Source: Paenisporosarcina sp. HGH0030
GTDB taxonomy: Bacteria; Bacillota; Bacilli; Bacillales_A; Planococcaceae
Direction of reading: 5' to 3'
Assembly: GCF_000411295.1 (NCBI RefSeq)
Contig: NZ_KE150424.1
Span: 1-64,000, forward strand
DNA length: 64,000 bases
In this document: one piece after another, positions 1-64,000 of the stretch
Numbering within the stretch: position 1 is the first letter of the stretch
How the letters are laid out: each line of letters begins with the position of its first letter
The notes under the pieces: generated by a model
Database searches by the model: none
What the model saw: the letters and a program-made list of their open reading frames with translations, nothing else
Told to the model about the DNA's origin: nothing
Translations under genes and position numbers: made by a program

Positions 1-1814
<1,814 letters not shown>

Positions 1815-1881
1815 AAATGAACTTGAATGGTTTTCAATGACCCGTTTATCCAGTTTTGAGTGAACAAACACTCAAAAAAAG

Positions 1882-1998
<117 letters not shown>

Positions 1999-2005
1999 AA
2001 ATAAG

Positions 2006-2038
2006 AAACCGATACCTTCCGAGGTATCGGTTTTTTTG
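2006..2038 (+). terminator. rRNA operon terminator
   Basis: AAACCGATACC and GGTATCGGTTT pair over a short loop and run straight into seven T residues, directly downstream of 5S. This is a canonical intrinsic terminator and shows that the rRNA operon ends here without trailing tRNA genes. Confidence 0.93.
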
Positions 2039-2167
2039 TGTTGTTTTTTAAGCTTAGTACGAAGGTGTGCGAGAAAGAGGAGGAACAAAGAGTTCGAGGA
2101 AACAAAGGGATGAGACTCGGAGCGAAGAATTTCCAAATGCTTAAATTAAACACTTTGCAAAAGAACA

Positions 2168-2200
2168 ACGAAAACACCCATCATCAAATGAAAGGTGTTC
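2168..2200 (-). terminator. weak terminator of the VOC gene
   Basis: Read on the minus strand, AACACC and GGTGTT pair across a 15-base loop and are followed by TTTTCG, just past the stop of the VOC gene. The stem is only 6 bp, so this is a weak call. Confidence 0.35.
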
Positions 2201-2238
2201 ACGATAGTAATTAATTTCGTCTGTTCTTTCCAAATGTT

Positions 2239-2586
2239 TTAAGAGCGTTCAAAAAAAGTAATGCACACACCATCTGGATCAATAATGGAGAACTCCTTAG
2301 TCCCCCAAGGCTTGGCTTCTAAAGATCCATTCTGATGAATCACCTGTTGTTTTTCATATTCACGATACAGAGATTCAATTGCATCGACCAGGATGCGGAA
2401 GCTCGTCCATTCGCCTAAATGAGTATCATCCGTTTGGTAAAAAAGAATTTCAATATTTCCACGGTAGACACCGCCATAGCCGTTTGGAGTGAAACCCAGC
2501 TTTTGTTCATAGAAAGTTATGGCGGTTTCGATATCTTTCGCTGGGCTTAAAGGGGTCAAGCTCTTGAAATTAATAGACTCACTCAT
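2239..2586 (-). CDS. VOC family (glyoxalase/bleomycin-resistance-like) protein
   Basis: A 115-residue single-module protein with the N-terminal pattern SPAKDIETAITFYEQKLGF and the C-terminal strand FSIIDPDGVCITFFE, typical of one vicinal-oxygen-chelate half-domain pair. VOC proteins act as metal-dependent isomerases, dioxygenases or drug-binding proteins, and the substrate cannot be read from sequence. The start ATG is preceded by GGTGAC. It lies 17 bases downstream of mtnE on the same strand and could be cotranscribed with it, though no link to methionine salvage is known to me. Confidence 0.85.
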   Translation of the reverse strand: MSESINFKSLTPLSPAKDIETAITFYEQKLGFTPNGYGGVYRGNIEILFYQTDDTHLGEWTSFRILVDAIESLYREYEKQQVIHQNGSLEAKPWGTKEFSIIDPDGVCITFFERS

Positions 2587-2603
2587 TCATTGTCACCACT
2601 TTC

Positions 2604-3767
2604 TCAAAAGATAGCTAGCTTACCGATCCGATCTACCGCTTCTTCCAATCGTGGCTCATCAACTAATAACCCAACCCGAATATAGCCTTCTCCAAATTCA
2701 CCGAAGCCATTTCCTGGGGCTACGGCTACGTCTGCTTCATTTAAAAGTTTGTCCGTGAATTCTTGGCTGGTATATCCTTTTGGAACGGGTAACCAAGCAA
2801 AGAATGAGCCTGTAGGGGCTTCTACTTCCCAACCAATCCGTTTACATGCGTTGATAAAGGTATTGCGACGGTTTTCGTAGCGCTCGACCAATGAGGAAAC
2901 GCATAATTGATTTTCATTCAAAGCAGCGACTGCAGCATGCTGTATTGCAGGGAAAAGGCTGACGAATAAATGGTCTTGAATCAGGTTCAGGGCTTCAATC
3001 ATCTCTTTGTTACCAACTGCAAAACCGACACGCCATCCTGCCATGTTGTAGGTTTTAGATAACGTATACATCTCAATTCCTATTTCCTTAGCTCCTTCAG
3101 CTTGTAGGAAACTTACCGGTTTAACACCGTCAAATCCAATGGCTCCATAGGCGAAATCGTGTGATACAGCAATTCCATTTTCTTTTGCGAACTCGACGGT
3201 TTGGTTGAAGAATTCAAGGTCTGCCGTTGCTCCAGTTGGATTATTTGGATAGTTAAGATACATGAGTTTTGCGCGTTCTTTCGTGTCTTGAGAAAGCATA
3301 TTGAAATCAGGTAAAAAGTTGTTTTCGGCGACTAGTGGTAGTGTTTCATATTGAACGTCAGCCATGACGACTCCAGATAAATAATCCGGATAACCTGGGT
3401 CAGGCAGTAACATCAAATCTCCAGGATTCAGTACAGCAATCGGCAACTCCACAAGTCCAATTTTCGTTCCGAATAAAACCGCAACTTCTGTAGTTGGGTC
3501 AATCTCAACATTGTATTCTCTTTTATAAAAGTCTGCTGCAGCTTCCTTCAATTCGCCAATTCCACGAAATGGCGAATATTTATGTGTAAGGGGATTTTCT
3601 GCAGCTTCTTGCAAGGCTTTTACGATGTGTGGAGGTGTTGGTTGGTCAGGATTTCCTTGACCTAAATTGATCACATCGCGACCTTGTGCCACTGCAGCTC
3701 CTACTTTTTGAACAAGTGAAGCAAAGAATTGTGGTGGTAATTGTTGAAGCTTCTTAGAAAGTTCCAT
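2604..3767 (-). CDS. mtnE: methionine salvage aminotransferase MtnE
   Basis: A 387-residue fold-type I PLP aminotransferase, close in sequence to B. subtilis MtnE (YkrV) as I recall it. Visible motifs are GQGNPDQPTPPHIV near residue 37, the substrate-loop NYPNNPTGA around 170, and the PLP-lysine motif YTLSKTYNMAGWR near 235. It transaminates 4-methylthio-2-oxobutyrate to methionine, the last step of methionine salvage, preferring glutamine as amino donor. It is divergent from mtnU, 85 bases apart, so the two may share a regulatory region; no SAM riboswitch is seen there, unlike the mtnWXBD operon 32 kb away. Confidence 0.92.
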   Translation of the reverse strand: MELSKKLQQLPPQFFASLVQKVGAAVAQGRDVINLGQGNPDQPTPPHIVKALQEAAENPLTHKYSPFRGIGELKEAAADFYKREYNVEIDPTTEVAVLFGTKIGLVELPIAVLNPGDLMLLPDPGYPDYLSGVVMADVQYETLPLVAENNFLPDFNMLSQDTKERAKLMYLNYPNNPTGATADLEFFNQTVEFAKENGIAVSHDFAYGAIGFDGVKPVSFLQAEGAKEIGIEMYTLSKTYNMAGWRVGFAVGNKEMIEALNLIQDHLFVSLFPAIQHAAVAALNENQLCVSSLVERYENRRNTFINACKRIGWEVEAPTGSFFAWLPVPKGYTSQEFTDKLLNEADVAVAPGNGFGEFGEGYIRVGLLVDEPRLEEAVDRIGKLAIF

Positions 3768-3852
3768 GGTTTTTCCTCATTTTCTGAAATAGTTGCAATC
3801 ATCAGCCAAATCTTATAATCTTTTGTGTATCTTGTCTACAGGGGGTGTACCC

Positions 3853-4647
3853 ATGAAAATCGCATGCATTCAGCTCGACGTAGCGTTTGCCGAGCCTGAA
3901 AAAAATTTTTCCAACGTTCAAAAGTACATAAAAAAGGTCGCAAGTGAGGGTGCAGAGCTCGTTGTATTACCTGAAATGTGGAATACTGCCTATGCATTAA
4001 CGGAGTTAGAACATCTTGCAGACGTCGAAGGGCAACGAACAAAAGAATTTCTTTCCGAGCTGGCCCGTACATATCATGTCCATATCGTAGGAGGGTCGGT
4101 TTCTACGAAAAAAGGAGACAGCTTCTACAACACAATGTACATCTATTCGAATGAGGGTGAGCTGGTGTCCGAATATGACAAAGCGCATTTGTTCCGTCTC
4201 ATGGATGAACATCTATACTTAAAAGCAGGAAATCAATCAAATGTATTTTCATTAGGTTCTATTCAAGCAGGAGGGGTCATATGTTATGACCTAAGGTTTC
4301 CTGAGTGGTTAAGGGCACATGCATTAGCCGGAGCGAAAGTGCTCTTCTTACCAGCACAATGGCCTGAAACTCGTATCGATCATTGGAGAATCTTGCTTCA
4401 AGCCCGTGCAATCGAAAATCAATGTTTTGTCATCGCCGTCAATCGAACTGGGAACGATCCGAACAATCAGTTCAATGGCCAATCCATGATCATTGCACCT
4501 TGGGGGAAAGTGTTATGGACTGGAGCTGATGATGAAGATTACGCAATCATTGATGTTGATTTTTCAGAAGTTGAAGAGGTACGTACTCGCATACCGGTAT
4601 ACGAGGATCGCAGACCTTTGCTATATGAACCTTTGTTTGAAAAATGA
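3853..4647 (+). CDS. mtnU: carbon-nitrogen hydrolase MtnU (omega-amidase type)
   Basis: A 264-residue nitrilase-superfamily protein. The catalytic triad is visible as Glu in LPEMWNT, Lys in YDKAHLF and Cys in VICYDLRFPEW. In B. subtilis, ykrU/mtnU lies beside mtnE and is thought to hydrolyse 2-oxoglutaramate left when glutamine donates the amino group. The start chosen is ATG 3853 with AGGGGGTG seven bases upstream; an upstream in-frame ATG at 3793 would add 20 unconserved residues without a ribosome site. It is divergent from mtnE, which supports the functional pairing. Confidence 0.9.
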   Translation: MKIACIQLDVAFAEPEKNFSNVQKYIKKVASEGAELVVLPEMWNTAYALTELEHLADVEGQRTKEFLSELARTYHVHIVGGSVSTKKGDSFYNTMYIYSNEGELVSEYDKAHLFRLMDEHLYLKAGNQSNVFSLGSIQAGGVICYDLRFPEWLRAHALAGAKVLFLPAQWPETRIDHWRILLQARAIENQCFVIAVNRTGNDPNNQFNGQSMIIAPWGKVLWTGADDEDYAIIDVDFSEVEEVRTRIPVYEDRRPLLYEPLFEK

Positions 4648-4667
4648 AAATAATTTTCAAAAAGTGT

Positions 4668-4696
4668 TTGACACGTGTATAAAAACATCGTAAGAT
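4668..4696 (+). promoter_or_regulatory. sigma-A promoter of the metNIQ leader
   Basis: TTGACA (4668-4673) and TAAGAT (4691-4696) are separated by exactly 17 bases, about 40 bases before the SAM riboswitch. This is a near-consensus vegetative promoter. Confidence 0.85.
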
Positions 4697-4737
4697 TTAC
4701 TTCAGCAACAAAACAACCAAACAACTACATATGGAAA

Positions 4738-4842
4738 TTTATCAAGAGAGACCGAGGGATAGGCCCTATGACGTCCGGCAACCCCCAGCACGAGCTGGGA
4801 AGGTGCCAATTCCTACAGAATGATTTCATTCTGAAAGATAAC
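4738..4842 (+). ncRNA. SAM-I (S-box) riboswitch, met transporter
   Basis: The leader shows the S-box core: TATCAAGAGAG, GAGGGATAGGCCC, ATGACGTCCGGCAACC, then AAGGTGCCAATTCC and a closing GATAA that pairs with the 5' TTATC (P1). SAM binding is expected to stabilise this fold and allow the downstream terminator, shutting off methionine uptake when SAM is plentiful. It precedes metNIQ. Confidence 0.95.
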
Positions 4843-4858
4843 CCAAAATCCATTTTTC

Positions 4859-4892
4859 GGTGCCTCTTTCATGATGAAAGGGGCATTTTTTA
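4859..4892 (+). terminator. riboswitch-controlled terminator before metN
   Basis: TGCCTCTTTC and GAAAGGGGCA pair over ATGAT and are followed by six T residues, 20 bases before the metN start. This is the expression platform of the SAM riboswitch. Confidence 0.9.
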
Positions 4893-4913
4893 TTTGGCAA
4901 AAAGGAGCTTGTG

Positions 4914-5927
4914 ATGATAAAAATTAATGATTTATCTAAAGAGTACATAACGAAAAAAGGAACGGTTATAGGTGTTGATCGCGTAAATCTCACCGTCAAT
5001 GAAGGGGAAGTGTTCGGTATTGTCGGATACTCAGGTGCAGGCAAAAGCTCATTATTACGGTGCATCAATCTGCTGGAACGACCAACAAGCGGACAAATTG
5101 AAGTGAATGGACTGGACCTCACAAAATTAAAAGGAGAAAAATTACGTAAAGCCCGCTTGAAAATCGGCATGATCTTTCAACACTTTTACTTGATCAGTCA
5201 AAAAACAGTTGCTCAGAATATTTCCTTCGCATTAAAGGCAGCTAATACACCAAGTGAAAAAATGGAGACCCGCGTTTTGGAGTTGCTAGAAATGGTTGGT
5301 TTGACAGATAAGAAAGATGTTTATCCGGCCCAATTAAGCGGTGGACAGAAGCAGCGTGTCGGAATTGCTCGTGCACTGGCAAACAATCCTTCCGTCCTGC
5401 TGTGTGACGAAGCAACTTCAGCGCTTGATCCGAATACGACCTTATCTATTCTGCGCTTGCTCAAAAAAATCAATCGCGAATTGAACATCACCATTGTGTT
5501 GATCACACACGAAATGAATGTGGTAAAAGAAATATGTGATCGCATGGCCGTCATGCAAGATGGACGGGTGGTTGAAGAGGGAACGGTTTACGATATTTTC
5601 TCCAATCCGAAAGCAGAATTGACGAAAGAGTTCATCAGTAGCGTCGTATCATTCGAAGTACCTCAATCCATTTTGGATCAAGTCACTGGACGTATTGTGA
5701 AAGTGCTATTTAAAGGCAATGTGGCGGGAGAAGGTGTCATCTCGGATATGATTCAGAATTTTGATGTACGAGGTAATTTCTTGCATGGCGCGATTGAATA
5801 CATTCAGGAAATACCACTCGGCTTGTTTTTGATGGAAATTCAAGGACAACCAGAAAATATAACAAGAGCCATCACGTATATGGAAGGACGAGGGGCGCAA
5901 GTGGAGGTGGTACGTAATGGGAATTGA
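4914..5927 (+). CDS. metN: methionine ABC importer ATP-binding protein MetN
   Basis: A 337-residue ABC ATPase with Walker A GYSGAGKS, signature LSGGQKQR, Walker B VLLCDEATSALDP and a C-terminal ACT-like NIL domain (about residues 255-335) typical of MetN. It powers methionine uptake with MetI and MetQ. GTG 4911 and ATG 4914 are adjacent in frame; ATG 4914 lies 6 bases after GGAG and is preferred. Its 3' end overlaps metI by 11 bases. It is under the SAM riboswitch upstream. Confidence 0.96.
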   Translation: MIKINDLSKEYITKKGTVIGVDRVNLTVNEGEVFGIVGYSGAGKSSLLRCINLLERPTSGQIEVNGLDLTKLKGEKLRKARLKIGMIFQHFYLISQKTVAQNISFALKAANTPSEKMETRVLELLEMVGLTDKKDVYPAQLSGGQKQRVGIARALANNPSVLLCDEATSALDPNTTLSILRLLKKINRELNITIVLITHEMNVVKEICDRMAVMQDGRVVEEGTVYDIFSNPKAELTKEFISSVVSFEVPQSILDQVTGRIVKVLFKGNVAGEGVISDMIQNFDVRGNFLHGAIEYIQEIPLGLFLMEIQGQPENITRAITYMEGRGAQVEVVRNGN

Positions 5928-6588
5928 TATAACGCATGTAATTGAAATGTGGCCAGACATCCTGAATGCATTCGGGCAATCGATGTATATGATTGGGGTT
6001 TCATTAACAGTCGCAATCATTATTGGCTTACCGTTGGGGATTGTGCTTTTTGTTACAGACCGAGGTTTATTTTTAGAAAATCGATTTGTTAAAGGAACAC
6101 TCGGTTTTATCGTCAATATGGTTCGTTCCATTCCATTTATCATTTTGTTGGTAGCTCTTATCCCTTTAACCAAATTACTGGTAGACTCAACGATTGGCCC
6201 AGCAGCTGCAAGTGTATCATTGTCAGTTGCTGCAATTCCTTTCTTCGCCAGAATTGTGGAAACGTCTCTTCGTGAAATTGATAAAGGGGTGATTGAAGCA
6301 GCCATTGCAGTTGGCGCGACTCCTTGGATGATCATCAAGGATGTATTATTGCCTGAAGCAAAAACCAGCATCGTGCAAGGCATTACGATGACAATCATTA
6401 GTTTAGTAGCATACTCCGCCATGGCGGGTGTGGTTGGAGGCGGCGGTATTGGAGACTTAGCCATTCGCTTCGGATATTACCGTTATGATGAAACAATCAT
6501 GATGGTGACAGTTGTCATTTTAATTGTTCTCGTTCAAGTCATTCAGCAGCTAGGTGACTGGACGTCAAAAGCAATAGATAAACGATAA
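5917..6588 (+). CDS. metI: methionine ABC importer permease MetI
   Basis: A 223-residue inner-membrane permease with five predicted membrane spans and the EAA loop IDKGVIEAAIAVGATPWMII that docks on MetN. Its length and order between MetN and MetQ match the family. It overlaps metN by 11 bases, suggesting translational coupling. Confidence 0.96.
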   Translation: MGIDITHVIEMWPDILNAFGQSMYMIGVSLTVAIIIGLPLGIVLFVTDRGLFLENRFVKGTLGFIVNMVRSIPFIILLVALIPLTKLLVDSTIGPAAASVSLSVAAIPFFARIVETSLREIDKGVIEAAIAVGATPWMIIKDVLLPEAKTSIVQGITMTIISLVAYSAMAGVVGGGGIGDLAIRFGYYRYDETIMMVTVVILIVLVQVIQQLGDWTSKAIDKR

Positions 6589-6606
6589 AAAGGGAGAGAA
6601 ATAGAG

Positions 6607-7440
6607 ATGAAAAAAGTTTTATTTATGTTCATTCTAGTCTTAATGACAGCAGCACTTGCTGCATGTGGAGGAAGCGACAAAGAGTCAAAAGGTAATGCGG
6701 ACAATGACAAATCAGTGACATTAGGCGGATCAGCAGGTCCATATAGCGACATGCTCAATAAGGCAATCAAACCCGCTCTTGAAGAGAAAGGATACAAAGT
6801 GAAAATCGTTGAATTCAGTGACTATATTCAACCGAATATTGCGTTGGACAATGGAGATATTGACGCAAATCTTTTCCAGCACTCGATTTACTTGGAAAAC
6901 TTCTCAAAAGAAAATGATATGGAATTGACAGGCTTAATTGCAGTGCCGACAGCACCAATGGGTATTTACTCCAACAAGTTCAAATCTGTTGAAGAGATCA
7001 AGGATGGAGCAACCATTGCCATTCCGAATGACCCGGTGAATGCAGCTCGTACATTATTAATCTTGCAAGACCATGGATTAATTGAATTAGACCCTAATGC
7101 AGAACCATTGAAGTCGTCTGAAAAGGACATTAAATCAAATTCGAAGAACTTGGTGTTCCAACCAATTGAAGCTGGCCAACTTCCACGTGCAGTGGACAGT
7201 GCGGACTTAGCAGCTGTACCTGGTAACTTTGCTTTGGCAGCGGAAATGAGCCTGCTGGATGCGATTTTGCTTGAGAACATGCCGGACCGATACCGCAACT
7301 TAGTTACTGTAACGACAGCAAACAAAGACTCACAATTAGCGAAAGATTTAATTGAAGTCGTGGAAGCACCAGAATTCGAGGAAATCATCGATGCGGAATT
7401 CGTAGGTTTCGGCAAACCAGAGTGGATGAAAAACCGTTAA
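6607..7440 (+). CDS. metQ: methionine-binding lipoprotein MetQ
   Basis: A 277-residue NlpA/MetQ family substrate-binding lipoprotein. It has a signal peptide with lipobox LAAC (Cys20), then VTLGGSAGPYSDML and the family-typical NIALDNGDIDANLFQH. It is anchored on the outer membrane face and delivers methionine to MetNI. A ribosome site, GGGAGAG, precedes it; 18 bases separate it from metI. Confidence 0.95.
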   Translation: MKKVLFMFILVLMTAALAACGGSDKESKGNADNDKSVTLGGSAGPYSDMLNKAIKPALEEKGYKVKIVEFSDYIQPNIALDNGDIDANLFQHSIYLENFSKENDMELTGLIAVPTAPMGIYSNKFKSVEEIKDGATIAIPNDPVNAARTLLILQDHGLIELDPNAEPLKSSEKDIKSNSKNLVFQPIEAGQLPRAVDSADLAAVPGNFALAAEMSLLDAILLENMPDRYRNLVTVTTANKDSQLAKDLIEVVEAPEFEEIIDAEFVGFGKPEWMKNR

Positions 7441-7455
7441 GAGAGAAGGGTTTTT

Positions 7456-8571
7456 GTGGAAGACATCATAGTGCGGGGTGCACCAGCTGAATATGTTTGT
7501 AAAAGTGGTGTACTGAATGAATTAGAAGAGAAGTTACAGCTAAGAAGCATTCAGCGAGTACTTATTGTTTCAGGTGTGAAATCATGGAATGCAGCTCGCT
7601 ATTACTTTCCAAATCTAAAAAGCATTCAGGTATCACATACCTTCTATAAAGGCGAGTGTTCACTCACTGAAATTAATAGAGTGTCTACGTTGGCACAAAC
7701 TGATGGTGTGGATGCCATTATTGGAGTAGGCGGCGGAAAAGTATTGGACGTGGTGAAAGCGGCTGCTAGCGCTAGTAGAACGAAGTCAGTGTTAATTCCA
7801 ACACTTGCTTCAAACTGCGCACCGTGGACACCACTAAGCGTTATTTATTCAGATGAAGGGGTTATGACACATTACGATGTGTACCCCATGAGTGTTGACA
7901 TTCTTCTCGTCGAGCCGCGCATTTTAGTGAAAGCCCCAGCTCCACTTTTGATTGCAGGTATCGGCGACACGCTAGCCAAGTGGTATGAGGCAGACGTACA
8001 AATTCGGCGATTAACCCATCCCCCGGTTGCGCTGAAAGTCGCTCATCATACCGCTCGGCTGTGTGCTGAAGAAATGTTTGCTAATGCAGAAGAAGCCATT
8101 GCTGACGCGAAAGAAGCCCGAGTGTCAGAGTCATTTAAAAAAGTAGTTGAATCCATTATTATGCTAGGGGGCATGGTTGGTGGATTTGGTGACAAATTTG
8201 GTCGCATTGCAGGTGCCCACTCCATTCATAACGGAATGACCATTGCACCGGAGTCACACGAGGCGCTTCATGGAAATAAAGTAGCTTACGGCATTTTGGT
8301 TCAACTTCTCCTTGAACAAAAAGAATGCGAAGTGGAGCGATTATTGCCGTTCTATCATAAGCTAGGCTTGCCTACTTCACTTCGAGAATTAAATATTTCT
8401 GGTACATGGATTGACCAAATTGCTGTGCACTCCACACGTGAAGAAGAGTCGATACATAACATGCGGAGTGAAAAGATAACAGCTACTGAAGTGTCACAAG
8501 TCATGCGTGACTTAGAGTCATTCCAACTCGTGAAAAGTCCGATTATGATTGAAGTAAAGACGAACCCGTGA
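7456..8571 (+). CDS. iron-containing alcohol dehydrogenase family protein (GldA-like)
   Basis: A 371-residue protein of the glycerol-dehydrogenase branch of the group III alcohol dehydrogenases. The NAD-binding GGGKVLDVVKAAA and the three metal ligands (Asp in GIGDTLAKW, His in AHSIHNGMT, His in ALHGNKVAYG) are all present, so it is probably active. The substrate is unknown. The GTG start has AGAAGGG five bases upstream. It begins only 15 bases after metQ with no terminator between, so it is probably transcribed under the SAM riboswitch, and the operon ends at the terminator at 8602. A role on a sulfur-containing alcohol or aldehyde is a guess from context. Confidence 0.85.
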   Translation: MEDIIVRGAPAEYVCKSGVLNELEEKLQLRSIQRVLIVSGVKSWNAARYYFPNLKSIQVSHTFYKGECSLTEINRVSTLAQTDGVDAIIGVGGGKVLDVVKAAASASRTKSVLIPTLASNCAPWTPLSVIYSDEGVMTHYDVYPMSVDILLVEPRILVKAPAPLLIAGIGDTLAKWYEADVQIRRLTHPPVALKVAHHTARLCAEEMFANAEEAIADAKEARVSESFKKVVESIIMLGGMVGGFGDKFGRIAGAHSIHNGMTIAPESHEALHGNKVAYGILVQLLLEQKECEVERLLPFYHKLGLPTSLRELNISGTWIDQIAVHSTREEESIHNMRSEKITATEVSQVMRDLESFQLVKSPIMIEVKTNP

Positions 8572-8601
8572 ATTTTGCGATCATCGATGATTATCAATTT
8601 G

Positions 8602-8634
8602 AAAGACCGACATTAAGCTGTTGGTCTTTTTTGT
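8602..8634 (+). terminator. terminator of metNIQ-gldA-like operon
   Basis: AAAGACCGACA and TGTTGGTCTTT pair over TTAAGC and run into a T tract, 30 bases after the dehydrogenase stop. Confidence 0.9.
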
Positions 8635-8701
8635 TGGGTAGAAGATTATACTTAAAAGGTCATGGTCATTTATATAAAATGGTCCGTCAAAACGTACATT
8701 T

Positions 8702-8732
8702 TATCCCCTTACACTTTGTATGGGGTTTTTTC
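8702..8732 (+). terminator. second terminator-like hairpin
   Basis: CCCCTTACA and TGTATGGGG pair with one T-T mismatch over a 3-base loop and are followed by six T residues. It lies between the dehydrogenase operon and the yihY-like gene. It may be a back-up terminator or part of the yihY leader. Confidence 0.5.
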
Positions 8733-8792
8733 TTGCTTAAATCCATATGTTTCGGTCACAATGACAGTAGAACAAGCTTGGAGGAACCATAG

Positions 8793-9620
8793 ATGAAGCT
8801 CGTTACACGTATATTTATGCGGTTTTTTTCGGAGCGATTTTTCGATGAAGCTGCTCAAACCGCTTATTATCTGCTTTTATCGGTATTTCCTTTCTTACTA
8901 TTTATCCTGTCATTAATTAGCTTCTTTCCGGTAGATGAGCAACAGATTTTAAATTTCTTGAGACCGTTTGCTCCTGGTGAATCGTTCAATTTAATAGAAG
9001 ACAATGTGACAAATATCCTGGCTGCAGACAAAGGACGCGTACTGTCCCTCAGTTTGCTGGCTGCGTTCTGGGTTTCATCTATGGCTGTGCAGGCGCTTGC
9101 CCGTGCATTGAATGAAGCGAATGGAATTAAAAGTACACTTCCTTATTGGAAAGGACTGCTTCGAGATCTTGGCATAACCCTTTTGTTTATGACACTTATA
9201 CCGTTGTCATTGTTTTTACCATTCATTGAAAGTGGATTGCACTGGGTGGTATCAAAAGCGGGTACAATCGATCACTGGCAAGGGTGGATTTATATTTGGC
9301 CCGCAGTTAAGTGGGGGCTTGGGTCTGTATTTTTGTTCCTGTTTTTCCTGCTTTTCTATAAAATCGTACCAAACAAAAGACTCACTTTCCGTGATGTATG
9401 GCCTGGTGCTTTATTGTCGGCAGTTGGTTGGCAAGTCGTTTCGATTCTTTTTGCCGACTACGTGGCGAATGTCAATTACAAGCGACTGTATGGTCAACTG
9501 TCAGGGATTATCGTGCTGGTGCTTTGGTTCTACTTGACCACCGTCGTGATTTTATTGTCAGGGCTGCTGATTGCAGAAGTACGAAAGCTTCGATTGGGAA
9601 GCGATGAAGGGGTTGAGTAA
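8793..9620 (+). CDS. YihY/BrkB family membrane protein
   Basis: A 275-residue protein with about six hydrophobic spans and the family signature at its N-terminus, FDEAAQTAYYLLLSVFPFLLF. It ends in a basic tail. The family was once called RNase BN, but this is a membrane protein of unknown transport-like role; B. subtilis YfkH is the probable counterpart. GGAGG precedes the ATG. The stop is directly followed by the hssR-like ATG (9621), so the three genes 8793-11671 are probably one operon. Confidence 0.9.
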   Translation: MKLVTRIFMRFFSERFFDEAAQTAYYLLLSVFPFLLFILSLISFFPVDEQQILNFLRPFAPGESFNLIEDNVTNILAADKGRVLSLSLLAAFWVSSMAVQALARALNEANGIKSTLPYWKGLLRDLGITLLFMTLIPLSLFLPFIESGLHWVVSKAGTIDHWQGWIYIWPAVKWGLGSVFLFLFFLLFYKIVPNKRLTFRDVWPGALLSAVGWQVVSILFADYVANVNYKRLYGQLSGIIVLVLWFYLTTVVILLSGLLIAEVRKLRLGSDEGVE

Positions 9621-10295
9621 ATGCGAACCATATTATTGGTAGATGATGATCCAAATATTTTAGCGCTTATGAGTATCCATTTAAGCAAAGCGAGATATAA
9701 AGTGGAAAAAGCACTGGATGCAGAGAGTGCACTTACGTTAATTCCACGTGTGTGGCCACATGTGGTTGTCGTTGACGTGATGATGCCCGGCATGGATGGT
9801 TTCGCGTTAACAAAAAAGATTCGGGATGAATTTGATATTCCCGTTATATTGGTAACAGCCAAAAATTTGCTTGAAGATAAAGAAAAAGGATTTCTTGCAG
9901 GTTCTGATGACTACGTCGTTAAACCGTTTGAACCGCAGGAACTCCTTTTCCGCATAGGGGCTGTGTTAAGAAGGAGCGCCAAACCAAATGAAATACGCAT
10001 GCAGGTTGGGTCACTTGTGATTAATCGAAAGCGACTCGATATTTCAAATGGAGTTGAAACAAAGTGGCTGCCCTTAAAAGAATTTGAATTGCTTGCTTTG
10101 CTCGCATCCAATCCAGGCACTGTATTTACACGAAGTGTACTGATGGAGCAAGTTTGGGGATACGATTATGAAGGTGATGAACAGACATTGAGTGTACATA
10201 TAAAACGATTAAGGCAACGCTTGGAGGGATTTGTCTCAGATGTGAAGATTGGTACAGTACGTGGAGTTGGCTATAAGTTGGAGGCTCAAACATGA
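9621..10295 (+). CDS. hssR: OmpR-family response regulator, HssR-like
   Basis: A 224-residue protein: receiver domain (1-115, phospho-acceptor Asp52 in VVDVMMPGMDG, Lys in DDYVVKPFE) and a C-terminal winged helix (130-222) with WGYDYEGDEQTLSVHIKRLR. It resembles the staphylococcal heme sensor regulator HssR, including YDYEGDE and GTVRGVGYKLE. HssR activates the heme exporter hrtAB; no hrtAB lies here. Its gene overlaps the kinase gene by 4 bases. A direct repeat like the HssR box lies after the kinase (11678). OmpR family is certain; HssR orthology is likely. Confidence 0.85.
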   Translation: MRTILLVDDDPNILALMSIHLSKARYKVEKALDAESALTLIPRVWPHVVVVDVMMPGMDGFALTKKIRDEFDIPVILVTAKNLLEDKEKGFLAGSDDYVVKPFEPQELLFRIGAVLRRSAKPNEIRMQVGSLVINRKRLDISNGVETKWLPLKEFELLALLASNPGTVFTRSVLMEQVWGYDYEGDEQTLSVHIKRLRQRLEGFVSDVKIGTVRGVGYKLEAQT

Positions 10296-11671
10296 GATCT
10301 TTGTATAGCAAGTTTATCCTTGTGACAGTCGCCATCATGGTTGGAAGTGCCACCCTTGGGTTTTTATTGGTCAATACGTATTACCATCAACAATTAAAAG
10401 AACAAAATGACGCCAAAAATGTTGGGATTGCACAAGACATGGCAGCTTTCATTGAACGCAATCCAAGCGTCCCTTTAACTGAATCAATCGAGGTATTTGG
10501 TGATGTCGGATACCAATTGTACGTTGTAAATGAAGCGGGTGAATCAGATTTTCATGGTGGTCCATTTCGTAAATCAACTTTGCCTGCAAAAGTAAAAGAA
10601 GGGGTACTTGAAGGAGAAATTTATCACGGCATGAGAGATTTTCCGAAAGAAACGTTTGTTACCGGCTTCTTTTCAAATCAATTGACCAATACAGTCGGCG
10701 TTCCATTTGTTTATGACGGCGAGAATCATGCGCTGTTTATTCGCCCAAATATCAAAATGTTATTTACGGAAGTACACCTTCTGCTGGGTGGACTGGCTAC
10801 ATCCATGACCGTGTTTAGTTTACTTGCGATGATAATTGTCGCGAGAAAGATGATTCAACCCATCACCTTATTAACGGAAGCAACGAATAAAATAGCGAAT
10901 GAACGCTTTGATGAGCCCATTGCTGTTTCAAGTAGGGATGAAATCGGACAGCTGGCTGCAAGTTTTCAAATCATGGCCACTCGTTTGAAAGAGAATGATC
11001 AAGTACGAAAAGATTTTATAAGTCATGTCTCACATGATTTCCAGTCACCCTTACAGAACATCCAAGGATATGCGCAGTTACTTGCAAATCCATCTTGTCC
11101 GAAAGATGAACGACTTCAATATGCTGAAATCGTGGAGTTAGAGAGTAGGAGATTGTCAGCATTAACAAAGCAGCTGTTGTATTTGACTTCACTAGATCAT
11201 CAATCGTATCAACCCACTTATAAGAGGGTTTCTATTAAAGAGCAAATTGAAAGGTCCATTCGTCAAAATGAATGGCGTTTTGAAGAGTTGGAGCTGGATG
11301 TTCAGATAGATATGCCACCCCTGCTTACACACGGAAATCCGGAATTATTGATGCAAGTATGGGAAAACATCATCACCAATGCAGTAAAATACAACCGTTT
11401 AAATGGATTCATTCACATTAAAGGATTTGAGCTGGAGAAGGAAGTTGCTATTACAATAGAAGATTCAGGGATTGGATTGACCGATGAACAAGCAGAAAAA
11501 GCTTTTGACCGGTTTTACCGAGCCGATCTCTCCCGGACTCGAGCTAAGGAAGGAACAGGGCTTGGACTGGCAATTGTCAGTGAGGTCGTGAAACGTCACA
11601 AAGGAACAGTGTCAATCAATAGTGAGATTGATAAAGGAACCACCATTCAAATCATTCTTCCAAAACTGTAA
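10292..11671 (+). CDS. hssS: sensor histidine kinase, HssS-like
   Basis: A 459-residue membrane kinase: TM1 (about 5-27), an extracytoplasmic domain to about 160, TM2 (about 165-187), HAMP, a HisKA domain with H-box SHDFQSPL, and HATPase motifs ENIITNAVKY, EDSGIGL and GTGLGLAI. The sensor part carries HssS-like patterns: LVNTYYHQQLKEQNDAK, FHGGPFRK, FVTGFF and ALFIRPNI. HssS responds to toxic heme; the same signal is inferred here. The H-box differs from the usual HEIKTPL, but its His and Pro are kept. Confidence 0.85.
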   Translation: MRSLYSKFILVTVAIMVGSATLGFLLVNTYYHQQLKEQNDAKNVGIAQDMAAFIERNPSVPLTESIEVFGDVGYQLYVVNEAGESDFHGGPFRKSTLPAKVKEGVLEGEIYHGMRDFPKETFVTGFFSNQLTNTVGVPFVYDGENHALFIRPNIKMLFTEVHLLLGGLATSMTVFSLLAMIIVARKMIQPITLLTEATNKIANERFDEPIAVSSRDEIGQLAASFQIMATRLKENDQVRKDFISHVSHDFQSPLQNIQGYAQLLANPSCPKDERLQYAEIVELESRRLSALTKQLLYLTSLDHQSYQPTYKRVSIKEQIERSIRQNEWRFEELELDVQIDMPPLLTHGNPELLMQVWENIITNAVKYNRLNGFIHIKGFELEKEVAITIEDSGIGLTDEQAEKAFDRFYRADLSRTRAKEGTGLGLAIVSEVVKRHKGTVSINSEIDKGTTIQIILPKL

Positions 11672-11677
11672 TACCAA

Positions 11678-11710
11678 GTTCACGTTATGTTCATCTTCGT
11701 GTGGTAAGAT
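11678..11710 (+). promoter_or_regulatory. HssR-box-like direct repeat and promoter
   Basis: GTTCACGTT (11678-11686), two bases, then GTTCATCTT (11689-11697) form a direct repeat matching the HssR consensus as I recall it (GTTCATATT-N2-GTTCATATT). A possible -10, TAAGAT (11705-11710), follows. It sits between hssS and the small membrane protein gene, where it would activate the latter. Confidence 0.6.
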
Positions 11711-11744
11711 GAACTCATCTTAAAAGAAGAAAGGTAGAAATAAT

Positions 11745-12143
11745 ATGCAAGAAAAATGGAGTATTCGTTTAATCCGGATTGCCGCAATTTTTGGGATTAT
11801 TGGCGCCTATATCGGCTCGCATATGGCGGGAGCCGGGTCGTACGCATTCAAGCCGATTCATGCACATATTTTGCTGGTGGGTTGGTTATCTGTATTTAGT
11901 TGGGGTGTATTCTACAAGTTGTTTGAAGTGAAATATCCGAAATTGGTCGTCGTTCATGCATGGTCAGCCATTTTAGGAGCAATCGGATTAACAGTAGGAA
12001 TGTGGCTTCAATTTATGCAACCTCTTGGAATACCTGAAACATTCTCATTGATTTTCTACATTGTGGGTGGAAGTACATTACTCTTAAGCTTTGCGTTGTT
12101 TGTAGCGGTTACATTCGCCATTAAACCAGCTAAGAAAAAGTAG
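11745..12143 (+). CDS. small heme-copper-oxidase-like (CcoN-like) membrane protein
   Basis: A 132-residue protein with four predicted membrane helices. The stretch FKPIHAHILLVGWLSVFSWG and a later VHAWSAILGAIGLTVGMWL recall the transmembrane His motifs of cytochrome c oxidase subunit I / cbb3-type CcoN-like small proteins, and could hold heme. It is far too short to be an oxidase. Its own promoter with an HssR-like repeat lies upstream and a terminator follows, so it is probably a single-gene target of the adjacent two-component system. Function unknown. Confidence 0.75.
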   Translation: MQEKWSIRLIRIAAIFGIIGAYIGSHMAGAGSYAFKPIHAHILLVGWLSVFSWGVFYKLFEVKYPKLVVVHAWSAILGAIGLTVGMWLQFMQPLGIPETFSLIFYIVGGSTLLLSFALFVAVTFAIKPAKKK

Positions 12144-12208
12144 ACCGAAAACATCAAGCTCTTCTATCACAAAAGGGCGTTCCATGCAGTCCTTAGAGAA
12201 AGAAGGAA

Positions 12209-12239
12209 AGAGGAGGCCAGATTGGCGCTCCTCTTTTTT
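12209..12239 (+). terminator. terminator after CcoN-like gene
   Basis: AGAGGAGGCCA and TGGCGCTCCTCT pair with a single bulged G over GAT, followed by six T residues. It ends the hssRS/CcoN-like region. Confidence 0.88.
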
Positions 12240-12312
12240 GTTGGTTCGTTATTGTTCAAAAAGAAAATAGAGCCATGATAGACAGATAAACTTCTTTAAG
12301 ATAGCCTCTTTG

Positions 12313-12347
12313 TAAAAAAAACGCAATCCCATTTACAGGATTGCGTC
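12313..12347 (-). terminator. terminator of YtkA-like lipoprotein gene
   Basis: On the minus strand ACGCAATCC and GGATTGCGT pair over a short loop and run into eight or more T residues, directly after the lipoprotein stop. Confidence 0.9.
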
Positions 12348-12351
12348 TATC

Positions 12352-13122
12352 TTATTTCACTGTATACGTTTTTACCACATGGTCGTGCACATCGTCGCCT
12401 TTAGTTACATGAACTTGAATTTCGTAAGTTCCAGACTCTGTAAAGGTGTATTCTGTCTGGTACACGCCAGCGCCTTTTTCAGGGGCTTCCAGCCAAGTGT
12501 GGTGGTCGTCATCACTGCGTGAAATTTCATATCGTACGCGTGCTCCTTCAAGAGGCGCATCCGTTAGAAAAACATTGGCAATTAACATTACCGCTTCACC
12601 AACAGTCGCAGAACCGTCTTCAAAATCAATCGTTGCACCGTGGCTATGATGGCTATCGTTGCCATGAGCTTTTCCTTCAGTCGAAGTGTCGGTCGCTTTG
12701 CTTGACGTTTCTTCGCCACCGGTCACCGTTGTTTGTTTTGTAGGCATAATGTGCATATCACGAGCTGTTACATGCGATGTAATATCATACGTCCCATTTG
12801 TCTTAAATGTATAGTCAATTGCATACTGTTTGTCTTCATTTAATGTTGCAACAATCATTTCTTTTTCGCCAGAAGTTAAATTCAAGACCTCAATCTTTAC
12901 TTCATTCGCATCTTCCACAATTTCTCCGTCTTGTGTGACTGCAGCAGCGATTACTACCTTTTCACCGGCAGTAACTGTTTCAGGTACGATTAAATCGACT
13001 TCAACTATTTCTGGAACTTCATCTGTCTTTGCTGCGTTATGTCCTTCATGTTCGTCATTTGTTCCACAAGCACTAAGAGTAAGAACAGCGAGCATTGATC
13101 CAATTGCTAAAAATCGTTTCAT
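12352..13122 (-). CDS. FixH/YtkA-like domain lipoprotein
   Basis: A 256-residue lipoprotein: signal peptide with lipobox LSAC (Cys19), a His/acidic patch after the Cys (EHEGHN), then two YtkA-like beta-sandwich repeats (about 42-133 and 162-256) joined by a His-rich linker (HGNDSHHSHG). Repeats end in similar strands, GTYDITSHVTARDMH and GTYEIQVHVTKGDDVH. YtkA-like modules are found near copper and cytochrome oxidase genes; the His-rich segments suggest metal binding, which is inference. It is convergent with the CcoN-like gene. Confidence 0.85.
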   Translation of the reverse strand: MKRFLAIGSMLAVLTLSACGTNDEHEGHNAAKTDEVPEIVEVDLIVPETVTAGEKVVIAAAVTQDGEIVEDANEVKIEVLNLTSGEKEMIVATLNEDKQYAIDYTFKTNGTYDITSHVTARDMHIMPTKQTTVTGGEETSSKATDTSTEGKAHGNDSHHSHGATIDFEDGSATVGEAVMLIANVFLTDAPLEGARVRYEISRSDDDHHTWLEAPEKGAGVYQTEYTFTESGTYEIQVHVTKGDDVHDHVVKTYTVK

Positions 13123-13482
13123 TTGTCATACGCCTCATTTCGTTTCGTTGATGTCATTGTAGCAAAAAAAAGCTAATACAGCTGTGACAGAACTGGGAAT
13201 TTATATGTTACACTGCTTTTGTTTAAGTATCGGATAAAGTGGAAAGAAAATATTCTATAAAAATAGAGTTTCTTCTTATTGTTGGGGATGTTCACGACAC
13301 CGTTCTATTGTATAAATTATTCCCTAATCCGTCGGGTGAACGAATTTGTCTTCTTGATGAACGTAGAATCTGAACATATTCAAGCGTGTATGGATGAAAT
13401 CATTGCACTCATTCAAAAGCCCAGTAACAAAATCACGCCCAGCCTACAAAAGGCCGGGCGTTTTTTTAGAGAATGGTTTGTC
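13123..13482. other. 360-base intergenic stretch with an orphan terminator
   Basis: This stretch lies between the start of the lipoprotein gene and the end of the acetyltransferase gene. A 95-residue ORF in it (13279-13566) runs through a hairpin terminator into the acetyltransferase gene, lacks a ribosome site and resembles nothing I know. No confident gene is seen. A strong plus-strand terminator (13434-13470) suggests an unannotated plus-strand transcript. Confidence 0.5.
13434..13470 (+). terminator. plus-strand terminator without an obvious gene
   Basis: ACGCCCAGCCT and AGGCCGGGCGT pair with one A-C mismatch over a 5-base loop and are followed by seven T residues. The nearest plus-strand gene upstream ends at 12143 with its own terminator, so this one may serve a small RNA or small ORF. 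Confidence 0.8.
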
Positions 13483-14046
13483 CTAAAGAGGTTTCACCAT
13501 GTGATGAAAGGCACCGCCATAGATTTCCCACGGTTCAGCAATATGATAACCGATTCTTTCATATAGCCGAATGGCTGCTTCCTTTTCCAACTCCACATTA
13601 AGTGCGGCTTTAGAGAAACCTTCTTTTCGAGCGACTTCTTCTGCGTGCTTCAATAAGATACTGCCGATGCCCTGCCCACGGAAATCGGGGTTTACACAAA
13701 CGGTATCAATATAAAATTCGTCTTTACGTGCCTCTGGTGGAATAACGATTGGGTCTCCTGTTTTCGTGCGTAACCATGTTACTAAATTCGCATCCATTTC
13801 AATGGCGTCGGTTCCTGAATATAGAACCATCACTCCAGTAATCCCATCTTGTTGTTCGGCAATTACCGTATTTAAATAGGAATGTCGATTGTCTTCTTTC
13901 TGAAATAAGTGGATTAACTGTTCTGTCACTGCTTCGGCATCCTTTTCGCCAGTCATTTGCTCGGCAACGTCGCCAATCGCATCGATGATGAGTGGAACGG
14001 CTATTTCAGCATCTTCAGGTCTTGCTTTTCGAATATGTATGGTCAT
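13483..14046 (-). CDS. GNAT family N-acetyltransferase
   Basis: A 187-residue single GNAT domain with the acetyl-CoA loop RGQGIGSILLKHAEEVARKEG and the closing LYERIGYHIAEPW. It resembles the ~190-residue B. subtilis YxbD/YkwB-like group; substrate unknown. The start chosen is ATG 14046, nine bases after GGAAGGAG; a TTG three codons earlier directly abuts the ribosome site and is less likely. Confidence 0.9.
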   Translation of the reverse strand: MTIHIRKARPEDAEIAVPLIIDAIGDVAEQMTGEKDAEAVTEQLIHLFQKEDNRHSYLNTVIAEQQDGITGVMVLYSGTDAIEMDANLVTWLRTKTGDPIVIPPEARKDEFYIDTVCVNPDFRGQGIGSILLKHAEEVARKEGFSKAALNVELEKEAAIRLYERIGYHIAEPWEIYGGAFHHMVKPL

Positions 14047-14143
14047 GAAACTCAACTCCTTCCTTCAACTATACCAAAATGTACATGTTCCCTCTACAAC
14101 GCCGTTCATGGTAATCTAATACTACTATATAGAAGGAGGATGG

Positions 14144-15085
14144 ATGATGACTCAATCACAAAAATCGCACGTCCTCACTTACGGGGATGCTTTTGTAGAC
14201 TATATTGCAACCGATTCAACGAATACATCATTTTCAATGTTTTTGGGAGGGGCTACCGTTAATGTAGCAGTAGGTGTTGCTAGGCTTGGCGTACCTTCAG
14301 CATTTATTACCATTACAGGTGATGATGCAACGTCTGAGTTTGTACGAGGTGAACTTGAAGTTGAAGAAGTCATCATGGACTTTGCCAAAGTAGAACCTGA
14401 AAAACGGGTGAGTGGAGTGTATGTGCATTTAACGGAAGACCATGATCGAATTTTTCATCAATATATTGACGATGCACCACATATTCAAGTCGGAGCTGAG
14501 GATTTGAAAGAAGAGGCATTTGAAAAAGCATCTGTTTTAAATTTATGTTCTGGTACATTGTTTCAACCGAAGGCATTGGAGACATCCCGCAAAGCAGTAG
14601 AATACGCGAAAAAGCACGGAGCTTTATTGTCTTTTGATGCCAATATCCGCCCGCTACGCTGGAATAGTGAAACCGAGTGCCGCGAAACAATCTCTTCATT
14701 TTTCAAAGACGCAGATTTGTTGAAGTTCACGGAAGAAGAGTTAACGTTCTTAACTGAAACGACTACCATGGAAGAAGGACTTGCAGCAATCGCCAAGCTG
14801 AATATCCCCATCATTTTAATAACAGCCGGTGCGGAAGGGACTTATGCCGTTTTGAATGGAGAACTCCAGCATGTTCCGGTAGAACCGGTGGTACCTGTCG
14901 ATACGACCGGAGCTGGAGATGCCTTTATGGCAGGCGTATTACGCTATGTCCATCTCAATGGTTTGCCGTCAACGATGGAATCCCTTATTGAATGTACGGC
15001 TTTTGCCAATCATCTTGGAGCCCTAGCTGCTACAAAAGCTGGTGCATTGACTGCAATGCCGCGACTCAGTGAATTGCAAATATAA
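14144..15085 (+). CDS. PfkB-family carbohydrate kinase (fructokinase-like)
   Basis: A 313-residue ribokinase-fold kinase. N-terminal LTYGDAFVDYI and GGATVNVAVGVARLG form the sugar site; C-terminal VDTTGAGDAFMAGVL carries the catalytic Asp and anion hole. It phosphorylates a sugar with ATP, fructose being the commonest guess for this subgroup. Tandem ATG codons (14144, 14147) follow AGGAGG, and either may be used. It stands alone between its own start site and a bidirectional terminator. Confidence 0.9.
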   Translation: MMTQSQKSHVLTYGDAFVDYIATDSTNTSFSMFLGGATVNVAVGVARLGVPSAFITITGDDATSEFVRGELEVEEVIMDFAKVEPEKRVSGVYVHLTEDHDRIFHQYIDDAPHIQVGAEDLKEEAFEKASVLNLCSGTLFQPKALETSRKAVEYAKKHGALLSFDANIRPLRWNSETECRETISSFFKDADLLKFTEEELTFLTETTTMEEGLAAIAKLNIPIILITAGAEGTYAVLNGELQHVPVEPVVPVDTTGAGDAFMAGVLRYVHLNGLPSTMESLIECTAFANHLGALAATKAGALTAMPRLSELQI

Positions 15086-15088
15086 TAG

Positions 15089-15127
15089 AAAATCGCCCAT
15101 GACAACGTTTGTCAAAGGGCGATTTTT
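15089..15127. terminator. bidirectional terminator between kinase and ykoC
   Basis: AAAATCGCCC and GGGCGATTTTTT pair, with an inner GACAAC/GTTTGTC helix. A and T tracts flank both sides, so it can stop both convergent transcripts. Confidence 0.92.
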
Positions 15128-15131
15128 TGGT

Positions 15132-15893
15132 TCAGCTCAAAAGGAAGCCAGTGACACTACTGCCTATCAATATACTGATTATAATGATGGCAAGTAACCA
15201 ATCACGGCCAGCGATGGTGAGTGGTTCGTAATAAACGGAACGCCGCTCACCTGTAAAGCCTCTTGCTTCCATGGCGAATGCCGTCCGTTCCGCTCGACGA
15301 ACAGCGCTCGCAAGCAGTGGAATCAATAGCCTTCTCATGCTTACGAGGCGTTGCCAAGCATGTTTTTCCTGACCAATTCCTCGCAATCGATGTGCATGTC
15401 GAATCTGAATGAACTCATCCTTCACGACAGGCAAAAACTGATATCCAACCATCACACCGTATGCAAGTTTCGGAGACAGCCTTAATTGTTGCATTAAACT
15501 CATCACAAATTTAACTGGATCTGTAGTTAATGCAAACAACAAAGACAGTGAAGAGAAAGCGAAAACACGAAACGCCAATGATAACGCTGTATGCCACTGT
15601 TTATCCGTCACTTCAAATCCATGCCATGCCCAAATGACGTCACCACTTGTATCAGCCGCAAAGAGCACTGTCGTCCATAAATATCCGAGAGCAGTAAAGC
15701 CTATTGGAATCATGAATAAAATCCAAACTTTCCAATTTACCCGACTGAACGATATTTGAACAAAAATAACACCGATAAATAATAGAAAAGGCGTCCATGG
15801 ATTGAAAAACCACGCCAAAGTCAACATAGAGACAATAACTAACATAAACTTCAAAGCAGGATTCATTTCATGTAACCAAGTACGACTAGACAT
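15132..15893 (-). CDS. ykoC: ECF transporter T component YkoC
   Basis: A 253-residue EcfT-type membrane protein with about five spans and a cytoplasmic domain carrying the coupling motifs RLRGIGQ near 170 and MEARGFTG near 217. It couples the dual ATPase YkoD to the S component YkoE for uptake of a thiamine precursor (hydroxymethylpyrimidine). The ATG overlaps the ykoD stop by 8 bases with AGGAG upstream. It is the last gene of the ykoFEDC operon. Confidence 0.92.
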   Translation of the reverse strand: MSSRTWLHEMNPALKFMLVIVSMLTLAWFFNPWTPFLLFIGVIFVQISFSRVNWKVWILFMIPIGFTALGYLWTTVLFAADTSGDVIWAWHGFEVTDKQWHTALSLAFRVFAFSSLSLLFALTTDPVKFVMSLMQQLRLSPKLAYGVMVGYQFLPVVKDEFIQIRHAHRLRGIGQEKHAWQRLVSMRRLLIPLLASAVRRAERTAFAMEARGFTGERRSVYYEPLTIAGRDWLLAIIIISILIGSSVTGFLLS

Positions 15894-17340
15894 ATGAAAC
15901 CGCTCCTATCGGAGAAAGTAATTGATGACGTTTTAATAATTCGGATTGCTGCCACAATTGGTCAATTTCATAACGCCCCGTTAATTCACCGTTATTTAAT
16001 AAGAAAACGGTGTCCGCGATGGCTTCAGCAAACGCCATATCATGCGTCACAATCAATACGCTGAACCCTTCTTTGGCACGAGCATCGAGTAAGTGAAACA
16101 ATTCGATAAGAGCATCTGAATCCTGTCCAGATGTAGGTTCATCTAATAATAGAACCGGTCGCTTATCTGCTAGCAGAGCTCCAATTGCCACACGTCGTTT
16201 TTGTCCATGACTGATTGCAAAAGGGTGGGCATCGTGAATTTCAGCTAGTCGTAACCGTTGCATAATATCCTCAATTTCATCAGTGCTAGAGTAATTTGAA
16301 AAGGAAATCTCCTGTCCTACTTGTTGAGTAACAAATAAATGCTCTGGCGATTGTGGAACGTACCCCGGAAACGTGTTTCCACTTTCGATGTACCCTGCCG
16401 ATTTTTTCAAAATACCACATATGGTTTTCAGGAAAGTGGATTTTCCACTGCCATTCGGACCTGCAAGGACGGCGATTTCACCTCTTTGCAAACGGAGGGA
16501 AACGTCATGTAATAAATGTTTTTCATTGATGTTCACACTGACATTTCTTGCTTCCAACGTTATACCTTCTTGAATAGTCGAAGTACGTGAAGGAAAACGA
16601 ATTGGAAATCTCGTCGGATGCTTTTCGACAGGGAAATTCCCGGATGATGTGACGAGAAGGGCACGGTCGAAAAATGAACCCCACAAATCGAGCCGGTGTT
16701 CAACAGCCACGATCGTGAAGCCATTGGATAATTGCAATGCATCCAACCACTCCACATATTGTTGTGCGGTCAGAGGGTCTAAATGAGCAAGCGGCTCGTC
16801 GAGCAACAGCACTTGCGGTTCTATTAACAATGCACAAGCGGTTGCAAGTCGTTGTTTCATTCCTCCGGAAAGCGTTTGAATCATTGCATGCCGGATTTCA
16901 GAAAGACCGGTTAGGGTAAGTGTTGATGTGATTCGCTGTTCCATTTCTGCCCGATTGACGTGCAGATTTTCTAACGTAAAAGCCATTTCTTGTTCAACTG
17001 TAGGCATACAAAATTGTGTATCCGGATCTTGGAAGACGGTAGCGATTCTCCGATTAATTTCCCCAGCGACATAACTACTGGTGTCTTTATTAAAGAGGAC
17101 AACCGAACCACTTAGCTCTCCGTCACAATTGGCAGGGTACAAACGGTTCATTAAATACAGTAAACTACTTTTCCCGCAGCCACTCGGACCATATAAGACG
17201 ACACGTTCGCCAGCATCTATCGAAAATGAAATGTTTGTAAAAACTGGCGAGTCATCGTCTGGAAATTGAAACGTGACTCCTCTGAAGTCAACTACTTGTG
17301 AGATGCCACTTGGTGATTCATTCGTGAAAGCTTTACCCAA
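15886..17340 (-). CDS. ykoD: ECF transporter dual ATPase YkoD
   Basis: A protein of about 484 residues made of two fused ABC ATPase domains: first with GPSGCGKSS, LSGGMKQR and VLLLDEPLAHLDP; second with GPNGSGKST, SHGQKRR and VLLLDEPTSGQD. The second signature has ISHGQ in place of LSGGQ. Both halves of the ECF ATPase pair are thus in one chain, as in B. subtilis YkoD. GTG 17349 abuts its ribosome site; TTG 17340, eight bases after AAGGG, is preferred. It overlaps ykoE by 8 bases. Confidence 0.92.
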   Translation of the reverse strand: MGKAFTNESPSGISQVVDFRGVTFQFPDDDSPVFTNISFSIDAGERVVLYGPSGCGKSSLLYLMNRLYPANCDGELSGSVVLFNKDTSSYVAGEINRRIATVFQDPDTQFCMPTVEQEMAFTLENLHVNRAEMEQRITSTLTLTGLSEIRHAMIQTLSGGMKQRLATACALLIEPQVLLLDEPLAHLDPLTAQQYVEWLDALQLSNGFTIVAVEHRLDLWGSFFDRALLVTSSGNFPVEKHPTRFPIRFPSRTSTIQEGITLEARNVSVNINEKHLLHDVSLRLQRGEIAVLAGPNGSGKSTFLKTICGILKKSAGYIESGNTFPGYVPQSPEHLFVTQQVGQEISFSNYSSTDEIEDIMQRLRLAEIHDAHPFAISHGQKRRVAIGALLADKRPVLLLDEPTSGQDSDALIELFHLLDARAKEGFSVLIVTHDMAFAEAIADTVFLLNNGELTGRYEIDQLWQQSELLKRHQLLSPIGAVSYV

Positions 17341-17932
17341 TGGACTCACCCTTCAGCTTGTGTTTCTTTGATGTATTGCGAGAAATCGAATATCCACGGA
17401 GAGCCCCTGTTGCCAGTAAACCATCGGATACATACTTTCCTCCTAAACCAGCGATGATGGCACCACTCATCACTCGAAGTGTGAACATCAAGAGAAGCAG
17501 TGAAGGGTCAAGCGCTGCGTAACCAGATACAAAGAAGCCATAGGCAAAACTGAAGACTGCAGAACCAATCCCCGCTAAACAAAGCACCCACCAGTCATAG
17601 CGTTTGTAACCTGTCGCGGCAAACGCAGCTTCTGCACCAAGCCCCTGGACTAGTCCAGATAAAATCAAACGTGGTCCCACCGCATTACCGATCATCACTT
17701 CAATAGTCGCTGCCATGGTTTCAGACAAAAGAGCGGCACCCGGTTTGCGGATGATGTATGCACAAATGATCGACACAATAAACCAAATCCCAAAGATCCA
17801 CTCGTATGCAATAGGTCCAATCACTCCAGCCCAAATGTTTCCTACTTGAACAAACAGCAAATAAACGACGGCAAAGACAACTGCAAAAACGGATAGCAAC
17901 ACAACTTCTTTCAGTTTCCAGGACTTCAACAT
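17333..17932 (-). CDS. ykoE: ECF transporter S component YkoE
   Basis: A 199-residue, six-span membrane protein of the YkoE thiamine-precursor S family, with YKRYDWWVLCLAGIGSAVFS and the preceding GLVQGLGAEAAFAATG. It is the substrate-specific subunit. ATG 17932 lies nine bases after AAGGAG and gives the same length as the B. subtilis protein; the upstream ATG 17941 has no spacing. It starts just past the ykoF stop (17934). Confidence 0.92.
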   Translation of the reverse strand: MLKSWKLKEVVLLSVFAVVFAVVYLLFVQVGNIWAGVIGPIAYEWIFGIWFIVSIICAYIIRKPGAALLSETMAATIEVMIGNAVGPRLILSGLVQGLGAEAAFAATGYKRYDWWVLCLAGIGSAVFSFAYGFFVSGYAALDPSLLLLMFTLRVMSGAIIAGLGGKYVSDGLLATGALRGYSISRNTSKKHKLKGESIG

Positions 17933-17933
17933 A

Positions 17934-18539
17934 TTACTCATCTCCTTTGTGAGAAGGGCTGTTGATGCTCATGTTAACAGTCATGACCAAATGTTTATGT
18001 TGTTCCGATCGAGCGTGTGTAAAAGAATCTTCAAGGAATGCAAACACATCGTGAATATCCCCATGAAGTCCACTTGCATAATGCATGGAATCATTGAACA
18101 CACCATATTCTTTTGCGCGTGCCACTTCCTGATAAATAACCGACATATAATCGGGGTTATTCATCGGATACAGAGCAAATTGTGATGATACATATTGTTT
18201 GATTTCGCGAATTTGAGGATGGTTTAACAGAACATCATCTTTTTCCAGATAAACATCGCCTGCAGAATCACCTGGGCAGCCAATCGAAAAGGTTCCGTTA
18301 AAGGCGACATGGGCACCCGTTTTTGCTGCATACAATACGATGGCTCTCGCTGTATCGAATACATGCACTTGCTTCCCACGCATCACCGTACTGACGTCGT
18401 CGGTATGCATCCATACATTTGAGGTATCTGCTTCACGCAAAGCCCCTTTAATAATTTTAATAAAATTGTCCGCCATCGGGTGAATCGAAAACCGTAAACC
18501 AACGATTGGACTAATCCCACAACTAAACTCATTCGACAT
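17934..18539 (-). CDS. ykoF: thiamine/HMP-binding protein YkoF
   Basis: A 201-residue protein with two ferredoxin-like repeats, beginning CGISPIVGLRFSIHPMADNF and repeating at NGTFSIGCPGD and YPMNNPDYMSVIYQEVARAK. YkoF binds thiamine-type pyrimidines and is first in the ykoFEDC operon. ATG 18539 lies behind TCCTCC (AGGAGG on the coding strand). Longer readings run back through the riboswitch terminator and are artefacts. Confidence 0.93.
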   Translation of the reverse strand: MSNEFSCGISPIVGLRFSIHPMADNFIKIIKGALREADTSNVWMHTDDVSTVMRGKQVHVFDTARAIVLYAAKTGAHVAFNGTFSIGCPGDSAGDVYLEKDDVLLNHPQIREIKQYVSSQFALYPMNNPDYMSVIYQEVARAKEYGVFNDSMHYASGLHGDIHDVFAFLEDSFTHARSEQHKHLVMTVNMSINSPSHKGDE

Positions 18540-18584
18540 CTCTTTTTCCTCCTTTTTTAGTGCCAGGCACCTATTATTGAACAT

Positions 18585-18614
18585 AAAAAAGCTGCATTCG
18601 ACGTGGAATGCAGC
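18585..18614 (-). terminator. TPP riboswitch terminator before ykoF
   Basis: On the minus strand AGCTGCATTC and GAATGCAGCT form a perfect 10-bp stem over CACGTC and lead into six T residues, between the TPP aptamer and ykoF. This is the regulated terminator. Confidence 0.92.
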
Positions 18615-18654
18615 TGGTTTGCGCAAAAAGAAAAAAAGTTGGGCAAAGGTCACC

Positions 18655-18744
18655 GCACTTCCTCACGCCAGTATTACCTGGATCGAGTGTTAAGGGATCG
18701 GAGCAAATGCTCTCATCTCAGCCAAACTATAGCACCCCTAGTGC
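18655..18744 (-). ncRNA. TPP (THI-box) riboswitch
   Basis: Minus strand shows CACTAGGGGTGC, GGCTGAGATGAGAG, GATCCCTTAACACTCGATCC, GGTAATACTGGCG and GAGGAAGTGC, which closes P1 by pairing with GCACT. These are the conserved THI-box elements. It controls the ykoFEDC uptake operon through the terminator that follows. Confidence 0.94.
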
Positions 18745-18829
18745 AAATTCGTATGCAGTTTTATATATTCAAGAACGGCTTCATTGTAACGCATGAAAAA
18801 AGGATTGTAAATAAAGTGAATATCAATAC

Positions 18830-18893
18830 TTGCCAATCAGCAAATTCTGTTCTATATTGTATATAACAAGACTGTTCTACTAAGAATAGAACA
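18830..18893 (+). promoter_or_regulatory. promoter and twin operator of the GntR operon
   Basis: TTGCCA (18830) and TATATT (18853) are spaced by 17 bases. Two palindromes TGTTCTA-N7-TA(G/T)AACA follow: 18848-18868 (one mismatch, over the -10) and 18873-18893 (perfect). They are 25 bases apart, and likely sites for autoregulation by the YtrA-type regulator next door. Confidence 0.7.
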
Positions 18894-18907
18894 AAGGGAG
18901 GTCGCAT

Positions 18908-19294
18908 ATGTTTATTGAGATTGAACCGGAATCGACCGTACCGATTTACTTGCAATTGGCTCAGCAAATTATTGAAGGGGTAGCAAAGGGGGCTTTGAAA
19001 CCTGGAGATTCTTTGCCATCTGTACGCTCATTTGCAGCTGATCTCGGCATGAACATGCATACGGTAAATAAAGCTTATCACTACTTGGAAGAGAAGGAAT
19101 TTATTCAGATTGTACCGAAGAAAGGTGTATTCATTCATGAAAAAGGTGTACGGAAAGCATCAGCTTCCGATCGCCAACGACTGAGTAAAGAATTACGCCC
19201 AATCATAGCAGAAGCACTTTGTCTTCAGTTGTCTCAAGAGGACATTGAGTTACTGGTGAAAGAAATTATTTTGGATTTGAAGGAGGTTAAGTAA
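18908..19294 (+). CDS. GntR family (YtrA type) transcriptional regulator
   Basis: A 128-residue regulator: winged helix with PIYLQLAQQIIEGVAKGAL, LPSVRSFAADLGMNMHTVNKAY and FIQIVPKKGVFIHE, then a short helical tail typical of the YtrA subfamily, with no effector-binding domain. Such regulators repress adjacent ABC transporter genes. AGGGAGG precedes the ATG. The stop overlaps the start of the next gene. The twin palindrome upstream is its likely operator. Confidence 0.92.
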   Translation: MFIEIEPESTVPIYLQLAQQIIEGVAKGALKPGDSLPSVRSFAADLGMNMHTVNKAYHYLEEKEFIQIVPKKGVFIHEKGVRKASASDRQRLSKELRPIIAEALCLQLSQEDIELLVKEIILDLKEVK

Positions 19295-20400
19295 TGTCAG
19301 CAATCATTTTTATCGTCCTATTAATGTTCAACATTGCCATTCAAGCCTTTTTACCGAAGTTTCTGAAGGAAAGTGAAGCGTTTGGCGTGTATATCCCGGA
19401 TACGCACTTAAAAGACCCGCGTCTTATGAAGATGAAAAATCGCTACACACAATTGGTTTTGCTATGTGGTGTGGTTGTTCTGGTCCTATTCATTGGCGGG
19501 GTGTTAATCGTCCGTCCACAGGAGCAACAAATTGTATTTTGGGGATTAGCCACACAAATAGGTGCATTGGTTCTGCCGATGGGGCTATATGCAAAAAATC
19601 ATATTGCATTAGCTAACTGGAAGAAAGATGAAAAATGGACAGCGGGTCAAGTTGAGCGGAAAGTGGTAGACCTGCAGTTTCGTGAGCAACTGAAGCTGTT
19701 GCCCAACATGTATTTTATCTTGCCCATGCTTTTGACATTCGGTCTAAGTGTTTATGGATTAACCCAATATGATTTGTTACCTGACCAGCTTCCGACGCAC
19801 TGGGGTCCGAATGGGGAAGCGGATGCATTTACGGAAAAAAGTTGGCTTTCAGTCAGTTCGTTGCCATTCCTGACACTCGTGCTTCAAGGCATGTTGCTGT
19901 TTTTCAATGGGGCTATGAAGCAATCGGGTGCAAAGATTCAGGTACGAAATAAAAAACGTTCCCGAGAACAACAACTCGCGTTCCGTAAATATACAAGTTG
20001 GTTATTGTTTGTCGTGACCATCACGGTGACGTTGTTGATGGGGTACTTACAACTGACCATTATTTTTCCTGAAACCATGTCAACTTCAGTAACTCTTGCT
20101 TCCACCATCTCTTTCTTGGTCATTATTTTAGGTTCCGTTCTATTTTACGCCATTAAAGTAGGGCAAAGTGGCACCAGAATAACCGTATCACACCCGGATG
20201 AAAGTCTAGAAGGGGTAATCGATCAAGATGACGATCGATACTGGAAATTCGGAATGTTTTATGTGAATAAGAACGATCCGAGCATAATGGTGGAAAAACG
20301 TTTTGGGATTGGCTGGACCATCAATTTCGGTCACAAAACCAGTTGGATTTCCTTACTATTACTAATAGGAAGTATCGTGTTCGTTTTAACATTGCAATAA
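19294..20400 (+). CDS. DUF1648/DUF5808 membrane protein
   Basis: A 368-residue protein with about eight hydrophobic spans. DUF1648 is seen as YDLLPDQLPTHWGPNGEAD near residue 164 and a DUF5808-like C-terminus as YWKFGMFYVNKNDPSIMVEKR. Related proteins accompany YtrA-like regulators and SdpI-like immunity proteins. It lies between the regulator and the ABC genes, so a role in the same envelope response is likely, but its activity is unknown. Confidence 0.88.
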   Translation: MSAIIFIVLLMFNIAIQAFLPKFLKESEAFGVYIPDTHLKDPRLMKMKNRYTQLVLLCGVVVLVLFIGGVLIVRPQEQQIVFWGLATQIGALVLPMGLYAKNHIALANWKKDEKWTAGQVERKVVDLQFREQLKLLPNMYFILPMLLTFGLSVYGLTQYDLLPDQLPTHWGPNGEADAFTEKSWLSVSSLPFLTLVLQGMLLFFNGAMKQSGAKIQVRNKKRSREQQLAFRKYTSWLLFVVTITVTLLMGYLQLTIIFPETMSTSVTLASTISFLVIILGSVLFYAIKVGQSGTRITVSHPDESLEGVIDQDDDRYWKFGMFYVNKNDPSIMVEKRFGIGWTINFGHKTSWISLLLLIGSIVFVLTLQ

Positions 20401-20416
20401 AGAGGAGTGGGAGAAA

Positions 20417-20617
20417 ATGGAGGAATTACAAGGGGTGCCTTGGGGTATTATCACACCGATATTTATCATTCAATTTATTTTACTGGTAGTTGCACTTATC
20501 GATTTAGCAAAAATACATCAAACAAACGGACCTAAATGGGTCTGGGTACTGGTTATTATTTTCATTAGTATTTTTGGACCTATTACATACTTTATTGCAG
20601 GGAGAAAACAAGCATGA
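20417..20617 (+). CDS. PLDc_N domain small membrane protein (YxlE-like)
   Basis: A 66-residue protein with two membrane helices and the PLDc_N pattern LIDLAKI...PKWVWVLVIIFISIFGPITYF. It matches YxlE of B. subtilis, whose sigY operon also has yxlF and yxlG downstream. No catalytic phospholipase domain is present. It overlaps the ATPase gene by 4 bases. Confidence 0.88.
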   Translation: MEELQGVPWGIITPIFIIQFILLVVALIDLAKIHQTNGPKWVWVLVIIFISIFGPITYFIAGRKQA

Positions 20618-21516
20618 CGACAATCTTAGAAGCTAATCATTTAATGAAAATATACGGCTCAGAGCGAGCTGTAAATGATGTGACTTTTGCGCTGGGAGAA
20701 GGCACATCTACGGCATTAATCGGACCAAATGGAGCCGGTAAAACGACGACTTTATCCATGCTTGGTGGGTTATTACAACCAACATCCGGTACCATTTCAC
20801 TGAATGGGGAAAAACATGCGGACGTAAGAAAACATATTGGTTTCCTGCCTCAATATCCACAATTCTTTTCGTGGCTGACAGCACTGGAATTTACTGAAAT
20901 GGCGGCGAAATTAAGTGGGATGGACTCACGGTCTGCCAAGCTTGAAGCACAAAAAACACTGGAGTTCGTAGGACTTGGAGACGCACTACGGAAAAAAACG
21001 GGCACTTTCTCCGGCGGAATGAAACAACGTCTTGGATTAGCACAGGCCATTGTTCATAAACCAAAGCTCTTATTATTGGATGAACCCGTATCTGCGCTGG
21101 ATCCCGTTGGAAGACGCGAGATTATGAATCTATTAAAAAGCTTGCAACAAGACATGACCATTTTGTACTCGACACACATTTTAAATGATGCGGAAGAAAT
21201 GACGGATCAATTGTTGTTTTTACGAAAAGGACAATTGGTCGAACAAGGTTCGATTGGCGATGTGCGTGCAAAATATGATCAACCAAGATACCGCTTGGAA
21301 TTTGGCCGAGCAGAAGATGCCCTCATTTATTCAGAAAGTGCTCCATGGAAAGTACAAGTGGAAGGCACTTGCGGTACCATTCACATTACTCAAGGATTGC
21401 CGACAATGGCGGAAGTGTTGAAGTCGTTGGCGGAAAGTGGACTGGATGTCCAGAAAGCGGAGCGACAAACAGCGAACTTAGAAGAAATCTTTATGAAGGT
21501 GGCGGGGAAGGCATGA
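20614..21516 (+). CDS. ABC transporter ATP-binding protein (YxlF-like)
   Basis: A 300-residue ATPase with Walker A GPNGAGKTT, Q-loop FLPQYPQ, signature FSGGMKQR, Walker B LLLLDEPVSALDP and H-loop STHILNDAEE. It belongs to the antibiotic/peptide-exporter type with a separate permease. It is coupled on both sides: 4-base overlaps with the small protein before and the permease after. Confidence 0.93.
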   Translation: MTTILEANHLMKIYGSERAVNDVTFALGEGTSTALIGPNGAGKTTTLSMLGGLLQPTSGTISLNGEKHADVRKHIGFLPQYPQFFSWLTALEFTEMAAKLSGMDSRSAKLEAQKTLEFVGLGDALRKKTGTFSGGMKQRLGLAQAIVHKPKLLLLDEPVSALDPVGRREIMNLLKSLQQDMTILYSTHILNDAEEMTDQLLFLRKGQLVEQGSIGDVRAKYDQPRYRLEFGRAEDALIYSESAPWKVQVEGTCGTIHITQGLPTMAEVLKSLAESGLDVQKAERQTANLEEIFMKVAGKA

Positions 21517-22295
21517 GGGAATTAATCGTACTTTTTCAAAAAGAGTGGCGTGAAAATACACGCAACTATAAATTTTTATGGGTACCTCTAGTCTTTATTT
21601 TCTTCGGATTGTCCGAGCCGCTGACAAGTTATTATTTGCCGCAAATACTCGACGCAGTAGGGAATATGCCTGAAGGCTCCGTCTTCCCAATGCCGGATTT
21701 CACGCCCGCTCAAGTCATCATGGCGACAATGGGGCAATACCAATTCATCGGCATGCTCGTATTAGTATTGGCATTCATGGGTACCATTTCTCGCGAGCGT
21801 AAAAATGGAACAGGAACGCTTATTTACGTACGACCGATTTCTTATATAAATTACTTTTTGAGCAAATGGAAAGTTGTAGGCTTAATTGCGCTAGTGAGCG
21901 TATGGCTAGGATTGTTGACGAGCTGGTATTACACAGGGTTGTTATTCGGCAAAATCGAAGCAGTTGATTTCTTAGCTTTTGCAGGCACTTATAGTGTATG
22001 GATTTTATTTGTTGTGACAATCGTTTTGGCTATGAGTGCATGGTTACCTACAGGTGGTGCTGCAGGTGTATCATTATTACTGGTCTTACTTGTTCAAATT
22101 GCAGACTCTTTACTTGGAGCTTACTGGACCATATCACCTTGGAAGCTGTCTATTTATGCAACGGAGTGGTTGACAGGTTCACCAGACTCAGGCGATTTCT
22201 GGTGGAGCATGGTGATCACGATTGTGGCTATTATCGCGTTGATGATGTTTGGTGTATGGATGTCAAAACGCAACGCATCAAAAACAAAAGTGTAA
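21513..22295 (+). CDS. ABC transporter permease (YxlG-like)
   Basis: A 260-residue permease of the ABC-2 type with six predicted spans, starting MRELIVLFQKEWRENTRNYK. The coupling loop RERKNGTGTLIYVRPISYINYF is typical. ATG 21513 overlaps the ATPase stop; longer readings from 21345 lie inside the ATPase gene and are wrong. It is the last gene of the operon. Confidence 0.9.
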   Translation: MRELIVLFQKEWRENTRNYKFLWVPLVFIFFGLSEPLTSYYLPQILDAVGNMPEGSVFPMPDFTPAQVIMATMGQYQFIGMLVLVLAFMGTISRERKNGTGTLIYVRPISYINYFLSKWKVVGLIALVSVWLGLLTSWYYTGLLFGKIEAVDFLAFAGTYSVWILFVVTIVLAMSAWLPTGGAAGVSLLLVLLVQIADSLLGAYWTISPWKLSIYATEWLTGSPDSGDFWWSMVITIVAIIALMMFGVWMSKRNASKTKV

Positions 22296-22300
22296 AAGTT

Positions 22301-22337
22301 ATCCCTCTCCAAATTAATATGGAGAGGGATTTTTTTG
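22301..22337 (+). terminator. terminator of the GntR-ABC operon
   Basis: ATCCCTCTCCA and TGGAGAGGGAT form an 11-bp stem and are followed by seven T residues, six bases after the permease stop. Confidence 0.93.
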
Positions 22338-22342
22338 TAGGC

Positions 22343-22561
22343 TTATTTTTGGTCGTTATCGTCAGCTGCACCATCAGCATCTGGTATATCTGATTTGTCC
22401 ATCGTTGGTTCTTCACCATCTGTTTTATTCTCTCCAGGTACGAAGTCTTTATCTTGATCACTTGGTCCCTGTTGAGTACCGATGGAAGTACCTTTATCCG
22501 TTCCACAACCAGCAAGCATAAACATAGCCAAAACGACTAATAATATAGATTTCATATACAA
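22343..22561 (-). CDS. small acidic lipoprotein
   Basis: A 72-residue protein: short signal sequence with lipobox LAGC (about residue 19), then an acidic, Gly/Asp/Lys-rich tail with no predicted fold. TTG 22561 is seven bases after GGAGG; ATG 22555 is the alternative. No relatives recognised. It is similar in style to the lipoprotein at 31563. Confidence 0.65.
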   Translation of the reverse strand: MYMKSILLVVLAMFMLAGCGTDKGTSIGTQQGPSDQDKDFVPGENKTDGEEPTMDKSDIPDADGAADDNDQK

Positions 22562-22766
22562 ACTTTTACCTCCTGTTTCACCTGATTTTTGTTTTCAGCT
22601 TAGGTTGCTCATACAGGAGTGAAATATGTATTTTAATAAAATAGGTTTTGTATTTTGTCAGTCGTGTAACGTTTTTGTCGAGTGTGAAGTGGTTTCTGAC
22701 TCGAAGGGGATTTTGACCATTTATTAATTTCCAACCTGACCATTCGAGAAAATTCCGATATACATG

Positions 22767-23171
22767 TTATTTTCCGGGTCTGCGATTTTCTTCCGATTTG
22801 AACCATGCACGAATGCCTTTTCCAGCATAAGGTTCGTCTGCAAAACGAGGCAAAATATGAAAATGCGCATGCGGAATCGATTGGTTTGAAGCGTCTCCAA
22901 CATTCCAGCCTAGTGTGTATCCGTCTGGTGAGTAGTTCTCGTCCGCATAGGACTTCACTTGTTGCATCAATTCATATGTAGCGTTCCATTCTTCCTGTGT
23001 TAAATCAAAAACCGTTTGTCGATGGATTTTTGGAACGATTAGTCCACTGCCTTCTAAAATGGTTTGGTGATTGGGATGTTGTAAGTACTGGCAATATTCA
23101 TTTTCAAACACAATACGCTGTTTAGAATCCTTTTGCGGATTGCAATAAGGACAATTTAATAGGTTTTCCAA
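22767..23171 (-). CDS. HIT family protein
   Basis: A protein of about 134 residues with the histidine-triad motif HAHFHILPR and an N-terminal Cys pair CPYCNP. HIT proteins hydrolyse nucleotide phosphoramidates or dinucleoside polyphosphates. Start is uncertain: TTG 23171 is eight bases from AAGAGG, while GTG 23180 and TTG 23177 are too close to it. It resembles diadenosine tetraphosphate hydrolase-like proteins of Bacillales. Confidence 0.88.
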   Translation of the reverse strand: MENLLNCPYCNPQKDSKQRIVFENEYCQYLQHPNHQTILEGSGLIVPKIHRQTVFDLTQEEWNATYELMQQVKSYADENYSPDGYTLGWNVGDASNQSIPHAHFHILPRFADEPYAGKGIRAWFKSEENRRPGK

Positions 23172-23261
23172 TTTCAACACCTCTTCTTACAGTAATTGTA
23201 ATAGAACGACAGGAAAATAAGCAAACTATGTAGAAAGAGTTGCGAACGGGAGGAATGCAAA

Positions 23262-23978
23262 ATGGATAAAACACAACAGGCCGAGCAATCAATTCGGAAT
23301 TCCAATCGCTTTTTGACGGCTTTTCATCGCATTGAACATTCGATGAAAGACATTATTGGCACCAATGATCATCTGTCATTTTATAAATTAGTTGAGCTTT
23401 CGAAACGGAAGAATGCCGTTGTCAGACGATTTGAAGAGGATTTAAAAGAATATGCCACACTGCGAAATGCCATCGTCCATCATCAAACCTCAACAGAGTA
23501 TGCTATTGCTGAACCCCATGATGAAATTGTACAAGCTCTTGAAGCAATTGATGAAGCACTGGCAAAACCAGTTACCGTAGGAGAAATGTTTGCACGAAAA
23601 GTAAGCACACTCCAAGCGCAAGACACGTTACTTGATGCCTTAGTCATGATAAGAGATAAACAATTTACCCAAATACCCGTATATCAAGGTAATGTTTTTG
23701 TAGGCCTATTAACTGCGGTGGGAATTACCTTCTGGCTTGCAAATCATGTCGAAAAAGAGGATATTTCCTGGGAAATGACCATCGAATCCACTCTTCAACA
23801 TGAAAAAAAGAAAGAAAATCATCTTTTCGTCCCACGGGAGATGTCGATTTTTGAAGCGGAAGAACTTTTTAAAGAAGCAATGGCAAAAGGAAAAAGACTC
23901 GAAGCATTGCTGATTTCTGACAAAGATGGGCTGGTCGGTATTGTCACGCCGTTGGATCTGATGAAAATTGAAGCGTGA
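23262..23978 (+). CDS. HEPN-like plus tandem CBS domain protein
   Basis: A 238-residue protein. Residues 1-100 are all-helical and carry RNAIVH (Arg68-Asn69 to His73), which fits the RNxxxH form of the HEPN R-X4-6-H motif. Residues 103-238 hold two CBS motifs (VSTLQAQDTLLDALVMIRDKQ and MSIFEAEELFKEAMAKG) that would bind adenine nucleotides. CBS content is clear; the HEPN call is my inference. HEPN domains are often RNases; here nucleotide level could gate such activity. It stands alone with GGGAGG upstream. Confidence 0.8.
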   Translation: MDKTQQAEQSIRNSNRFLTAFHRIEHSMKDIIGTNDHLSFYKLVELSKRKNAVVRRFEEDLKEYATLRNAIVHHQTSTEYAIAEPHDEIVQALEAIDEALAKPVTVGEMFARKVSTLQAQDTLLDALVMIRDKQFTQIPVYQGNVFVGLLTAVGITFWLANHVEKEDISWEMTIESTLQHEKKKENHLFVPREMSIFEAEELFKEAMAKGKRLEALLISDKDGLVGIVTPLDLMKIEA

Positions 23979-24111
23979 TTGAGTTTTTTGTTCTCAATTG
24001 TTAGAGCAATTATACAATGGACATCTCATTAAACCTGCTCCGATTGGACGAAAACTCATATTGAATGGACAAAACCTTAAATGGGAGAAGGCTACGCCTC
24101 CTCTTGAAAAG

Positions 24112-24146
24112 AAAAACCCTTCCACGCTGAAGCTTTGGAAGGGTTC
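24112..24146 (-). terminator. terminator of VOC gene at 24152
   Basis: On the minus strand AACCCTTCCA and TGGAAGGGTT pair over an 11-base loop and lead into TTTTTC directly after the VOC stop. Confidence 0.88.
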
Positions 24147-24151
24147 GTTGC

Positions 24152-24523
24152 TTAAATTTCACTCATAACAGCATGTGTATTGCCTTCGCCATCTTTGAAG
24201 AAAGCCATCCAGATTTCAATATCGCCCATTTTTCCAACCATGTGGGGTTCATCAATAAAATCTGCTCCCGCTTCTTTCATGGTGCTCACTGTTGAATTCA
24301 ATTCTTTCACTTTGAAGTACAGCACGGAGCTTGGGTGGTCAAACTCTTTCTTCTCCGGCAAACTCAATAACAAACGTGTTTCTCCACATTGGAAAAACGC
24401 CAGTCCATCTGTTTCGAACAGTAACGGCAAGCCGATTACATCTCTGTAAAAAGCGACAGCTCGAGACACGTCTTTTACATTGACGGCAATTTGACCAATG
24501 GACTCAATCGATAAATTTTTCAT
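24152..24523 (-). CDS. VOC family protein
   Basis: A 123-residue VOC protein with NVKDVSRAVAFYRDVIGLPLLFE, FFQCGETRLLLSLPE and FKDGEGNTHAVMSE, fitting metal-coordinating glyoxalase I-like members (His 8 positions from the end, Glu in the last strand). Substrate unknown. ATG 24523 follows GGAGG by eight bases; the longer reading from 24553 has no ribosome site. It is divergent from a second VOC gene at 24643. Confidence 0.88.
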   Translation of the reverse strand: MKNLSIESIGQIAVNVKDVSRAVAFYRDVIGLPLLFETDGLAFFQCGETRLLLSLPEKKEFDHPSSVLYFKVKELNSTVSTMKEAGADFIDEPHMVGKMGDIEIWMAFFKDGEGNTHAVMSEI

Positions 24524-24642
24524 ATGTAATTCCTCCAATCCCTCCTTTTTCAATTCGACAGAACGAGTGGAAATCCTGCTGTGGTATTCTTTAGGAAAGA
24601 CTCTTTATGTTTTGTGAAATAGAGAAAAAAAGGAGGGTAAGC

Positions 24643-25029
24643 ATGTTGCATCACATAGAAATGAATGTCTCCAATTTACAGCAATCCCGCGCCTTTTATG
24701 ACTTTCTATTGCCGATGCTAGGCTATGAACTCTATCAACAATGGGATAAAGGATTTAGTTATAAGGTCAATCATACATATCTAGTTTTTGTACAAACAGA
24801 GGAGAAGCATGCGGATGCGTCATTCCACCGAGGCCGTACAGGTTTAAACCACCTCGCATTTCATGGGGAGTCCCGCACGCAAGTGGATGCTCTGACGGAA
24901 GAATTGATAAAGCGTGGCGTAAACATTCTATATAAAGATCGTCATCCCTTTGCAGGAGGCAATCATACGTACGCTGTATTTTTTGAAGATCCGGACCGGA
25001 TAAAATTAGAGATTGTAGCACCTAAATAA
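24643..25029 (+). CDS. VOC family protein
   Basis: A 128-residue VOC protein beginning MLHHIEMNVSNLQQSRAFYD with the late motif YAVFFEDPDRIKLEIVAPK, which supplies a metal-ligand Glu. AAAAGGAGGG precedes ATG 24643. It shares little sequence with the divergent VOC gene and is not a recent duplicate. Substrate unknown. Confidence 0.88.
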   Translation: MLHHIEMNVSNLQQSRAFYDFLLPMLGYELYQQWDKGFSYKVNHTYLVFVQTEEKHADASFHRGRTGLNHLAFHGESRTQVDALTEELIKRGVNILYKDRHPFAGGNHTYAVFFEDPDRIKLEIVAPK

Positions 25030-25061
25030 CGGGTATCAGGTAGAAAAGTAGTGATTCTGCC

Positions 25062-25226
25062 ATGCCGTTTGATTATGACCTGGATTATGAAAATTTAGAC
25101 CTTCGGAAAAAGCCTGAGTTGTACCACGTTATAAAACGCCAGGCTTCCGTATACAGTGTTAGAGACTACTTGGTTGAATCATTAGCCAGACCATTCGCAT
25201 TCCTTTATGCTAAAAGAAAACGATAG
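25062..25226 (+). pseudogene. DUF4385-like N-terminal remnant
   Basis: An open frame of 54 codons starts MPFDYDLDYENLDLRKKPEL, which matches the start of DUF4385 proteins as I recall them (normally about 150 residues), and then diverges into unrelated sequence ending in AKRKR. There is no clear ribosome site. It is probably the leftover 5' end of a deleted gene; a genuine 54-residue protein is the alternative. Confidence 0.5.
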
Positions 25227-25240
25227 TTGGGGGAATCTCC

Positions 25241-25858
25241 ATGAACATTACGATATTTGGTGCGACAGGTCGTGTAGGAAATGAAATCTTACAACGTGCT
25301 CTCGAAGACGGTCATCTTGTGAGGGTCCTTGTACGCACACCATCCAAACTAACGCCTCATGAAAATTTAACGATTCTAGAAGGCGATATCCGAGAACAAC
25401 AATCGGTGAGTGAAGCGATTAAAGGTGCGGATGCCGTGTTTAGTGCAATTGGTACTGATAAAACTACAACACTGACAGATGCAATCCCGCTTATTATTGA
25501 AGCCATGCAAAAAGAAGAAATAAAACGCATCGTCACAATCGGCACGGCAGGGATTTTGCAAAGTCGTACCAACCCTGAAGCGTACCGCTTTCAGTCAACT
25601 GAATCAAAACGTCGCTTAACCTTTGCGGCAGAAGAGCATGCAAAGGCTTATGAACAGCTTGCTGCAACGAATCTGGAATGGACAGTTGTCTGCCCAACCT
25701 ATTTACCGGATGGAAAGGCGACGGGTCAGTGGAGAACCAAACGGAACTTTTTACCTGAAGATGGCGTTGAAATATCTGTAGGGGACACTGCTGAGTTCGC
25801 TTACAAAGAATTGCTGGATCCTCAGTTTATAAACGTTCGAGTGGGTCTTGCTTATTAA
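25241..25858 (+). CDS. NAD(P)-binding NmrA/SDR-type protein
   Basis: A 205-residue Rossmann protein with the N-terminal dinucleotide motif FGATGRVGNEILQRAL, DADAVFSAIGT-like middle strand and CPTYLPDG in the place of the active site. It belongs to the atypical short-chain reductases near biliverdin reductase B / NmrA; it lacks a clear YxxxK pair. Substrate unknown. A GGGGGAATCTCC leader precedes the ATG. Confidence 0.88.
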   Translation: MNITIFGATGRVGNEILQRALEDGHLVRVLVRTPSKLTPHENLTILEGDIREQQSVSEAIKGADAVFSAIGTDKTTTLTDAIPLIIEAMQKEEIKRIVTIGTAGILQSRTNPEAYRFQSTESKRRLTFAAEEHAKAYEQLAATNLEWTVVCPTYLPDGKATGQWRTKRNFLPEDGVEISVGDTAEFAYKELLDPQFINVRVGLAY

Positions 25859-25870
25859 AAGGAGTTTTAC

Positions 25871-26692
25871 ATGTTTCGAAAACTATTGAAAGGTATCATT
25901 GCCGTCGCTTGTCTGATTGGCTTCTTATATGTGAATAACAACTGGCTCAGCGTTACGAATCATACCGTAGAATCTTCTGAGATTCCTTCATCTTTTGATG
26001 GATATCGGATTGTGCAAATTTCAGATTTACATGATGCTACTTTTGGTGAAAATCAACAGCGGTTAGTGAATAAAATTAAACAGGCAAGGCCAAATATGAT
26101 TGTCATTACTGGGGATTTGATTGATAGCAATCGCTATGATTTACCCAACAGTCTTGCGCTCATCGAGGAAATTGTGGAATTAACAAACGTGTACTACGTG
26201 ACAGGAAATCATGAAGTGGCAACGAATGATGTGGAACATATAAAAGAGGAACTCACCACTCGTGGCGTGCACGTGTTATCCAATGAAACCGTGAACATAA
26301 CACGTGACGGAATGTCGATATCCTTAACAGGGATAGAAGACCCATTAAATGGTGCGACAGCTTCACAAATGATTGATTCTTCCAATGTTCCGAATGACGC
26401 TTTTTCAATTCTCCTTGCCCATCGCCCAGAAGATTTTCAATCTTATATAGATGCAGGAATGGATATAACGTTTTCCGGACATGCACATGGCGGTCAGTTC
26501 CGTATCCCATTCGTTGGTGGCCTTGTTGCACCTGGTCAAGGTTACTTTCCAAAATATACAGCAGGCATTCATGAAGGTGGGTCATCTAAATTGATTGTCA
26601 GTCGAGGACTTGGAAATAGCGTCATTCCGATACGCCTGTTTAACTTGCCTGAAATAGTCGTGGTTACGTTAAAATCGAGTTCAATAAAATAA
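25871..26692 (+). CDS. membrane-anchored metallophosphoesterase (YkuE-like)
   Basis: A 273-residue protein: N-terminal membrane anchor (about 6-22) followed by a calcineurin-like phosphoesterase domain with QISDLHDATFG, ITGDLIDSN, TGNHEVAT and the closing GHAHGGQFR, covering the metal ligands. It resembles B. subtilis YkuE. The active domain faces outside. It starts 12 bases after the reductase gene; the two may be cotranscribed. Confidence 0.92.
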   Translation: MFRKLLKGIIAVACLIGFLYVNNNWLSVTNHTVESSEIPSSFDGYRIVQISDLHDATFGENQQRLVNKIKQARPNMIVITGDLIDSNRYDLPNSLALIEEIVELTNVYYVTGNHEVATNDVEHIKEELTTRGVHVLSNETVNITRDGMSISLTGIEDPLNGATASQMIDSSNVPNDAFSILLAHRPEDFQSYIDAGMDITFSGHAHGGQFRIPFVGGLVAPGQGYFPKYTAGIHEGGSSKLIVSRGLGNSVIPIRLFNLPEIVVVTLKSSSIK

Positions 26693-26727
26693 CTCGATCG
26701 ACAACTTAAGAAGGAGAGATTTTCATC

Positions 26728-27714
26728 ATGCCACAAAGCATTACGCTTGTACCTTATAATCCAGATCATCAACAAGCATTCCAATTTTACCCGTTACCTC
26801 CCGACCAGCTTGAGTTTACGGCACATCCATTAGAGCTGCTGAAAAACGACAATTATTCCAGAACTCCCGTCACCATCTTGGAAGGGAATCATATCGTTGG
26901 GTTCTTTGTCCTGGATACCGGAAATGACCGTTTCTTTTATACTGACAACCCGAATTCTATTTTATTAAGGGGATTTTCCATTCATCCGGAATCTCAAGGT
27001 CAAGGAATTGCAGTGAAAACGATACATGCTCTTCCAACTTTTATTCATCGGCATTTTCCGCAATTCGACGAAGTGGTACTTGGGGTCAATGAACGCAACG
27101 AAGCTGCTAGACATGTTTATTTAAAGGCTGGTTTCAAAGACGAGGGACGTCGTTACATAGGTTCAAAAGGTCAGCAATATGCGCTGCATCTATATGTACC
27201 AGATACAATCATACGCCGAGCAAGGCCCGGGGATGAGGATGGAATTACCAAGGTCTGTACGAAAGGTCAATGGTTTACATATGGGGATATATATACGAAG
27301 CAAGAGATTGAACATATCATTGATAGATACTATACTCCTAAACGAATCTTGAAGGAAATCAGTGATTTGTCGAAAAAATGGAATGGTTACTATGTGGCTG
27401 AGGTTGAAGGGGAAATTGTCGGGGCAATCGGTGGGGGTATGACCAACTCCAAAATAGCAGAAATTTACGTGCTTTATTTGCATCCAGAGAAGCGGAACAA
27501 GAAAATTGGATCACAATTACTGGAAGCTTATACCCGACTACAACAAGAAGAGTATAATGCCACGGAACAGTGGGTTTCGGTGGAAAAGAAAAATGACAAA
27601 GGAATCCCATTTTATAAAGCAAAAGGATTCATTTTCGTTAAAGAAGAGCCTGCAAATGATTCCGAATTGACAAGTTCTCACACTTCTTTACGATTAAAAA
27701 GAGCATTAGATTAA
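26728..27714 (+). CDS. tandem GNAT acetyltransferase
   Basis: A 328-residue protein with two GNAT domains. The first (1-155) has the acetyl-CoA loop HPESQGQGIAVKTIHAL and LKAGFKDEGRR; the second (about 160-328) has HPEKRNKKIGSQLLEAYTRL and YKAKGFIF. Such double-domain proteins are common in Bacillales and of unknown substrate. AAGGAGAG precedes the ATG. Confidence 0.9.
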   Translation: MPQSITLVPYNPDHQQAFQFYPLPPDQLEFTAHPLELLKNDNYSRTPVTILEGNHIVGFFVLDTGNDRFFYTDNPNSILLRGFSIHPESQGQGIAVKTIHALPTFIHRHFPQFDEVVLGVNERNEAARHVYLKAGFKDEGRRYIGSKGQQYALHLYVPDTIIRRARPGDEDGITKVCTKGQWFTYGDIYTKQEIEHIIDRYYTPKRILKEISDLSKKWNGYYVAEVEGEIVGAIGGGMTNSKIAEIYVLYLHPEKRNKKIGSQLLEAYTRLQQEEYNATEQWVSVEKKNDKGIPFYKAKGFIFVKEEPANDSELTSSHTSLRLKRALD

Positions 27715-27810
27715 AAGAAAATTTTAGATTTTTGGGTGCTCTCGTTTAGTTGATACATGGTTTTCAAGTATTGCTCTTGAAGACATTTCATTCATTATTA
27801 AAATAAAAAT

Positions 27811-27842
27811 AGTTGCCCTCGAGTAATGAGAGCAACTTTTTT
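27811..27842 (+). terminator. terminator after tandem GNAT gene
   Basis: AGTTGCCCTC and GAGAGCAACT pair over a short loop and are followed by seven T residues, about 100 bases after the GNAT stop. Confidence 0.88.
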
Positions 27843-27930
27843 GTTATTATTTATAATTTCTAGGTCATTACTATATGAAATACCCTTCTCCAACTCGCAT
27901 CAACATACTAACTTGATAAAGAGGTAGCTC

Positions 27931-28662
27931 ATGGATTACATTTGGTTATTTTTAATAGGTTTGATTGCAAATGTGCTGGGTACTTTGGCTGGAGGCGGTG
28001 GCTTAATTAGTTTACCGGCCATGTTATTAATGGGAATACCGGTACACTCAGCCATTGGCGCAAATAAGGTCTCGAATACAGTCAGCTCCTTATCTAGTTT
28101 CATCGTGATCTATAAGTATAAAGAAGTTACTGTCAAAGAAGCATTCATCATCGTTCCGCTTTGTCTTGGTGGGGGAATAACAGGAGGATTAATCGCGTCC
28201 TTTCTAACAGAAAGCACGTTGACAATAATCGCCGTTGTCCTCCTGAGTTTCGCATTGCTTACTTCATTTATGGGATCGAGTGATTTTGAAGGAAATCGTC
28301 CGCTTGTCGTTAGTAAGAAAAGTGGGGTCGGTCTATTTGGCATCGGTCTATACGATGGGGTGTTTGGACCGGGATCTGGCACATTGATGATGTACGTGCT
28401 ATCTCATCTAGGCATTTCTTATATTCGGGCTGTTGGACTAGCCCGCATTGCAATTTTTTCAAGTTGTTTCGGAGCGGCATTAATGTACATAGCGACGGGG
28501 AAAATTATGTGGGCGGTAACCATTGCACTATTGTTGGGCTCGGTAAGTGGTGCGCAAATCGGGGTGCATCTAGCTCGTAAATTGAAAAAAGAATATGTGA
28601 AACCTTTATTACGCATTGTAACGATAGCGTTGATTATACAAATTGTCGCAACGAATCTCTAG
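27931..28662 (+). CDS. TSUP family permease (TauE/SafE-like)
   Basis: A 243-residue membrane protein with about eight spans and the two TSUP half-repeats: GTLAGGGGLISLPAML near the N-terminus and GLYDGVFGPGSGTLMMYVL after the middle. The family exports or imports sulfite, sulfoacetate and related organosulfur or C1 compounds. GAGGTAG precedes the ATG. No neighbour fixes the substrate. Confidence 0.92.
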   Translation: MDYIWLFLIGLIANVLGTLAGGGGLISLPAMLLMGIPVHSAIGANKVSNTVSSLSSFIVIYKYKEVTVKEAFIIVPLCLGGGITGGLIASFLTESTLTIIAVVLLSFALLTSFMGSSDFEGNRPLVVSKKSGVGLFGIGLYDGVFGPGSGTLMMYVLSHLGISYIRAVGLARIAIFSSCFGAALMYIATGKIMWAVTIALLLGSVSGAQIGVHLARKLKKEYVKPLLRIVTIALIIQIVATNL

Positions 28663-28718
28663 ATAAAAAGGCTAAATTTTCAGTATAATTGTAAGAAAGA
28701 GTAAAGAGGTGATTGGTC

Positions 28719-29735
28719 ATGAAGCGATGGGTAATCTTCACCTCATGCCTTCTTCTGTTAAGTGGGTGTGGAATATTTGAACAAAACAACTCTGAAGAAC
28801 CAGAGTTAATTAAAGAAGTAGCTAAAAATCTTCAAGTCCCTTGGTCCATCAACCAGTCTGGGAAGGACTTTTACATATCTGAACGGGTCGGCACGATTGC
28901 CTATATTCAAGCGGATGGCACTGTCGAACATCAAAAAGTAGATTTTACCACGCCTTTAGCGACAGTTTCTGAAGCGGGTTTGCTTGGATTTGTCCTGAAA
29001 CCGACGTTCGAAGAAACAAAAACAGCATTTGCCTATTACAATTACGATGCGGGAAATGGTCCATTCAATCGTATTGTCACATTGAAATTAGAAGGTGAAG
29101 TTTGGAAAGAAACCGCCATACACTTAGACGAAATCTCAACCGGCAATGTCCATCATGGAGGTCGACTTGAAATCGGTCCTGATCAGTTGTTGTATGCAAC
29201 GATTGGGGATGCGTCAAATCCACAACTTGCCCAAGATCCCGATTCTAAAAACGGGAAAATTATCCGTTTAAATGCAAACAATCAATGGGAAACCGTTAGT
29301 CTGGGTCATCGCAATCCTCAAGGCCTCGCTTGGTCGGATGATGGCGTTTTATTTGCTTCTGAACATGGACAATCTGCAAATGATGAAATAAACAAAATCG
29401 AACCGGGCAGTAACTATGGTTGGCCATTAATTGAAGGTAATGAAGAACGAGAAGGATTTGTGAGTCCATGGCTTCATTCAGGCGCAAACGTCACATGGGC
29501 TCCTTCTGGCATGGCGTTTCATAAAGGGAAATTGTATGTTGCAGCTTTGCGAGGAGAAGGGATTCTCGTCATTAATCCCGAGTCTGGTGAATTAGAGGAT
29601 AAAATTACAGGCTATGGACGAATAAGAGATGTATTTTCAAATGGTGAGGAGTTGTACTTCGTCTCAAACAATCGAGATGGACGTGGAACAGCGAATGTTG
29701 ATGACGATAAGATTTACCAATATTTAGCGGAATAA
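28719..29735 (+). CDS. PQQ-type aldose sugar dehydrogenase-like lipoprotein
   Basis: A 338-residue lipoprotein: lipobox LSGC (about Cys17) and a six-bladed beta-propeller of the glucose/sorbosone dehydrogenase (YliI/Asd-like) family with VHHGGRLEIGPDQLLYATIGD, GHRNPQGLAWSDDGVLFASEHG and NYGWPLIEG. Soluble relatives use PQQ. The His in the HHGG motif is the expected catalytic base. Firmicute members may be binding proteins rather than active enzymes. ATG 28719 follows AGAGGTGA; a TTG six bases earlier is less likely. Confidence 0.88.
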   Translation: MKRWVIFTSCLLLLSGCGIFEQNNSEEPELIKEVAKNLQVPWSINQSGKDFYISERVGTIAYIQADGTVEHQKVDFTTPLATVSEAGLLGFVLKPTFEETKTAFAYYNYDAGNGPFNRIVTLKLEGEVWKETAIHLDEISTGNVHHGGRLEIGPDQLLYATIGDASNPQLAQDPDSKNGKIIRLNANNQWETVSLGHRNPQGLAWSDDGVLFASEHGQSANDEINKIEPGSNYGWPLIEGNEEREGFVSPWLHSGANVTWAPSGMAFHKGKLYVAALRGEGILVINPESGELEDKITGYGRIRDVFSNGEELYFVSNNRDGRGTANVDDDKIYQYLAE

Positions 29736-29801
29736 CAGCGCATTGTCATGTTTAATTGGCTGAACTGAAAGGAATACTTTCAGGAAAGGAGCTGATTAAG
29801 A

Positions 29802-30212
29802 GTGAGTAAACAACAAGCATTGAATATTTTAAAAGAAAGTCGTACTGGCACGATGGCAACGATTAAAAATAATAAACCACACTCAAGATATATGACTTTC
29901 TTCAATGAAGAATTCACTTTATTTACGCCAACCAATAAAAACACGCATAAAGTTGAAGACATTGAAGCCAATCCATATACACATATTTTGATTGGCTATG
30001 ACGGGGAAGGCTTCGGGGATGCATTCCTAGAGATTGAAGGCAAAGTAAGTGAAAGTAAAGACGAAAGTTTGAAAGAAAAAATTTGGAACGACCATATGAA
30101 AAATTGGTTCGAAGGTCCAGAAGACCCGAACTTAGTGATATTGGTTGTAAAACCAGAAAGCGTTCGTCTTATGAACAAAAGTGGAAAACCACCTGAAACC
30201 ATTGAATTATAA
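29802..30212 (+). CDS. pyridoxamine 5'-phosphate oxidase family (general stress protein 26-like)
   Basis: A 136-residue split-barrel flavin-binding protein with SRTGTMATIKNNKPHSRYMTF, AHILIGYDG-like middle and VVKPESVRLMN. Homologues bind FMN, F420 or heme; the closest are GS26-type proteins. GTG 29802 follows AAAGGAG. Confidence 0.9.
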   Translation: MSKQQALNILKESRTGTMATIKNNKPHSRYMTFFNEEFTLFTPTNKNTHKVEDIEANPYTHILIGYDGEGFGDAFLEIEGKVSESKDESLKEKIWNDHMKNWFEGPEDPNLVILVVKPESVRLMNKSGKPPETIEL

Positions 30213-30218
30213 TAAATG

Positions 30219-30254
30219 GAAAGCTCGCTCTCAGACTGAGGGTGAGCTTTTTTG
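30219..30254 (+). terminator. terminator after PNPOx-like gene
   Basis: AAAGCTCGCTCTCA and TGAGGGTGAGCTTT pair with one mismatch over GAC, followed by TTTTTTG. Confidence 0.9.
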
Positions 30255-30569
30255 TGTAATGTGAAAGTTTGTGAAAAATTTAACGCTCAAACTGAACCAT
30301 TTATTGATCAAAAATCGAGTTTATCGCTCAAACTAGACTATTTATCGCTCAGATAGGTCTCAGAGTCAAGTTAACTTGCGCTGAGACGACGGTTCCCTCA
30401 AAGTGTGATTTTTAATCTCTCTCCATGGCTTTGAAGTACCCCAAAGCATCCAGTTGGGGCGAGTTCATATTTCCAGAAAAAAGGATTTAACTCCCTGGTA
30501 GAGAATAACGTAATAGATGAATACATTGATATCGATTAAAATGATTTTAAAATTGAAAGGAGCATTAAA
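30255..30569. repeat. intergenic stretch with degenerate ~21-base repeats and a hairpin
   Basis: Between 30279 and 30357, four units share TTTAnCGCTCAAACT at about 21-base spacing (for example TTTATCGCTCAAACTAGACTA). A hairpin GTCTCAG...CTGAGAC follows at 30356-30387. No ORF or promoter is convincing. A further stretch to 30569 holds the ribosome site of the VanW gene. Confidence 0.55.
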
Positions 30570-31385
30570 TTGCAATCTCTTAAACCGAAAAAGAGAAGTG
30601 CTTCCCGTATATGGATGGGAACTAAAGCTTATCGGCTGAAACGATATGCTGAATGGGTACTGGATGAAAAAAAGTACGCAAAAAATAAGCGAAATGAATC
30701 ACTGGAATATCGAGTTTTCAAACACAAGACACCGTTGCTGCGTCAGTTAAAAGATGTGGACATGCAACTGCAATATAATAAAGTTAAGAATTTGAGGATT
30801 GCAGCCAAAAAGGTAAGTGGAATCGTCGTTCAGCCAGGTGAAACGTTTTCCTACTGGAAGACAATTGGAAAAACGACGAGGCGGAAAGGTTATCTTGACG
30901 GCATGATTCTACATTATGGAAAAGTGCGATCTGGTCCCGGCGGCGGACTGTGCCAATTATCCAATTTAATTTACTGGATGACGTTGCACACTCCACTTCA
31001 AGTAACTGAACGCTACCGTCACAGTTACGATGTATTTCCGGATTCCAAGCGCAGCCAACCTTTTGGAAGCGGGGCAACTTGTGCATATAACTATTTGGAC
31101 CTGCAGATTAAAAATGAAACGAATGAACCTTACCAACTAATCATTTACGTAACCGATCAATCTTTGGTAGGCGAATGGCGATCGACACAACCTTCGTTGA
31201 CGACCTACAATGTTTATGAAAAAGAGCATTGGTTCACATTAGAACAATGGGGCGGGTACGTACGTCACAACACGATATACCGTGAAGTCTTCAACCGTTT
31301 CGGAGAACGAATCGATGACGAGTTCATTACTGAAAACCATGCCATTACTATGTATGAACCTTTTCTGACGGATGGAAAGGCATAA
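30570..31385 (+). CDS. VanW family protein
   Basis: A 271-residue protein with the VanW-domain core from about residue 85: VQPGETFSYWKTIGKTTRRKG, the GGGLCQLSNLIYW motif and HSYDVFP. VanW was named from vancomycin-resistance clusters, but most members are not involved; function unknown. It starts with TTG 13 bases after AAAGGAG. Highly basic N-terminus, no signal peptide. Confidence 0.9.
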   Translation: MQSLKPKKRSASRIWMGTKAYRLKRYAEWVLDEKKYAKNKRNESLEYRVFKHKTPLLRQLKDVDMQLQYNKVKNLRIAAKKVSGIVVQPGETFSYWKTIGKTTRRKGYLDGMILHYGKVRSGPGGGLCQLSNLIYWMTLHTPLQVTERYRHSYDVFPDSKRSQPFGSGATCAYNYLDLQIKNETNEPYQLIIYVTDQSLVGEWRSTQPSLTTYNVYEKEHWFTLEQWGGYVRHNTIYREVFNRFGERIDDEFITENHAITMYEPFLTDGKA

Positions 31386-31388
31386 AAG

Positions 31389-31424
31389 AAACAGCTCAGC
31401 AGGAATCTGTTGAGCTGTTTTATT
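31389..31424 (+). terminator. terminator after VanW gene
   Basis: AACAGCTCA and TGAGCTGTT pair over a 12-base loop and lead into TTATT. Confidence 0.8.
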
Positions 31425-31562
31425 GTTCAACTTAAAAAGAAAGAACAAATGACTATTTCGATTAACATTCACGGATGAGGTTTATATGTTTTGTATAGGG
31501 GTAAATTTGAATTAGAACATTAGAAACATTCAACTAACACAAAATATGAGGAGGAAACTAAC

Positions 31563-31733
31563 ATGGCAGATTGGAAAAAAACATTATTAGCAAGTAGTCT
31601 AGTAGGTGGAATCGTTTTGGGTGGTTTAGCAGGTTGTGGTGACGGAGTTGACCAGGATAATGGTGTCAATGATGGTGACCAGAAGGACGAAGTAGATTCT
31701 GAAAACAAAAACACTGAAGAAGGCGAAGAATAA
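31563..31733 (+). CDS. small acidic lipoprotein
   Basis: An open frame of 56 codons with AGGAGG upstream of ATG 31563. It has a hydrophobic segment, lipobox LAGC (about Cys25), then a Asp/Glu/Asn-rich tail. A perfect terminator 13 bases after its stop supports it as a real monocistronic gene. Composition recalls the minus-strand lipoprotein at 22343. No function known. Confidence 0.75.
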   Translation: MADWKKTLLASSLVGGIVLGGLAGCGDGVDQDNGVNDGDQKDEVDSENKNTEEGEE

Positions 31734-31745
31734 TTCAGCCGATTT

Positions 31746-31770
31746 AAGGAGCGTAAAGCTCCTTTTTTTT
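31746..31770 (+). terminator. terminator of small lipoprotein gene
   Basis: AAGGAGC and GCTCCTT pair over GTAAA and are followed by eight T residues. Confidence 0.92.
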
Positions 31771-31890
31771 ATGGACAATAAGTGAAGTTAATGGATTAAG
31801 CCTTGGAACAGCCATCACTCTATAGCTTTTTAGCAGTCCCCAAAAATTTTCTGAAATTGAGTTCTTCATATGAACTGGAAACCGATCAAA

Positions 31891-31928
31891 TAAAAAACCA
31901 TCTCCTTTTTTTCGGGAGATGGTTTTCA
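31891..31928 (-). terminator. terminator of corA
   Basis: On the minus strand AACCATCTCC and GGAGATGGTT form a 10-bp stem over nine bases and lead into TTTTATTT, just after the corA stop. Confidence 0.92.
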
Positions 31929-32891
31929 TTATGATTTGAATAAATTCAGCCAGCCTTTGTATTTAAACCAGGCGAACATTAACAATCCGATAAGTGCCAT
32001 TCCGCCTAAAGCGAAAAAGTAGCCGTATTTCGTCTCGAGTTCCGGCATGTTTTCAAAGTTCATGCCATATACCCCTGCTACAAATGTTAGTGGAATGAAA
32101 ATGGAGGATACAATCGTTAAAATCATCATGATTCGGTTCATTCGATTGGAGTTCATTGCCATATAGCTATCTCGAATATCCGCTGTAAGTTCTCGGTTTG
32201 ACTCCACAATTTCTGTCAGTTTGACGAGGTGATCAGAAATATCCGCAAAGTAGGAATGTTCGTGCTGTTGAAGGTTAAAACGACTCGAGTTTAAAACTCG
32301 GTACATCAAATCACGCATCGGCAAAATCGTTCGGCGCAACCATAACAAGTCACTGCGCATTTCAAAGACAGTATCCATCGAAAAATGCTTCATATCAAAC
32401 GTCATCTGATCTTCAATTTCGTTCAAATGGTCCTCAATCTTGTACACAAGTGGAAAGTAGGAATCAACCACTTTGTCGAGAATTTGATACATCGCATAAA
32501 TCGCTCCACGTTCCCAGAAGGAGGCATCGCGTTGCAATTTTTCTCGAACCAAGTCCAATTCTTGAACGGTATTATGATGAAAAGTAACAACAAAATTCTT
32601 TCCAACGAATAAATCCAATTCTTCTGCTTCGAGTGTCTCTTCATTCAGCGTATGGACGACAAAGAAATGATATCCATCGTGGTAATCGACTTTCGGGCGC
32701 TGCAAGCGGTGTAAACAATCTTCAATCGCCAGTGGATGGAAATGAAAGAACGAATCAAGCAAAGCCCATTCAGTGGCTGATGGTTTGTCAAAATCAATCC
32801 AGTACCAGTCGAATGACTTTTTATGTAGATCTTCTAAAGGAAAGTCCATTTCTAATTGGCTATCAGCGGTAACTCCAAATGTTCGAATCAT
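31929..32891 (-). CDS. corA: CorA family magnesium transporter (YfjQ-like)
   Basis: A 320-residue protein: N-terminal cytoplasmic alpha/beta domain, long helical stalk, and two C-terminal membrane helices with the signature YGMNF between them (GVYGMNFENMP). The GMN motif is the selectivity entrance of CorA Mg2+/Co2+ channels. It is the YfjQ type found in Bacillales. Confidence 0.94.
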   Translation of the reverse strand: MIRTFGVTADSQLEMDFPLEDLHKKSFDWYWIDFDKPSATEWALLDSFFHFHPLAIEDCLHRLQRPKVDYHDGYHFFVVHTLNEETLEAEELDLFVGKNFVVTFHHNTVQELDLVREKLQRDASFWERGAIYAMYQILDKVVDSYFPLVYKIEDHLNEIEDQMTFDMKHFSMDTVFEMRSDLLWLRRTILPMRDLMYRVLNSSRFNLQQHEHSYFADISDHLVKLTEIVESNRELTADIRDSYMAMNSNRMNRIMMILTIVSSIFIPLTFVAGVYGMNFENMPELETKYGYFFALGGMALIGLLMFAWFKYKGWLNLFKS

Positions 32892-32974
32892 AAGTAAAAC
32901 CTCGTTTCACACGGTAAATGCTAGTAGTAGTTTACCACGAAAGTTCGATGTGCTTGTATTGAAGCCAACAAAAT

Positions 32975-33055
32975 TCATTTGAAAAAGGAGAGGTTACCAG
33001 CTGATTTCTTATAACTTCGCATTAAAAGCTCATTTTCTAAATAATGTCTTAACAT
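32975..33055 (-). CDS. possible 26-residue peptide, Sda-like motif
   Basis: A minus-strand frame codes for 26 residues starting MLRHYLENELLMRSYKKS, resembling the N-terminal helix of the sporulation kinase inhibitor Sda (ELLxxSYxKA). AGAGG lies 11 bases before its ATG. Sda is about 46 residues, so this would be truncated. Weak call. Confidence 0.25.
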   Translation of the reverse strand: MLRHYLENELLMRSYKKSAGNLSFFK

Positions 33056-33124
33056 GTAATTCACATCCTCTTCATATTCATCTACTACACTAAAGGTGCA
33101 AGCTCAAATCCAAGGAGGTCCTAC

Positions 33125-33259
33125 ATGAGTCAAACACGTTTGAAAAAGAAAGCTTTACCTATCGCAATCCTTTCGTTTTTAGCCATCAGTGGAGTCGCGG
33201 GAACCATTGCCACATTTCCATTTCATAAACGACAACGAATACCTCTAAAAGCTAGATAA
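33125..33259 (+). CDS. small membrane peptide, 44 residues
   Basis: A 44-codon frame begins right behind AAGGAGG, with basic N-terminus, a single hydrophobic helix (about 10-30, AIAILS-type) and a basic tail. The strong ribosome site and the shared terminator downstream support it. No homologue recognised. It probably forms a two-gene unit with 33301. Confidence 0.6.
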   Translation: MSQTRLKKKALPIAILSFLAISGVAGTIATFPFHKRQRIPLKAR

Positions 33260-33300
33260 AGGAAAAATAAAAAATGCGATTTAAAAGGAGAGTCATTAAC

Positions 33301-33432
33301 GTGGAAATTCAACGAAGACCTTGGAAAAAAATATCTTTGATGCGATTTATGGACTTCATAAGTAAGTCCACTCTAAGAGCACAAGAAAAGAGATTTTCTC
33401 AATTAAATTCATCACAGACACCTTGGAATTAA
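33301..33432 (+). CDS. small basic peptide, 43 residues
   Basis: A 43-codon frame from GTG 33301, 10 bases after AAAGGAG, rich in Arg/Lys and Trp (RRPWKKIS...). It lies 41 bases after the previous small gene and before a terminator at 33472. No known relative. Confidence 0.5.
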   Translation: MEIQRRPWKKISLMRFMDFISKSTLRAQEKRFSQLNSSQTPWN

Positions 33433-33471
33433 CTAAACGCAATCATATATAAATAAATGGATTCTCTTTAA

Positions 33472-33499
33472 TACTCTCATTTCTTATGGAGAGTTTTTT
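33472..33499 (+). terminator. terminator after two small genes
   Basis: ACTCTC and GAGAGT pair over about nine bases and are followed by TTTTTTC. Confidence 0.75.
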
Positions 33500-33528
33500 C
33501 TTGTTTAAAAAATCCTTTATGCGGGAAT

Positions 33529-33735
33529 TTACATATCTTTAATAACTTTTACCACTCCATACGCTGACAGATACGAAATCGGGATGAGAAGAAAAAGAAT
33601 GATCAATCCAATCATCGTACCAAGCGGAGAGGTAGGAAGTAGATTACCTGCAAAAAAACCAAGTAACTGATAAAAAATGACGAAAATGACGATGGACATG
33701 ATCAAAATAATGATCTTATTTTTGAAGGTTTTCAT
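33529..33735 (-). CDS. hypothetical two-span membrane protein
   Basis: A 68-residue protein with two hydrophobic helices (about 7-28 and 37-60) separated by GNLLPTSPLG. ATG 33735 follows AAGGAGAAT; the longer frame to 33795 has no ribosome site. No family recognised. Confidence 0.75.
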   Translation of the reverse strand: MKTFKNKIIILIMSIVIFVIFYQLLGFFAGNLLPTSPLGTMIGLIILFLLIPISYLSAYGVVKVIKDM

Positions 33736-33911
33736 TGTGATTCTCCTTCCGCAACAACCAAATATATTACCATTGAGTATTACATTTACTTCCAATTGTT
33801 ACAACTGTTTCTTTAAAGCGAGCGCATCGTTTGACTCTCTGTAAAATATAGTTTATTCTAGCCATGGAATTAATAAATGCATAAAGCGCCATTTTCACAA
33901 TGGCGGCCAAG

Positions 33912-34008
33912 TTTTCTAGGGTTCCGCAAACAACCGGTTTGGTCTGGTCCAAGAGAAAACGCTTTGCACACACGCAAAGATACACGGAAGGATAAAAGCC
34001 TGGGAGAT
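33912..34008 (+). ncRNA. guanidine-I (ykkC) riboswitch
   Basis: The leader contains TTTCTAGGGTTCCGC, GGTCTGGTCCAAGAGAAAAC, ACACACGCAAAG and ACACGGAAGGATAAAAGCC, the conserved ykkC motif order. Guanidinium binding would disrupt the following terminator and turn on the exporter genes. Placement before ykkCD-like genes matches B. subtilis. Confidence 0.94.
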
Positions 34009-34045
34009 GACGTATGATACGTTTATCTCTCGGGCTTATTTTGAT
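33995..34045 (+). terminator. regulated terminator of guanidine riboswitch
   Basis: AAGCCTGGGAGA pairs with TCTCTCGGGCTT over 12 bp including G-U pairs, followed by ATTTTGATTT. Its 5' arm overlaps the 3' end of the aptamer, so ligand binding and termination compete. Confidence 0.85.
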
Positions 34046-34066
34046 TTGGAAAAGGAGTATGTTTTC

Positions 34067-34402
34067 ATGAATAAAGAATGGATGAAAGTCTTCATAGCAG
34101 CATTTTTTGAAGTGTTTTGGGTAATTGGTCTCAAGCATGCGGATGATATCTGGACATGGTTGGGCACGGCAATTGCTATTTCGGTGAGTTTCTATTTAAT
34201 GATTATGGCAGGGAAAACACTTCCTGTTGGAACCGTGTATGCAGTGTTTGTCGGACTTGGTACAGCTGGTACAGTGATTGCGGATATCCTCTTTTTCGGG
34301 GAATCATTTAGTATCGCAAAAATTGCCTTGATTGCACTTCTGTTAATTGGGGTTGTCGGGCTTAAGCTGGTGACAAAAGAACAGGAAGAGGTGGGATCCT
34401 AA
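34067..34402 (+). CDS. ykkC: SMR guanidinium exporter subunit (YkkC-like)
   Basis: A 111-residue small-multidrug-resistance protein with four membrane helices, the essential membrane Glu in [14 protein letters not shown], and the family signature [19 protein letters not shown]. Paired SMR proteins under the guanidine-I riboswitch export guanidinium with protons. AAAAGGAG precedes ATG 34067. It overlaps its partner by one base. Confidence 0.93.
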
Positions 34403-34716
34403 TGGCGTGGATATTCTTAGTCATTGCTGGATTGTTTGAAATGACAGGTGTGGCGATGATCAGTCAAGTGCATAAAAGTCGCAATTGGAAGTCCATTAGC
34501 GGATTGTTCGCAAGCTTTTTGGCAAGCTTCCTGTTCCTTGCACTCGCCATGGAAACCCTTCCGATGGGTACGGCATACGCAGTGTGGACAGGTATTGGTG
34601 CTTCAGGTGGAGCGATTTTAGGCATGATTTTATACGGGGAGCCTAAAACATGGTTGCGCATGCTGTTTATTGCCATGGTGTTAGGAGCGGCTGTCGGTTT
34701 GAAATTTATTTCTTAG
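34402..34716 (+). CDS. ykkD: SMR guanidinium exporter subunit (YkkD-like)
   Basis: A 104-residue SMR protein, four helices, Glu in LFEMTGVAMI and signature WTGIGASGGAILGMILYGEP. It forms the heteromer with the preceding SMR protein. Length and order equal the B. subtilis ykkCD pair. Confidence 0.93.
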   Translation: MAWIFLVIAGLFEMTGVAMISQVHKSRNWKSISGLFASFLASFLFLALAMETLPMGTAYAVWTGIGASGGAILGMILYGEPKTWLRMLFIAMVLGAAVGLKFIS

Positions 34717-34803
34717 GACTGTCATATCTATTTCCCGGCAAACATAGCATAGCTTTATTACACATATAAAAAGCAATATATTTTAATTTATTAGAAAATT
34801 GTG

Positions 34804-34832
34804 TTGACAAGTATTTTGCACCCTGTCATAAT
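34804..34832 (+). promoter_or_regulatory. sigma-A promoter of the mtnWXBD leader
   Basis: TTGACA (34804) and CATAAT (34827) are separated by 17 bases, about 40 bases before the second SAM riboswitch. Confidence 0.82.
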
Positions 34833-34871
34833 CCAATTTAGATTTTAAAAAAATATCATATCTACATTTTT

Positions 34872-34973
34872 CTTATCAAGAGCAGGTGGAGGGACTAGCC
34901 CTATGAAACCCGGCAACCGACTTACGCGAGTAGGCACGGTGCTAATTCTTGCAGCAGTAGCTGACAGATAAGA
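34872..34973 (+). ncRNA. SAM-I (S-box) riboswitch, mtn operon
   Basis: The leader shows CTTATCAAGAGCAGGTGGAGGG, ACTAGCCCTATGAAACCCGGCAACC, GGCACGGTGCTAATTC and closing GATAAG. This is a second full S-box, differing from that of metNIQ mostly in the P3/P4 arms. Confidence 0.95.
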
Positions 34974-35007
34974 GGATGTTAGTTCAACTACTAACCTCTT
35001 CTTTTTT
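34971..35007 (+). terminator. riboswitch-controlled terminator before mtnW
   Basis: AAGAGGATGTTAGT pairs with ACTAACCTCTT with a bulge, followed by CTTTTTT. Its 5' arm overlaps the end of the aptamer. Confidence 0.88.
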
Positions 35008-35046
35008 GTGAAGAGGTTTTTTATTTTCCCTAAAGAGGTGGAGACA

Positions 35047-36261
35047 TTGAGTGAAGTAGTCGCGACTTATTTAGTCCATAGCATAGAAGAAAATTTAGAA
35101 AAAAAAGCAGAAGGCATCGCACTTGGCTTGACGGTCGGATCATGGACCGACTTACCACAACTGGAACAACAGCAACTGAAGAAACATAAGGGACGCGTTG
35201 TATCTGTCGAAAAAGAAAATAGTCAATTAGAAAGCAGAACGAAAGGAATTATTCGCATTGCATACCCCACGGCGAATTTCAGTCCTGATTTGCCAGCCAT
35301 TTTAACGACGACTTTTGGCAAGTTATCACTGGACGGGGAAATCAAATTAATTGATTTGGAGTTCAGTCCGGAATTAACGGGACACTTTCCAGGGCCGAAA
35401 TTCGGCACAGAAGGCATACGACAACTGACAGGCGTGCAAGAACGACCATTTGTCATGAGTATCTTTAAAGGCATACTCGGGAAAGATTTGGACTTTTTAC
35501 TGACACAACTGGAACACCAAGCACGCGGTGGTGTGGATTTTGTGAAAGATGATGAAATTTTATTCGAAAACGAGTCGACGCCTTTTGAACAACGGATTGT
35601 AAAAGGACGTGAAGTACTCGAGCATGTTCTCTCGGAGACAGGTCACCGCACACGTTACGCAGTGAATTTGACAGGACGTACATTCGACTTAAGAGACAAA
35701 GCAAGACATGCGACAGAGCTAGGGGCAGATATGTTGCTGTTTAATGTTTATGCATACGGATTGGATACACTGCAAAGTTTAGCTGAAGATCCAGAAATTG
35801 CGATTCCGATAATGGCACACCCAGCCGTTTCGGGAGCATTCACTCCATCCCGAAAGTATGGTCTCTCAAACCACCTCGCACTGGGTAAATTATTGCGACT
35901 TGCCGGGGCGGATTTCTCGTTATTTCCTTCACCGTATGGCAGTGTGGCCTTGGAAAAATCAGAAACACTAAAAATTGCTGACGCACTCCAGGTTCCTGGT
36001 TTGATAAAGACCTCTTTGCCAGTGCCTTCAGCCGGAATTCATCCGGGCATGGTGCCGCAACTGATTGAAGACTTTGGTATTGATTCCGTCATCAATGCAG
36101 GTGGCGGGGTGCACGGACATCCAGCAGGTTCTGCGGCGGGGGGCAAAGCATTCAGGCAAGCGGTTGATGCAACTCTTTCAAGGAAGACCTTATCAGAGGC
36201 TGCGCAAACAAATGCAGAACTGCAACAAGCACTGGAATTGTGGGGTGACAAAGTACGATGA
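35047..36261 (+). CDS. mtnW: 2,3-diketo-5-methylthiopentyl-1-phosphate enolase MtnW
   Basis: A 404-residue RuBisCO-like protein: [27 protein letters not shown] (metal-binding Lys/Asp), [40 protein letters not shown]. It enolises the methionine-salvage intermediate. TTG 35047 five bases after GAGGTGG gives the B. subtilis-like start (SEVVATYL); an upstream GTG lies in the riboswitch terminator. First gene of mtnWXBD under a SAM-I riboswitch. Confidence 0.95.
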
Positions 36262-36917
36262 CACAACCCGTTATATTTTGTGATTTTGATGGCACGATTA
36301 CCACGAAAGATAACATTATGGCCATCATGAAAAAATTCGCACCCCCCGAGTGGGAGCCGATTAAAGATCAGATTCTCGGCCAACAAATAACCATTCAACA
36401 AGGCGTGACACAACTCTTCAACTTGCTATCAACCGACCAAAAAGATGAAATTACCCAATTTGTATTGGAACAGGCACAAATTCGAGAAGGATTTGAGGAT
36501 TTTGTGGCCTATACGAAAGCACAGAAGATTCCACTCTTTATTGTATCTGGAGGCATTGATTTCTTTGTTAAGCCACTCGTAAAGGAACATATAGAAGACG
36601 ACCGTATTTACTGCAACGTGGCAGATTTTTCTGGAGAAACCATCACAATCAACTGGCCTCATACATGCGATAAACATTGCTCGAATGGCTGTGGTTGTTG
36701 TAAACCATCCATTATCCGCAAACTGAGTGACGACAACACTTACAAAATCGTCATCGGTGATTCCATTACCGATTTGCAAGCAGCCAAACTGGCACACAAA
36801 GTTATAGCGCGGGACTTCCTCATCGAAAAGTGCGAAGAACTCGATATTCCTTTTGAGCCATTTGAAACATTTACAGATGTGATTCACATTTTAAAGCAAT
36901 TGGAGGTACGCACATGA
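36258..36917 (+). CDS. mtnX: 2-hydroxy-3-keto-5-methylthiopentenyl-1-phosphate phosphatase MtnX
   Basis: A 219-residue HAD phosphatase: [12 protein letters not shown] (nucleophile Asp), IVSGG, a cap insertion with the Cys-rich [14 protein letters not shown], and [12 protein letters not shown]. It takes the MtnW product to acireductone. It overlaps mtnW and mtnB by 4 bases. Confidence 0.95.
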
Positions 36918-37543
36918 GCAATTACTTTTCCCGTTGGAACGAGCTTGCGGCCATAAAAAAAGAACTCGCAGACCGCGATTGGTTCTACGGCACGAGTGGT
37001 AATTTATCGATTAAGGTAACGAATGAACCGGTTACATTCCTCGTTACAGCATCTGGTAAGGACAAACGGAAATTCACGGATCATGACTTTTTACTGGTTG
37101 ATGCAACTGGTGAAAAATTGGAGGAAACGATGTCAAAGCCATCGGCCGAAACGTTACTCCACGCTAAGATTTATAACAAAACAAATGCCGGTTGTGTCCT
37201 TCATGTGCACACGATTGACAACAATGTCATCACAGAACTGTATAAACATGATACACATATCGATTTCACCGGAAATGAAATTATTAAAGCACTCGGTTCC
37301 TGGGAACAAGATGCCAAAGTCAGCATTCCGATCATTCCAAATGTCGCGCATATCCCGACACTTGCTGAACAATTTGATCGTTATGTAACAGGGGACACGG
37401 GAGCAATCCTGATTAAAAATCACGGCATCACGGTGTGGGGCAAAGACGCTTTTGAAGCGAAAAAATATTTGGAAGCATGGGAATTTTTATTCTCGTACCA
37501 AGTGAAAATAGCAACTATAAAACATGTAGTGGGGAGTTATTAA
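36914..37543 (+). CDS. mtnB: methylthioribulose-1-phosphate dehydratase MtnB
   Basis: A 209-residue class II aldolase-fold protein with the Zn-binding HVHTID near residue 96 and the late [11 protein letters not shown]. Glu in [10 protein letters not shown] near 77 fits the catalytic site. It converts methylthioribulose 1-phosphate to the diketo compound used by MtnW. It starts with a 4-base overlap with mtnX and ends two bases before mtnD. Confidence 0.95.
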
Positions 37544-37545
37544 AA

Positions 37546-38076
37546 ATGGCATACATTCGCAAACACGCAAACAACGAACGCATTGAAGAAGAGCAAGCAG
37601 TCATCGCCTTTTTGAACAGCAATGAAGTTATTTACGAAAAATGGGCCATCGAGAAGCTTCCAACCGAACTTCGTGAAAAATTCAATTTAACAGATGAAGA
37701 AAAACAACAGATTCTATCCGCATTCGGAATCGAAATTGCTGACATTTCCAAGCGACGCAACTACCAGCAAGCGGATGTGATTTCACTCTCTGAATCAACG
37801 CCTAACTTGGAACAACTGTTGAAAAATTTCCAACAAGAGCACCATCATGAAGACGATGAAGTGCGTTTCATCGTCAGCGGTCATGGCATTTTCGTCATTC
37901 AATCGGAAGACGGAGAGTTCTTTGATGTCGAGTTGCAACCGGGAGACTTAATCTCTGTACCTGAAAATGTTCGGCACTACTTTACGCTGATGGAAGACCG
38001 TAAAGTTGTAGCAGTACGCATCTTTGTCACGACAGAAGGCTGGGTACCGATTTACGAGAAGGAAACAGTCGCTTAA
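37546..38076 (+). CDS. mtnD: acireductone dioxygenase MtnD
   Basis: A 176-residue cupin with metal ligands in EHHHEDDEVRFIVSGHG and the second His in NVRHYFT. It oxidises acireductone to 4-methylthio-2-oxobutyrate (Fe form) or other products (Ni form). ATG 37546 follows GGGGAG; longer readings are inside mtnB. It ends the operon and its product is the substrate of MtnE at 2604. Confidence 0.95.
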   Translation: MAYIRKHANNERIEEEQAVIAFLNSNEVIYEKWAIEKLPTELREKFNLTDEEKQQILSAFGIEIADISKRRNYQQADVISLSESTPNLEQLLKNFQQEHHHEDDEVRFIVSGHGIFVIQSEDGEFFDVELQPGDLISVPENVRHYFTLMEDRKVVAVRIFVTTEGWVPIYEKETVA

Positions 38077-38089
38077 TTAGAGGTTGATT

Positions 38090-38225
38090 ACTTTTTGACC
38101 ACTTGATAAAGGTCTTTGACCAGTCAAGATTGATTTTCATCCAGTTAGCCCAAGTTTTTGACCAGTCAGCAATGGCTTTCGTTCATTCGTGGTCACTTTC
38201 CGTCCATTCGCCTGGACACGGAAAA
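38090..38225. repeat. degenerate ~22-base intergenic repeats
   Basis: After mtnD, five or six units of about 22 bases share TTTnTGACCAgTnA (for example TTTTTGACCACTTGATAAAGG and TTTTTGACCAGTCAGCAATGG). They form no ORF. A terminator follows. Similar periodic stretches with other sequences occur at 30279 and 24010. Confidence 0.6.
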
Positions 38226-38248
38226 AATCATCCTTTCCAGACACACAA

Positions 38249-38284
38249 TAAAACCTGACATCCCGTAAGGAGTCAGGTTTTTTG
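38249..38284 (+). terminator. terminator of mtnWXBD operon
   Basis: AAACCTGAC and GTCAGGTTT pair over 12 bases and are followed by TTTTTG, about 170 bases after the mtnD stop and past the repeats. Confidence 0.88.
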
Positions 38285-38355
38285 TACTTATTACACACGA
38301 TGGGGGAAGAAAGAGTCGTGCGTCATAGTCGAATGTGAGGGTTAATTTCTATAAA

Positions 38356-38454
38356 TTAGTATAGACAACTCGCACCGACAATAATTAACAAGATGAAGAG
38401 AACAACAATCAACGTGAACGTAGAACCGCTAGTATTGCAGCATTCGTATCCCAT
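38356..38454 (-). CDS. YjcZ family sporulation peptide
   Basis: A 32-residue minus-strand peptide, N-terminal MGYECCNTSGSTFT then FALIVVLFILLIIVGA-type hydrophobic helix ending in Tyr, the YjcZ family pattern. AGGTGG precedes the ATG. A possible sigma-K -10, CATATGCTA, lies 32 bases upstream (38486-38494 on the complement). Family members are spore-related membrane peptides of unknown role. Two adjacent Cys are unusual compared with the second copy at 41107. Confidence 0.85.
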   Translation of the reverse strand: MGYECCNTSGSTFTLIVVLFILLIIVGASCLY

Positions 38455-38559
38455 GCTTTACACCACCTTTTTAGAAAGGATGCTTTAGCATATGCACATC
38501 TTTGGCACTGACCCGGGAAAAAATCACGGTTCACTACACAAGATTGTTTCTTGCTTCAT

Positions 38560-39213
38560 TCATTTTATTTGGCCACACCATTCTTCTTTCAAGACGGCAT
38601 TTACTTTGGCTAAGTTGAACTTTTGATACCCTTGACCTTCTGCCCATGCTTTCATCCCCGCGTGTTCAGGGTCATCTTTGTCTTTCATGACGCGCTTGAA
38701 TTCGTCATATCCAGGCGGACCTCCCACATCTTCAGGTGGGCAAGTACCTTTGCCTTCGAGCAGTTGCGGATAATTATACGCGTAATCATCCACTACTTGT
38801 TCGAGCACCACTTCGTGGTCCCAGCTGTCTCCAAAGTCATACATGTAGCGAAATACGGGGGAGTCATGGACGTATTTGGTCAAATCCACATCGCGTGCGA
38901 GTAATAGCTGAGTACGGATAAACCGTTGATACATTCTGAATTCATACGATCCTTCTTCTGGCGGGTTTTTCATATAGTATTGGGCCATGCCGAAGTTTTC
39001 TGAAACCGATTCTTCATCGCCGACTAATTGAATCGTTTTATTGTTCTTGGAATCGTCGATGGAGAAATTAAATAAGTGACTATTTGTCCATCCGACTGAG
39101 GTTTGGATAATCGAATGTAAATCATAAAAATCGAGCGTCTCAGGTACGATAATGCGACGCCGTACTTTCGGTTTTACATAATTTAGCGTGACAAGAAATT
39201 GATAGGCTTTCAA
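38560..39213 (-). CDS. plasmid pRiA4b ORF-3 family protein
   Basis: A 217-residue protein of the pRiA4b ORF-3 / IS1096-passenger family: FLVTLNYVKPKVRRRIIVPETL, SVGWTNSHLFNFSID, FRYMYDFGDSWDHEVVLE and GTCPPEDVGGPPGYDEF are diagnostic. The function is unknown. Despite the name, no transposase or inverted repeats are seen nearby. Confidence 0.93.
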   Translation of the reverse strand: MKAYQFLVTLNYVKPKVRRRIIVPETLDFYDLHSIIQTSVGWTNSHLFNFSIDDSKNNKTIQLVGDEESVSENFGMAQYYMKNPPEEGSYEFRMYQRFIRTQLLLARDVDLTKYVHDSPVFRYMYDFGDSWDHEVVLEQVVDDYAYNYPQLLEGKGTCPPEDVGGPPGYDEFKRVMKDKDDPEHAGMKAWAEGQGYQKFNLAKVNAVLKEEWCGQIK

Positions 39214-39424
39214 GATATCACCTCTACTTTAGAATTTTTCCCCATCATACCACAGAAGCATTTGTTCTGGTTTTCTGGAGAGTATTGGTGTGGCCTCATT
39301 GTTATAAAAAACGGCGTTAGCTGGAAATGTTTACAGTTCCCATTTCTATCAATTTTAAGAAACATGGTATGATAGAAGAAAATTAATAAAATTATTTCCA
39401 TAGGAAGATACAAGTGGGTGACGA

Positions 39425-40093
39425 ATGAAAGAAGCGATCAACAAATTCACGCATAAAAACTGGTTGGTTTGGGCTGGCTTATTGTTGCTGCTCATTTTTT
39501 TACTATTAAATCGTCAGATCATTACTCTTCTCGTAAATCGTGACGTCGAAGGCATTCAAGATTTTTTGGATGATAATCTGCTTTATGCATATATATTTAT
39601 GCTGGTCATCATGATTCTCCAAAATTCGTTTACGGTGTTTCCTTTACTATTAGTAATTACCATCAACATTACGCTGTTTGGATTTTTTGATGGTTTTTTA
39701 TGGAGCTGGATTTCCAGTGTAATCGCCGCAGTCTTCGTCTTCTGTGCCGTCCGCTTCTTGTTTCAAGAAAGATTGATTGAAAAATTCAAACCAGGTTTAC
39801 TTGTACAAATAGAAGCGAATGGATTTGCTTATGTATTCCAAGCGCGGATTTTCCCTTTAGTCCCGACTAGTTTGGTCAATATATTGGGAGGATTGAGCAC
39901 GGTTCGGTTTTGGCCGTTTATTCTTGCCACGACCATCGGGAATTTTATTTATTTTTTCATCCTGGCACTGATTCCCGCTGGTCTAGTATCAAAGGAAATT
40001 GATGAAGCCATGATTTGGGTCATTTTAGTGAGTGCTATCTTGTTATACTACTTGTTCAAACTTGTTCGAAAAAAACGGAAACCCTCTAACTAA
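39425..40093 (+). CDS. VTT-domain membrane protein (TVP38/TMEM64-like)
   Basis: A 222-residue protein with five or six spans and a central VTT/SNARE-associated region with FPLVPTSLVNILGGLSTVRF. Related to B. subtilis YdjX/YtxB-like proteins; relatives have scramblase-like roles. Terminator follows. Another VTT protein lies at 41401. Confidence 0.9.
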   Translation: MKEAINKFTHKNWLVWAGLLLLLIFLLLNRQIITLLVNRDVEGIQDFLDDNLLYAYIFMLVIMILQNSFTVFPLLLVITINITLFGFFDGFLWSWISSVIAAVFVFCAVRFLFQERLIEKFKPGLLVQIEANGFAYVFQARIFPLVPTSLVNILGGLSTVRFWPFILATTIGNFIYFFILALIPAGLVSKEIDEAMIWVILVSAILLYYLFKLVRKKRKPSN

Positions 40094-40100
40094 AGAGACT

Positions 40101-40135
40101 AACCCAGTTCACAAAGTGTGAGCTGGGTTTTATTT
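40101..40135. terminator. bidirectional terminator
   Basis: AACCCAG..CTGGGTT with an inner TCAC/GTGA helix, flanked by T-rich sequence on the right and A-rich-free left; it lies between two convergent genes and overlaps the last codons of the hydrolase gene. Confidence 0.75.
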
Positions 40136-40909
40136 TTGATCTAAAAATTCGAGTACGAAATCCAAGAACAGCAAGGGTTGTTCCACATTAGGCGCATGTC
40201 CTGACTGATTGAACTCCACAAACGTGGCATTCGGAATCAATTTCGCTGTTTCACGTCCCACTTCAGGCGGATTCAATCCATCATGATCGCCACTGATGAC
40301 CAATGTTTCAGCTGTTATACGATACAAATCCTCACGGAAATCAAAGCCTTCTAACGCTTCATTTGCAGCTTCAATCTCGTTAGCGGTCAAGGGTGAACCC
40401 TTTTCAGCAGCATAGTGACTCCACTTTCCGACAGCTTTAAGGTCATGAAAAATATATGGAGAGACTTTGACTACTTTCTCTGAAAAGTCCATTCCTTCAA
40501 GTTCTTTTGCATGTTTGGCAAACAAGGCTTCCATTGAAGATGTTTTCCCTTGGGATTTCGTTGCCACTAAAATCAGTTTCTTCACACGTTCCGGTGAAGC
40601 AATTGCTACACCTTGCGCAATATAGCTACCCATTGAGACACCTAGCAAATAAGTTTCTTCAATCCCTAAATGTTCAAGCAATCGAAGTACATCGCCGATA
40701 TGATCATCTAACGTATACGATGATGGTTTCTCGGAGTCCCCGTGCCCACGTGCATCTAGTACGATTGTTCGAAAATACTTCTTGAATACTTTTACTTCCG
40801 CATCAAACATATGGCGATTGCCGGTTAACCCATGCAGTAACAATAGAGGCTCACCGGATCCATATTCTTCATATGTTAAACTCGTTCCAATACTCTTAAA
40901 TGTTCCCAT
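40130..40909 (-). CDS. alpha/beta hydrolase
   Basis: A 259-residue hydrolase. Oxyanion motif LLHGLTGN, nucleophile elbow LGVSMGSYIA (Ser), acid Asp in ISGDHDGLNPP and His in SGHAPNVEQP complete the triad. It resembles 3-oxoadipate enol-lactonase/YfhM-like esterases; substrate unknown. ATG 40909 follows AGAGGTGATT and is preferred over 40930. Confidence 0.92.
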   Translation of the reverse strand: MGTFKSIGTSLTYEEYGSGEPLLLLHGLTGNRHMFDAEVKVFKKYFRTIVLDARGHGDSEKPSSYTLDDHIGDVLRLLEHLGIEETYLLGVSMGSYIAQGVAIASPERVKKLILVATKSQGKTSSMEALFAKHAKELEGMDFSEKVVKVSPYIFHDLKAVGKWSHYAAEKGSPLTANEIEAANEALEGFDFREDLYRITAETLVISGDHDGLNPPEVGRETAKLIPNATFVEFNQSGHAPNVEQPLLFLDFVLEFLDQK

Positions 40910-41106
40910 CCAATCACCTCTATTCATCATGTTCCCTCGTGCACTCGAATGAAAACAACAGCTAAGGTGTTACTTATTCTGTTAGTTCTCAGAAACGGGG
41001 CTTGTCCAAAAATTCCAAAGCGATTCTTCATAATAGGGGAGAGCGCCTACAAAGCGCTCTCGGAGTGCTTGTGAGAGTGGTTTTCTTTTCCTTGCGATTA
41101 TTTTAA

Positions 41107-41196
41107 TTAGTAAAGAAAAGCAGCTCCGACAATAATCAACAAAATGAAAAGTACCACAAGTAAAGCGAAAGAAGATCCGCCGCTATTATATCCCAT
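41107..41196 (-). CDS. YjcZ family sporulation peptide
   Basis: A 29-residue minus-strand peptide, MGYNSGGSSFALLVVLFILL then a hydrophobic tail ending in Tyr, a typical YjcZ member. AAGGCGGTG precedes the ATG. It is a second copy, 2.7 kb from the one at 38356. Confidence 0.9.
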   Translation of the reverse strand: MGYNSGGSSFALLVVLFILLIIVGAAFLY

Positions 41197-41223
41197 AGAT
41201 AACACCGCCTTTCATAATGAGAT

Positions 41224-41245
41224 GTTGTATTATACGTAATACAAC
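41224..41245. promoter_or_regulatory. palindrome upstream of yjcZ-like gene
   Basis: GTTGTATTA and TAATACAAC pair exactly across four bases, 28 bases before the yjcZ-like start. The minus strand reads TATAAT inside it, so it may overlap a promoter and act as an operator. Confidence 0.45.
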
Positions 41246-41400
41246 GGTCTGCAAATGGGGCAATGTCTTGGATAATATAAATAAATCTATGTTTCAGGCA
41301 AGGACCAAGTCTACGAACATCTTAGTTTGTTGTTCAAGCAAGATTCTTCATAGTATAAATATTATAGGGTTAATATGGTTAATATATGCAATGAAGCCAA

Positions 41401-41955
41401 TCATCTCTGAGAATTATTGAATTTTTTCCATACATGCAAAAGTAAAGCGAATGCCAACACGAAGACAAGATACTGTCCAGCTTGTGCCCATTCTACAAGT
41501 GTGTATGTAGCGGAAGTTTCCAACAGTAGAGCGGGCAACTTACCTATACTGCCGGCTACTGCAAAGGACCCAAAACTCATGGTGCCGACTGCTGCATAAA
41601 GAGTGACTAATCCAGAAGGGACGAATGGCATCAACCGCAGCCCGATGACAAACAAAAAGGCTTCCTTGGGTGAAGCATGCAGCAACTTTTGCAGGCGTGG
41701 AGCATGCTTGGTCTTATCGGCGATAACATGTCGAAATCCTTTTCGGTACAATCCAAAAGCGATTAAACTCCCCACAATTTCTCCAATAAGTGAGACTGAA
41801 AAACCTCCCCAAAATCCAAAAACCGCCACATTCGCAGCCGTCAAGAATGCACTTGGGACAACACCTGAAATGGCAATTAATATATTGAGGGAAATACTCA
41901 ATAAGACAGCTACAGGAAGGGGGAGCATATGTAAATAAGTCAATAAAGCATCCAT
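41401..41955 (-). CDS. VTT-domain membrane protein
   Basis: A 184-residue protein with four to five spans, with SGVVPSAFLTAANVAVFGFWGG and GLRLMPFVPSGLVTLYAAVG, the latter the VTT motif. ATG 41955 follows AAGGAG; a longer reading to 41982 lacks a site. It shares the domain but not close sequence with the protein at 39425. Confidence 0.88.
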   Translation of the reverse strand: MDALLTYLHMLPLPVAVLLSISLNILIAISGVVPSAFLTAANVAVFGFWGGFSVSLIGEIVGSLIAFGLYRKGFRHVIADKTKHAPRLQKLLHASPKEAFLFVIGLRLMPFVPSGLVTLYAAVGTMSFGSFAVAGSIGKLPALLLETSATYTLVEWAQAGQYLVFVLAFALLLHVWKKFNNSQR

Positions 41956-42138
41956 GTATATTAAGCTCCTTGCATAAAACAATATTGAAATGTAGTTAAT
42001 GTTTCAGCGAAGCCTTACTTTTTCTTAGTCACGGTTCTATAAGATTCGATGATAGATATATAATACCTTCAATTAAAGGAAGATGCCGCAAGCGTAGCGT
42101 GAAGGTCTGTCACATCGTTGACCATAAAAATTCACATT

Positions 42139-42180
42139 AAAAAAGCCAAACGGAATGAAGTTCATCCTGCTTGGCTTTCT
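42139..42180 (-). terminator. terminator after copper-protein remnant
   Basis: On the minus strand AGCCAAGC and GTTTGGCT pair (one G-T) with an inner GGATGAAC/GTTCATCC-type helix and lead into TTTTTTAATG. It marks the end of the remnant's old transcript. Confidence 0.85.
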
Positions 42181-42188
42181 CACATCTT

Positions 42189-42332
42189 TTAGGCAACCAT
42201 GTTACGGCATGCTTCAGCGCATACCCGGTCGAGACGAATGCAGTCCACCATCATTTTCACATTGTCTTCTTTCAGACAGGAATCAAAACAAACGTTATAC
42301 GCTTCCAAGCATTCTTCATAAGTGGGATTTAC
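42189..42332 (-). pseudogene. remnant of four-helix copper-binding protein (YhjQ/Csp-like)
   Basis: Minus strand encodes NPTYEECLEAYNVCFDSCLK, then VKMMVDCIRLDRVCAEACRN-MVA and a stop. The CxxxC helices match YhjQ/Csp-type cytosolic copper storage proteins, which are about 110 residues. The middle (roughly 55-60 residues) appears deleted, joining the LDR of helix 2 to the C-terminal CAEACR. The codon where a start is expected after GGTGAGGAG is GTA rather than GTG, so translation is doubtful. A terminator still follows. Confidence 0.7.
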
Positions 42333-42447
42333 GTTTTACTCCTCACCTTCATCCAGTAGTTATCCATATCGTTCCCTACAGACACTAGACTAAACGCCTT
42401 TTAGACAATTAGTGCTTAGTGAAAAGTGCTTTTACAGTGAATCGCTT

Positions 42448-43422
42448 TTATTTAGAAACGCTACCGGCAGCTAAAATTTGTTTCCAATTAGCTCCGCCAT
42501 CAGTTGTTTGGTACACATCATTTTTCAATGTTGCGATGGATATTTCATTGTCATCAGTAGGATTGACAGCAATGTAAATAATCGCATTATCCTTCTTCAG
42601 TTCTGGAACGTTCATGGCTTTTTCCTCTTTTGTCGCAAGGTCGATTTGATTCAATTGAACTTTGTTATCTACTATCTCCGCAATATATGCCTGTCGTTCG
42701 CTTAACAGGGCATAAGTGATTGTCTTGCCTTTCGTAGCAAGGGAAAATGTCTTGCCCGCATCTTTAGATACGTACAACCCACGGTCTGTACCAATCGCAA
42801 CGGTTTCAGGTTCATCTGGATGTGCAGATATATTGGACATCATGTTAGCTTCAAATCCACCCATATCCATGGTAGTCCACGACTTACCTAAATCATCCGA
42901 ATAATAAAAGCCGTTTCCTAACTTTTCAGTTGGCATCTCATTAAAAACGTAGATGCGATCTGTATTGTAACCAGCTGCTAAATAGTGAAAGTCAATTTCA
43001 CCTTCGAATGCATATTGCTCAAACGACTCGCCTGCATTTGTACTTTTGAGCAGACCAAGCGGATTCTTATATTTCGAACCAGGCTCAGGATGACCACTGG
43101 AAACAAAGCCGTCCGCCACAGCTTGGAAGCCCATGTAATCATGCTTCTCACCCGTTGTTTCTTTCCATATTCCTTCTTCATACAAAACAGGACCGTGGTG
43201 GCTGGCGAGCATTAATGCGTCGCCGGAACCAGGGTAGCCAATCCCATGTATATGAGATACTTCAACATTTGTTGTTTCCTTATAAAAATCTCCAGATGGA
43301 GAGGAAGAACTCTCCTGAGTTGATTTCTCTACTTTGTGTTCATTGTGTTCGGTCTTTTCATTTGATGAACAGGCTGCTAGCATCACACTCATAAGCCCCA
43401 TCATAAGAATCCATTTTTGCAT
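42448..43422 (-). CDS. BNR-repeat glycosylhydrolase-like lipoprotein (F510_1955 type)
   Basis: A lipoprotein of about 324 residues: lipobox LAAC (Cys18), a short His-containing linker, then a beta-propeller with Asp-box repeats (YYSDDLGKSW, YVSKDAGKTF, YQTTDGGANW). The HIHGIGYPGSGDALMLASHHG motif near the start is typical of the F510_1955 family. Catalysis is unproven. ATG 43422 or GTG 43431 could start it; no strong ribosome site for either. Relatives often sit near copper genes, which fits the copper-protein remnant next door. Confidence 0.85.
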   Translation of the reverse strand: MQKWILMMGLMSVMLAACSSNEKTEHNEHKVEKSTQESSSSPSGDFYKETTNVEVSHIHGIGYPGSGDALMLASHHGPVLYEEGIWKETTGEKHDYMGFQAVADGFVSSGHPEPGSKYKNPLGLLKSTNAGESFEQYAFEGEIDFHYLAAGYNTDRIYVFNEMPTEKLGNGFYYSDDLGKSWTTMDMGGFEANMMSNISAHPDEPETVAIGTDRGLYVSKDAGKTFSLATKGKTITYALLSERQAYIAEIVDNKVQLNQIDLATKEEKAMNVPELKKDNAIIYIAVNPTDDNEISIATLKNDVYQTTDGGANWKQILAAGSVSK

Positions 43423-43619
43423 ATTCCACACTCACTTTCATCTAATGGTAAATCCGTACGTATATCATCATCGGCTAACTGCCTTCATTTTACACGAAAA
43501 ATAGATTTAACCTATGCTATGACAAAGAAGTATTCTTGGAGAAATTCGAACGCCTTCAAGGTGCCGCAACGTGAAATAATGTTCAAGCTGTTTTATGTAG
43601 GTGAATAACGATATACGAT

Positions 43620-43652
43620 AACCCTTCGACTTCAAGTTGAAGGGTTATTTTT
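43620..43652 (+). terminator. plus-strand terminator
   Basis: AACCCTTC and GAAGGGTT with an inner ACTT/AAGT helix, followed by ATTTTTA. No confident gene ends just upstream. Confidence 0.8.
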
Positions 43653-43716
43653 AGTGGGTTGGAACATACTTTTAAATGGGTTGGACCGTTTTATGTAAAA
43701 ACTCCTCTAATTACCA

Positions 43717-43746
43717 TTGTTAAAAGAACAAATGTTCGCATATAAT
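43717..43746 (+). promoter_or_regulatory. LexA-type SOS promoter
   Basis: TTGTTA (43717) and TATAAT (43741) are spaced by 18 bases; between them lies GAACAAATGTTC (43726-43737), a perfect GAAC-N4-GTTC LexA/DinR box. DNA damage should induce the two genes that follow. Confidence 0.85.
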
Positions 43747-43767
43747 GAAAAAAAGGAGGCGGCTTGA

Positions 43768-43992
43768 ATGAAAGACAACATCGTAAAAATCATGAAGCGG
43801 CACGATATATTGGAAATGGTCTATTTAGCGAAGGATGGTAATATCACCAAACGCCGTGTGAAAATCATTAAAGCCTACCATGACACGTTTCAGGCGTACT
43901 GTTTTACAAAGCAGGCAAAGCGTACTTTTTACTTTGACAATGTCTTAGCAGCCGTCCCCGTCATTCGAAAAGAACGAGAGGACGTGATCTGA
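43768..43992 (+). CDS. small WYL-like protein upstream of YolD
   Basis: A 74-residue protein with MVYLAKDGNITKRRVKIIKA, FQAYCFTKQAKRTFYFDNVL; the pattern recalls the strand-rich WYL domain. Such proteins are seen beside yolD and Y-family polymerase genes (uvrX). AAAAAGGAGG precedes the ATG. Under an SOS promoter and overlapping the YolD gene by one base. Confidence 0.75.
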   Translation: MKDNIVKIMKRHDILEMVYLAKDGNITKRRVKIIKAYHDTFQAYCFTKQAKRTFYFDNVLAAVPVIRKEREDVI

Positions 43993-44348
43993 TGAAAATC
44001 AACCGCGGATTAAAAATGCAAGGCGACCTCAAAGATCGCGGCAAAATCAAATGGACGGCCATGATGCTGCCAGAGCACGTCGCGCAACTCCGCGAATGGC
44101 AACAAGAACACGATCTGGTTAAAAAACCCGAACTCGACGCGTTCGATTACGATACGATGCAGGAAGAAATCGAACGCGCACTCATCAGCCGAATGGAAAC
44201 ACGCCTCACTTCGTGGAAGAGCGGCAAAATCCACTATCACCGCGGCATCATCAAAGAAGCCAACAATCAGTGCCTACGATACGAAGATCCTTACGGTATT
44301 CACCAACTGCCACTCGACGAACTCGTCGGTGTCTTTGTCCTTACCTAA
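43992..44348 (+). CDS. YolD-like protein
   Basis: A 118-residue protein with the YolD signature RGKIKWTAMMLPEHVAQLREW and a C-terminal barrel ending DPYGIHQLPLDELVGVF. YolD is linked to SOS mutagenesis with UvrX/ImuB-type polymerases. No polymerase gene follows. Its third codon positions are clearly more GC-rich than its neighbours' (runs such as GCACGTCGCGCAACTCCGCG), suggesting a different origin. Confidence 0.88.
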   Translation: MKINRGLKMQGDLKDRGKIKWTAMMLPEHVAQLREWQQEHDLVKKPELDAFDYDTMQEEIERALISRMETRLTSWKSGKIHYHRGIIKEANNQCLRYEDPYGIHQLPLDELVGVFVLT

Positions 44349-44364
44349 CACTTAAAGAGCACCC

Positions 44365-44396
44365 AAAAAACCTCTTTAGCTAGTCAACTAAAGAGG
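44365..44396 (-). terminator. minus-strand terminator with no known gene
   Basis: CCTCTTTAG and CTAAAGAGG form a 9-bp stem; T residues follow on the minus strand only. The minus-strand stretch upstream (44397-44547) has no ORF I trust. Confidence 0.7.
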
Positions 44397-44547
44397 TCAT
44401 TTACCGCGAACACGCAACTACACAATTCAGTTATTAGAAAAACCTTCATATACTTCTCCTACCAATAACTCACTAACTGACACCACTCCAACGATGGTAG
44501 TATTGCACCCATGGCTCACTGCTGAGATGCACCATAATCGAATAATG

Positions 44548-44593
44548 AAAAAAGCGAAGCGAAGTGATGTCGTCACTTTCGCTTCGCTTTTTT
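44548..44593. terminator. bidirectional terminator before acetyltransferase gene
   Basis: AAAAAAGCGAAGCGAA and TTCGCTTCGCTTTTTT with an inner GTGA/TCAC helix; near-perfect and symmetric with A and T tracts. It stops the acetyltransferase transcript on the minus strand. Confidence 0.93.
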
Positions 44594-44594
44594 A

Positions 44595-45047
44595 CTATCG
44601 GCAATAACGCATATTTACAATCTGAACACCAGGTGCAATTTCCATCGTCCGCTCTTGCTGGAACCCCAGCTTTTCATAAAGAGTAACAGCAGGGATATTC
44701 TTCAAACCCGTTGAGACAACAACGTCACGCGAACCCCGTATTTCTTCCACTATGTAATTCACCAGCTGACGTCCAATGCCTTTACGAAAAGAAGCGGGGG
44801 ACACAACCAACCGACAAATATCAACGAAGTCTTCATTTTCTTCATAGGAGAGAACCCCAAGAAGTTGATCATCTTCGTAATAACCGATGAAAATTTCTTT
44901 GCTGTTCACGATATCCTCCGCCGTTTCGGAAAGAGCAGGAATGCCTTGAAATCCGATGAGGTCAGCTTCGATTTGATAAGAAGTGCGTTGGAGCGCAAGT
45001 AGTTCTCTTGCAAACATTGTATTTTTATTGAATAATTCTTTTATCAT
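44595..45047 (-). CDS. GNAT family N-acetyltransferase
   Basis: A 150-residue GNAT protein with VVSPASFRKGIGRQLVNYIV (acetyl-CoA loop) and LYEKLGFQQERTMEIAPG. Substrate unknown. It borders the restriction-modification island. Confidence 0.9.
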   Translation of the reverse strand: MIKELFNKNTMFARELLALQRTSYQIEADLIGFQGIPALSETAEDIVNSKEIFIGYYEDDQLLGVLSYEENEDFVDICRLVVSPASFRKGIGRQLVNYIVEEIRGSRDVVVSTGLKNIPAVTLYEKLGFQQERTMEIAPGVQIVNMRYCR

Positions 45048-45135
45048 AACTGTTCACCTGCTTAGAAAATAATTATAGTTAAAGAAAATTACTTAATAAT
45101 CTATTTCGGAATAATGCATAGAAAAGAGGATTAAA

Positions 45136-45366
45136 ATGACTGAAAAACAATTAGGAGAAATTTTGTCCCAAATGTATATGAGAGCCCCTGAAGGATACAA
45201 AGTAACATTTATCCATTTGTTTGGAATAAAATATGCAGAAGAAATAATAAAAAACAAATTGAGTATTAAAAAGATACTAGAGTACTCAAATGTGAAACCA
45301 TCATTTGTTACGGAAATTAGTAAGGGAATTAAGTTATCTAGATATGTAACTAATACTATTAATTGA
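45136..45366 (+). CDS. small HTH-like protein, possible R-M controller
   Basis: A 76-residue protein: FIHLFGIKYAEEI, IKKILEYSNVKPSFVTEISKG suggest a helix-turn-helix. AGAGGATT precedes the ATG. It is convergent with the R-M operon and as AT-rich as it, so it may belong to the island and act as a regulator. Similar small HTH-like proteins exist in Bacillales; function not established. Confidence 0.6.
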   Translation: MTEKQLGEILSQMYMRAPEGYKVTFIHLFGIKYAEEIIKNKLSIKKILEYSNVKPSFVTEISKGIKLSRYVTNTIN

Positions 45367-45376
45367 TATTACTCAG

Positions 45377-46510
45377 TTATTCTATTTCTAAAAACTCAAG
45401 TTCTTGAGTTATTCCATTAAAAACATACTTAATTAACTTTAGATCTGACCAATGCATAGTTGCAGCAGGACGACGGCCTTTAACAAAGGTGCGTTTCCCT
45501 GCTTCATTTTTCAACCTAACTACTTCTTCTGGAAAATCTTCAGCAACTACAAAGGCTGCAATCATTGAGTAATCTCCGAAACTATATTCTTGATTAATCC
45601 AATCAACATATTTCATAAGTTGATTGATTACTTCTTTATCAGCAACATCCTTCTTAATTTCTATAGTTAAATATTTCGAGATTGTAGTAAATGAAGGAAT
45701 GAATCGATAACCGAAAATATCCATTTTGTCCATGTAATCTACAGGTTTGAAGGGCGAAGCTACCACTTGATGAGATATGTAATCCCACTTGCCGAAAATG
45801 CCGTCAGGCGTTTTTTTAATATAATCTATAATTCCAGCTTCTATAGCCATTTCATGCCTAATTTTTGATTTAGTAGCAGCGAGACTTAGAATGTTTTTTG
45901 TATTTACTTTATAGTCTTCATTAGTAATCGATTTAATCCGGTTATGTAATTTATCTGAACGTGGAAAAACATTTTGAGGATTTGATATTTCATTTTCATT
46001 TGATTTCAAAATAACATCGATTAATGCTTTATTCTCCACATCATCTATTTTAATAAAAGACAATTTCCATAAAACACGTAACATTTTAAAAGCGCCTGGG
46101 TTAGATGCTAAAACATCGTCCATATCAATTCCATTTTGAAAAAAGTGTGGAGCATTTTCAAAAGTACATAAAAATCGATTTCCTAGGTTAAATGATGTCT
46201 TATTTAAAATCATTTTATTTTTTAGTTTCGAGTAACTCTCGGTCAATGGAATATCTGCACCGGGAAAATTTAAGTGTTTACAGTCGTTGTTAATGTTGAT
46301 TAGTCGACCGATTCCATAAATCTTTCTTTTAATAAAAAAATAAACATTATCTCCCTCGGTCATCGATAAATAGTCAGCAAATGTACCTTCGTGAGGAGCT
46401 AACCAATTATTATTTTTCGAAGGGACATTTAAATTTGTACTATAAACTCCATTTAAAACAATTTCGTTTAAAGAATCGACATTATCGAGAGTAAATATAT
46501 ATCCTGCCAT
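45377..46510 (-). CDS. EVE/PUA-like plus NucS-type PD-(D/E)XK nuclease, R-M accessory
   Basis: A 377-residue protein I do not recognise as a named family. The N-terminal ~90 residues (AGYIFTLDN, FADYLSMTEGDNVYFFIKRK, YGIGRLI) look like an EVE/PUA-type barrel. The C-terminal third has the PD-(D/E)XK pattern of DUF91/NucS: Asp264 (KMDIFG), Glu284-X-Lys286 (TIEIKK) and Gln297-to-Tyr301 (NQLMKYVDWI). ATG 46510 follows AGGGGTGG; GTG three codons earlier overlaps the ribosome site. It lies 11 bases after the restriction gene, so is surely cotranscribed. Possible roles are listed under findings. Confidence 0.7.
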   Translation of the reverse strand: MAGYIFTLDNVDSLNEIVLNGVYSTNLNVPSKNNNWLAPHEGTFADYLSMTEGDNVYFFIKRKIYGIGRLININNDCKHLNFPGADIPLTESYSKLKNKMILNKTSFNLGNRFLCTFENAPHFFQNGIDMDDVLASNPGAFKMLRVLWKLSFIKIDDVENKALIDVILKSNENEISNPQNVFPRSDKLHNRIKSITNEDYKVNTKNILSLAATKSKIRHEMAIEAGIIDYIKKTPDGIFGKWDYISHQVVASPFKPVDYMDKMDIFGYRFIPSFTTISKYLTIEIKKDVADKEVINQLMKYVDWINQEYSFGDYSMIAAFVVAEDFPEEVVRLKNEAGKRTFVKGRRPAATMHWSDLKLIKYVFNGITQELEFLEIE

Positions 46511-46521
46511 GTATTCCACCC

Positions 46522-47901
46522 CTAGAAAGTTATTAAGTTTGCAACGTATTCTTTATCCAACCAAAATGCCTGCTTAGCAATCATCTGTCCATCAGGAAGT
46601 AGTGTTTTATCTTGACCATTCTTCCCTTTAGGACGAATATGGCACAGACCATTTGATTCGGGTGAAGGCAAATCATTTTTTGCAACGATTTTCTTCCCTT
46701 TTTGAATCATTTCAATATGTACACCTTCTAACAATTGTTGTTGGAGATTTTGATGAAAATCTCTCAATCGATTTTCAATTTCATGAAGTGGCATGTTCCA
46801 TAGTTGCACGCCTTTAAAAAATAACTCCCGGTTTTTATTCTCTCTTTCTGTTTCTCTGAATTCAAAAACAACAAATAAAAATTTGGTCTGCTCAAAATGA
46901 TTTTTAAGCCAACTTTCATCCCAATCTTCTTTTGCCCATTCCATAAAATTCACATTTTTAAATGACATGTGTTCACGGGGGATTCCTGAGGGTTCGAGTC
47001 GTATGGTTTTGAACTGTATGTTTGCTTTTGAAAATTCTTCTATGTCATCAAGTTTTGTTCCCTTAATGCCAAGTAAGGCACTAACAAAATCGGGTACAAA
47101 ACTTTTCGATTTATTTATCGTGATGCCATTTTCTAAAGCGATTTGTGAGAGGGTTTTACCAATGTAAGGTGAAAAGCGATCTTGAAGAATTTCTTCAAGT
47201 GTTTTTCTTTCCAATTCTTGGCTATTTGTAAATGAAACTAAGTCATCATTGGATAATAATTTTCTGGCAACACCCGTTATGTAACTTGCTTTTAAACTAT
47301 AAGCTCTTTGCATCGCAAGAAGGGGACTAAAAGGTTGCGTTCTTAAGGATTCTTTATTTTTCCCTTTAGTGCATGCACCTAAGTATATGGTGTCAGCCTC
47401 TGAGAGCTCATGAGCTTTACCGGATTTGATTTTATCGGTAATAAATTTCCAATCGTTCTTAATGATTTGTAAATCTTCTTCACTAAAAGTCAAAAGATGA
47501 CTTTTAAGAACTTGATACTCAGATCGGTGAACTTCAGGAATCCAATGATAGAACATAAGGAGAATCGATTGGTTCTTTGTCCAAAAACTCGATGTTTCAA
47601 ATGTGGTGAGGACTTCTTTATGGTAGTTAATAATATTTAAGACCAATCGTTCTTTAGCAGATATGGTTTTATTTTTGTTTAGTTTCAGTGGAGTAACTTT
47701 TAATTCAATGCCTAAATCTGCAAAATCAGCCTCTGACTTGGAATTTACTTCATACCCAAAAAAACTCTCTTCAATAATCTGGCCGAGCTGTCCTTTTGAT
47801 TTTGGATTTGTAATTCTTCCAGTTAAGTCAATCTCACCAAATGTTTTTCCCTCAGCTTGTTTTGCTTTATAAAGTAATGCTTCCTCTGTCTTATAAATCA
47901 T
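46522..47901 (-). CDS. Sau3AI-family type II restriction endonuclease
   Basis: A 459-residue MutH-fold endonuclease. Near the N-terminus NPKSKGQLGQIIEESFFGYE and EADFADLGIELKVTPL give Glu45 and Asp59-Glu66-X-Lys68, the same spacing as MutH (D-X6-E-X-K). A second, related domain begins near 235 (IGKTLSQIALENGITINKSK) but its strand IQFKTIRL lacks the acidic residue, as in the allosteric C-terminal domain of Sau3AI. Expected cleavage at GATC. It follows the methyltransferase by 75 bases. Confidence 0.9.
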   Translation of the reverse strand: MIYKTEEALLYKAKQAEGKTFGEIDLTGRITNPKSKGQLGQIIEESFFGYEVNSKSEADFADLGIELKVTPLKLNKNKTISAKERLVLNIINYHKEVLTTFETSSFWTKNQSILLMFYHWIPEVHRSEYQVLKSHLLTFSEEDLQIIKNDWKFITDKIKSGKAHELSEADTIYLGACTKGKNKESLRTQPFSPLLAMQRAYSLKASYITGVARKLLSNDDLVSFTNSQELERKTLEEILQDRFSPYIGKTLSQIALENGITINKSKSFVPDFVSALLGIKGTKLDDIEEFSKANIQFKTIRLEPSGIPREHMSFKNVNFMEWAKEDWDESWLKNHFEQTKFLFVVFEFRETERENKNRELFFKGVQLWNMPLHEIENRLRDFHQNLQQQLLEGVHIEMIQKGKKIVAKNDLPSPESNGLCHIRPKGKNGQDKTLLPDGQMIAKQAFWLDKEYVANLITF

Positions 47902-47976
47902 TGATGTAACCCCCTAAAGCAATTAAATACATTATTTGGATTTTACCATATAAAGAAAAAAGCCGATACGATAGTA

Positions 47977-49236
47977 TCAGCTTTGTAAAGACAGTTCCAA
48001 TTGAACGTCTGTAAGTATATTTGTTTTTTCTATTTCTTCGATTCGTTTACCCATTCTTTCAATGAGACCAACAACCAGTGCATTTCCCATACAAAAATAT
48101 CTCATACGATCAGACATAGTATTTGTCCAATTATCATCAAATCCATTGAGTCGTTCACATTCTAAAGGGGTCAAGAATCGTTTTCGACCATTAACTTCTA
48201 CGATGTGAGTGCTTCGATTCGTAGAACCTTCACTAGTTAGCATGGTTCTGCCAGGCTTGTCCAAATCATCCGTAGGAGACATTCCACCTTCGGAAAAGCT
48301 ATAAACATGTCCATCAGCGGTAGTTCGTTCAATTTTTTTAGGACCACGAAGGTAGGCAAATTTCTCACTTGTCGCGTCAGACAGGTAGAACTTTTCATCA
48401 ACTTCAGATTCATCGATAAGAATTTCCCGCAAAGTTACCGATTTTTCTTCTTCAGGAATCACTTGTGTAGTGAAAACTTCTCCATTCTTCATGTAACCCG
48501 CAGTGTGGAACCCAAATGAGAAACTCTCTGATATTGAAACAATGTCAGTTGGAAGGGTTACAGAAGTAATTCTGTCTTTATATGGTTCGTATTCGACTGG
48601 AAAAGGTTTTGCAAAGAAGCCTTCTTTAAAGACAATTTGGTCTTCGGAATGAGTGCTTTGAGCTTTTTCAAAAGCAATCCCATTTTTATATGCAAAGATG
48701 AAAACACGTCTTCTTCTTTGAGCGAATCCATAATCGGCTGCATTAATGACACGCCACTCAACCGAGTAATCTAAGTCTCGGAATGTAGCTAACATTACGG
48801 CAAAATCTCGACCTCGTTGCGATGAAGGGGATTTTAATAGACGGTCTACGTTTTCTAATAGAACATACTTTGGTTGTGTATTCTCGATTATTCGTTTAAT
48901 TTCCCAAAATAAGACGCCTTTTTTACCGTGGAGGCCTTGCTCCCCTGAGAGAGAGCGGGCAACGGAATAGTCTTGGCACGGAAAACCACCAACAACCAGA
49001 CTTGGTTCTAAGTCGACAAAAGTTTCATTTGAAACTGTAGTTATATCTTCATTGGAATGTATTCCAGTACTGAAATTTTTCACATAACAATCGAAAGCAT
49101 CTTGTGCTTTTCGAGAAGGTTCCCATTGGTTCCCCCAAACAACTTCAAATAAATCAGGGTTCGCTTTCTCAAGACCCAAACGGAAGCCACCGACACCAGC
49201 AAATAATTCAATTACTTTTAATTTAGAATCTTGCAT
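47977..49236 (-). CDS. C5-cytosine DNA methyltransferase (M.Sau3AI-like)
   Basis: A 419-residue enzyme with motif I ELFAGVGGFRLGL, motif IV GGFPCQDYS (catalytic Cys), motif VI ENVDRLL, motif VIII QRRRRVF, a target-recognition region (about 250-345) and motifs IX-X ending in MGNALVVGLIERMG. It protects the host from the adjacent endonuclease, presumably as GAT-m5C. ATG 49236 follows AAGGGTG; a longer frame to 49284 lacks a site. First gene of the operon. Confidence 0.93.
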   Translation of the reverse strand: MQDSKLKVIELFAGVGGFRLGLEKANPDLFEVVWGNQWEPSRKAQDAFDCYVKNFSTGIHSNEDITTVSNETFVDLEPSLVVGGFPCQDYSVARSLSGEQGLHGKKGVLFWEIKRIIENTQPKYVLLENVDRLLKSPSSQRGRDFAVMLATFRDLDYSVEWRVINAADYGFAQRRRRVFIFAYKNGIAFEKAQSTHSEDQIVFKEGFFAKPFPVEYEPYKDRITSVTLPTDIVSISESFSFGFHTAGYMKNGEVFTTQVIPEEEKSVTLREILIDESEVDEKFYLSDATSEKFAYLRGPKKIERTTADGHVYSFSEGGMSPTDDLDKPGRTMLTSEGSTNRSTHIVEVNGRKRFLTPLECERLNGFDDNWTNTMSDRMRYFCMGNALVVGLIERMGKRIEEIEKTNILTDVQLELSLQS

Positions 49237-49461
49237 ATACGAACACCCTTTCGCTTTTTCTTTATTATACAACATTTTAACCAAAAGATCAAGATCAAAA
49301 CGTCACGTTATAACATATTTTTTATAGGAACTAGAAAAAATATTATTTACTATAGAAAAGATAGAGACCTCTATATTTTCAGAATTTTCCCTATAATGAT
49401 TGTGGATAATCTGATATCCTTTTAATAAAGCTTTTTTTGCATTTAAATAAAGGAGTTTCGA

Positions 49462-50061
49462 ATGTCCAAACTTCTATTAACTTCAACAGGCTTTTTCCAT
49501 CAAAAAGTCCGAGAACAATTCAATGCACTAATTTCTAATAGAAAGTTCGCAGTCATTATAACGACGGCATCAGCACAAAAAGAATTGAATCCATTTGTCA
49601 TTCAAGCACGCGTTGATTTGCTCGGTATGGGAATTGAACAAGTAACTTTTTTGGATGTAGAAAGGGAGCCAATAGATTGTTTGCAAGCTGCAGATGTTAT
49701 TTATCTAAATGGCGGAAACCCTTTTAGATTGTTGCACGCTCTCAGGGAGAGTGGAGCAGAGAAGCTACTTCAAAAGAGGTCGAAAGAAGATAGTGTCATT
49801 GTGGGCGTAAGTGCTGGGGCAGTGGTGCTCGGCGCATCTATTCGAATTATTGATTGGTTCAGTCCATCATTGAATACGATGAATTTGAAAAATTTCAAGG
49901 GGTGCGAGCTATATAAATCCTCACTGTTTCCTCATGCGGACCGCATAGATCTGTTCCCAGGTACGACTCCCATTGAAGAAAGAATTCAAGCGTTTGAGGA
50001 ATCGTCAGGTGAGCACGTATTGCGTTTGGAGGATAATGAGTTCAAAATACTGAAAATCTAG
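49462..50061 (+). CDS. peptidase S51 (peptidase E-like) family protein
   Basis: A 199-residue class I glutamine-amidotransferase-fold protein with VGVSAGAVVLG (nucleophile Ser) and FPHADRIDLFPG (His). Peptidase E cuts Asp-X dipeptides; Firmicute members such as YgaJ are little studied. AAAGGAG precedes the ATG. The R-M island ends before it. Confidence 0.85.
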   Translation: MSKLLLTSTGFFHQKVREQFNALISNRKFAVIITTASAQKELNPFVIQARVDLLGMGIEQVTFLDVEREPIDCLQAADVIYLNGGNPFRLLHALRESGAEKLLQKRSKEDSVIVGVSAGAVVLGASIRIIDWFSPSLNTMNLKNFKGCELYKSSLFPHADRIDLFPGTTPIEERIQAFEESSGEHVLRLEDNEFKILKI

Positions 50062-50151
50062 CCATTAAGAGGTGCCAATTATGTTGTTTTACAATTGATA
50101 AAGAAAGAACAACTCCAATAAATACAAATATGGATAGGGGTAGTTCGAAAT

Positions 50152-50556
50152 ATGATTTATACAACATCTATTAAAAATATAACAAAAGATCAATTGAACG
50201 GATTTTTTGTTGGGTGGCCAAACCCACCCTCGTCTGAAGTCCATCTTAAATTACTGGAGAAAAGCTCACATGTGGTATTGGCAATTGCTCAAGAGTCCAA
50301 ACAAGTCATCGGGTTCATCACAGCGAACAGTGATGATGTATTGTCTGCTTATATACCGTTTTTGGAAGTTTTGCCAGCTTATCAAGGACAAGGTATTGGT
50401 AAACAACTTGTCAAAGAAATGTTTAACGTATTGAGTGATATTTATATGATTGATTTGATGTGTGACGAAGACTTGATGGGATACTATGAAAAATTAGGAA
50501 TGCAACAAGCACATGGAATGATACGAAGAAATTATTCAAAACAATCTGGTTTATAA
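50152..50556 (+). CDS. GNAT family N-acetyltransferase
   Basis: A 134-residue GNAT protein with the acetyl-CoA loop LPAYQGQGIGKQLVKEM and YYEKLGMQQAHGM. Starts ATG 50152 after a weak GGGG site. Substrate unknown. Confidence 0.9.
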   Translation: MIYTTSIKNITKDQLNGFFVGWPNPPSSEVHLKLLEKSSHVVLAIAQESKQVIGFITANSDDVLSAYIPFLEVLPAYQGQGIGKQLVKEMFNVLSDIYMIDLMCDEDLMGYYEKLGMQQAHGMIRRNYSKQSGL

Positions 50557-50568
50557 GGGGGGAACCTA

Positions 50569-50838
50569 ATGGAGTTCGATACGTTGAAGTGGGTGTTATT
50601 AGGCATTTGCGCATTGTTGTTTGCAATTAAATTTTACATAAAACGAGAGTCGCTCCTTTGGGGCTTCATTTTTTATGTAGGTGTGTTCACATCAATGTCC
50701 TATTATGTATATTTCAATGACTGGGGACAGGGGTGGAAGATTGGATTTTTGTTAATCGCATCATTTGTTTTCTGGCAACTTCTATTTAAAGAAATTGCTC
50801 AGTTCCGTCGTTTACGAACAGTCCGAACCCAAAAATGA
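50569..50838 (+). CDS. hypothetical three-span membrane protein
   Basis: An 89-residue protein with hydrophobic segments at about 7-22, 30-46 and 57-73, and a basic tail. GGGGGG precedes the ATG, 12 bases after the acetyltransferase stop, so they form a two-gene unit. No family recognised. Confidence 0.75.
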   Translation: MEFDTLKWVLLGICALLFAIKFYIKRESLLWGFIFYVGVFTSMSYYVYFNDWGQGWKIGFLLIASFVFWQLLFKEIAQFRRLRTVRTQK

Positions 50839-50848
50839 ATGAAGCAGG

Positions 50849-50885
50849 AATCGGCCGAAATTGTATCTTCGGCCGATTATTTTAT
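50849..50885 (+). terminator. terminator after membrane protein gene
   Basis: AATCGGCCGAA and TTCGGCCGATT pair over 8 bases and are followed by ATTTTATT. Confidence 0.9.
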
Positions 50886-50938
50886 TTATAGAGAGTGCCG
50901 AGTCTTTAGTTACCCAAACGAACAACTACGTTAACTTT

Positions 50939-50969
50939 TAACCCCCATGTCCAGGACGCATGGGGGTTT
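50939..50969. terminator. hairpin, possible second terminator
   Basis: AACCCCCATG and CATGGGGGTT form a 10-bp stem over 9 bases, but only a short T run follows. It lies in the leader of the DUF4349 gene. Confidence 0.5.
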
Positions 50970-51058
50970 GTGATGTGTTTTAAAATATATTCAGAAAATT
51001 GTAACATTTTTCCTGCCCGTCTCGTCATAAATACTATAGAGATAGGGGGCAGTCGAAG

Positions 51059-51964
51059 ATGAGGAAGAGGATTTTATTCATACTACTTTCGAGCTTGTTG
51101 GTTTTGTTAGCTGCGTGTAGTGGGGGCGAGGAGAAGGCTGAAAGTTCCGAGGACAAAGCGCTTGCACCGCAGTCAGATTCCAATGAAGTAGCTACGGAAG
51201 AATCTGAGGAATTAGCTAACAATTCAAGTTCAGGTGAAGCCAAGAAAACAGCACCTACTGTTGCAGTGGAAAGAATGATCATTCATAAGGCGATATTAAG
51301 TGTGAACGTCAAAGAATTGGATAAAGCACAAAGTAATATTCAGAAGAAAGTCGAGCAATTTGGTGGCTATATCGTGGAGTCAAACGTCTACCAAGAAGAC
51401 GAACAGACGAGCAGCGGCAAAATGATTGTAAGGGTCCCAGAAGAGAACTTTGAAAAGTTTCTATTAGAAGCTGAAGGAGAAGCGGCAAAAGTGTTGGAAC
51501 GCAATGTGACGGGTCAGGATGTCACAGAGCAATACGTGGACCTCGAATCACGAGTGAAATCAAAACGAGCGGTTGAAGAACGCTTACTGGAATTCATGAG
51601 CAAAGCACAGAAAACCGAGGACTTGCTGAAAATCTCTGCGGATTTAGCACAGGTTCAAGAGGAGATTGAAGTGATGGTCGGTAAGATGAAGTATCTTGAA
51701 AACCAGACGTCGTTTTCGACGATTGAAATCACAATGTATGAAAATCGTGTGGTTGTTCCTGAGATAGACAGCAAAGAACTCAATACATGGGAAAAAACAA
51801 AAAAACAATTCGCGACAAGCATGAATTCCTTACTTTCGGCATTCTCTGCATTGATTGTATTCTTCGTTGGTAACTTACCAGTTCTCGTTATTTTGACAGC
51901 CATTGGAATATTGGTCTATTTCGTCATTAAAAGAAGGCTTCGGAATGAACAGAAAAAAGGATGA
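51059..51964 (+). CDS. DUF4349 lipoprotein
   Basis: A 301-residue lipoprotein: lipobox LAAC (Cys20), acidic linker, then DUF4349 (about 75-290): IIHKAILSVNVKELDKAQSN, FGGYIVESN, GKMIVRVPEENFEKFL, a coiled coil, and a C-terminal membrane helix. Function unknown. It overlaps the next frame and is probably cotranscribed with it. Confidence 0.9.
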   Translation: MRKRILFILLSSLLVLLAACSGGEEKAESSEDKALAPQSDSNEVATEESEELANNSSSGEAKKTAPTVAVERMIIHKAILSVNVKELDKAQSNIQKKVEQFGGYIVESNVYQEDEQTSSGKMIVRVPEENFEKFLLEAEGEAAKVLERNVTGQDVTEQYVDLESRVKSKRAVEERLLEFMSKAQKTEDLLKISADLAQVQEEIEVMVGKMKYLENQTSFSTIEITMYENRVVVPEIDSKELNTWEKTKKQFATSMNSLLSAFSALIVFFVGNLPVLVILTAIGILVYFVIKRRLRNEQKKG

Positions 51965-51981
51965 AGGTAAGGAGACGGACC

Positions 51982-52566
51982 ATGAGGAAAAAAATTCTTG
52001 TGACAATGATGTTAAGTGTCGTCTTTAGTTTGTTCAGCTTGTCCATCGTTCCGAAAACCAGTTACGCATGTTCCTGTGCTCAGCCTCCATCAGTAGAAGA
52101 TGAGTTGGAACGCTCACAAGCCGTTTTTTCAGGTAAAGTATTGGAAGTGAAAGAACAAAAAAACTTTAAGGGGTATGTGAAGAAAAGAGTATTAATTGAG
52201 GTATCAGAAACCTGGAAAGGCGTATCTGAGTCTCAAGTAATTATTACCACGGGAAGTGGTGGGGGTGATTGCGGCTATGAATTCCAGGTGGGTCAGGAAT
52301 ATTTAGTGTATGTCACTGAGTCTACGATGTATGGAAATAAAGCAGAGCTCGTAACGGTCATCTGTGATCGAACAACAGGGTTAAGTGCTGCACAGGAAGA
52401 CTTGACCGTTCTCGGAGAAGGAAAAGAACCGACTGAACAAGTGGATTTAGTTGCAGAACAAGCGGGGATTGATGTTGCCGAATCGAATGCAATGATTGCT
52501 GTTATTATTGCTGTCGGCATTGTTCTTTTAAGTTGCATCGTTTGGAAGAGGTTTAAGAAACGGTAA
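51982..52566 (+). CDS. secreted NTR/TIMP-like membrane-anchored protein
   Basis: A 194-residue protein: signal peptide ending TSYA, then the N-terminal Cys motif CSCAQPPSVEDELERSQAVF typical of TIMP/netrin-like (NTR) domains in Bacilli, paired Cys at GGGDCGYEF and VICDRTTG, and a C-terminal membrane helix with a basic tail. ATG 51982 follows GGAG by seven bases; longer frames to 51961 lack a site. The target is unknown. Confidence 0.88.
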   Translation: MRKKILVTMMLSVVFSLFSLSIVPKTSYACSCAQPPSVEDELERSQAVFSGKVLEVKEQKNFKGYVKKRVLIEVSETWKGVSESQVIITTGSGGGDCGYEFQVGQEYLVYVTESTMYGNKAELVTVICDRTTGLSAAQEDLTVLGEGKEPTEQVDLVAEQAGIDVAESNAMIAVIIAVGIVLLSCIVWKRFKKR

Positions 52567-52641
52567 TTCAACAAGAACCTCGTGAAAATCATATGCATAT
52601 TAAAATGATGGAAATTTTTCTATGCTTTATTTTTGATAGAT

Positions 52642-52681
52642 GAAAAAAAGGGTTTTTGACCACAACGTCAAAAACTCTTTT
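52642..52681. terminator. terminator between NTR-like gene and small minus gene
   Basis: AAAGGGTTTTTGAC and GTCAAAAACTCTTT pair over 6 bases; T tracts lie on both sides. On the minus strand it overlaps the last codons of the 56-residue gene. Confidence 0.8.
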
Positions 52682-52838
52682 CCTTTTTCAACTGTATATC
52701 TTTTAACAGCGAGATGATTGCCTTGTTTTGTTCAACCTGCACGTCCGTATTGTTTTTAATGAGTCTAATCCATCGGACGACGAGGGCTCCAATGACAAGT
52801 AGGAATCCATACATAACCAACCACTCCAAATTATCCAT
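52668..52838 (-). CDS. small membrane protein, 56 residues
   Basis: A minus-strand frame starts MDNLEWLVMYGFLLVIGALV and continues with a basic/amphipathic helix KAIISLLKDIQLKKEK. GGAGGTAG precedes the ATG. One membrane span followed by a coiled segment. No known family, but start site and terminator are good. Confidence 0.7.
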   Translation of the reverse strand: MDNLEWLVMYGFLLVIGALVVRWIRLIKNNTDVQVEQNKAIISLLKDIQLKKEKSF

Positions 52839-52859
52839 TAGTCTACCTCCATCACTTAA

Positions 52860-52910
52860 TTATGCAATCCCTAAAAAGTGTTCCAAAAAAGATCGGAAGT
52901 CATTATTCAT
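52860..52910 (-). CDS. possible 16-residue leader peptide
   Basis: A minus-strand frame MNNDFRSFLEHFLGIA follows GAGGTGAACCAAT closely and ends 21 bases before the next ATG. It may be a small peptide or a leader of the 56-residue gene. Tentative. Confidence 0.35.
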   Translation of the reverse strand: MNNDFRSFLEHFLGIA

Positions 52911-52938
52911 ATTGGTTCACCTCATGTTTTATCTTTAT

Positions 52939-53970
52939 CTAGCGGTTGGTCACTTTTGTCCATTCGTCTTCAATGGCCGCCATGATTTTATACGCACCAG
53001 ACGACTTATTTGAACAAACCACAACAATGCGGGAATCATCCGGGTAGTATGCCGAGTGAAAACTTACGCCTGGGTCATAGCCCATAACATGATACTTGGA
53101 TACGGTCTCGTCTTTTTTATTAATCCAAATCCCATAACCATAGTAGCTGCCTTCTTTTACTTGAACATGTGCCGTAAGCAGGCGATCAGTCATTTCCTTG
53201 CTAAGGATTTGATGATTCATAAGAGATTCCCAGAGAAGAGACATATCGGTAACGGTGACATAGGCGCCGCCATCCGACCCACCTTTTGCTGGCAGTGAGT
53301 ACATATTTGTTTTCCATGTTCCGTCTGAATGATCGATGTATCCCCATGCCGTTCTCTCAGGTAGAGAGTCAAAAGAAAAGTAGCCCGAATCGACCATCTC
53401 AGCTTTTTTGAAAATGTGTTCTTCCACATAGTCAGTGAAGGGAAGTCCACTTGCCTGTTCCACAATCAACCCTAGCAAAATATAGCCGGAGTTGTTATAA
53501 CTGAAACCCTCACCTGGTGGATTTTTCATTGGTTCATTTTGGAAAAGAGGAAGGAAATCCTTCAAGGTCCTGATATGGTACATTGGCGTTTTGATCCACA
53601 ATTCCTCAAAATCATCCATGACTTCTTCGTCAAAATAATCAGGAACGCCCGATGTGTGGGTAAGCAAGTGATGGACAGTGACATTGTCATCAAAATGAGG
53701 AAACTTTACATCCAGACAGTCTTTCAATTTGGAGTCGAAGGAAAGTTTTTTCTCCTCCACGAGTTTGCAGATGGCGATCGCGGTGAAGAGTTTGCATCCT
53801 GAAGCAATTCCATACCTGGTTCCAGACTGATTGTTTATTGCTTCTGCCCGATTGGCATATCCAAAGCTACGATCAATAAGAGCATTCTCGCTTTCTTTTA
53901 CCAAAACGGTTCCAGAAAAATCATTTTCGCTTTGAAGGGAAACAATTCGATCCATAATCGTGTTTTTCAT
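52939..53970 (-). CDS. serine hydrolase, class C beta-lactamase/PBP4* family
   Basis: A 343-residue protein with SGCK (Ser-X-X-Lys) near residue 57, YNN in GFSYNNSGYILLG (Tyr-X-Asn) and a DPGVSFHS stretch near the place of the KTG triad. Such proteins are D-Ala-D-Ala hydrolases, esterases or amidases. No signal peptide, so probably cytosolic. ATG 53970 follows GGAGG; a longer frame to 54000 has none. Confidence 0.92.
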   Translation of the reverse strand: MKNTIMDRIVSLQSENDFSGTVLVKESENALIDRSFGYANRAEAINNQSGTRYGIASGCKLFTAIAICKLVEEKKLSFDSKLKDCLDVKFPHFDDNVTVHHLLTHTSGVPDYFDEEVMDDFEELWIKTPMYHIRTLKDFLPLFQNEPMKNPPGEGFSYNNSGYILLGLIVEQASGLPFTDYVEEHIFKKAEMVDSGYFSFDSLPERTAWGYIDHSDGTWKTNMYSLPAKGGSDGGAYVTVTDMSLLWESLMNHQILSKEMTDRLLTAHVQVKEGSYYGYGIWINKKDETVSKYHVMGYDPGVSFHSAYYPDDSRIVVVCSNKSSGAYKIMAAIEDEWTKVTNR

Positions 53971-54215
53971 GTGAGATTCCTCCATTTCTTTAACTACCAT
54001 TTACATTAAATTCTTGCTAGTCCGCCCTCCTTAATCGAAAGGGAACGATCCATATTTGCCAAGTTTCGTAAAGCAAATGATGTATCTATTTATTATTCGC
54101 CAACCACCTAGTCTCTTCCTTTTTCTTTAAGAGAATCTAACTAAAACGAGGATTTCGAGGAATGGAAACGAATAGGTATGTATAGATGGAAAGAAAAATG
54201 AAATGAGGAAACGCA

Positions 54216-54917
54216 ATGTTGGAACAAGAGGGACCTGCATTTGTTATGTTTTCGACGGCACATCAGATCGTAATTGTGGGATTGGTTCTATTAATTGTTT
54301 TGTTATTTGCTTTCAAAAATAGATGGACGCTTCAACCTCGCAAAGCGCAACAAATCGAACGTCTTTTTGCCCTGTCCTTACTGGGCATGGATATCGCGTT
54401 TTATATTTGGCTCTTTCAAACCGGAAGATGGAACTTGAGTAGTTCGTTGCCACTCGAATTGTGTAGCATTAGTTTAGTGTTGACCATCGTCCTGCTGTGG
54501 ACCGGAAATAAGCATGTCTATGATTTTGTTTTCTATGCAGGAATAGGCGGTGCACTTCAAGCAATTGCAACACCAGTATTGGATTTAAGCTTCCCGCATT
54601 TCAGGTACTTCCACTTCTTTTTCACGCATGCGGGAATTGTCCTTGTAGCGCTATATTTTACATGGGTGAAAGGGTGCCGCCCTACTTTTAAAGGAATCCT
54701 CAAAACGATGCTCGCATTGAACGTATTGCTGCCAATCGTGTTTGTCATCAATGTTTTAGTTAACGGAAACTATATGTTTTTACGGACAAAACCAGTGAAC
54801 GGAAGTCTGCTTGATTACCTGGGACCATATCCATGGTACATCGTATCTCTTGAATTGGTGGCTTTCTTCATTTTCGTATGTTTATGGTTGGTTTTCAGAA
54901 AAAGGCGTTCAGGATAG
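54216..54917 (+). CDS. TIGR02206 family membrane protein (YwaF-like)
   Basis: A 233-residue protein with seven predicted spans: SLPLELCSISLVLTIVLLWTG, HFRYFHFFFTHAGIVLVALYF and LGPYPWYIVSLELVAFFIF match the YwaF group. Function unknown. Plain ATG start with ATGAGGAA before it. Confidence 0.9.
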   Translation: MLEQEGPAFVMFSTAHQIVIVGLVLLIVLLFAFKNRWTLQPRKAQQIERLFALSLLGMDIAFYIWLFQTGRWNLSSSLPLELCSISLVLTIVLLWTGNKHVYDFVFYAGIGGALQAIATPVLDLSFPHFRYFHFFFTHAGIVLVALYFTWVKGCRPTFKGILKTMLALNVLLPIVFVINVLVNGNYMFLRTKPVNGSLLDYLGPYPWYIVSLELVAFFIFVCLWLVFRKRRSG

Positions 54918-55004
54918 GGGGAACTATTATTAAAAGCAAAAGAACAGGGACGCAATCGTCACGTGGTCAAGAATGGTGAGCGATCATCTGTTTATGCATA
55001 AGCC

Positions 55005-55037
55005 GAATCTCCTCGATGTTGTTGAGGAGATTTTTTA
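55005..55037 (+). terminator. terminator after YwaF-like gene
   Basis: AATCTCCTC and GAGGAGATT pair over GATGTTGTT and are followed by TTTTTATG; A/T content on both sides also allows minus-strand use. Confidence 0.9.
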
Positions 55038-55040
55038 TGT

Positions 55041-55418
55041 TCATTTGTAGATGAAAACAAAAGTACCCCACACTAACACAGCAAACCAAATCATGAGGAT
55101 AATCACCGCAGCAAACCAATTTTTGGGTTTGTCTGATTGCAACTGTTCTTCAGCTAATTTAGTGCTGTCCTGAATGACGATTTGAGGAAGCATTTTCAGT
55201 GCAAAATAAATGCCGACGGGTACAATCAATACATCATCGACATATCCGAGAATCGGTATGAAGTCGGGAATCAAATCAATTGGGCTAAATGCATAAGCGA
55301 CGACTGCGACAGTAAATACTTTCACAGGCAAAGAAACACGTGTGTCTTTTGTTGCGAAGTATAGCGTATAAAGAGATTTCTTCATGAAACGTGCCCATTC
55401 CTTCAATTTTCTCCACAT
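55041..55418 (-). CDS. DUF1232 (YkvA-like) membrane protein
   Basis: A 125-residue protein with LPVKVFTVAVVAYAFSPIDL and IPDFIPILGYVDDVLIVP, the DUF1232 signature, and a C-terminal membrane helix. ATG 55418 is nine bases after AGGAGG; 55460 would add a weakly supported extension. Function unknown. Confidence 0.92.
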   Translation of the reverse strand: MWRKLKEWARFMKKSLYTLYFATKDTRVSLPVKVFTVAVVAYAFSPIDLIPDFIPILGYVDDVLIVPVGIYFALKMLPQIVIQDSTKLAEEQLQSDKPKNWFAAVIILMIWFAVLVWGTFVFIYK

Positions 55419-55492
55419 AGGTTGAATCCTCCTTTCTACAATACTTGTTTTTTTCATCATATACCCCGCTCCAATTTGTCACAAGACCATCA

Positions 55493-55549
55493 TTGACTTT
55501 GCATAGTTTACCCCCTAAACTACTATTATTGGTTTAGGGGGTAAACTAT
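55493..55549. promoter_or_regulatory. MarR promoter with perfect inverted-repeat operator
   Basis: A possible -35 TTGACT (55493) and -10 TAAACT (55516) have 17-base spacing. ATAGTTTACCCCCTAAAC (55503-55520) and its exact reverse complement (55532-55549) flank an 11-base spacer; each arm is itself a near-palindrome GTTTA-N5-TAAAC. The right arm contains the AGGGGG ribosome site and ends one base before the ATG. Confidence 0.75.
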
Positions 55550-55550
55550 T

Positions 55551-55994
55551 ATGGATGAAAGAATAAAAGAAGCGGTATCACTCTTTGAAGAGGTACTCAT
55601 ATATGGGACTGAACGCGTCATTCGAAGTGTGGATGAACCGATATGGAAAGAATATTCACCTGAACAAATTCAAGTATTGAAACTGATTTACAAAGAAGGG
55701 GAAATAACATCAAGTCGACTCGCCATTTTGCAAGGCGTACATAAAAGCGCCATATCCAATCGTATAAAAAAACTGATGGAAAAAGAGTTGATTGACACAA
55801 AGCCTTCAGGCGATAAGCGAGAGAAGATTCTGGTGCTGACGAATTTAGGAGAAGATGTCATCAACGAATCAGACCGAGTATTGCATGAATATATTGGAAA
55901 ATTGATGTCCAATCAAGTGGATGATCGGGAAATTGACCAATTTTTAGTGACGTTCCGCAAGTTAAGAGAAATTTTGAAAATGAATGGAGTCTGA
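55551..55994 (+). CDS. MarR family transcriptional regulator
   Basis: A 147-residue winged-helix regulator with QIQVLKLIYKEGEITSSRLA, GVHKSAISNRIKKLMEKELI and KREKILVLTNLGEDV. It is three bases before the MmpL-type transporter gene, which it probably represses together with itself through the inverted repeat over its own start. The inducer is unknown. Confidence 0.93.
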   Translation: MDERIKEAVSLFEEVLIYGTERVIRSVDEPIWKEYSPEQIQVLKLIYKEGEITSSRLAILQGVHKSAISNRIKKLMEKELIDTKPSGDKREKILVLTNLGEDVINESDRVLHEYIGKLMSNQVDDREIDQFLVTFRKLREILKMNGV

Positions 55995-55997
55995 CGA

Positions 55998-58598
55998 ATG
56001 AAAACGATATTAAAATGGAAATGGCCGATCACCATCGGTTTGCTCGCCATCACGATTCTCTTATTTATCATCGCCCCAAATTTGACGAAACAAGCGGAAG
56101 AAGCGGGCTCAATCCAGCTGTCTGGAGATGCGTCGTCACAACAAGCCGCCAAAATGTTGGCGGATGCAGGCGAAAGTGACCAAACGATTTCCGTTGTTGT
56201 GGAACTTGATAAAGCACTGAGGGATGTCGACCGTGAACAATTGGGAAATATGGCGAAGAAAATCTCAGCACTTTCAAAAACGGTGACCAGTGTCTTAAAT
56301 CCCGTTGAAAGTGATGAGCTCGAGAGTCAACTCGTTTCGGAAGATAAAAAAACAGTACTCATTCCCATTACAGTGGATGGGCCAGATGAAGAAGTTAATG
56401 ATGTTGCACAAGAAATTCGCGATTCAATCATTCCGTCAGACATGACAGCTTACGTGACAGGCGAAGCCATCATCAACAATGATGTTAATAAAAGTGCGCA
56501 AGAAGGCTTAAAGCGGACAGAGATTATTACAGTTGTGTTGATTTTTGGTTTGTTGCTTGCTGTTTTCCGTTCGATTGTCACGCCATTCATTCCTTTGGTG
56601 GCAGTGGGTCTTACGTATTTATTGAGCCAATCACTTGTGGCATTTTTCATCGATTGGTTTGGTTTCCCGGTTTCTAACTATACCCAGATTTTCTTGGTGG
56701 CGATATTGTTCGGGATTGGAACGGACTACTGTATTTTACTGCTGAGCCGTTACAAGGAAGAATTATCTGCAGGTCACTCGGTAGAAGAAGCCATTGTAAA
56801 CACCTACAAAACTGCCGGCCGTACGTTACTAATCAGTGGTCTTGCTGTATTTATCGGGTTCTTCGCGATCGGTTTTGCGGATTTCCCAATATTTAAATCG
56901 GCAGTTGCCGTTGCGGTAGGGATAGCTGTTCTATTGCTCGTATTGTTTACGATTGTGCCAGTGTTTATGTTGGTATTGAAAGAAAAACTATTCTGGCCTT
57001 CGAAAAAATCGGCAGCGCACCACGACAGCGGCTTATGGGGATGGATGAGCAAGCTTTCCGTCAATCGCCCCGTTCTATCTATGCTGGTTGTCGCAATTAT
57101 GACGGTTCCTTTGTTGCTGACATACGATAACTCCTTGTCATTTAACACAGTGGATGAAATCGGCAGTAACTATGAATCGGTTAAAGGCTTACGCGCCATA
57201 GAAAATGGCTTTGGCAAAGGGGACTCGTTGCCAGTTCAAGTCATTATTGAATCGGATGAGAAGCTAGCAAACGAAGAAATGATTCCGTATGTGGAGAGTT
57301 TAAGTCAACGCTTTGAACAAATCGAAGGTTTTGAGAAGATTAGAACAGTCACCCGACCTACTGGGGAAATAATCGAAGACTTATATGTCGATCATCAACT
57401 TGGTTTGATGGCGGATGGATTAACGGAAGCTCGCGAAGGACTCACTGAAATTGGAGCGGGTCTTGAGCAAATTCAAAGCGGATTGGCTGGAGCTGGCAAT
57501 AGTGGTGGACTTGGAGAAGTTGCGGCAGGACTTGGTCAGCTAAACGACCAGTTGGCACTGACAACACAAGGGTTACAACAGACCGGTAATGTGCAACAAA
57601 CAGTCGGTGCTTTGACGGCCATCAGTGGTCAACTTGGTCAAATTCAGCAAGGCCTTGCCGGAGCAAGTGGCGGCGGTAAAGGATTATCTAAGGTAACTGA
57701 GGGGCTTGCAGCTTCCAATAAGGCTCTAACACAAATTGCAGACGGACTTACGGAAGTCAGCGACATGATGAAGGCGATGAGTGAAAGTGATAGTGTGCGT
57801 GATACTGGACTGTATATTCCTGCAGGTACACTTGAAAGTGAAGAATTTTCTCAAGTATTGAACCGATATACATTCGCTGATGGCAAAGGGATAAAAATGG
57901 AAGTAGTCCTTTCGGATGACCCATATTCTCCTGAAGCCATTAAAACTGTGCAACGATTGAAAGACGCGGTGGCATCCGAAGTAAAGGGAACGCCGTTTGA
58001 AGATGCAAGCATTGCCTTTGGTGGCATATCGAGCGTAAATAGTGATTTAGCCGATATCTCTTCGAGCGATTTTTCAAGCACTGTCATGATTATGTTGATT
58101 AGTTTGTTTGTCGTCTTATCGATCTTATTCCGTTCCATGATCATGCCATTGTTCATGATCGGTTCGTTATTACTGACGTACTTTACGTCAATTGCCATTG
58201 CTGAACTGATTTTCGAGAATCTACTTGGATATGACGGCATCAGCTGGGCTGTTCCATTCTTCGGTTTCGTTATGCTGATTGCACTTGGCGTCGATTATTC
58301 CATTTTCCTTCTCGACCGGTTCCGAGAAGAGGTGGAAAGTGGTTTGTCTGTTCGAGAAGCTATGCGTGTTTCGATGGCCAAAATGGGAACGGTCATCATC
58401 ACGGCAGCTATTATATTAGCAGGTACATTTGGTGCCATGATGCCTTCAGGGGTTCTGAGCCTGATGCAAATCGCGTCCATCGTGGTTATTGGATTATTGC
58501 TGTACGGTTTGATTGTCTTGCCATTACTCATACCGGCCATTACCGTATCGTTTGATCGTGGTGTATGGTGGCCGTTCGGCATTAAAAAGAAAAAATAG
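55998..58598 (+). CDS. MMPL-family RND transporter (YdgH-like)
   Basis: An 866-residue transporter with two sets of about six membrane helices (171-330 and 680-860), each with the RND core (FGIGTDYCILLLSRYKEEL and ALGVDYSIFLLDRFREEV, Asp-Tyr pairs for proton relay), separated by large extracytoplasmic loops. The second loop has Gly/Gln-rich repeats (LGEVAAGLGQLNDQL, GLAASNKALTQIADGLTE). It likely exports lipids or drugs. MarR gene lies directly before it; terminator after. Confidence 0.94.
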   Translation: MKTILKWKWPITIGLLAITILLFIIAPNLTKQAEEAGSIQLSGDASSQQAAKMLADAGESDQTISVVVELDKALRDVDREQLGNMAKKISALSKTVTSVLNPVESDELESQLVSEDKKTVLIPITVDGPDEEVNDVAQEIRDSIIPSDMTAYVTGEAIINNDVNKSAQEGLKRTEIITVVLIFGLLLAVFRSIVTPFIPLVAVGLTYLLSQSLVAFFIDWFGFPVSNYTQIFLVAILFGIGTDYCILLLSRYKEELSAGHSVEEAIVNTYKTAGRTLLISGLAVFIGFFAIGFADFPIFKSAVAVAVGIAVLLLVLFTIVPVFMLVLKEKLFWPSKKSAAHHDSGLWGWMSKLSVNRPVLSMLVVAIMTVPLLLTYDNSLSFNTVDEIGSNYESVKGLRAIENGFGKGDSLPVQVIIESDEKLANEEMIPYVESLSQRFEQIEGFEKIRTVTRPTGEIIEDLYVDHQLGLMADGLTEAREGLTEIGAGLEQIQSGLAGAGNSGGLGEVAAGLGQLNDQLALTTQGLQQTGNVQQTVGALTAISGQLGQIQQGLAGASGGGKGLSKVTEGLAASNKALTQIADGLTEVSDMMKAMSESDSVRDTGLYIPAGTLESEEFSQVLNRYTFADGKGIKMEVVLSDDPYSPEAIKTVQRLKDAVASEVKGTPFEDASIAFGGISSVNSDLADISSSDFSSTVMIMLISLFVVLSILFRSMIMPLFMIGSLLLTYFTSIAIAELIFENLLGYDGISWAVPFFGFVMLIALGVDYSIFLLDRFREEVESGLSVREAMRVSMAKMGTVIITAAIILAGTFGAMMPSGVLSLMQIASIVVIGLLLYGLIVLPLLIPAITVSFDRGVWWPFGIKKKK

Positions 58599-58604
58599 TT
58601 GTAA

Positions 58605-58639
58605 GAAAAGCCCTTCGAATTATTCTCGAAGGGCTTTTT
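58605..58639 (+). terminator. terminator of MarR-MMPL operon
   Basis: AAAAGCCCTTCGA and TCGAAGGGCTTTT pair over ATTATTC and continue into T residues, directly after the MMPL stop. Confidence 0.93.
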
Positions 58640-58644
58640 GATTT

Positions 58645-58935
58645 ACTATGGTATTGTTTATCGTACATTTGCTCGAGCCGCATGTTCCGCATGAGCCAAC
58701 AAGTATGAAAACCAAATACTTGTGTGTCTCACGCTTCAAAAGTGCTGCTCCTGCGGTTACTCGTCGCAAAGAATCGGTCCAAATCAAAACCTTTGGCCCG
58801 CTTCTTTCCTGCGGAATAATGGGCAGGCAAGACCCCGCAACGAGGACAAAGGAGCGAAGGCTAAGAACGCCACCTCGTGTGGCAACGCCTTCGTGACCAA
58901 CATCCTGTTGGCCCGAGCCGATTCATTTCTCTATT
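58645..58935. ncRNA. GC-richer structured non-coding element
   Basis: About 290 bases lacking a credible ORF but full of hairpins: ACAAGTAT/ATACTTGT (58700-58725), CCGCAGG-type pairing of CTGCGG 58751 with CCGCAG-like 58810 region, GAAGGC/GCCTTC (58857-58892) enclosing GCCAC/GTGGC, and CCAACA/TGTTGG (58899-58914). It follows the MMPL terminator and faces the 3' end of the minus gene. Strand unknown. It may be a dispersed repeat or a structured RNA; I recall similar segments in other Bacillales, but cannot verify. Confidence 0.45.
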
Positions 58936-58950
58936 TAAAAGAGAATAAAT

Positions 58951-59322
58951 TTACAACCCAATCGGCAATTGAAAGAGCAGGAAATTGCTTGTCCATTGTT
59001 GACTTCCAATGAATACTTTTTCATTGTTCTTTTCAAACATATAGCTAGAGCCGTACTGTTCGACAAATTCCCATCCATTCTTTTTCATTCGCTGCTTGAG
59101 GGAATTAAGTGCCACATCGAGGGAATCATCCGTTACAAGCCAAACATAGCCGTCTTGCTGTGCCACTTTAGAAAGCGGCAATTCCGATGAGACAGCAAGT
59201 TTTGCGACTTCCTGCTTGGTTTTATTAGAAAATGGAAGCTCGGGATAATGAAATTTAGTTGACAGAGCAGCATATACCGCAAGAAGGAACAGTATGACAA
59301 ACAGAAGTATCCACTTTTTCAT
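58951..59322 (-). CDS. hypothetical membrane-anchored protein
   Basis: A 123-residue protein: N-terminal membrane helix (about 3-22) and a small extracytoplasmic domain (SLKQRMKKNGWEFVEQYGSS). ATG 59322 or earlier ATG codons could start it; ribosome site GGATGGG is weak. No family recognised. Confidence 0.7.
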   Translation of the reverse strand: MKKWILLFVILFLLAVYAALSTKFHYPELPFSNKTKQEVAKLAVSSELPLSKVAQQDGYVWLVTDDSLDVALNSLKQRMKKNGWEFVEQYGSSYMFEKNNEKVFIGSQQWTSNFLLFQLPIGL

Positions 59323-59474
59323 CTCAAAACCCATCCCATCCATCACGAAATTAATAGTTACTTATTAGACTCTAAAACCCACTCAAAAGTTCCAACATTT
59401 CACTAAATTACCAAACAAATTAACTGAAACTTCATCTCTGGAATTTCGTATAGTAGCTAAGGGAGTGATGGGCT

Positions 59475-60425
59475 ATGTGGTCAACGTTTCAACAAAGACA
59501 ATCGGAGCTAAAACTATTAATCAATGAACAAGAACGCTTGCAAAAGAAATTAGCTTCTCTTCAAACTGAAATCCTGGAACACACACATAAACGAAATGAA
59601 CTCGAAAGTAAGCTGACAAAAGAACAACGGGATGTCGCAAAATTGGATGAGTTTTCATTTTCCAACGTGATGAGAAAGTGGAAAGGGTCGCAGGAAGATG
59701 TCCGTGATCAAGAAATGGCTGAAGCAGCTTCAATAGAATTGAAGTGGAACGAAGCGGTGAAGGTGGTTCGAGACCTGGAAGTAGAATCAGCTAACATTCG
59801 TCAAGCATTAGCAGATGTACAGTTCCAAGACCTTCATGCGAACTGGCAACGGTTAATGATTGAAAAAGAGCGATGGTTGCGAGTCAATTCCCCGCAAGAT
59901 AAAGCGGTGATGGAAGAACTGTATGACCGGAAAACAGTTGTCCAAACGATGCTTCGTGAAATCGAAGAAGCACGGGATGCAGGAAGTAGAGCAAATGTAC
60001 TTTTATCCAAAGCAATCAGTCAGCTCGAATCTGCACACAACTATTCAACATGGGATACGTTTTTGGGTGGCGGAATGATTGTGACTGCGATGAAGCATAG
60101 TGTAATCGATGACTCAGAAGATACGATTCATAAAGCACAAATGGCTCTCCATCGCTTCAGAACGGAAGTCAAAGATGTGCAGGCACTTGAAGCCAATTCT
60201 TTTATCGTGGAACGCGGAGAGTTTATCAAAATGGCCGATTACTTTTTTGATGATATTTTCAGTGAGTGGACCATTCATTCACGAATATCCAAATCTCAAG
60301 GGAACTTGCAAAATACGGTAAAAGAAATCATGAAAGTCATGCACTCATTAGCCGGCAATAAGCACGTATTGGATGCTGAACTCGTTGACATTGAAGAGAG
60401 AAGAAAACAATTAATCGAAGCGTAA
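59475..60425 (+). CDS. coiled-coil protein of unknown function
   Basis: A 316-residue soluble protein, heavily charged. Residues 1-55 and 75-180 are strong coiled-coil (Leu/Glu/Lys/Gln-rich). A short motif STWDTFLGGGMIVTAMKHSVI near 195 has the only hydrophobic patch. No signal peptide. GGGAGTG precedes the ATG. Possibly a stress or structural protein; not assigned. Confidence 0.75.
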   Translation: MWSTFQQRQSELKLLINEQERLQKKLASLQTEILEHTHKRNELESKLTKEQRDVAKLDEFSFSNVMRKWKGSQEDVRDQEMAEAASIELKWNEAVKVVRDLEVESANIRQALADVQFQDLHANWQRLMIEKERWLRVNSPQDKAVMEELYDRKTVVQTMLREIEEARDAGSRANVLLSKAISQLESAHNYSTWDTFLGGGMIVTAMKHSVIDDSEDTIHKAQMALHRFRTEVKDVQALEANSFIVERGEFIKMADYFFDDIFSEWTIHSRISKSQGNLQNTVKEIMKVMHSLAGNKHVLDAELVDIEERRKQLIEA

Positions 60426-60490
60426 GGAAGGGATTTTGTCTATTGTCACGAAAGATACTTAAGAGAAAAGAAATCTTAAGGAGGTAAATT

Positions 60491-60991
60491 ATGTATCATA
60501 CAATTGATGAGTTTTTAACTGAATGGACTTACGAAAGTGACTCTACCCAACAAATACTGGACTTGTTTAACGATGATTCGTTAGGAACAAGAGTCAAAGA
60601 AGGAGAACGTTCGTTAGGTTTCCTTGCTTGGCATACAATCGTTTCTATCAATGAAATGATGTCACGTGTCGGACTGGAGTTTGAAGCACCACATCACGAT
60701 GCATCAATGCCGGAATCAGCAGCAGAAATTGCTGCTGGATACAAACAGGCAAACATGGCATTCAAGGAAGCCATTCGTTCACAATGGACGGATGTCAATC
60801 TTTCTGAAGAACACGACATGTATGGAGAAATGTGGACGAATGCTACTACACTGAACGTTATCGTTAAGCACCAAATCCACCACCGCGGCCAAATGACAAT
60901 GTTGATGCGCCTGGCAGGACTGCCGATGATCGGAGTGTATGGTCCATCCCGTGAAGAATGGACATCCTATGGGGGCGACGTTCCAAAATAA
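60491..60991 (+). CDS. DinB family protein
   Basis: A 166-residue four-helix protein with the DinB metal triad: His in FLAWHTIVSINEM, and two in VKHQIHHRGQMTM. Many members are metal-dependent thiol transferases (bacillithiol S-transferase type); substrate unknown. AAGGAGG precedes the ATG. Confidence 0.92.
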   Translation: MYHTIDEFLTEWTYESDSTQQILDLFNDDSLGTRVKEGERSLGFLAWHTIVSINEMMSRVGLEFEAPHHDASMPESAAEIAAGYKQANMAFKEAIRSQWTDVNLSEEHDMYGEMWTNATTLNVIVKHQIHHRGQMTMLMRLAGLPMIGVYGPSREEWTSYGGDVPK

Positions 60992-61000
60992 GGTAAACAA

Positions 61001-61030
61001 AAGCAACTTCGAAAATGGAGTTGCTTTTTT
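61001..61030 (+). terminator. terminator after DinB-family gene
   Basis: AAGCAACT and AGTTGCTT pair over 10 bases, followed by six T residues. Confidence 0.92.
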
Positions 61031-61143
61031 GTATGCGAAAATCGATGTTCGCCTCATCTATTGAATGACTTTCCAACCTAACGTGGTCATAACCACTTGG
61101 CATGCCATATACCTAAAGTAAGTCAATTTTGGGAGATGGAATT

Positions 61144-61479
61144 ATGGTGGTTTGGATTGATGTAAATGTAAGTAAACGCCAGCTGAAACTTTACGATGCC
61201 AGTAGATTGCTGAAAACATATCCGATAGCAGTCGGGAAAATGTTAACACCTACACCAAGAGGAAATTATATTGTTGTGAACAAAGAGTATGACCCAGGTG
61301 GCCCATATGGGGTGTTATGGATGGGTTTATCTAAACCACATTACGGAATACACGGCACAAATAATCCCTCGTCCATTGGCAAGAAAGTTTCGCACGGGTG
61401 TATTCGGATGTATAACGATGACGTAACGGAGCTTTCATCCTTCGTGCCAATCGGAACAAATGTCTATATACATGCTTGA
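61144..61479 (+). CDS. leaderless L,D-transpeptidase (YkuD domain)
   Basis: A 111-residue protein that is almost only the catalytic domain: [38 protein letters not shown] and the active site [11 protein letters not shown] (Cys). YkuD enzymes cross-link peptidoglycan outside the cell, yet there is no signal peptide or LysM here. ATG 61144 follows GGGAGATGG; TTG 61129 would add five residues. Confidence 0.9.
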
Positions 61480-61487
61480 AGAAGAAC

Positions 61488-61515
61488 AAAAAAAGCCCTC
61501 ACAAGGGGCTTTTTT
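61488..61515. terminator. bidirectional terminator
   Basis: AAAAAAGCCCC-type arm and GGGGCTTTTTT pair over a short loop, with tracts on both sides, between convergent genes. Confidence 0.9.
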
Positions 61516-61540
61516 GATGTCTATATATGTTTGATGGAAA

Positions 61541-62587
61541 TTAAACGGGTACGTTTGCTTCTTTCTTAAAGACAGTTATTTTTCCGTTATCCGTAGAAAG
61601 TTGAACCGTATTCGTGCCACTTCCGAAAGTCGTGCGGGAATTCTTCTCCCCAAACACATCAATTTTTCCATGGTCAACCCTTGCACGAATCGAAACGTCT
61701 GTCGGATTATTTTCAGTCGCAACCGAAATGCTGCCATTGTCCGTTTCCAAATCAATCATGCGGTCAAGGCTCGTTGTTAAAAGTGAAATCCGTCCGTTAT
61801 CCGTTCTTCCGGTAATATTTCCATTCACATATTCCATGATGATGCGTCCGTTATCTGTTTCTGTGTGAACCTGTTCGGCATCGACATTCCGCATTTCAAT
61901 TCTGCCATTGTCCGTCTCGGTAGTTAGTTTGTCGACTTGAACGTTATCGATTGCTATACGGCCATTATCTGTTTCAACGTCCAGAACCATTGCTGCAATT
62001 TCTTTTATTTCAATGCTTCCGTTGTCAGAAGTTACTTTCACTGTTTTTCCAAGAACTTTTATCGCTACAATGCCTCCATTATCTGTCTTCATGGAAATAG
62101 CTGTATATAGTTTTTGGGGGAGAGCCACATTGACCTTTACGCCTTTGAAGATCTGAAGAAATCCAAAGAATGCAAATTTAGGGGCTTTTAGGTCAATCGA
62201 TAGTGTGTCTCCAATAACGTCTGCTGTTAATGCTAATTTTTCATGCGCGTTTACTAGCTCAATGATGGTGACATCTGAATCAGATGGATATACATGTAAA
62301 GAGCCAATTTTGATGTTCATGGCAACTTTTGTGAAGTTATCATTCGTTATATGAATCTTTTTCGTGTCTGTATTTGAATCAATTTTCTCGGGTACATAAT
62401 TGGCAAGAAGCTCTTCAGCAATTTCTTTTGGAGAGCCAAGGGACGCGGCAATTTCGCTATCTGATTTACCATCAACACGTCCATCCGTAAAATACTCTTT
62501 AATATCCTGGAAAATATCGTTTCTTTCATCGGAAGGAAGTTTAGTCAAAGCCATTTCAAGTTCATTTAGAAATTGTTGTTCCGTCAT
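61541..62587 (-). CDS. DUF1700 (HAAS) plus DUF4097 adhesin-like protein
   Basis: A 348-residue protein. Residues 1-62 are a helical HAAS/DUF1700 domain (FLNELEMALTKLPSDERNDI). The rest is DUF4097, with nine TDNG(R/S/K/G)I repeats at about 19-residue spacing from near 168 to 341, as in a right-handed beta-helix. Such proteins occur downstream of PadR regulators in Bacillales. No signal peptide or membrane helix. It overlaps the PadR gene by 26 bases. Confidence 0.9.
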   Translation of the reverse strand: MTEQQFLNELEMALTKLPSDERNDIFQDIKEYFTDGRVDGKSDSEIAASLGSPKEIAEELLANYVPEKIDSNTDTKKIHITNDNFTKVAMNIKIGSLHVYPSDSDVTIIELVNAHEKLALTADVIGDTLSIDLKAPKFAFFGFLQIFKGVKVNVALPQKLYTAISMKTDNGGIVAIKVLGKTVKVTSDNGSIEIKEIAAMVLDVETDNGRIAIDNVQVDKLTTETDNGRIEMRNVDAEQVHTETDNGRIIMEYVNGNITGRTDNGRISLLTTSLDRMIDLETDNGSISVATENNPTDVSIRARVDHGKIDVFGEKNSRTTFGSGTNTVQLSTDNGKITVFKKEANVPV

Positions 62588-62900
62588 CTTTTACACTCTC
62601 CTCAATCAAAGTATTCACGCCGTTTGTGAAGCTTTTCCATTCATTTAACTGTTCCTGTAAATACGTTCTGCCTAAATCGGTCAGTTTGTAATATTTACGG
62701 GAAGGACCTTCTGTAGACTCTTGTAAATAAGTAGTGAAATAACCTTCCTTGGTCAGACGTCGCAATAACGGATATACAGATCCCTCGGAAATTAAGATTT
62801 GGTCCGAGATTTTTTGTACAAGTTCATATCCATATCGATCTTTTTGATCCAATAACACAAGGACGCAAAGATTAAGTACGCCTTTCTTGAATTGAATATT
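62562..62900 (-). CDS. PadR family transcriptional regulator
   Basis: A 112-residue winged-helix regulator with FKKGVLNLCVLVLLDQKDRYGYE, SEGSVYPLLRRLTKEGYFTT and GPSRKYYKLTDLGR. GTG 62900 follows GGAGAGGG. It is autoregulated in related operons, and repeated ATGCAGTA sites lie over its promoter. First gene of the operon with DUF4097. Confidence 0.92.
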   Translation of the reverse strand, partial: NIQFKKGVLNLCVLVLLDQKDRYGYELVQKISDQILISEGSVYPLLRRLTKEGYFTTYLQESTEGPSRKYYKLTDLGRTYLQEQLNEWKSFTNGVNTLIEESVKDDGTTISK

Positions 62901-62930
62901 CACCTTAAACCCTCTCCTTCCACTACTAGA

Positions 62931-62988
62931 CAATATGCAGTACTGTTAAGAACAATATATCATGCAGTATTATTCTATGCAAGGTACT
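62931..62988 (-). promoter_or_regulatory. promoter and repeats of the PadR operon
   Basis: On the minus strand TTGCAT (complement of 62977-62982) and TATATT (62954-62959) are spaced by 17 bases. Plus-strand copies CAATATGCAGTACT (62931) and ATCATGCAGTATT (62959) flank the -10, with a third partial copy near 62976. They are probable PadR sites. Confidence 0.65.
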
Positions 62989-63171
62989 GAAAAATAATTT
63001 TTTTTTTTGAAAGGGACTGCTGTGATCTTTGAGATTTTTTAAAAGTTCTTGCTTATGAAGAGTACAGACATGACAATGTACGTATATTCTTTACCTGTAC
63101 CTAAAGTGTTTACGAGTACTTTTTATAGATGGTTGTGCGAATGATAGGTAATGGAAGAAGGGGTTTTCTTT

Positions 63172-64000
63172 ATGCATGTATACGTTCTGACGAAGGACTC
63201 ACTAGAAGCACAAGGAATAAAATGGATGATTTCTTCGCAGTTGCGAGATGTTTTTGTGGAGTTGGGGGACTCAGTCACAACTCTACAAAAAGATATGGTT
63301 TCCAGGGAATTTGATTTTTATATTATTGATATGGACTTATGGTCTGCCTCGGAAGAAAGTATCCTGCCTTCAGGAGCGAGGTGGCTAGGGGTATCCTCAG
63401 ATCGAACGTTTCAAACTGCATACCGTGCACTTAAACATAAAGCGGAAGATTTATTGTTCCGTCCTTTCCAGCCCGAACATCTGATTAAGCATATCCAGCA
63501 AACGCGTTTTCGTGTGCGCAACGAAAAGAAAGGGATTCCTCAACTGGATGCATATCAAGAATCGAATTTTACATATGAAGATTTATTGTTGGCGAAAACG
63601 TACCCAAGGACTTCTGTACTCTTAAGTGCAATTGTTCCTGCGAGTCGGGAAGAGGGAACGCAATTGGTGAAATCGCTGGAAGAGTTCGCATTCCCCTCGC
63701 ATTTTGAACTATTTCCGTTTACCGATTTTATTGTTGTTGTACACCGACTTCCTGAACTTGAAAGCATGCAGGAAGCCTATCTGGCGTTTTATGCGTCTTG
63801 GAAACGCCAATCCAATACACTATTGTCTATCTACTTATACGAATCACCTGGCGACCAAGATATTCGTTCACTTTATCAAAAAATGCGTCGCTTCCAAGAA
63901 CGTGTTTTTTATGATGGCTATGATATTTTATCCGTTGAAGCTGAAGACTTATCGTGGTGTGAAATGGATCCGTTTTTGTCTCCCATAGAGCAACGCATGT
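63172..64000 (+). CDS. regulator with degenerate receiver-like N-terminus (partial, 3' end cut)
   Basis: An open frame from ATG 63172, nine bases after GAAGAAGGGG, runs to the window end (276 codons). Its first 110 residues (VYVLTKDSLEAQG, DFYIIDMDLW, VSSDRTFQTAYRALKHKAEDLLFRPF) look like a response-regulator receiver without the normal acidic pocket; the rest is a longer alpha/beta region. The AraC-type DNA-binding end typical of such proteins would lie beyond 64000, so the class is a guess. Confidence 0.65.
   Translation, partial: MHVYVLTKDSLEAQGIKWMISSQLRDVFVELGDSVTTLQKDMVSREFDFYIIDMDLWSASEESILPSGARWLGVSSDRTFQTAYRALKHKAEDLLFRPFQPEHLIKHIQQTRFRVRNEKKGIPQLDAYQESNFTYEDLLLAKTYPRTSVLLSAIVPASREEGTQLVKSLEEFAFPSHFELFPFTDFIVVVHRLPELESMQEAYLAFYASWKRQSNTLLSIYLYESPGDQDIRSLYQKMRRFQERVFYDGYDILSVEAEDLSWCEMDPFLSPIEQRM

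What the first reader, a model, noticed from the sequence alone, without database searches (positions are those of the whole stretch)
45377..49236. Sau3AI-like R-M operon carries a third, NucS/DUF91-like nuclease gene
The order methyltransferase - MutH-fold endonuclease - 377-residue protein is a single minus-strand operon (75 and 11-base gaps). The third protein has an EVE/PUA-like N-terminus and a PD-(D/E)XK domain with Asp264, Glu284-X-Lys286 and a QxxxY motif as in NucS/RecB-like nucleases. One idea: it is a mismatch nuclease that repairs T:G at deaminated GAT-m5C, a functional equivalent of Vsr, which often sits beside m5C methylases. A second idea: it is a modification-dependent (type IV) restriction enzyme using the barrel to read modified bases. 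Either would be new for Sau3AI-type systems as far as I know.
Basis: partly seen in the sequence, partly recalled or inferred. Interest (0 to 1): 0.75.

Follow-up and report, generated by a model that had tools for sequence, protein, structure and literature searches.

The report
Second nuclease in GATC restriction systems
Beside a common bacterial DNA-cutting defence that targets GATC sits a third gene for a second, apparently unnamed DNA-cutting enzyme; across bacteria and archaea it keeps company with whichever enzyme protects GATC sites, which suggests that it too attacks unprotected GATC rather than repairing DNA.

Summary
The gene layout is real. M is a GATC-type m5C methyltransferase, R a Sau3AI endonuclease (NCBIfam E=7e-169), and the third protein (T, 377 aa) lies 11 bases after R. 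"Single operon" is only partly right: a strong terminator-like hairpin lies between M and R. AlphaFold (pLDDT 94.7) gives T an EVE/YTH (PUA-superfamily) N-domain and a NucS/EndoMS-type PD-(D/E)XK C-domain; D264, E284, K286, Q297 and Y301 are invariant in 60 relatives. In 81 T loci from bacteria and archaea, T lies near Sau3AI R in 52, near the m5C GATC methyltransferase in 54, and in nine beside a Dam/DpnM-type m6A methyltransferase with no R. Ten genomes of that Dam-T group hold no full-length Sau3AI and no DpnII. Genuine Vsr lies beside T in 17 loci, including the 75%-identical Psychrobacillus one, so T is not a general Vsr equivalent. Partners making m5C or m6A, with unchanged T residues, argue that T does not read the host's own mark. 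Best reading: T is an undescribed GATC-directed restriction endonuclease, the sole known GATC nuclease in Dam-T and M-T pairs and a second one beside Sau3AI. Cleavage specificity is inferred, not shown.

The parts
47977..49236 (-). M: C5 cytosine methyltransferase of the GATC (Sau3AI) type
   Evidence: Pfam DNA_methylase 9.3e-72; PADLOC MTase_II PDLC03329 612 bits; homologue paired with Sau3AI R in 20 of 20 sampled T-less loci of the same order
47959..47984 (-). terminator-like hairpin with T-rich tail between M and R
   Evidence: 11 pairs; -13.7 kcal/mol, z -4.64 against shuffles; terminator-like sites in the whole region are not more frequent than in shuffles
46522..47901 (-). R: Sau3AI-family endonuclease (MutH fold)
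   Evidence: NCBIfam NF040973 6.8e-169, 562.7 bits against cut-off 300
45377..46510 (-). T: 377-aa EVE/YTH plus PD-(D/E)XK nuclease, the gene in question
   Evidence: translation; structure; 60-sequence alignment
45977..46510 (-). T N-domain, residues 1-178, EVE/YTH (PUA superfamily) fold
   Evidence: VcaM4I EVE Z 11.3 (rmsd 3.7, 140 aligned), YTH domains Z about 10-11
45398..45895 (-). T C-domain, residues 206-371, NucS/EndoMS-type PD-(D/E)XK fold
   Evidence: EndoMS Z 12.9 (rmsd 2.9, 114 aligned), NucS Z 12.6 (rmsd 2.4, 108 aligned); NucS_C in 40 of 60 relatives
45608..45721 (-). catalytic stretch: D264, E284-X-K286, Q297xxxY301
   Evidence: invariant in 60 sequences
45136..45366 (+). 76-aa HTH_73 protein convergent with T, inside the exchangeable cassette; role unknown, possibly a regulator
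   Evidence: HTH_73 7.2e-28; relatives near R in L154 and, in pieces, in L025

Best explanation
T is a restriction endonuclease of GATC restriction-modification systems. Its NucS-type PD-(D/E)XK domain cuts DNA. Its EVE/YTH-like domain, probably by flipping a base of the site, checks that GATC lacks the self methyl group. Either m5C or m6A at GATC protects the host. In Dam-T and M-T pairs it is the only known GATC nuclease; beside Sau3AI it is a second nuclease sharing the same methyltransferase. Shown here: domains, invariant active site, conserved linkage with GATC-type methyltransferases of both chemistries, and no known GATC endonuclease found in Dam-T genomes. Inferred: GATC specificity, blocking by methylation, base flipping, action as a dimer.
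For: Of 81 T loci, R lies within 5 kb in 52, the m5C GATC methyltransferase in 54, and a Dam/DpnM-type methyltransferase in 9, always without R. One such partner was compared with the PDB and best matches DpnM (5e-74) then Dam, both GATC enzymes; four tested fall in the Dam subfamily. In eight of the nine, the Dam-type gene lies just upstream of T on the same strand with gaps of 4-158 bases. Ten genomes of the Dam-T group have no full-length Sau3AI and no DpnII. M-T pairs without R occur too (L075, L101), with no Sau3AI elsewhere. Of 14 genomes rechecked because T stood apart, lay at a contig end or had an unclear partner, 11 hold a GATC m5C methyltransferase or a Dam-type gene (partial in one). 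In the order, 13 T genomes all fall among the 47 of 261 with R (P = 4.6e-11), while M occurs in 48 of 261. Gene order varies widely while the linkage holds. The active site is invariant.
Against: No biochemical evidence. EVE/YTH domains of known function usually read modified bases. Where R is present, T would be redundant. The partners' GATC specificity is inferred from homology. Several hosts are incomplete metagenome bins, so absence of another nuclease is weaker there; L094 has a weak MutH-like hit elsewhere. A few T loci lack a recognised GATC methyltransferase (L099, L117: fragments; L129: a different C5 methyltransferase).
Confidence: 0.62

Rival explanations
1. T is a modification-dependent (type IV-like) nuclease that uses the EVE/YTH pocket to cut GATC sites, or other DNA, carrying a non-self modification that blinds the standard enzyme, for example phage-modified cytosine or adenine. 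The GATC methyltransferase sets the self mark that T must not cut.
For: N-domain matches include VcaM4I (reads 5mC/5hmC; PMC7897488) and YTH m6A readers. YTH-like domains fused to PD-(D/E)XK are noted in prokaryotes (PMC7641849).
Against: Dam-T pairs lack any other known GATC nuclease, so T would have nothing to back up. Modification-dependent enzymes of this kind are described as lacking accompanying methyltransferases (PMC7897488), yet T tracks GATC methyltransferases closely. Conserved residues do not switch between m5C and m6A hosts.
Confidence: 0.22
2. T is a mismatch nuclease that repairs T:G at deaminated GAT-m5C, a functional equivalent of Vsr.
For: The nuclease domain is closest to the mismatch nucleases NucS/EndoMS, and most partners are m5C methyltransferases.
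Against: Vsr itself lies near T in 17 of 81 loci, including a 75%-identical relative. In the order Vsr is about as frequent with T (4 of 13) as without (about 7 of 20). Dam-type partners make no m5C. The N-domain takes the EVE/YTH fold; no match of it to the NucS N-domain was seen.
Confidence: 0.06
3. T is an accessory of R: it helps or regulates the Sau3AI enzyme and has no separate restriction role.
For: R and T are close in 52 of 81 loci and often in one run of genes.
Against: T occurs without R beside M (L075, L101) or Dam-type methyltransferases, with no R elsewhere in those genomes; R works in many genomes without T; T keeps a complete nuclease active site.
Confidence: 0.07

Closest known systems
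Sau3AI restriction-modification system
   Same: M and R are ordinary members.
   Different: The usual two-gene system lacks T; 20 of 20 sampled T-less loci in the same order are M+R.
NucS/EndoMS mismatch endonuclease
   Same: PD-(D/E)XK domain fold (Z 12.6-12.9) and catalytic residues as in the NucS_C family.
   Different: The N-domain is EVE/YTH-like; T is linked to GATC methyltransferases; sequence similarity to full NucS is far below the family cut-off (13.7 bits against 216).
EVE-HNH enzyme VcaM4I and YTH-McrB (modification-dependent restriction)
   Same: PUA-superfamily reader fold at the N-terminus.
   Different: Different nuclease domain; T accompanies methyltransferases, whereas those enzymes are described as lacking them (PMC7897488).
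YTH-like domain fused to PD-(D/E)XK in prokaryotes (PMC7641849)
   Same: The same two domain types are mentioned there.
   Different: No link with GATC systems or NucS is mentioned in that paper; whether T relatives were among its hits is not known.
DpnII/MboI GATC system
   Same: Dam-T pairs use a DpnM-like methyltransferase.
   Different: No DpnII endonuclease in the 17 genomes tested; T stands in its place.

Membership tests
Sau3AI-type R-M (M and R genes) | Sau3AI-family endonuclease above curated cut-off with adjacent m5C methyltransferase | tested here: met
   NF040973 562.7 bits against cut-off 300; DNA_methylase 242.6 bits
NucS/EndoMS (for T) | NucS-type PD-(D/E)XK nuclease domain with D, E-X-K and QxxxY | tested here: met
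NucS/EndoMS (for T) | full-length NucS family score above curated cut-off | tested here: not met
   NF003270 13.7 bits against 216; NucS_C 15.9 against 24
NucS/EndoMS (for T) | NucS-type N-terminal domain | tested here: inconclusive
   residues 1-178 match EVE/YTH chains; EndoMS/NucS rows align only residues 206-371, and absence from that list is not proof
Vsr or a functional equivalent (for T) | association confined to m5C methyltransferases and absence of Vsr where present | tested here: not met
   Dam-type partners in 9 loci and Vsr in 17 loci
EVE/YTH modification-dependent (type IV) endonuclease (for T) | PUA-superfamily reader domain fused to a nuclease | tested here: met
EVE/YTH modification-dependent (type IV) endonuclease (for T) | no dedicated methyltransferase partner | tested here: not met
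EVE/YTH modification-dependent (type IV) endonuclease (for T) | cuts only modified DNA | not testable with these tools
   needs a cleavage assay
Type II restriction endonuclease (for T) | linked to a methyltransferase that protects the same site | tested here: inconclusive
   linkage to m5C or Dam-type GATC methyltransferases is shown; that T's site is the same is inferred
Type II restriction endonuclease (for T) | cuts unmethylated and spares methylated sites | not testable with these tools
   needs a cleavage assay
Catalogued type II endonuclease families (for T) | similarity to a PADLOC REase_II model | tested here: not met
   best match among 60 relatives E=0.026; such enzymes often lack detectable similarity

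The most novel reading that the evidence does not exclude
An undescribed family of GATC restriction endonucleases that recruited a modified-base-reader fold (EVE/YTH) to sense the absence of methylation, accepts either m5C or m6A as the self mark, and could therefore switch methyltransferase partner. Beside Sau3AI it makes a system with two unrelated nucleases and one methyltransferase.
Probability: 0.35. Interest if true: 0.75.

Novelty: new variant of a known kind. Interest (0 to 1): 0.62.

Why it matters
Reader domains of the EVE/YTH kind are known for detecting modified bases. One that serves a methylase-paired nuclease across both m5C and m6A chemistries would mean the fold can also police missing methylation. 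It would add a nuclease family to one of the best-known restriction sites, explain a conserved uncharacterised gene in many GATC systems, and raise a testable question: why keep two nucleases for one site? A likely answer is different sensitivity to phage countermeasures.

Tried and rejected
Vsr-equivalent role: rejected as a general role (Vsr coexists; Dam partners). Reading the host's own GATC mark: rejected, since it would be suicidal and the mark differs between hosts. Single three-gene operon: weakened by the hairpin between M and R. Viral or phage origin: P0001 gave no match in annotated phages or viral contigs; the alignment gave one viral contig whose gene set equals that of a bacterial locus (L135 and L111). 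Plasmids: one archaeal hit only. The N-domain profile found no significant PDB sequence hit, so the EVE/YTH assignment rests on fold (plus one relative at EVE E=0.0028). A sequence profile of whole T reached NucS in the PDB only weakly (0.027). Paper searches for Sau3AI with NucS, BstKTI, and two nucleases with one methylase found no description of this gene; subscription papers and REBASE were not searchable. The weak G183 hit was not recovered by the T model in its region and was left out. The iterated M model became contaminated by R sequences, so M counts use single-sequence scores (onwards).

Full report
OBSERVATION. M is a C5 methyltransferase (Pfam 9.3e-72; PADLOC MTase_II 612 bits). 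R is Sau3AI family (NF040973, 562.7 bits against a cut-off of 300). T is 377 aa; alone it matches NucS_C at only E=0.013. R and T are 11 bases apart. Between M and R there is an 11-bp hairpin with a T-rich tail just after the M stop (-13.7 kcal/mol, z -4.6), so M and R-T are probably separate transcription units, although terminator-like sites in the region as a whole are no more frequent than in shuffles.

CASSETTE. A same-species genome (G075) matches the window at 94% identity on both sides but carries other genes in the place of window bases 45064-49447: a 144-aa protein, a NUDIX protein and a PLD/helicase/DUF3427 protein. I read this as a defence exchange site. The window cassette holds M, R, T and a 76-aa HTH_73 protein convergent with T. 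G+C falls to 0.30-0.33 over T, against about 0.40 around the cassette.

FOLD. An AlphaFold model built on 60 relatives has mean pLDDT 94.7 and pTM 0.92. The C-domain (206-371) matches EndoMS and NucS (Z 12.9, rmsd 2.9, 114 aligned; Z 12.6, rmsd 2.4, 108 aligned). The N-domain (1-178) matches VcaM4I's EVE domain (Z 11.3, rmsd 3.7, 140 aligned), YTH domains (Z about 10-11) and small archaeal proteins of similar fold (Foldseek agrees). D264, E284, K286, Q297 and Y301 are invariant in 60 sequences, as are Y23, D46, F58, F59, R62, G66, G68 and D131 in the N-domain; W36 is nearly so.

DISTRIBUTION. In 261 genomes of the order, 14 carry T by a clear match, the window's own genome included (one further weak hit, G183, was left out); 47 carry Sau3AI-like R and 48 the GATC m5C methyltransferase. 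In all 13 neighbourhoods fetched outside the window's genome, R and M are close to T; 13 of 13 falling in the R set by chance has P = 4.6e-11. This test treats genomes as independent, which overstates significance. One genome-contig scan gave 72 loci whose titles name Bacillota, Bacteroidota, Actinomycetota, Pseudomonadota, Acidobacteria, candidate phyla and archaea. An archaeal plasmid copy at 24% identity also sits next to a MutH/Sau3AI endonuclease and a dcm gene.

PARTNERS. In 81 loci (a few are near-duplicates): R within 5 kb in 52; GATC-type M in 54; Dam/DpnM-type methyltransferase in 9, never with R; Vsr in 17; none of these in 13, many of them at contig ends. One Dam-type partner (L090) best matches DpnM (5e-74), and the four tested fall in the Dam subfamily. 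Of 14 hosts with an unlinked or unclear partner, 11 have a GATC m5C methyltransferase or a Dam-type gene somewhere. Three loci (L085, L093, L095) have R and T with a different C5 methyltransferase of about 550 aa. Ten genomes of the Dam-T group have no full-length Sau3AI and none has DpnII; the M-T loci L075 and L101 also lack Sau3AI. Gene order varies widely (R-T-M, M-T-R, M-R-T, D-T, M-T, divergent forms) while the linkage persists, which argues for a functional tie and not a single inherited block. In the tree the Dam-partnered proteins form one group of ten rows (SH-aLRT 94, moderate) among m5C-partnered groups, so partner switching is likely.

MECHANISM. A nuclease that follows GATC methyltransferases of two chemistries, sometimes as the only known GATC nuclease, is best explained as a GATC restriction endonuclease spared by either mark. 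The EVE/YTH domain may flip and inspect a base of the site; that is inference from fold. The conserved residues do not change between m5C and m6A hosts, as expected if the unmodified site is read. T is interrupted in several loci where M and R are intact (L027, L029, L030, L100), which fits a dispensable second nuclease; in L114 M is broken next to an intact T, yet that genome has an intact M elsewhere, as needed for protection.

RIVALS. Vsr equivalence: true Vsr (TIGR00632) lies near T in 17 loci, including the close Psychrobacillus relative; in the order Vsr is no rarer with T (4 of 13) than without T (about 7 of 20). Type IV action on non-self modifications remains possible and would fit the fold; it does not explain Dam-T pairs well. 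An accessory role for R does not fit R-less loci.

KNOWN OR NEW. Modification readers fused to nucleases are known, including YTH-like with PD-(D/E)XK (PMC7641849) and EVE-HNH (PMC7897488); the latter paper describes such enzymes as lacking accompanying methyltransferases. Among 60 relatives the best match to a catalogued type II enzyme model is E=0.026. I found no paper on this gene within the held library, but REBASE and subscription literature were not searchable, so prior naming cannot be excluded.

LIMITS. No cleavage data. Recognition of GATC is inferred from partners. Absence of other nucleases in draft bins is provisional. Pocket residues were not checked on coordinates.

Noticed in passing
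window 45064-49447 against G075 (L162 647-4410): The same chromosomal site in a same-species genome holds a different cassette (144-aa protein, NUDIX, PLD/helicase/DUF3427), so the spot between the GNAT gene and the 199-aa gene at 49462 looks like a defence exchange site.
   Followed up: partly
window 45136-45366 (+): A 76-aa HTH_73 gene convergent with T; relatives lie near R in L154 and, in pieces, between T and R in L025. Possibly a cassette regulator.
   Followed up: partly
L100 4092-6458: A single 788-aa protein fuses a C5 methyltransferase to a Sau3AI endonuclease, next to a separate M and a split T.
   Followed up: no
L085 9121-10779, L093 1374-3071, L095 4889-6586: R and T accompanied by a divergent C5 methyltransferase of about 550 aa in place of the usual M.
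   Followed up: partly
L032 5141-11164: In Haladaptatus, the T-R-M genes lie just downstream of helicase, DUF1998 and PLD genes resembling a DISARM-like set.
   Followed up: no
G126:C2:17903-19114: A full-length GATC-type m5C methyltransferase in a genome with no Sau3AI-like R match.
   Followed up: no
L090 9162-9959: A second, putative DNA methyltransferase follows T in the Carboxydocella Dam-T locus.
   Followed up: no
window 1-64000: GATC is under-represented (135 seen, 234 expected from base composition), though CTAG and GGCC are as well.
   Followed up: no
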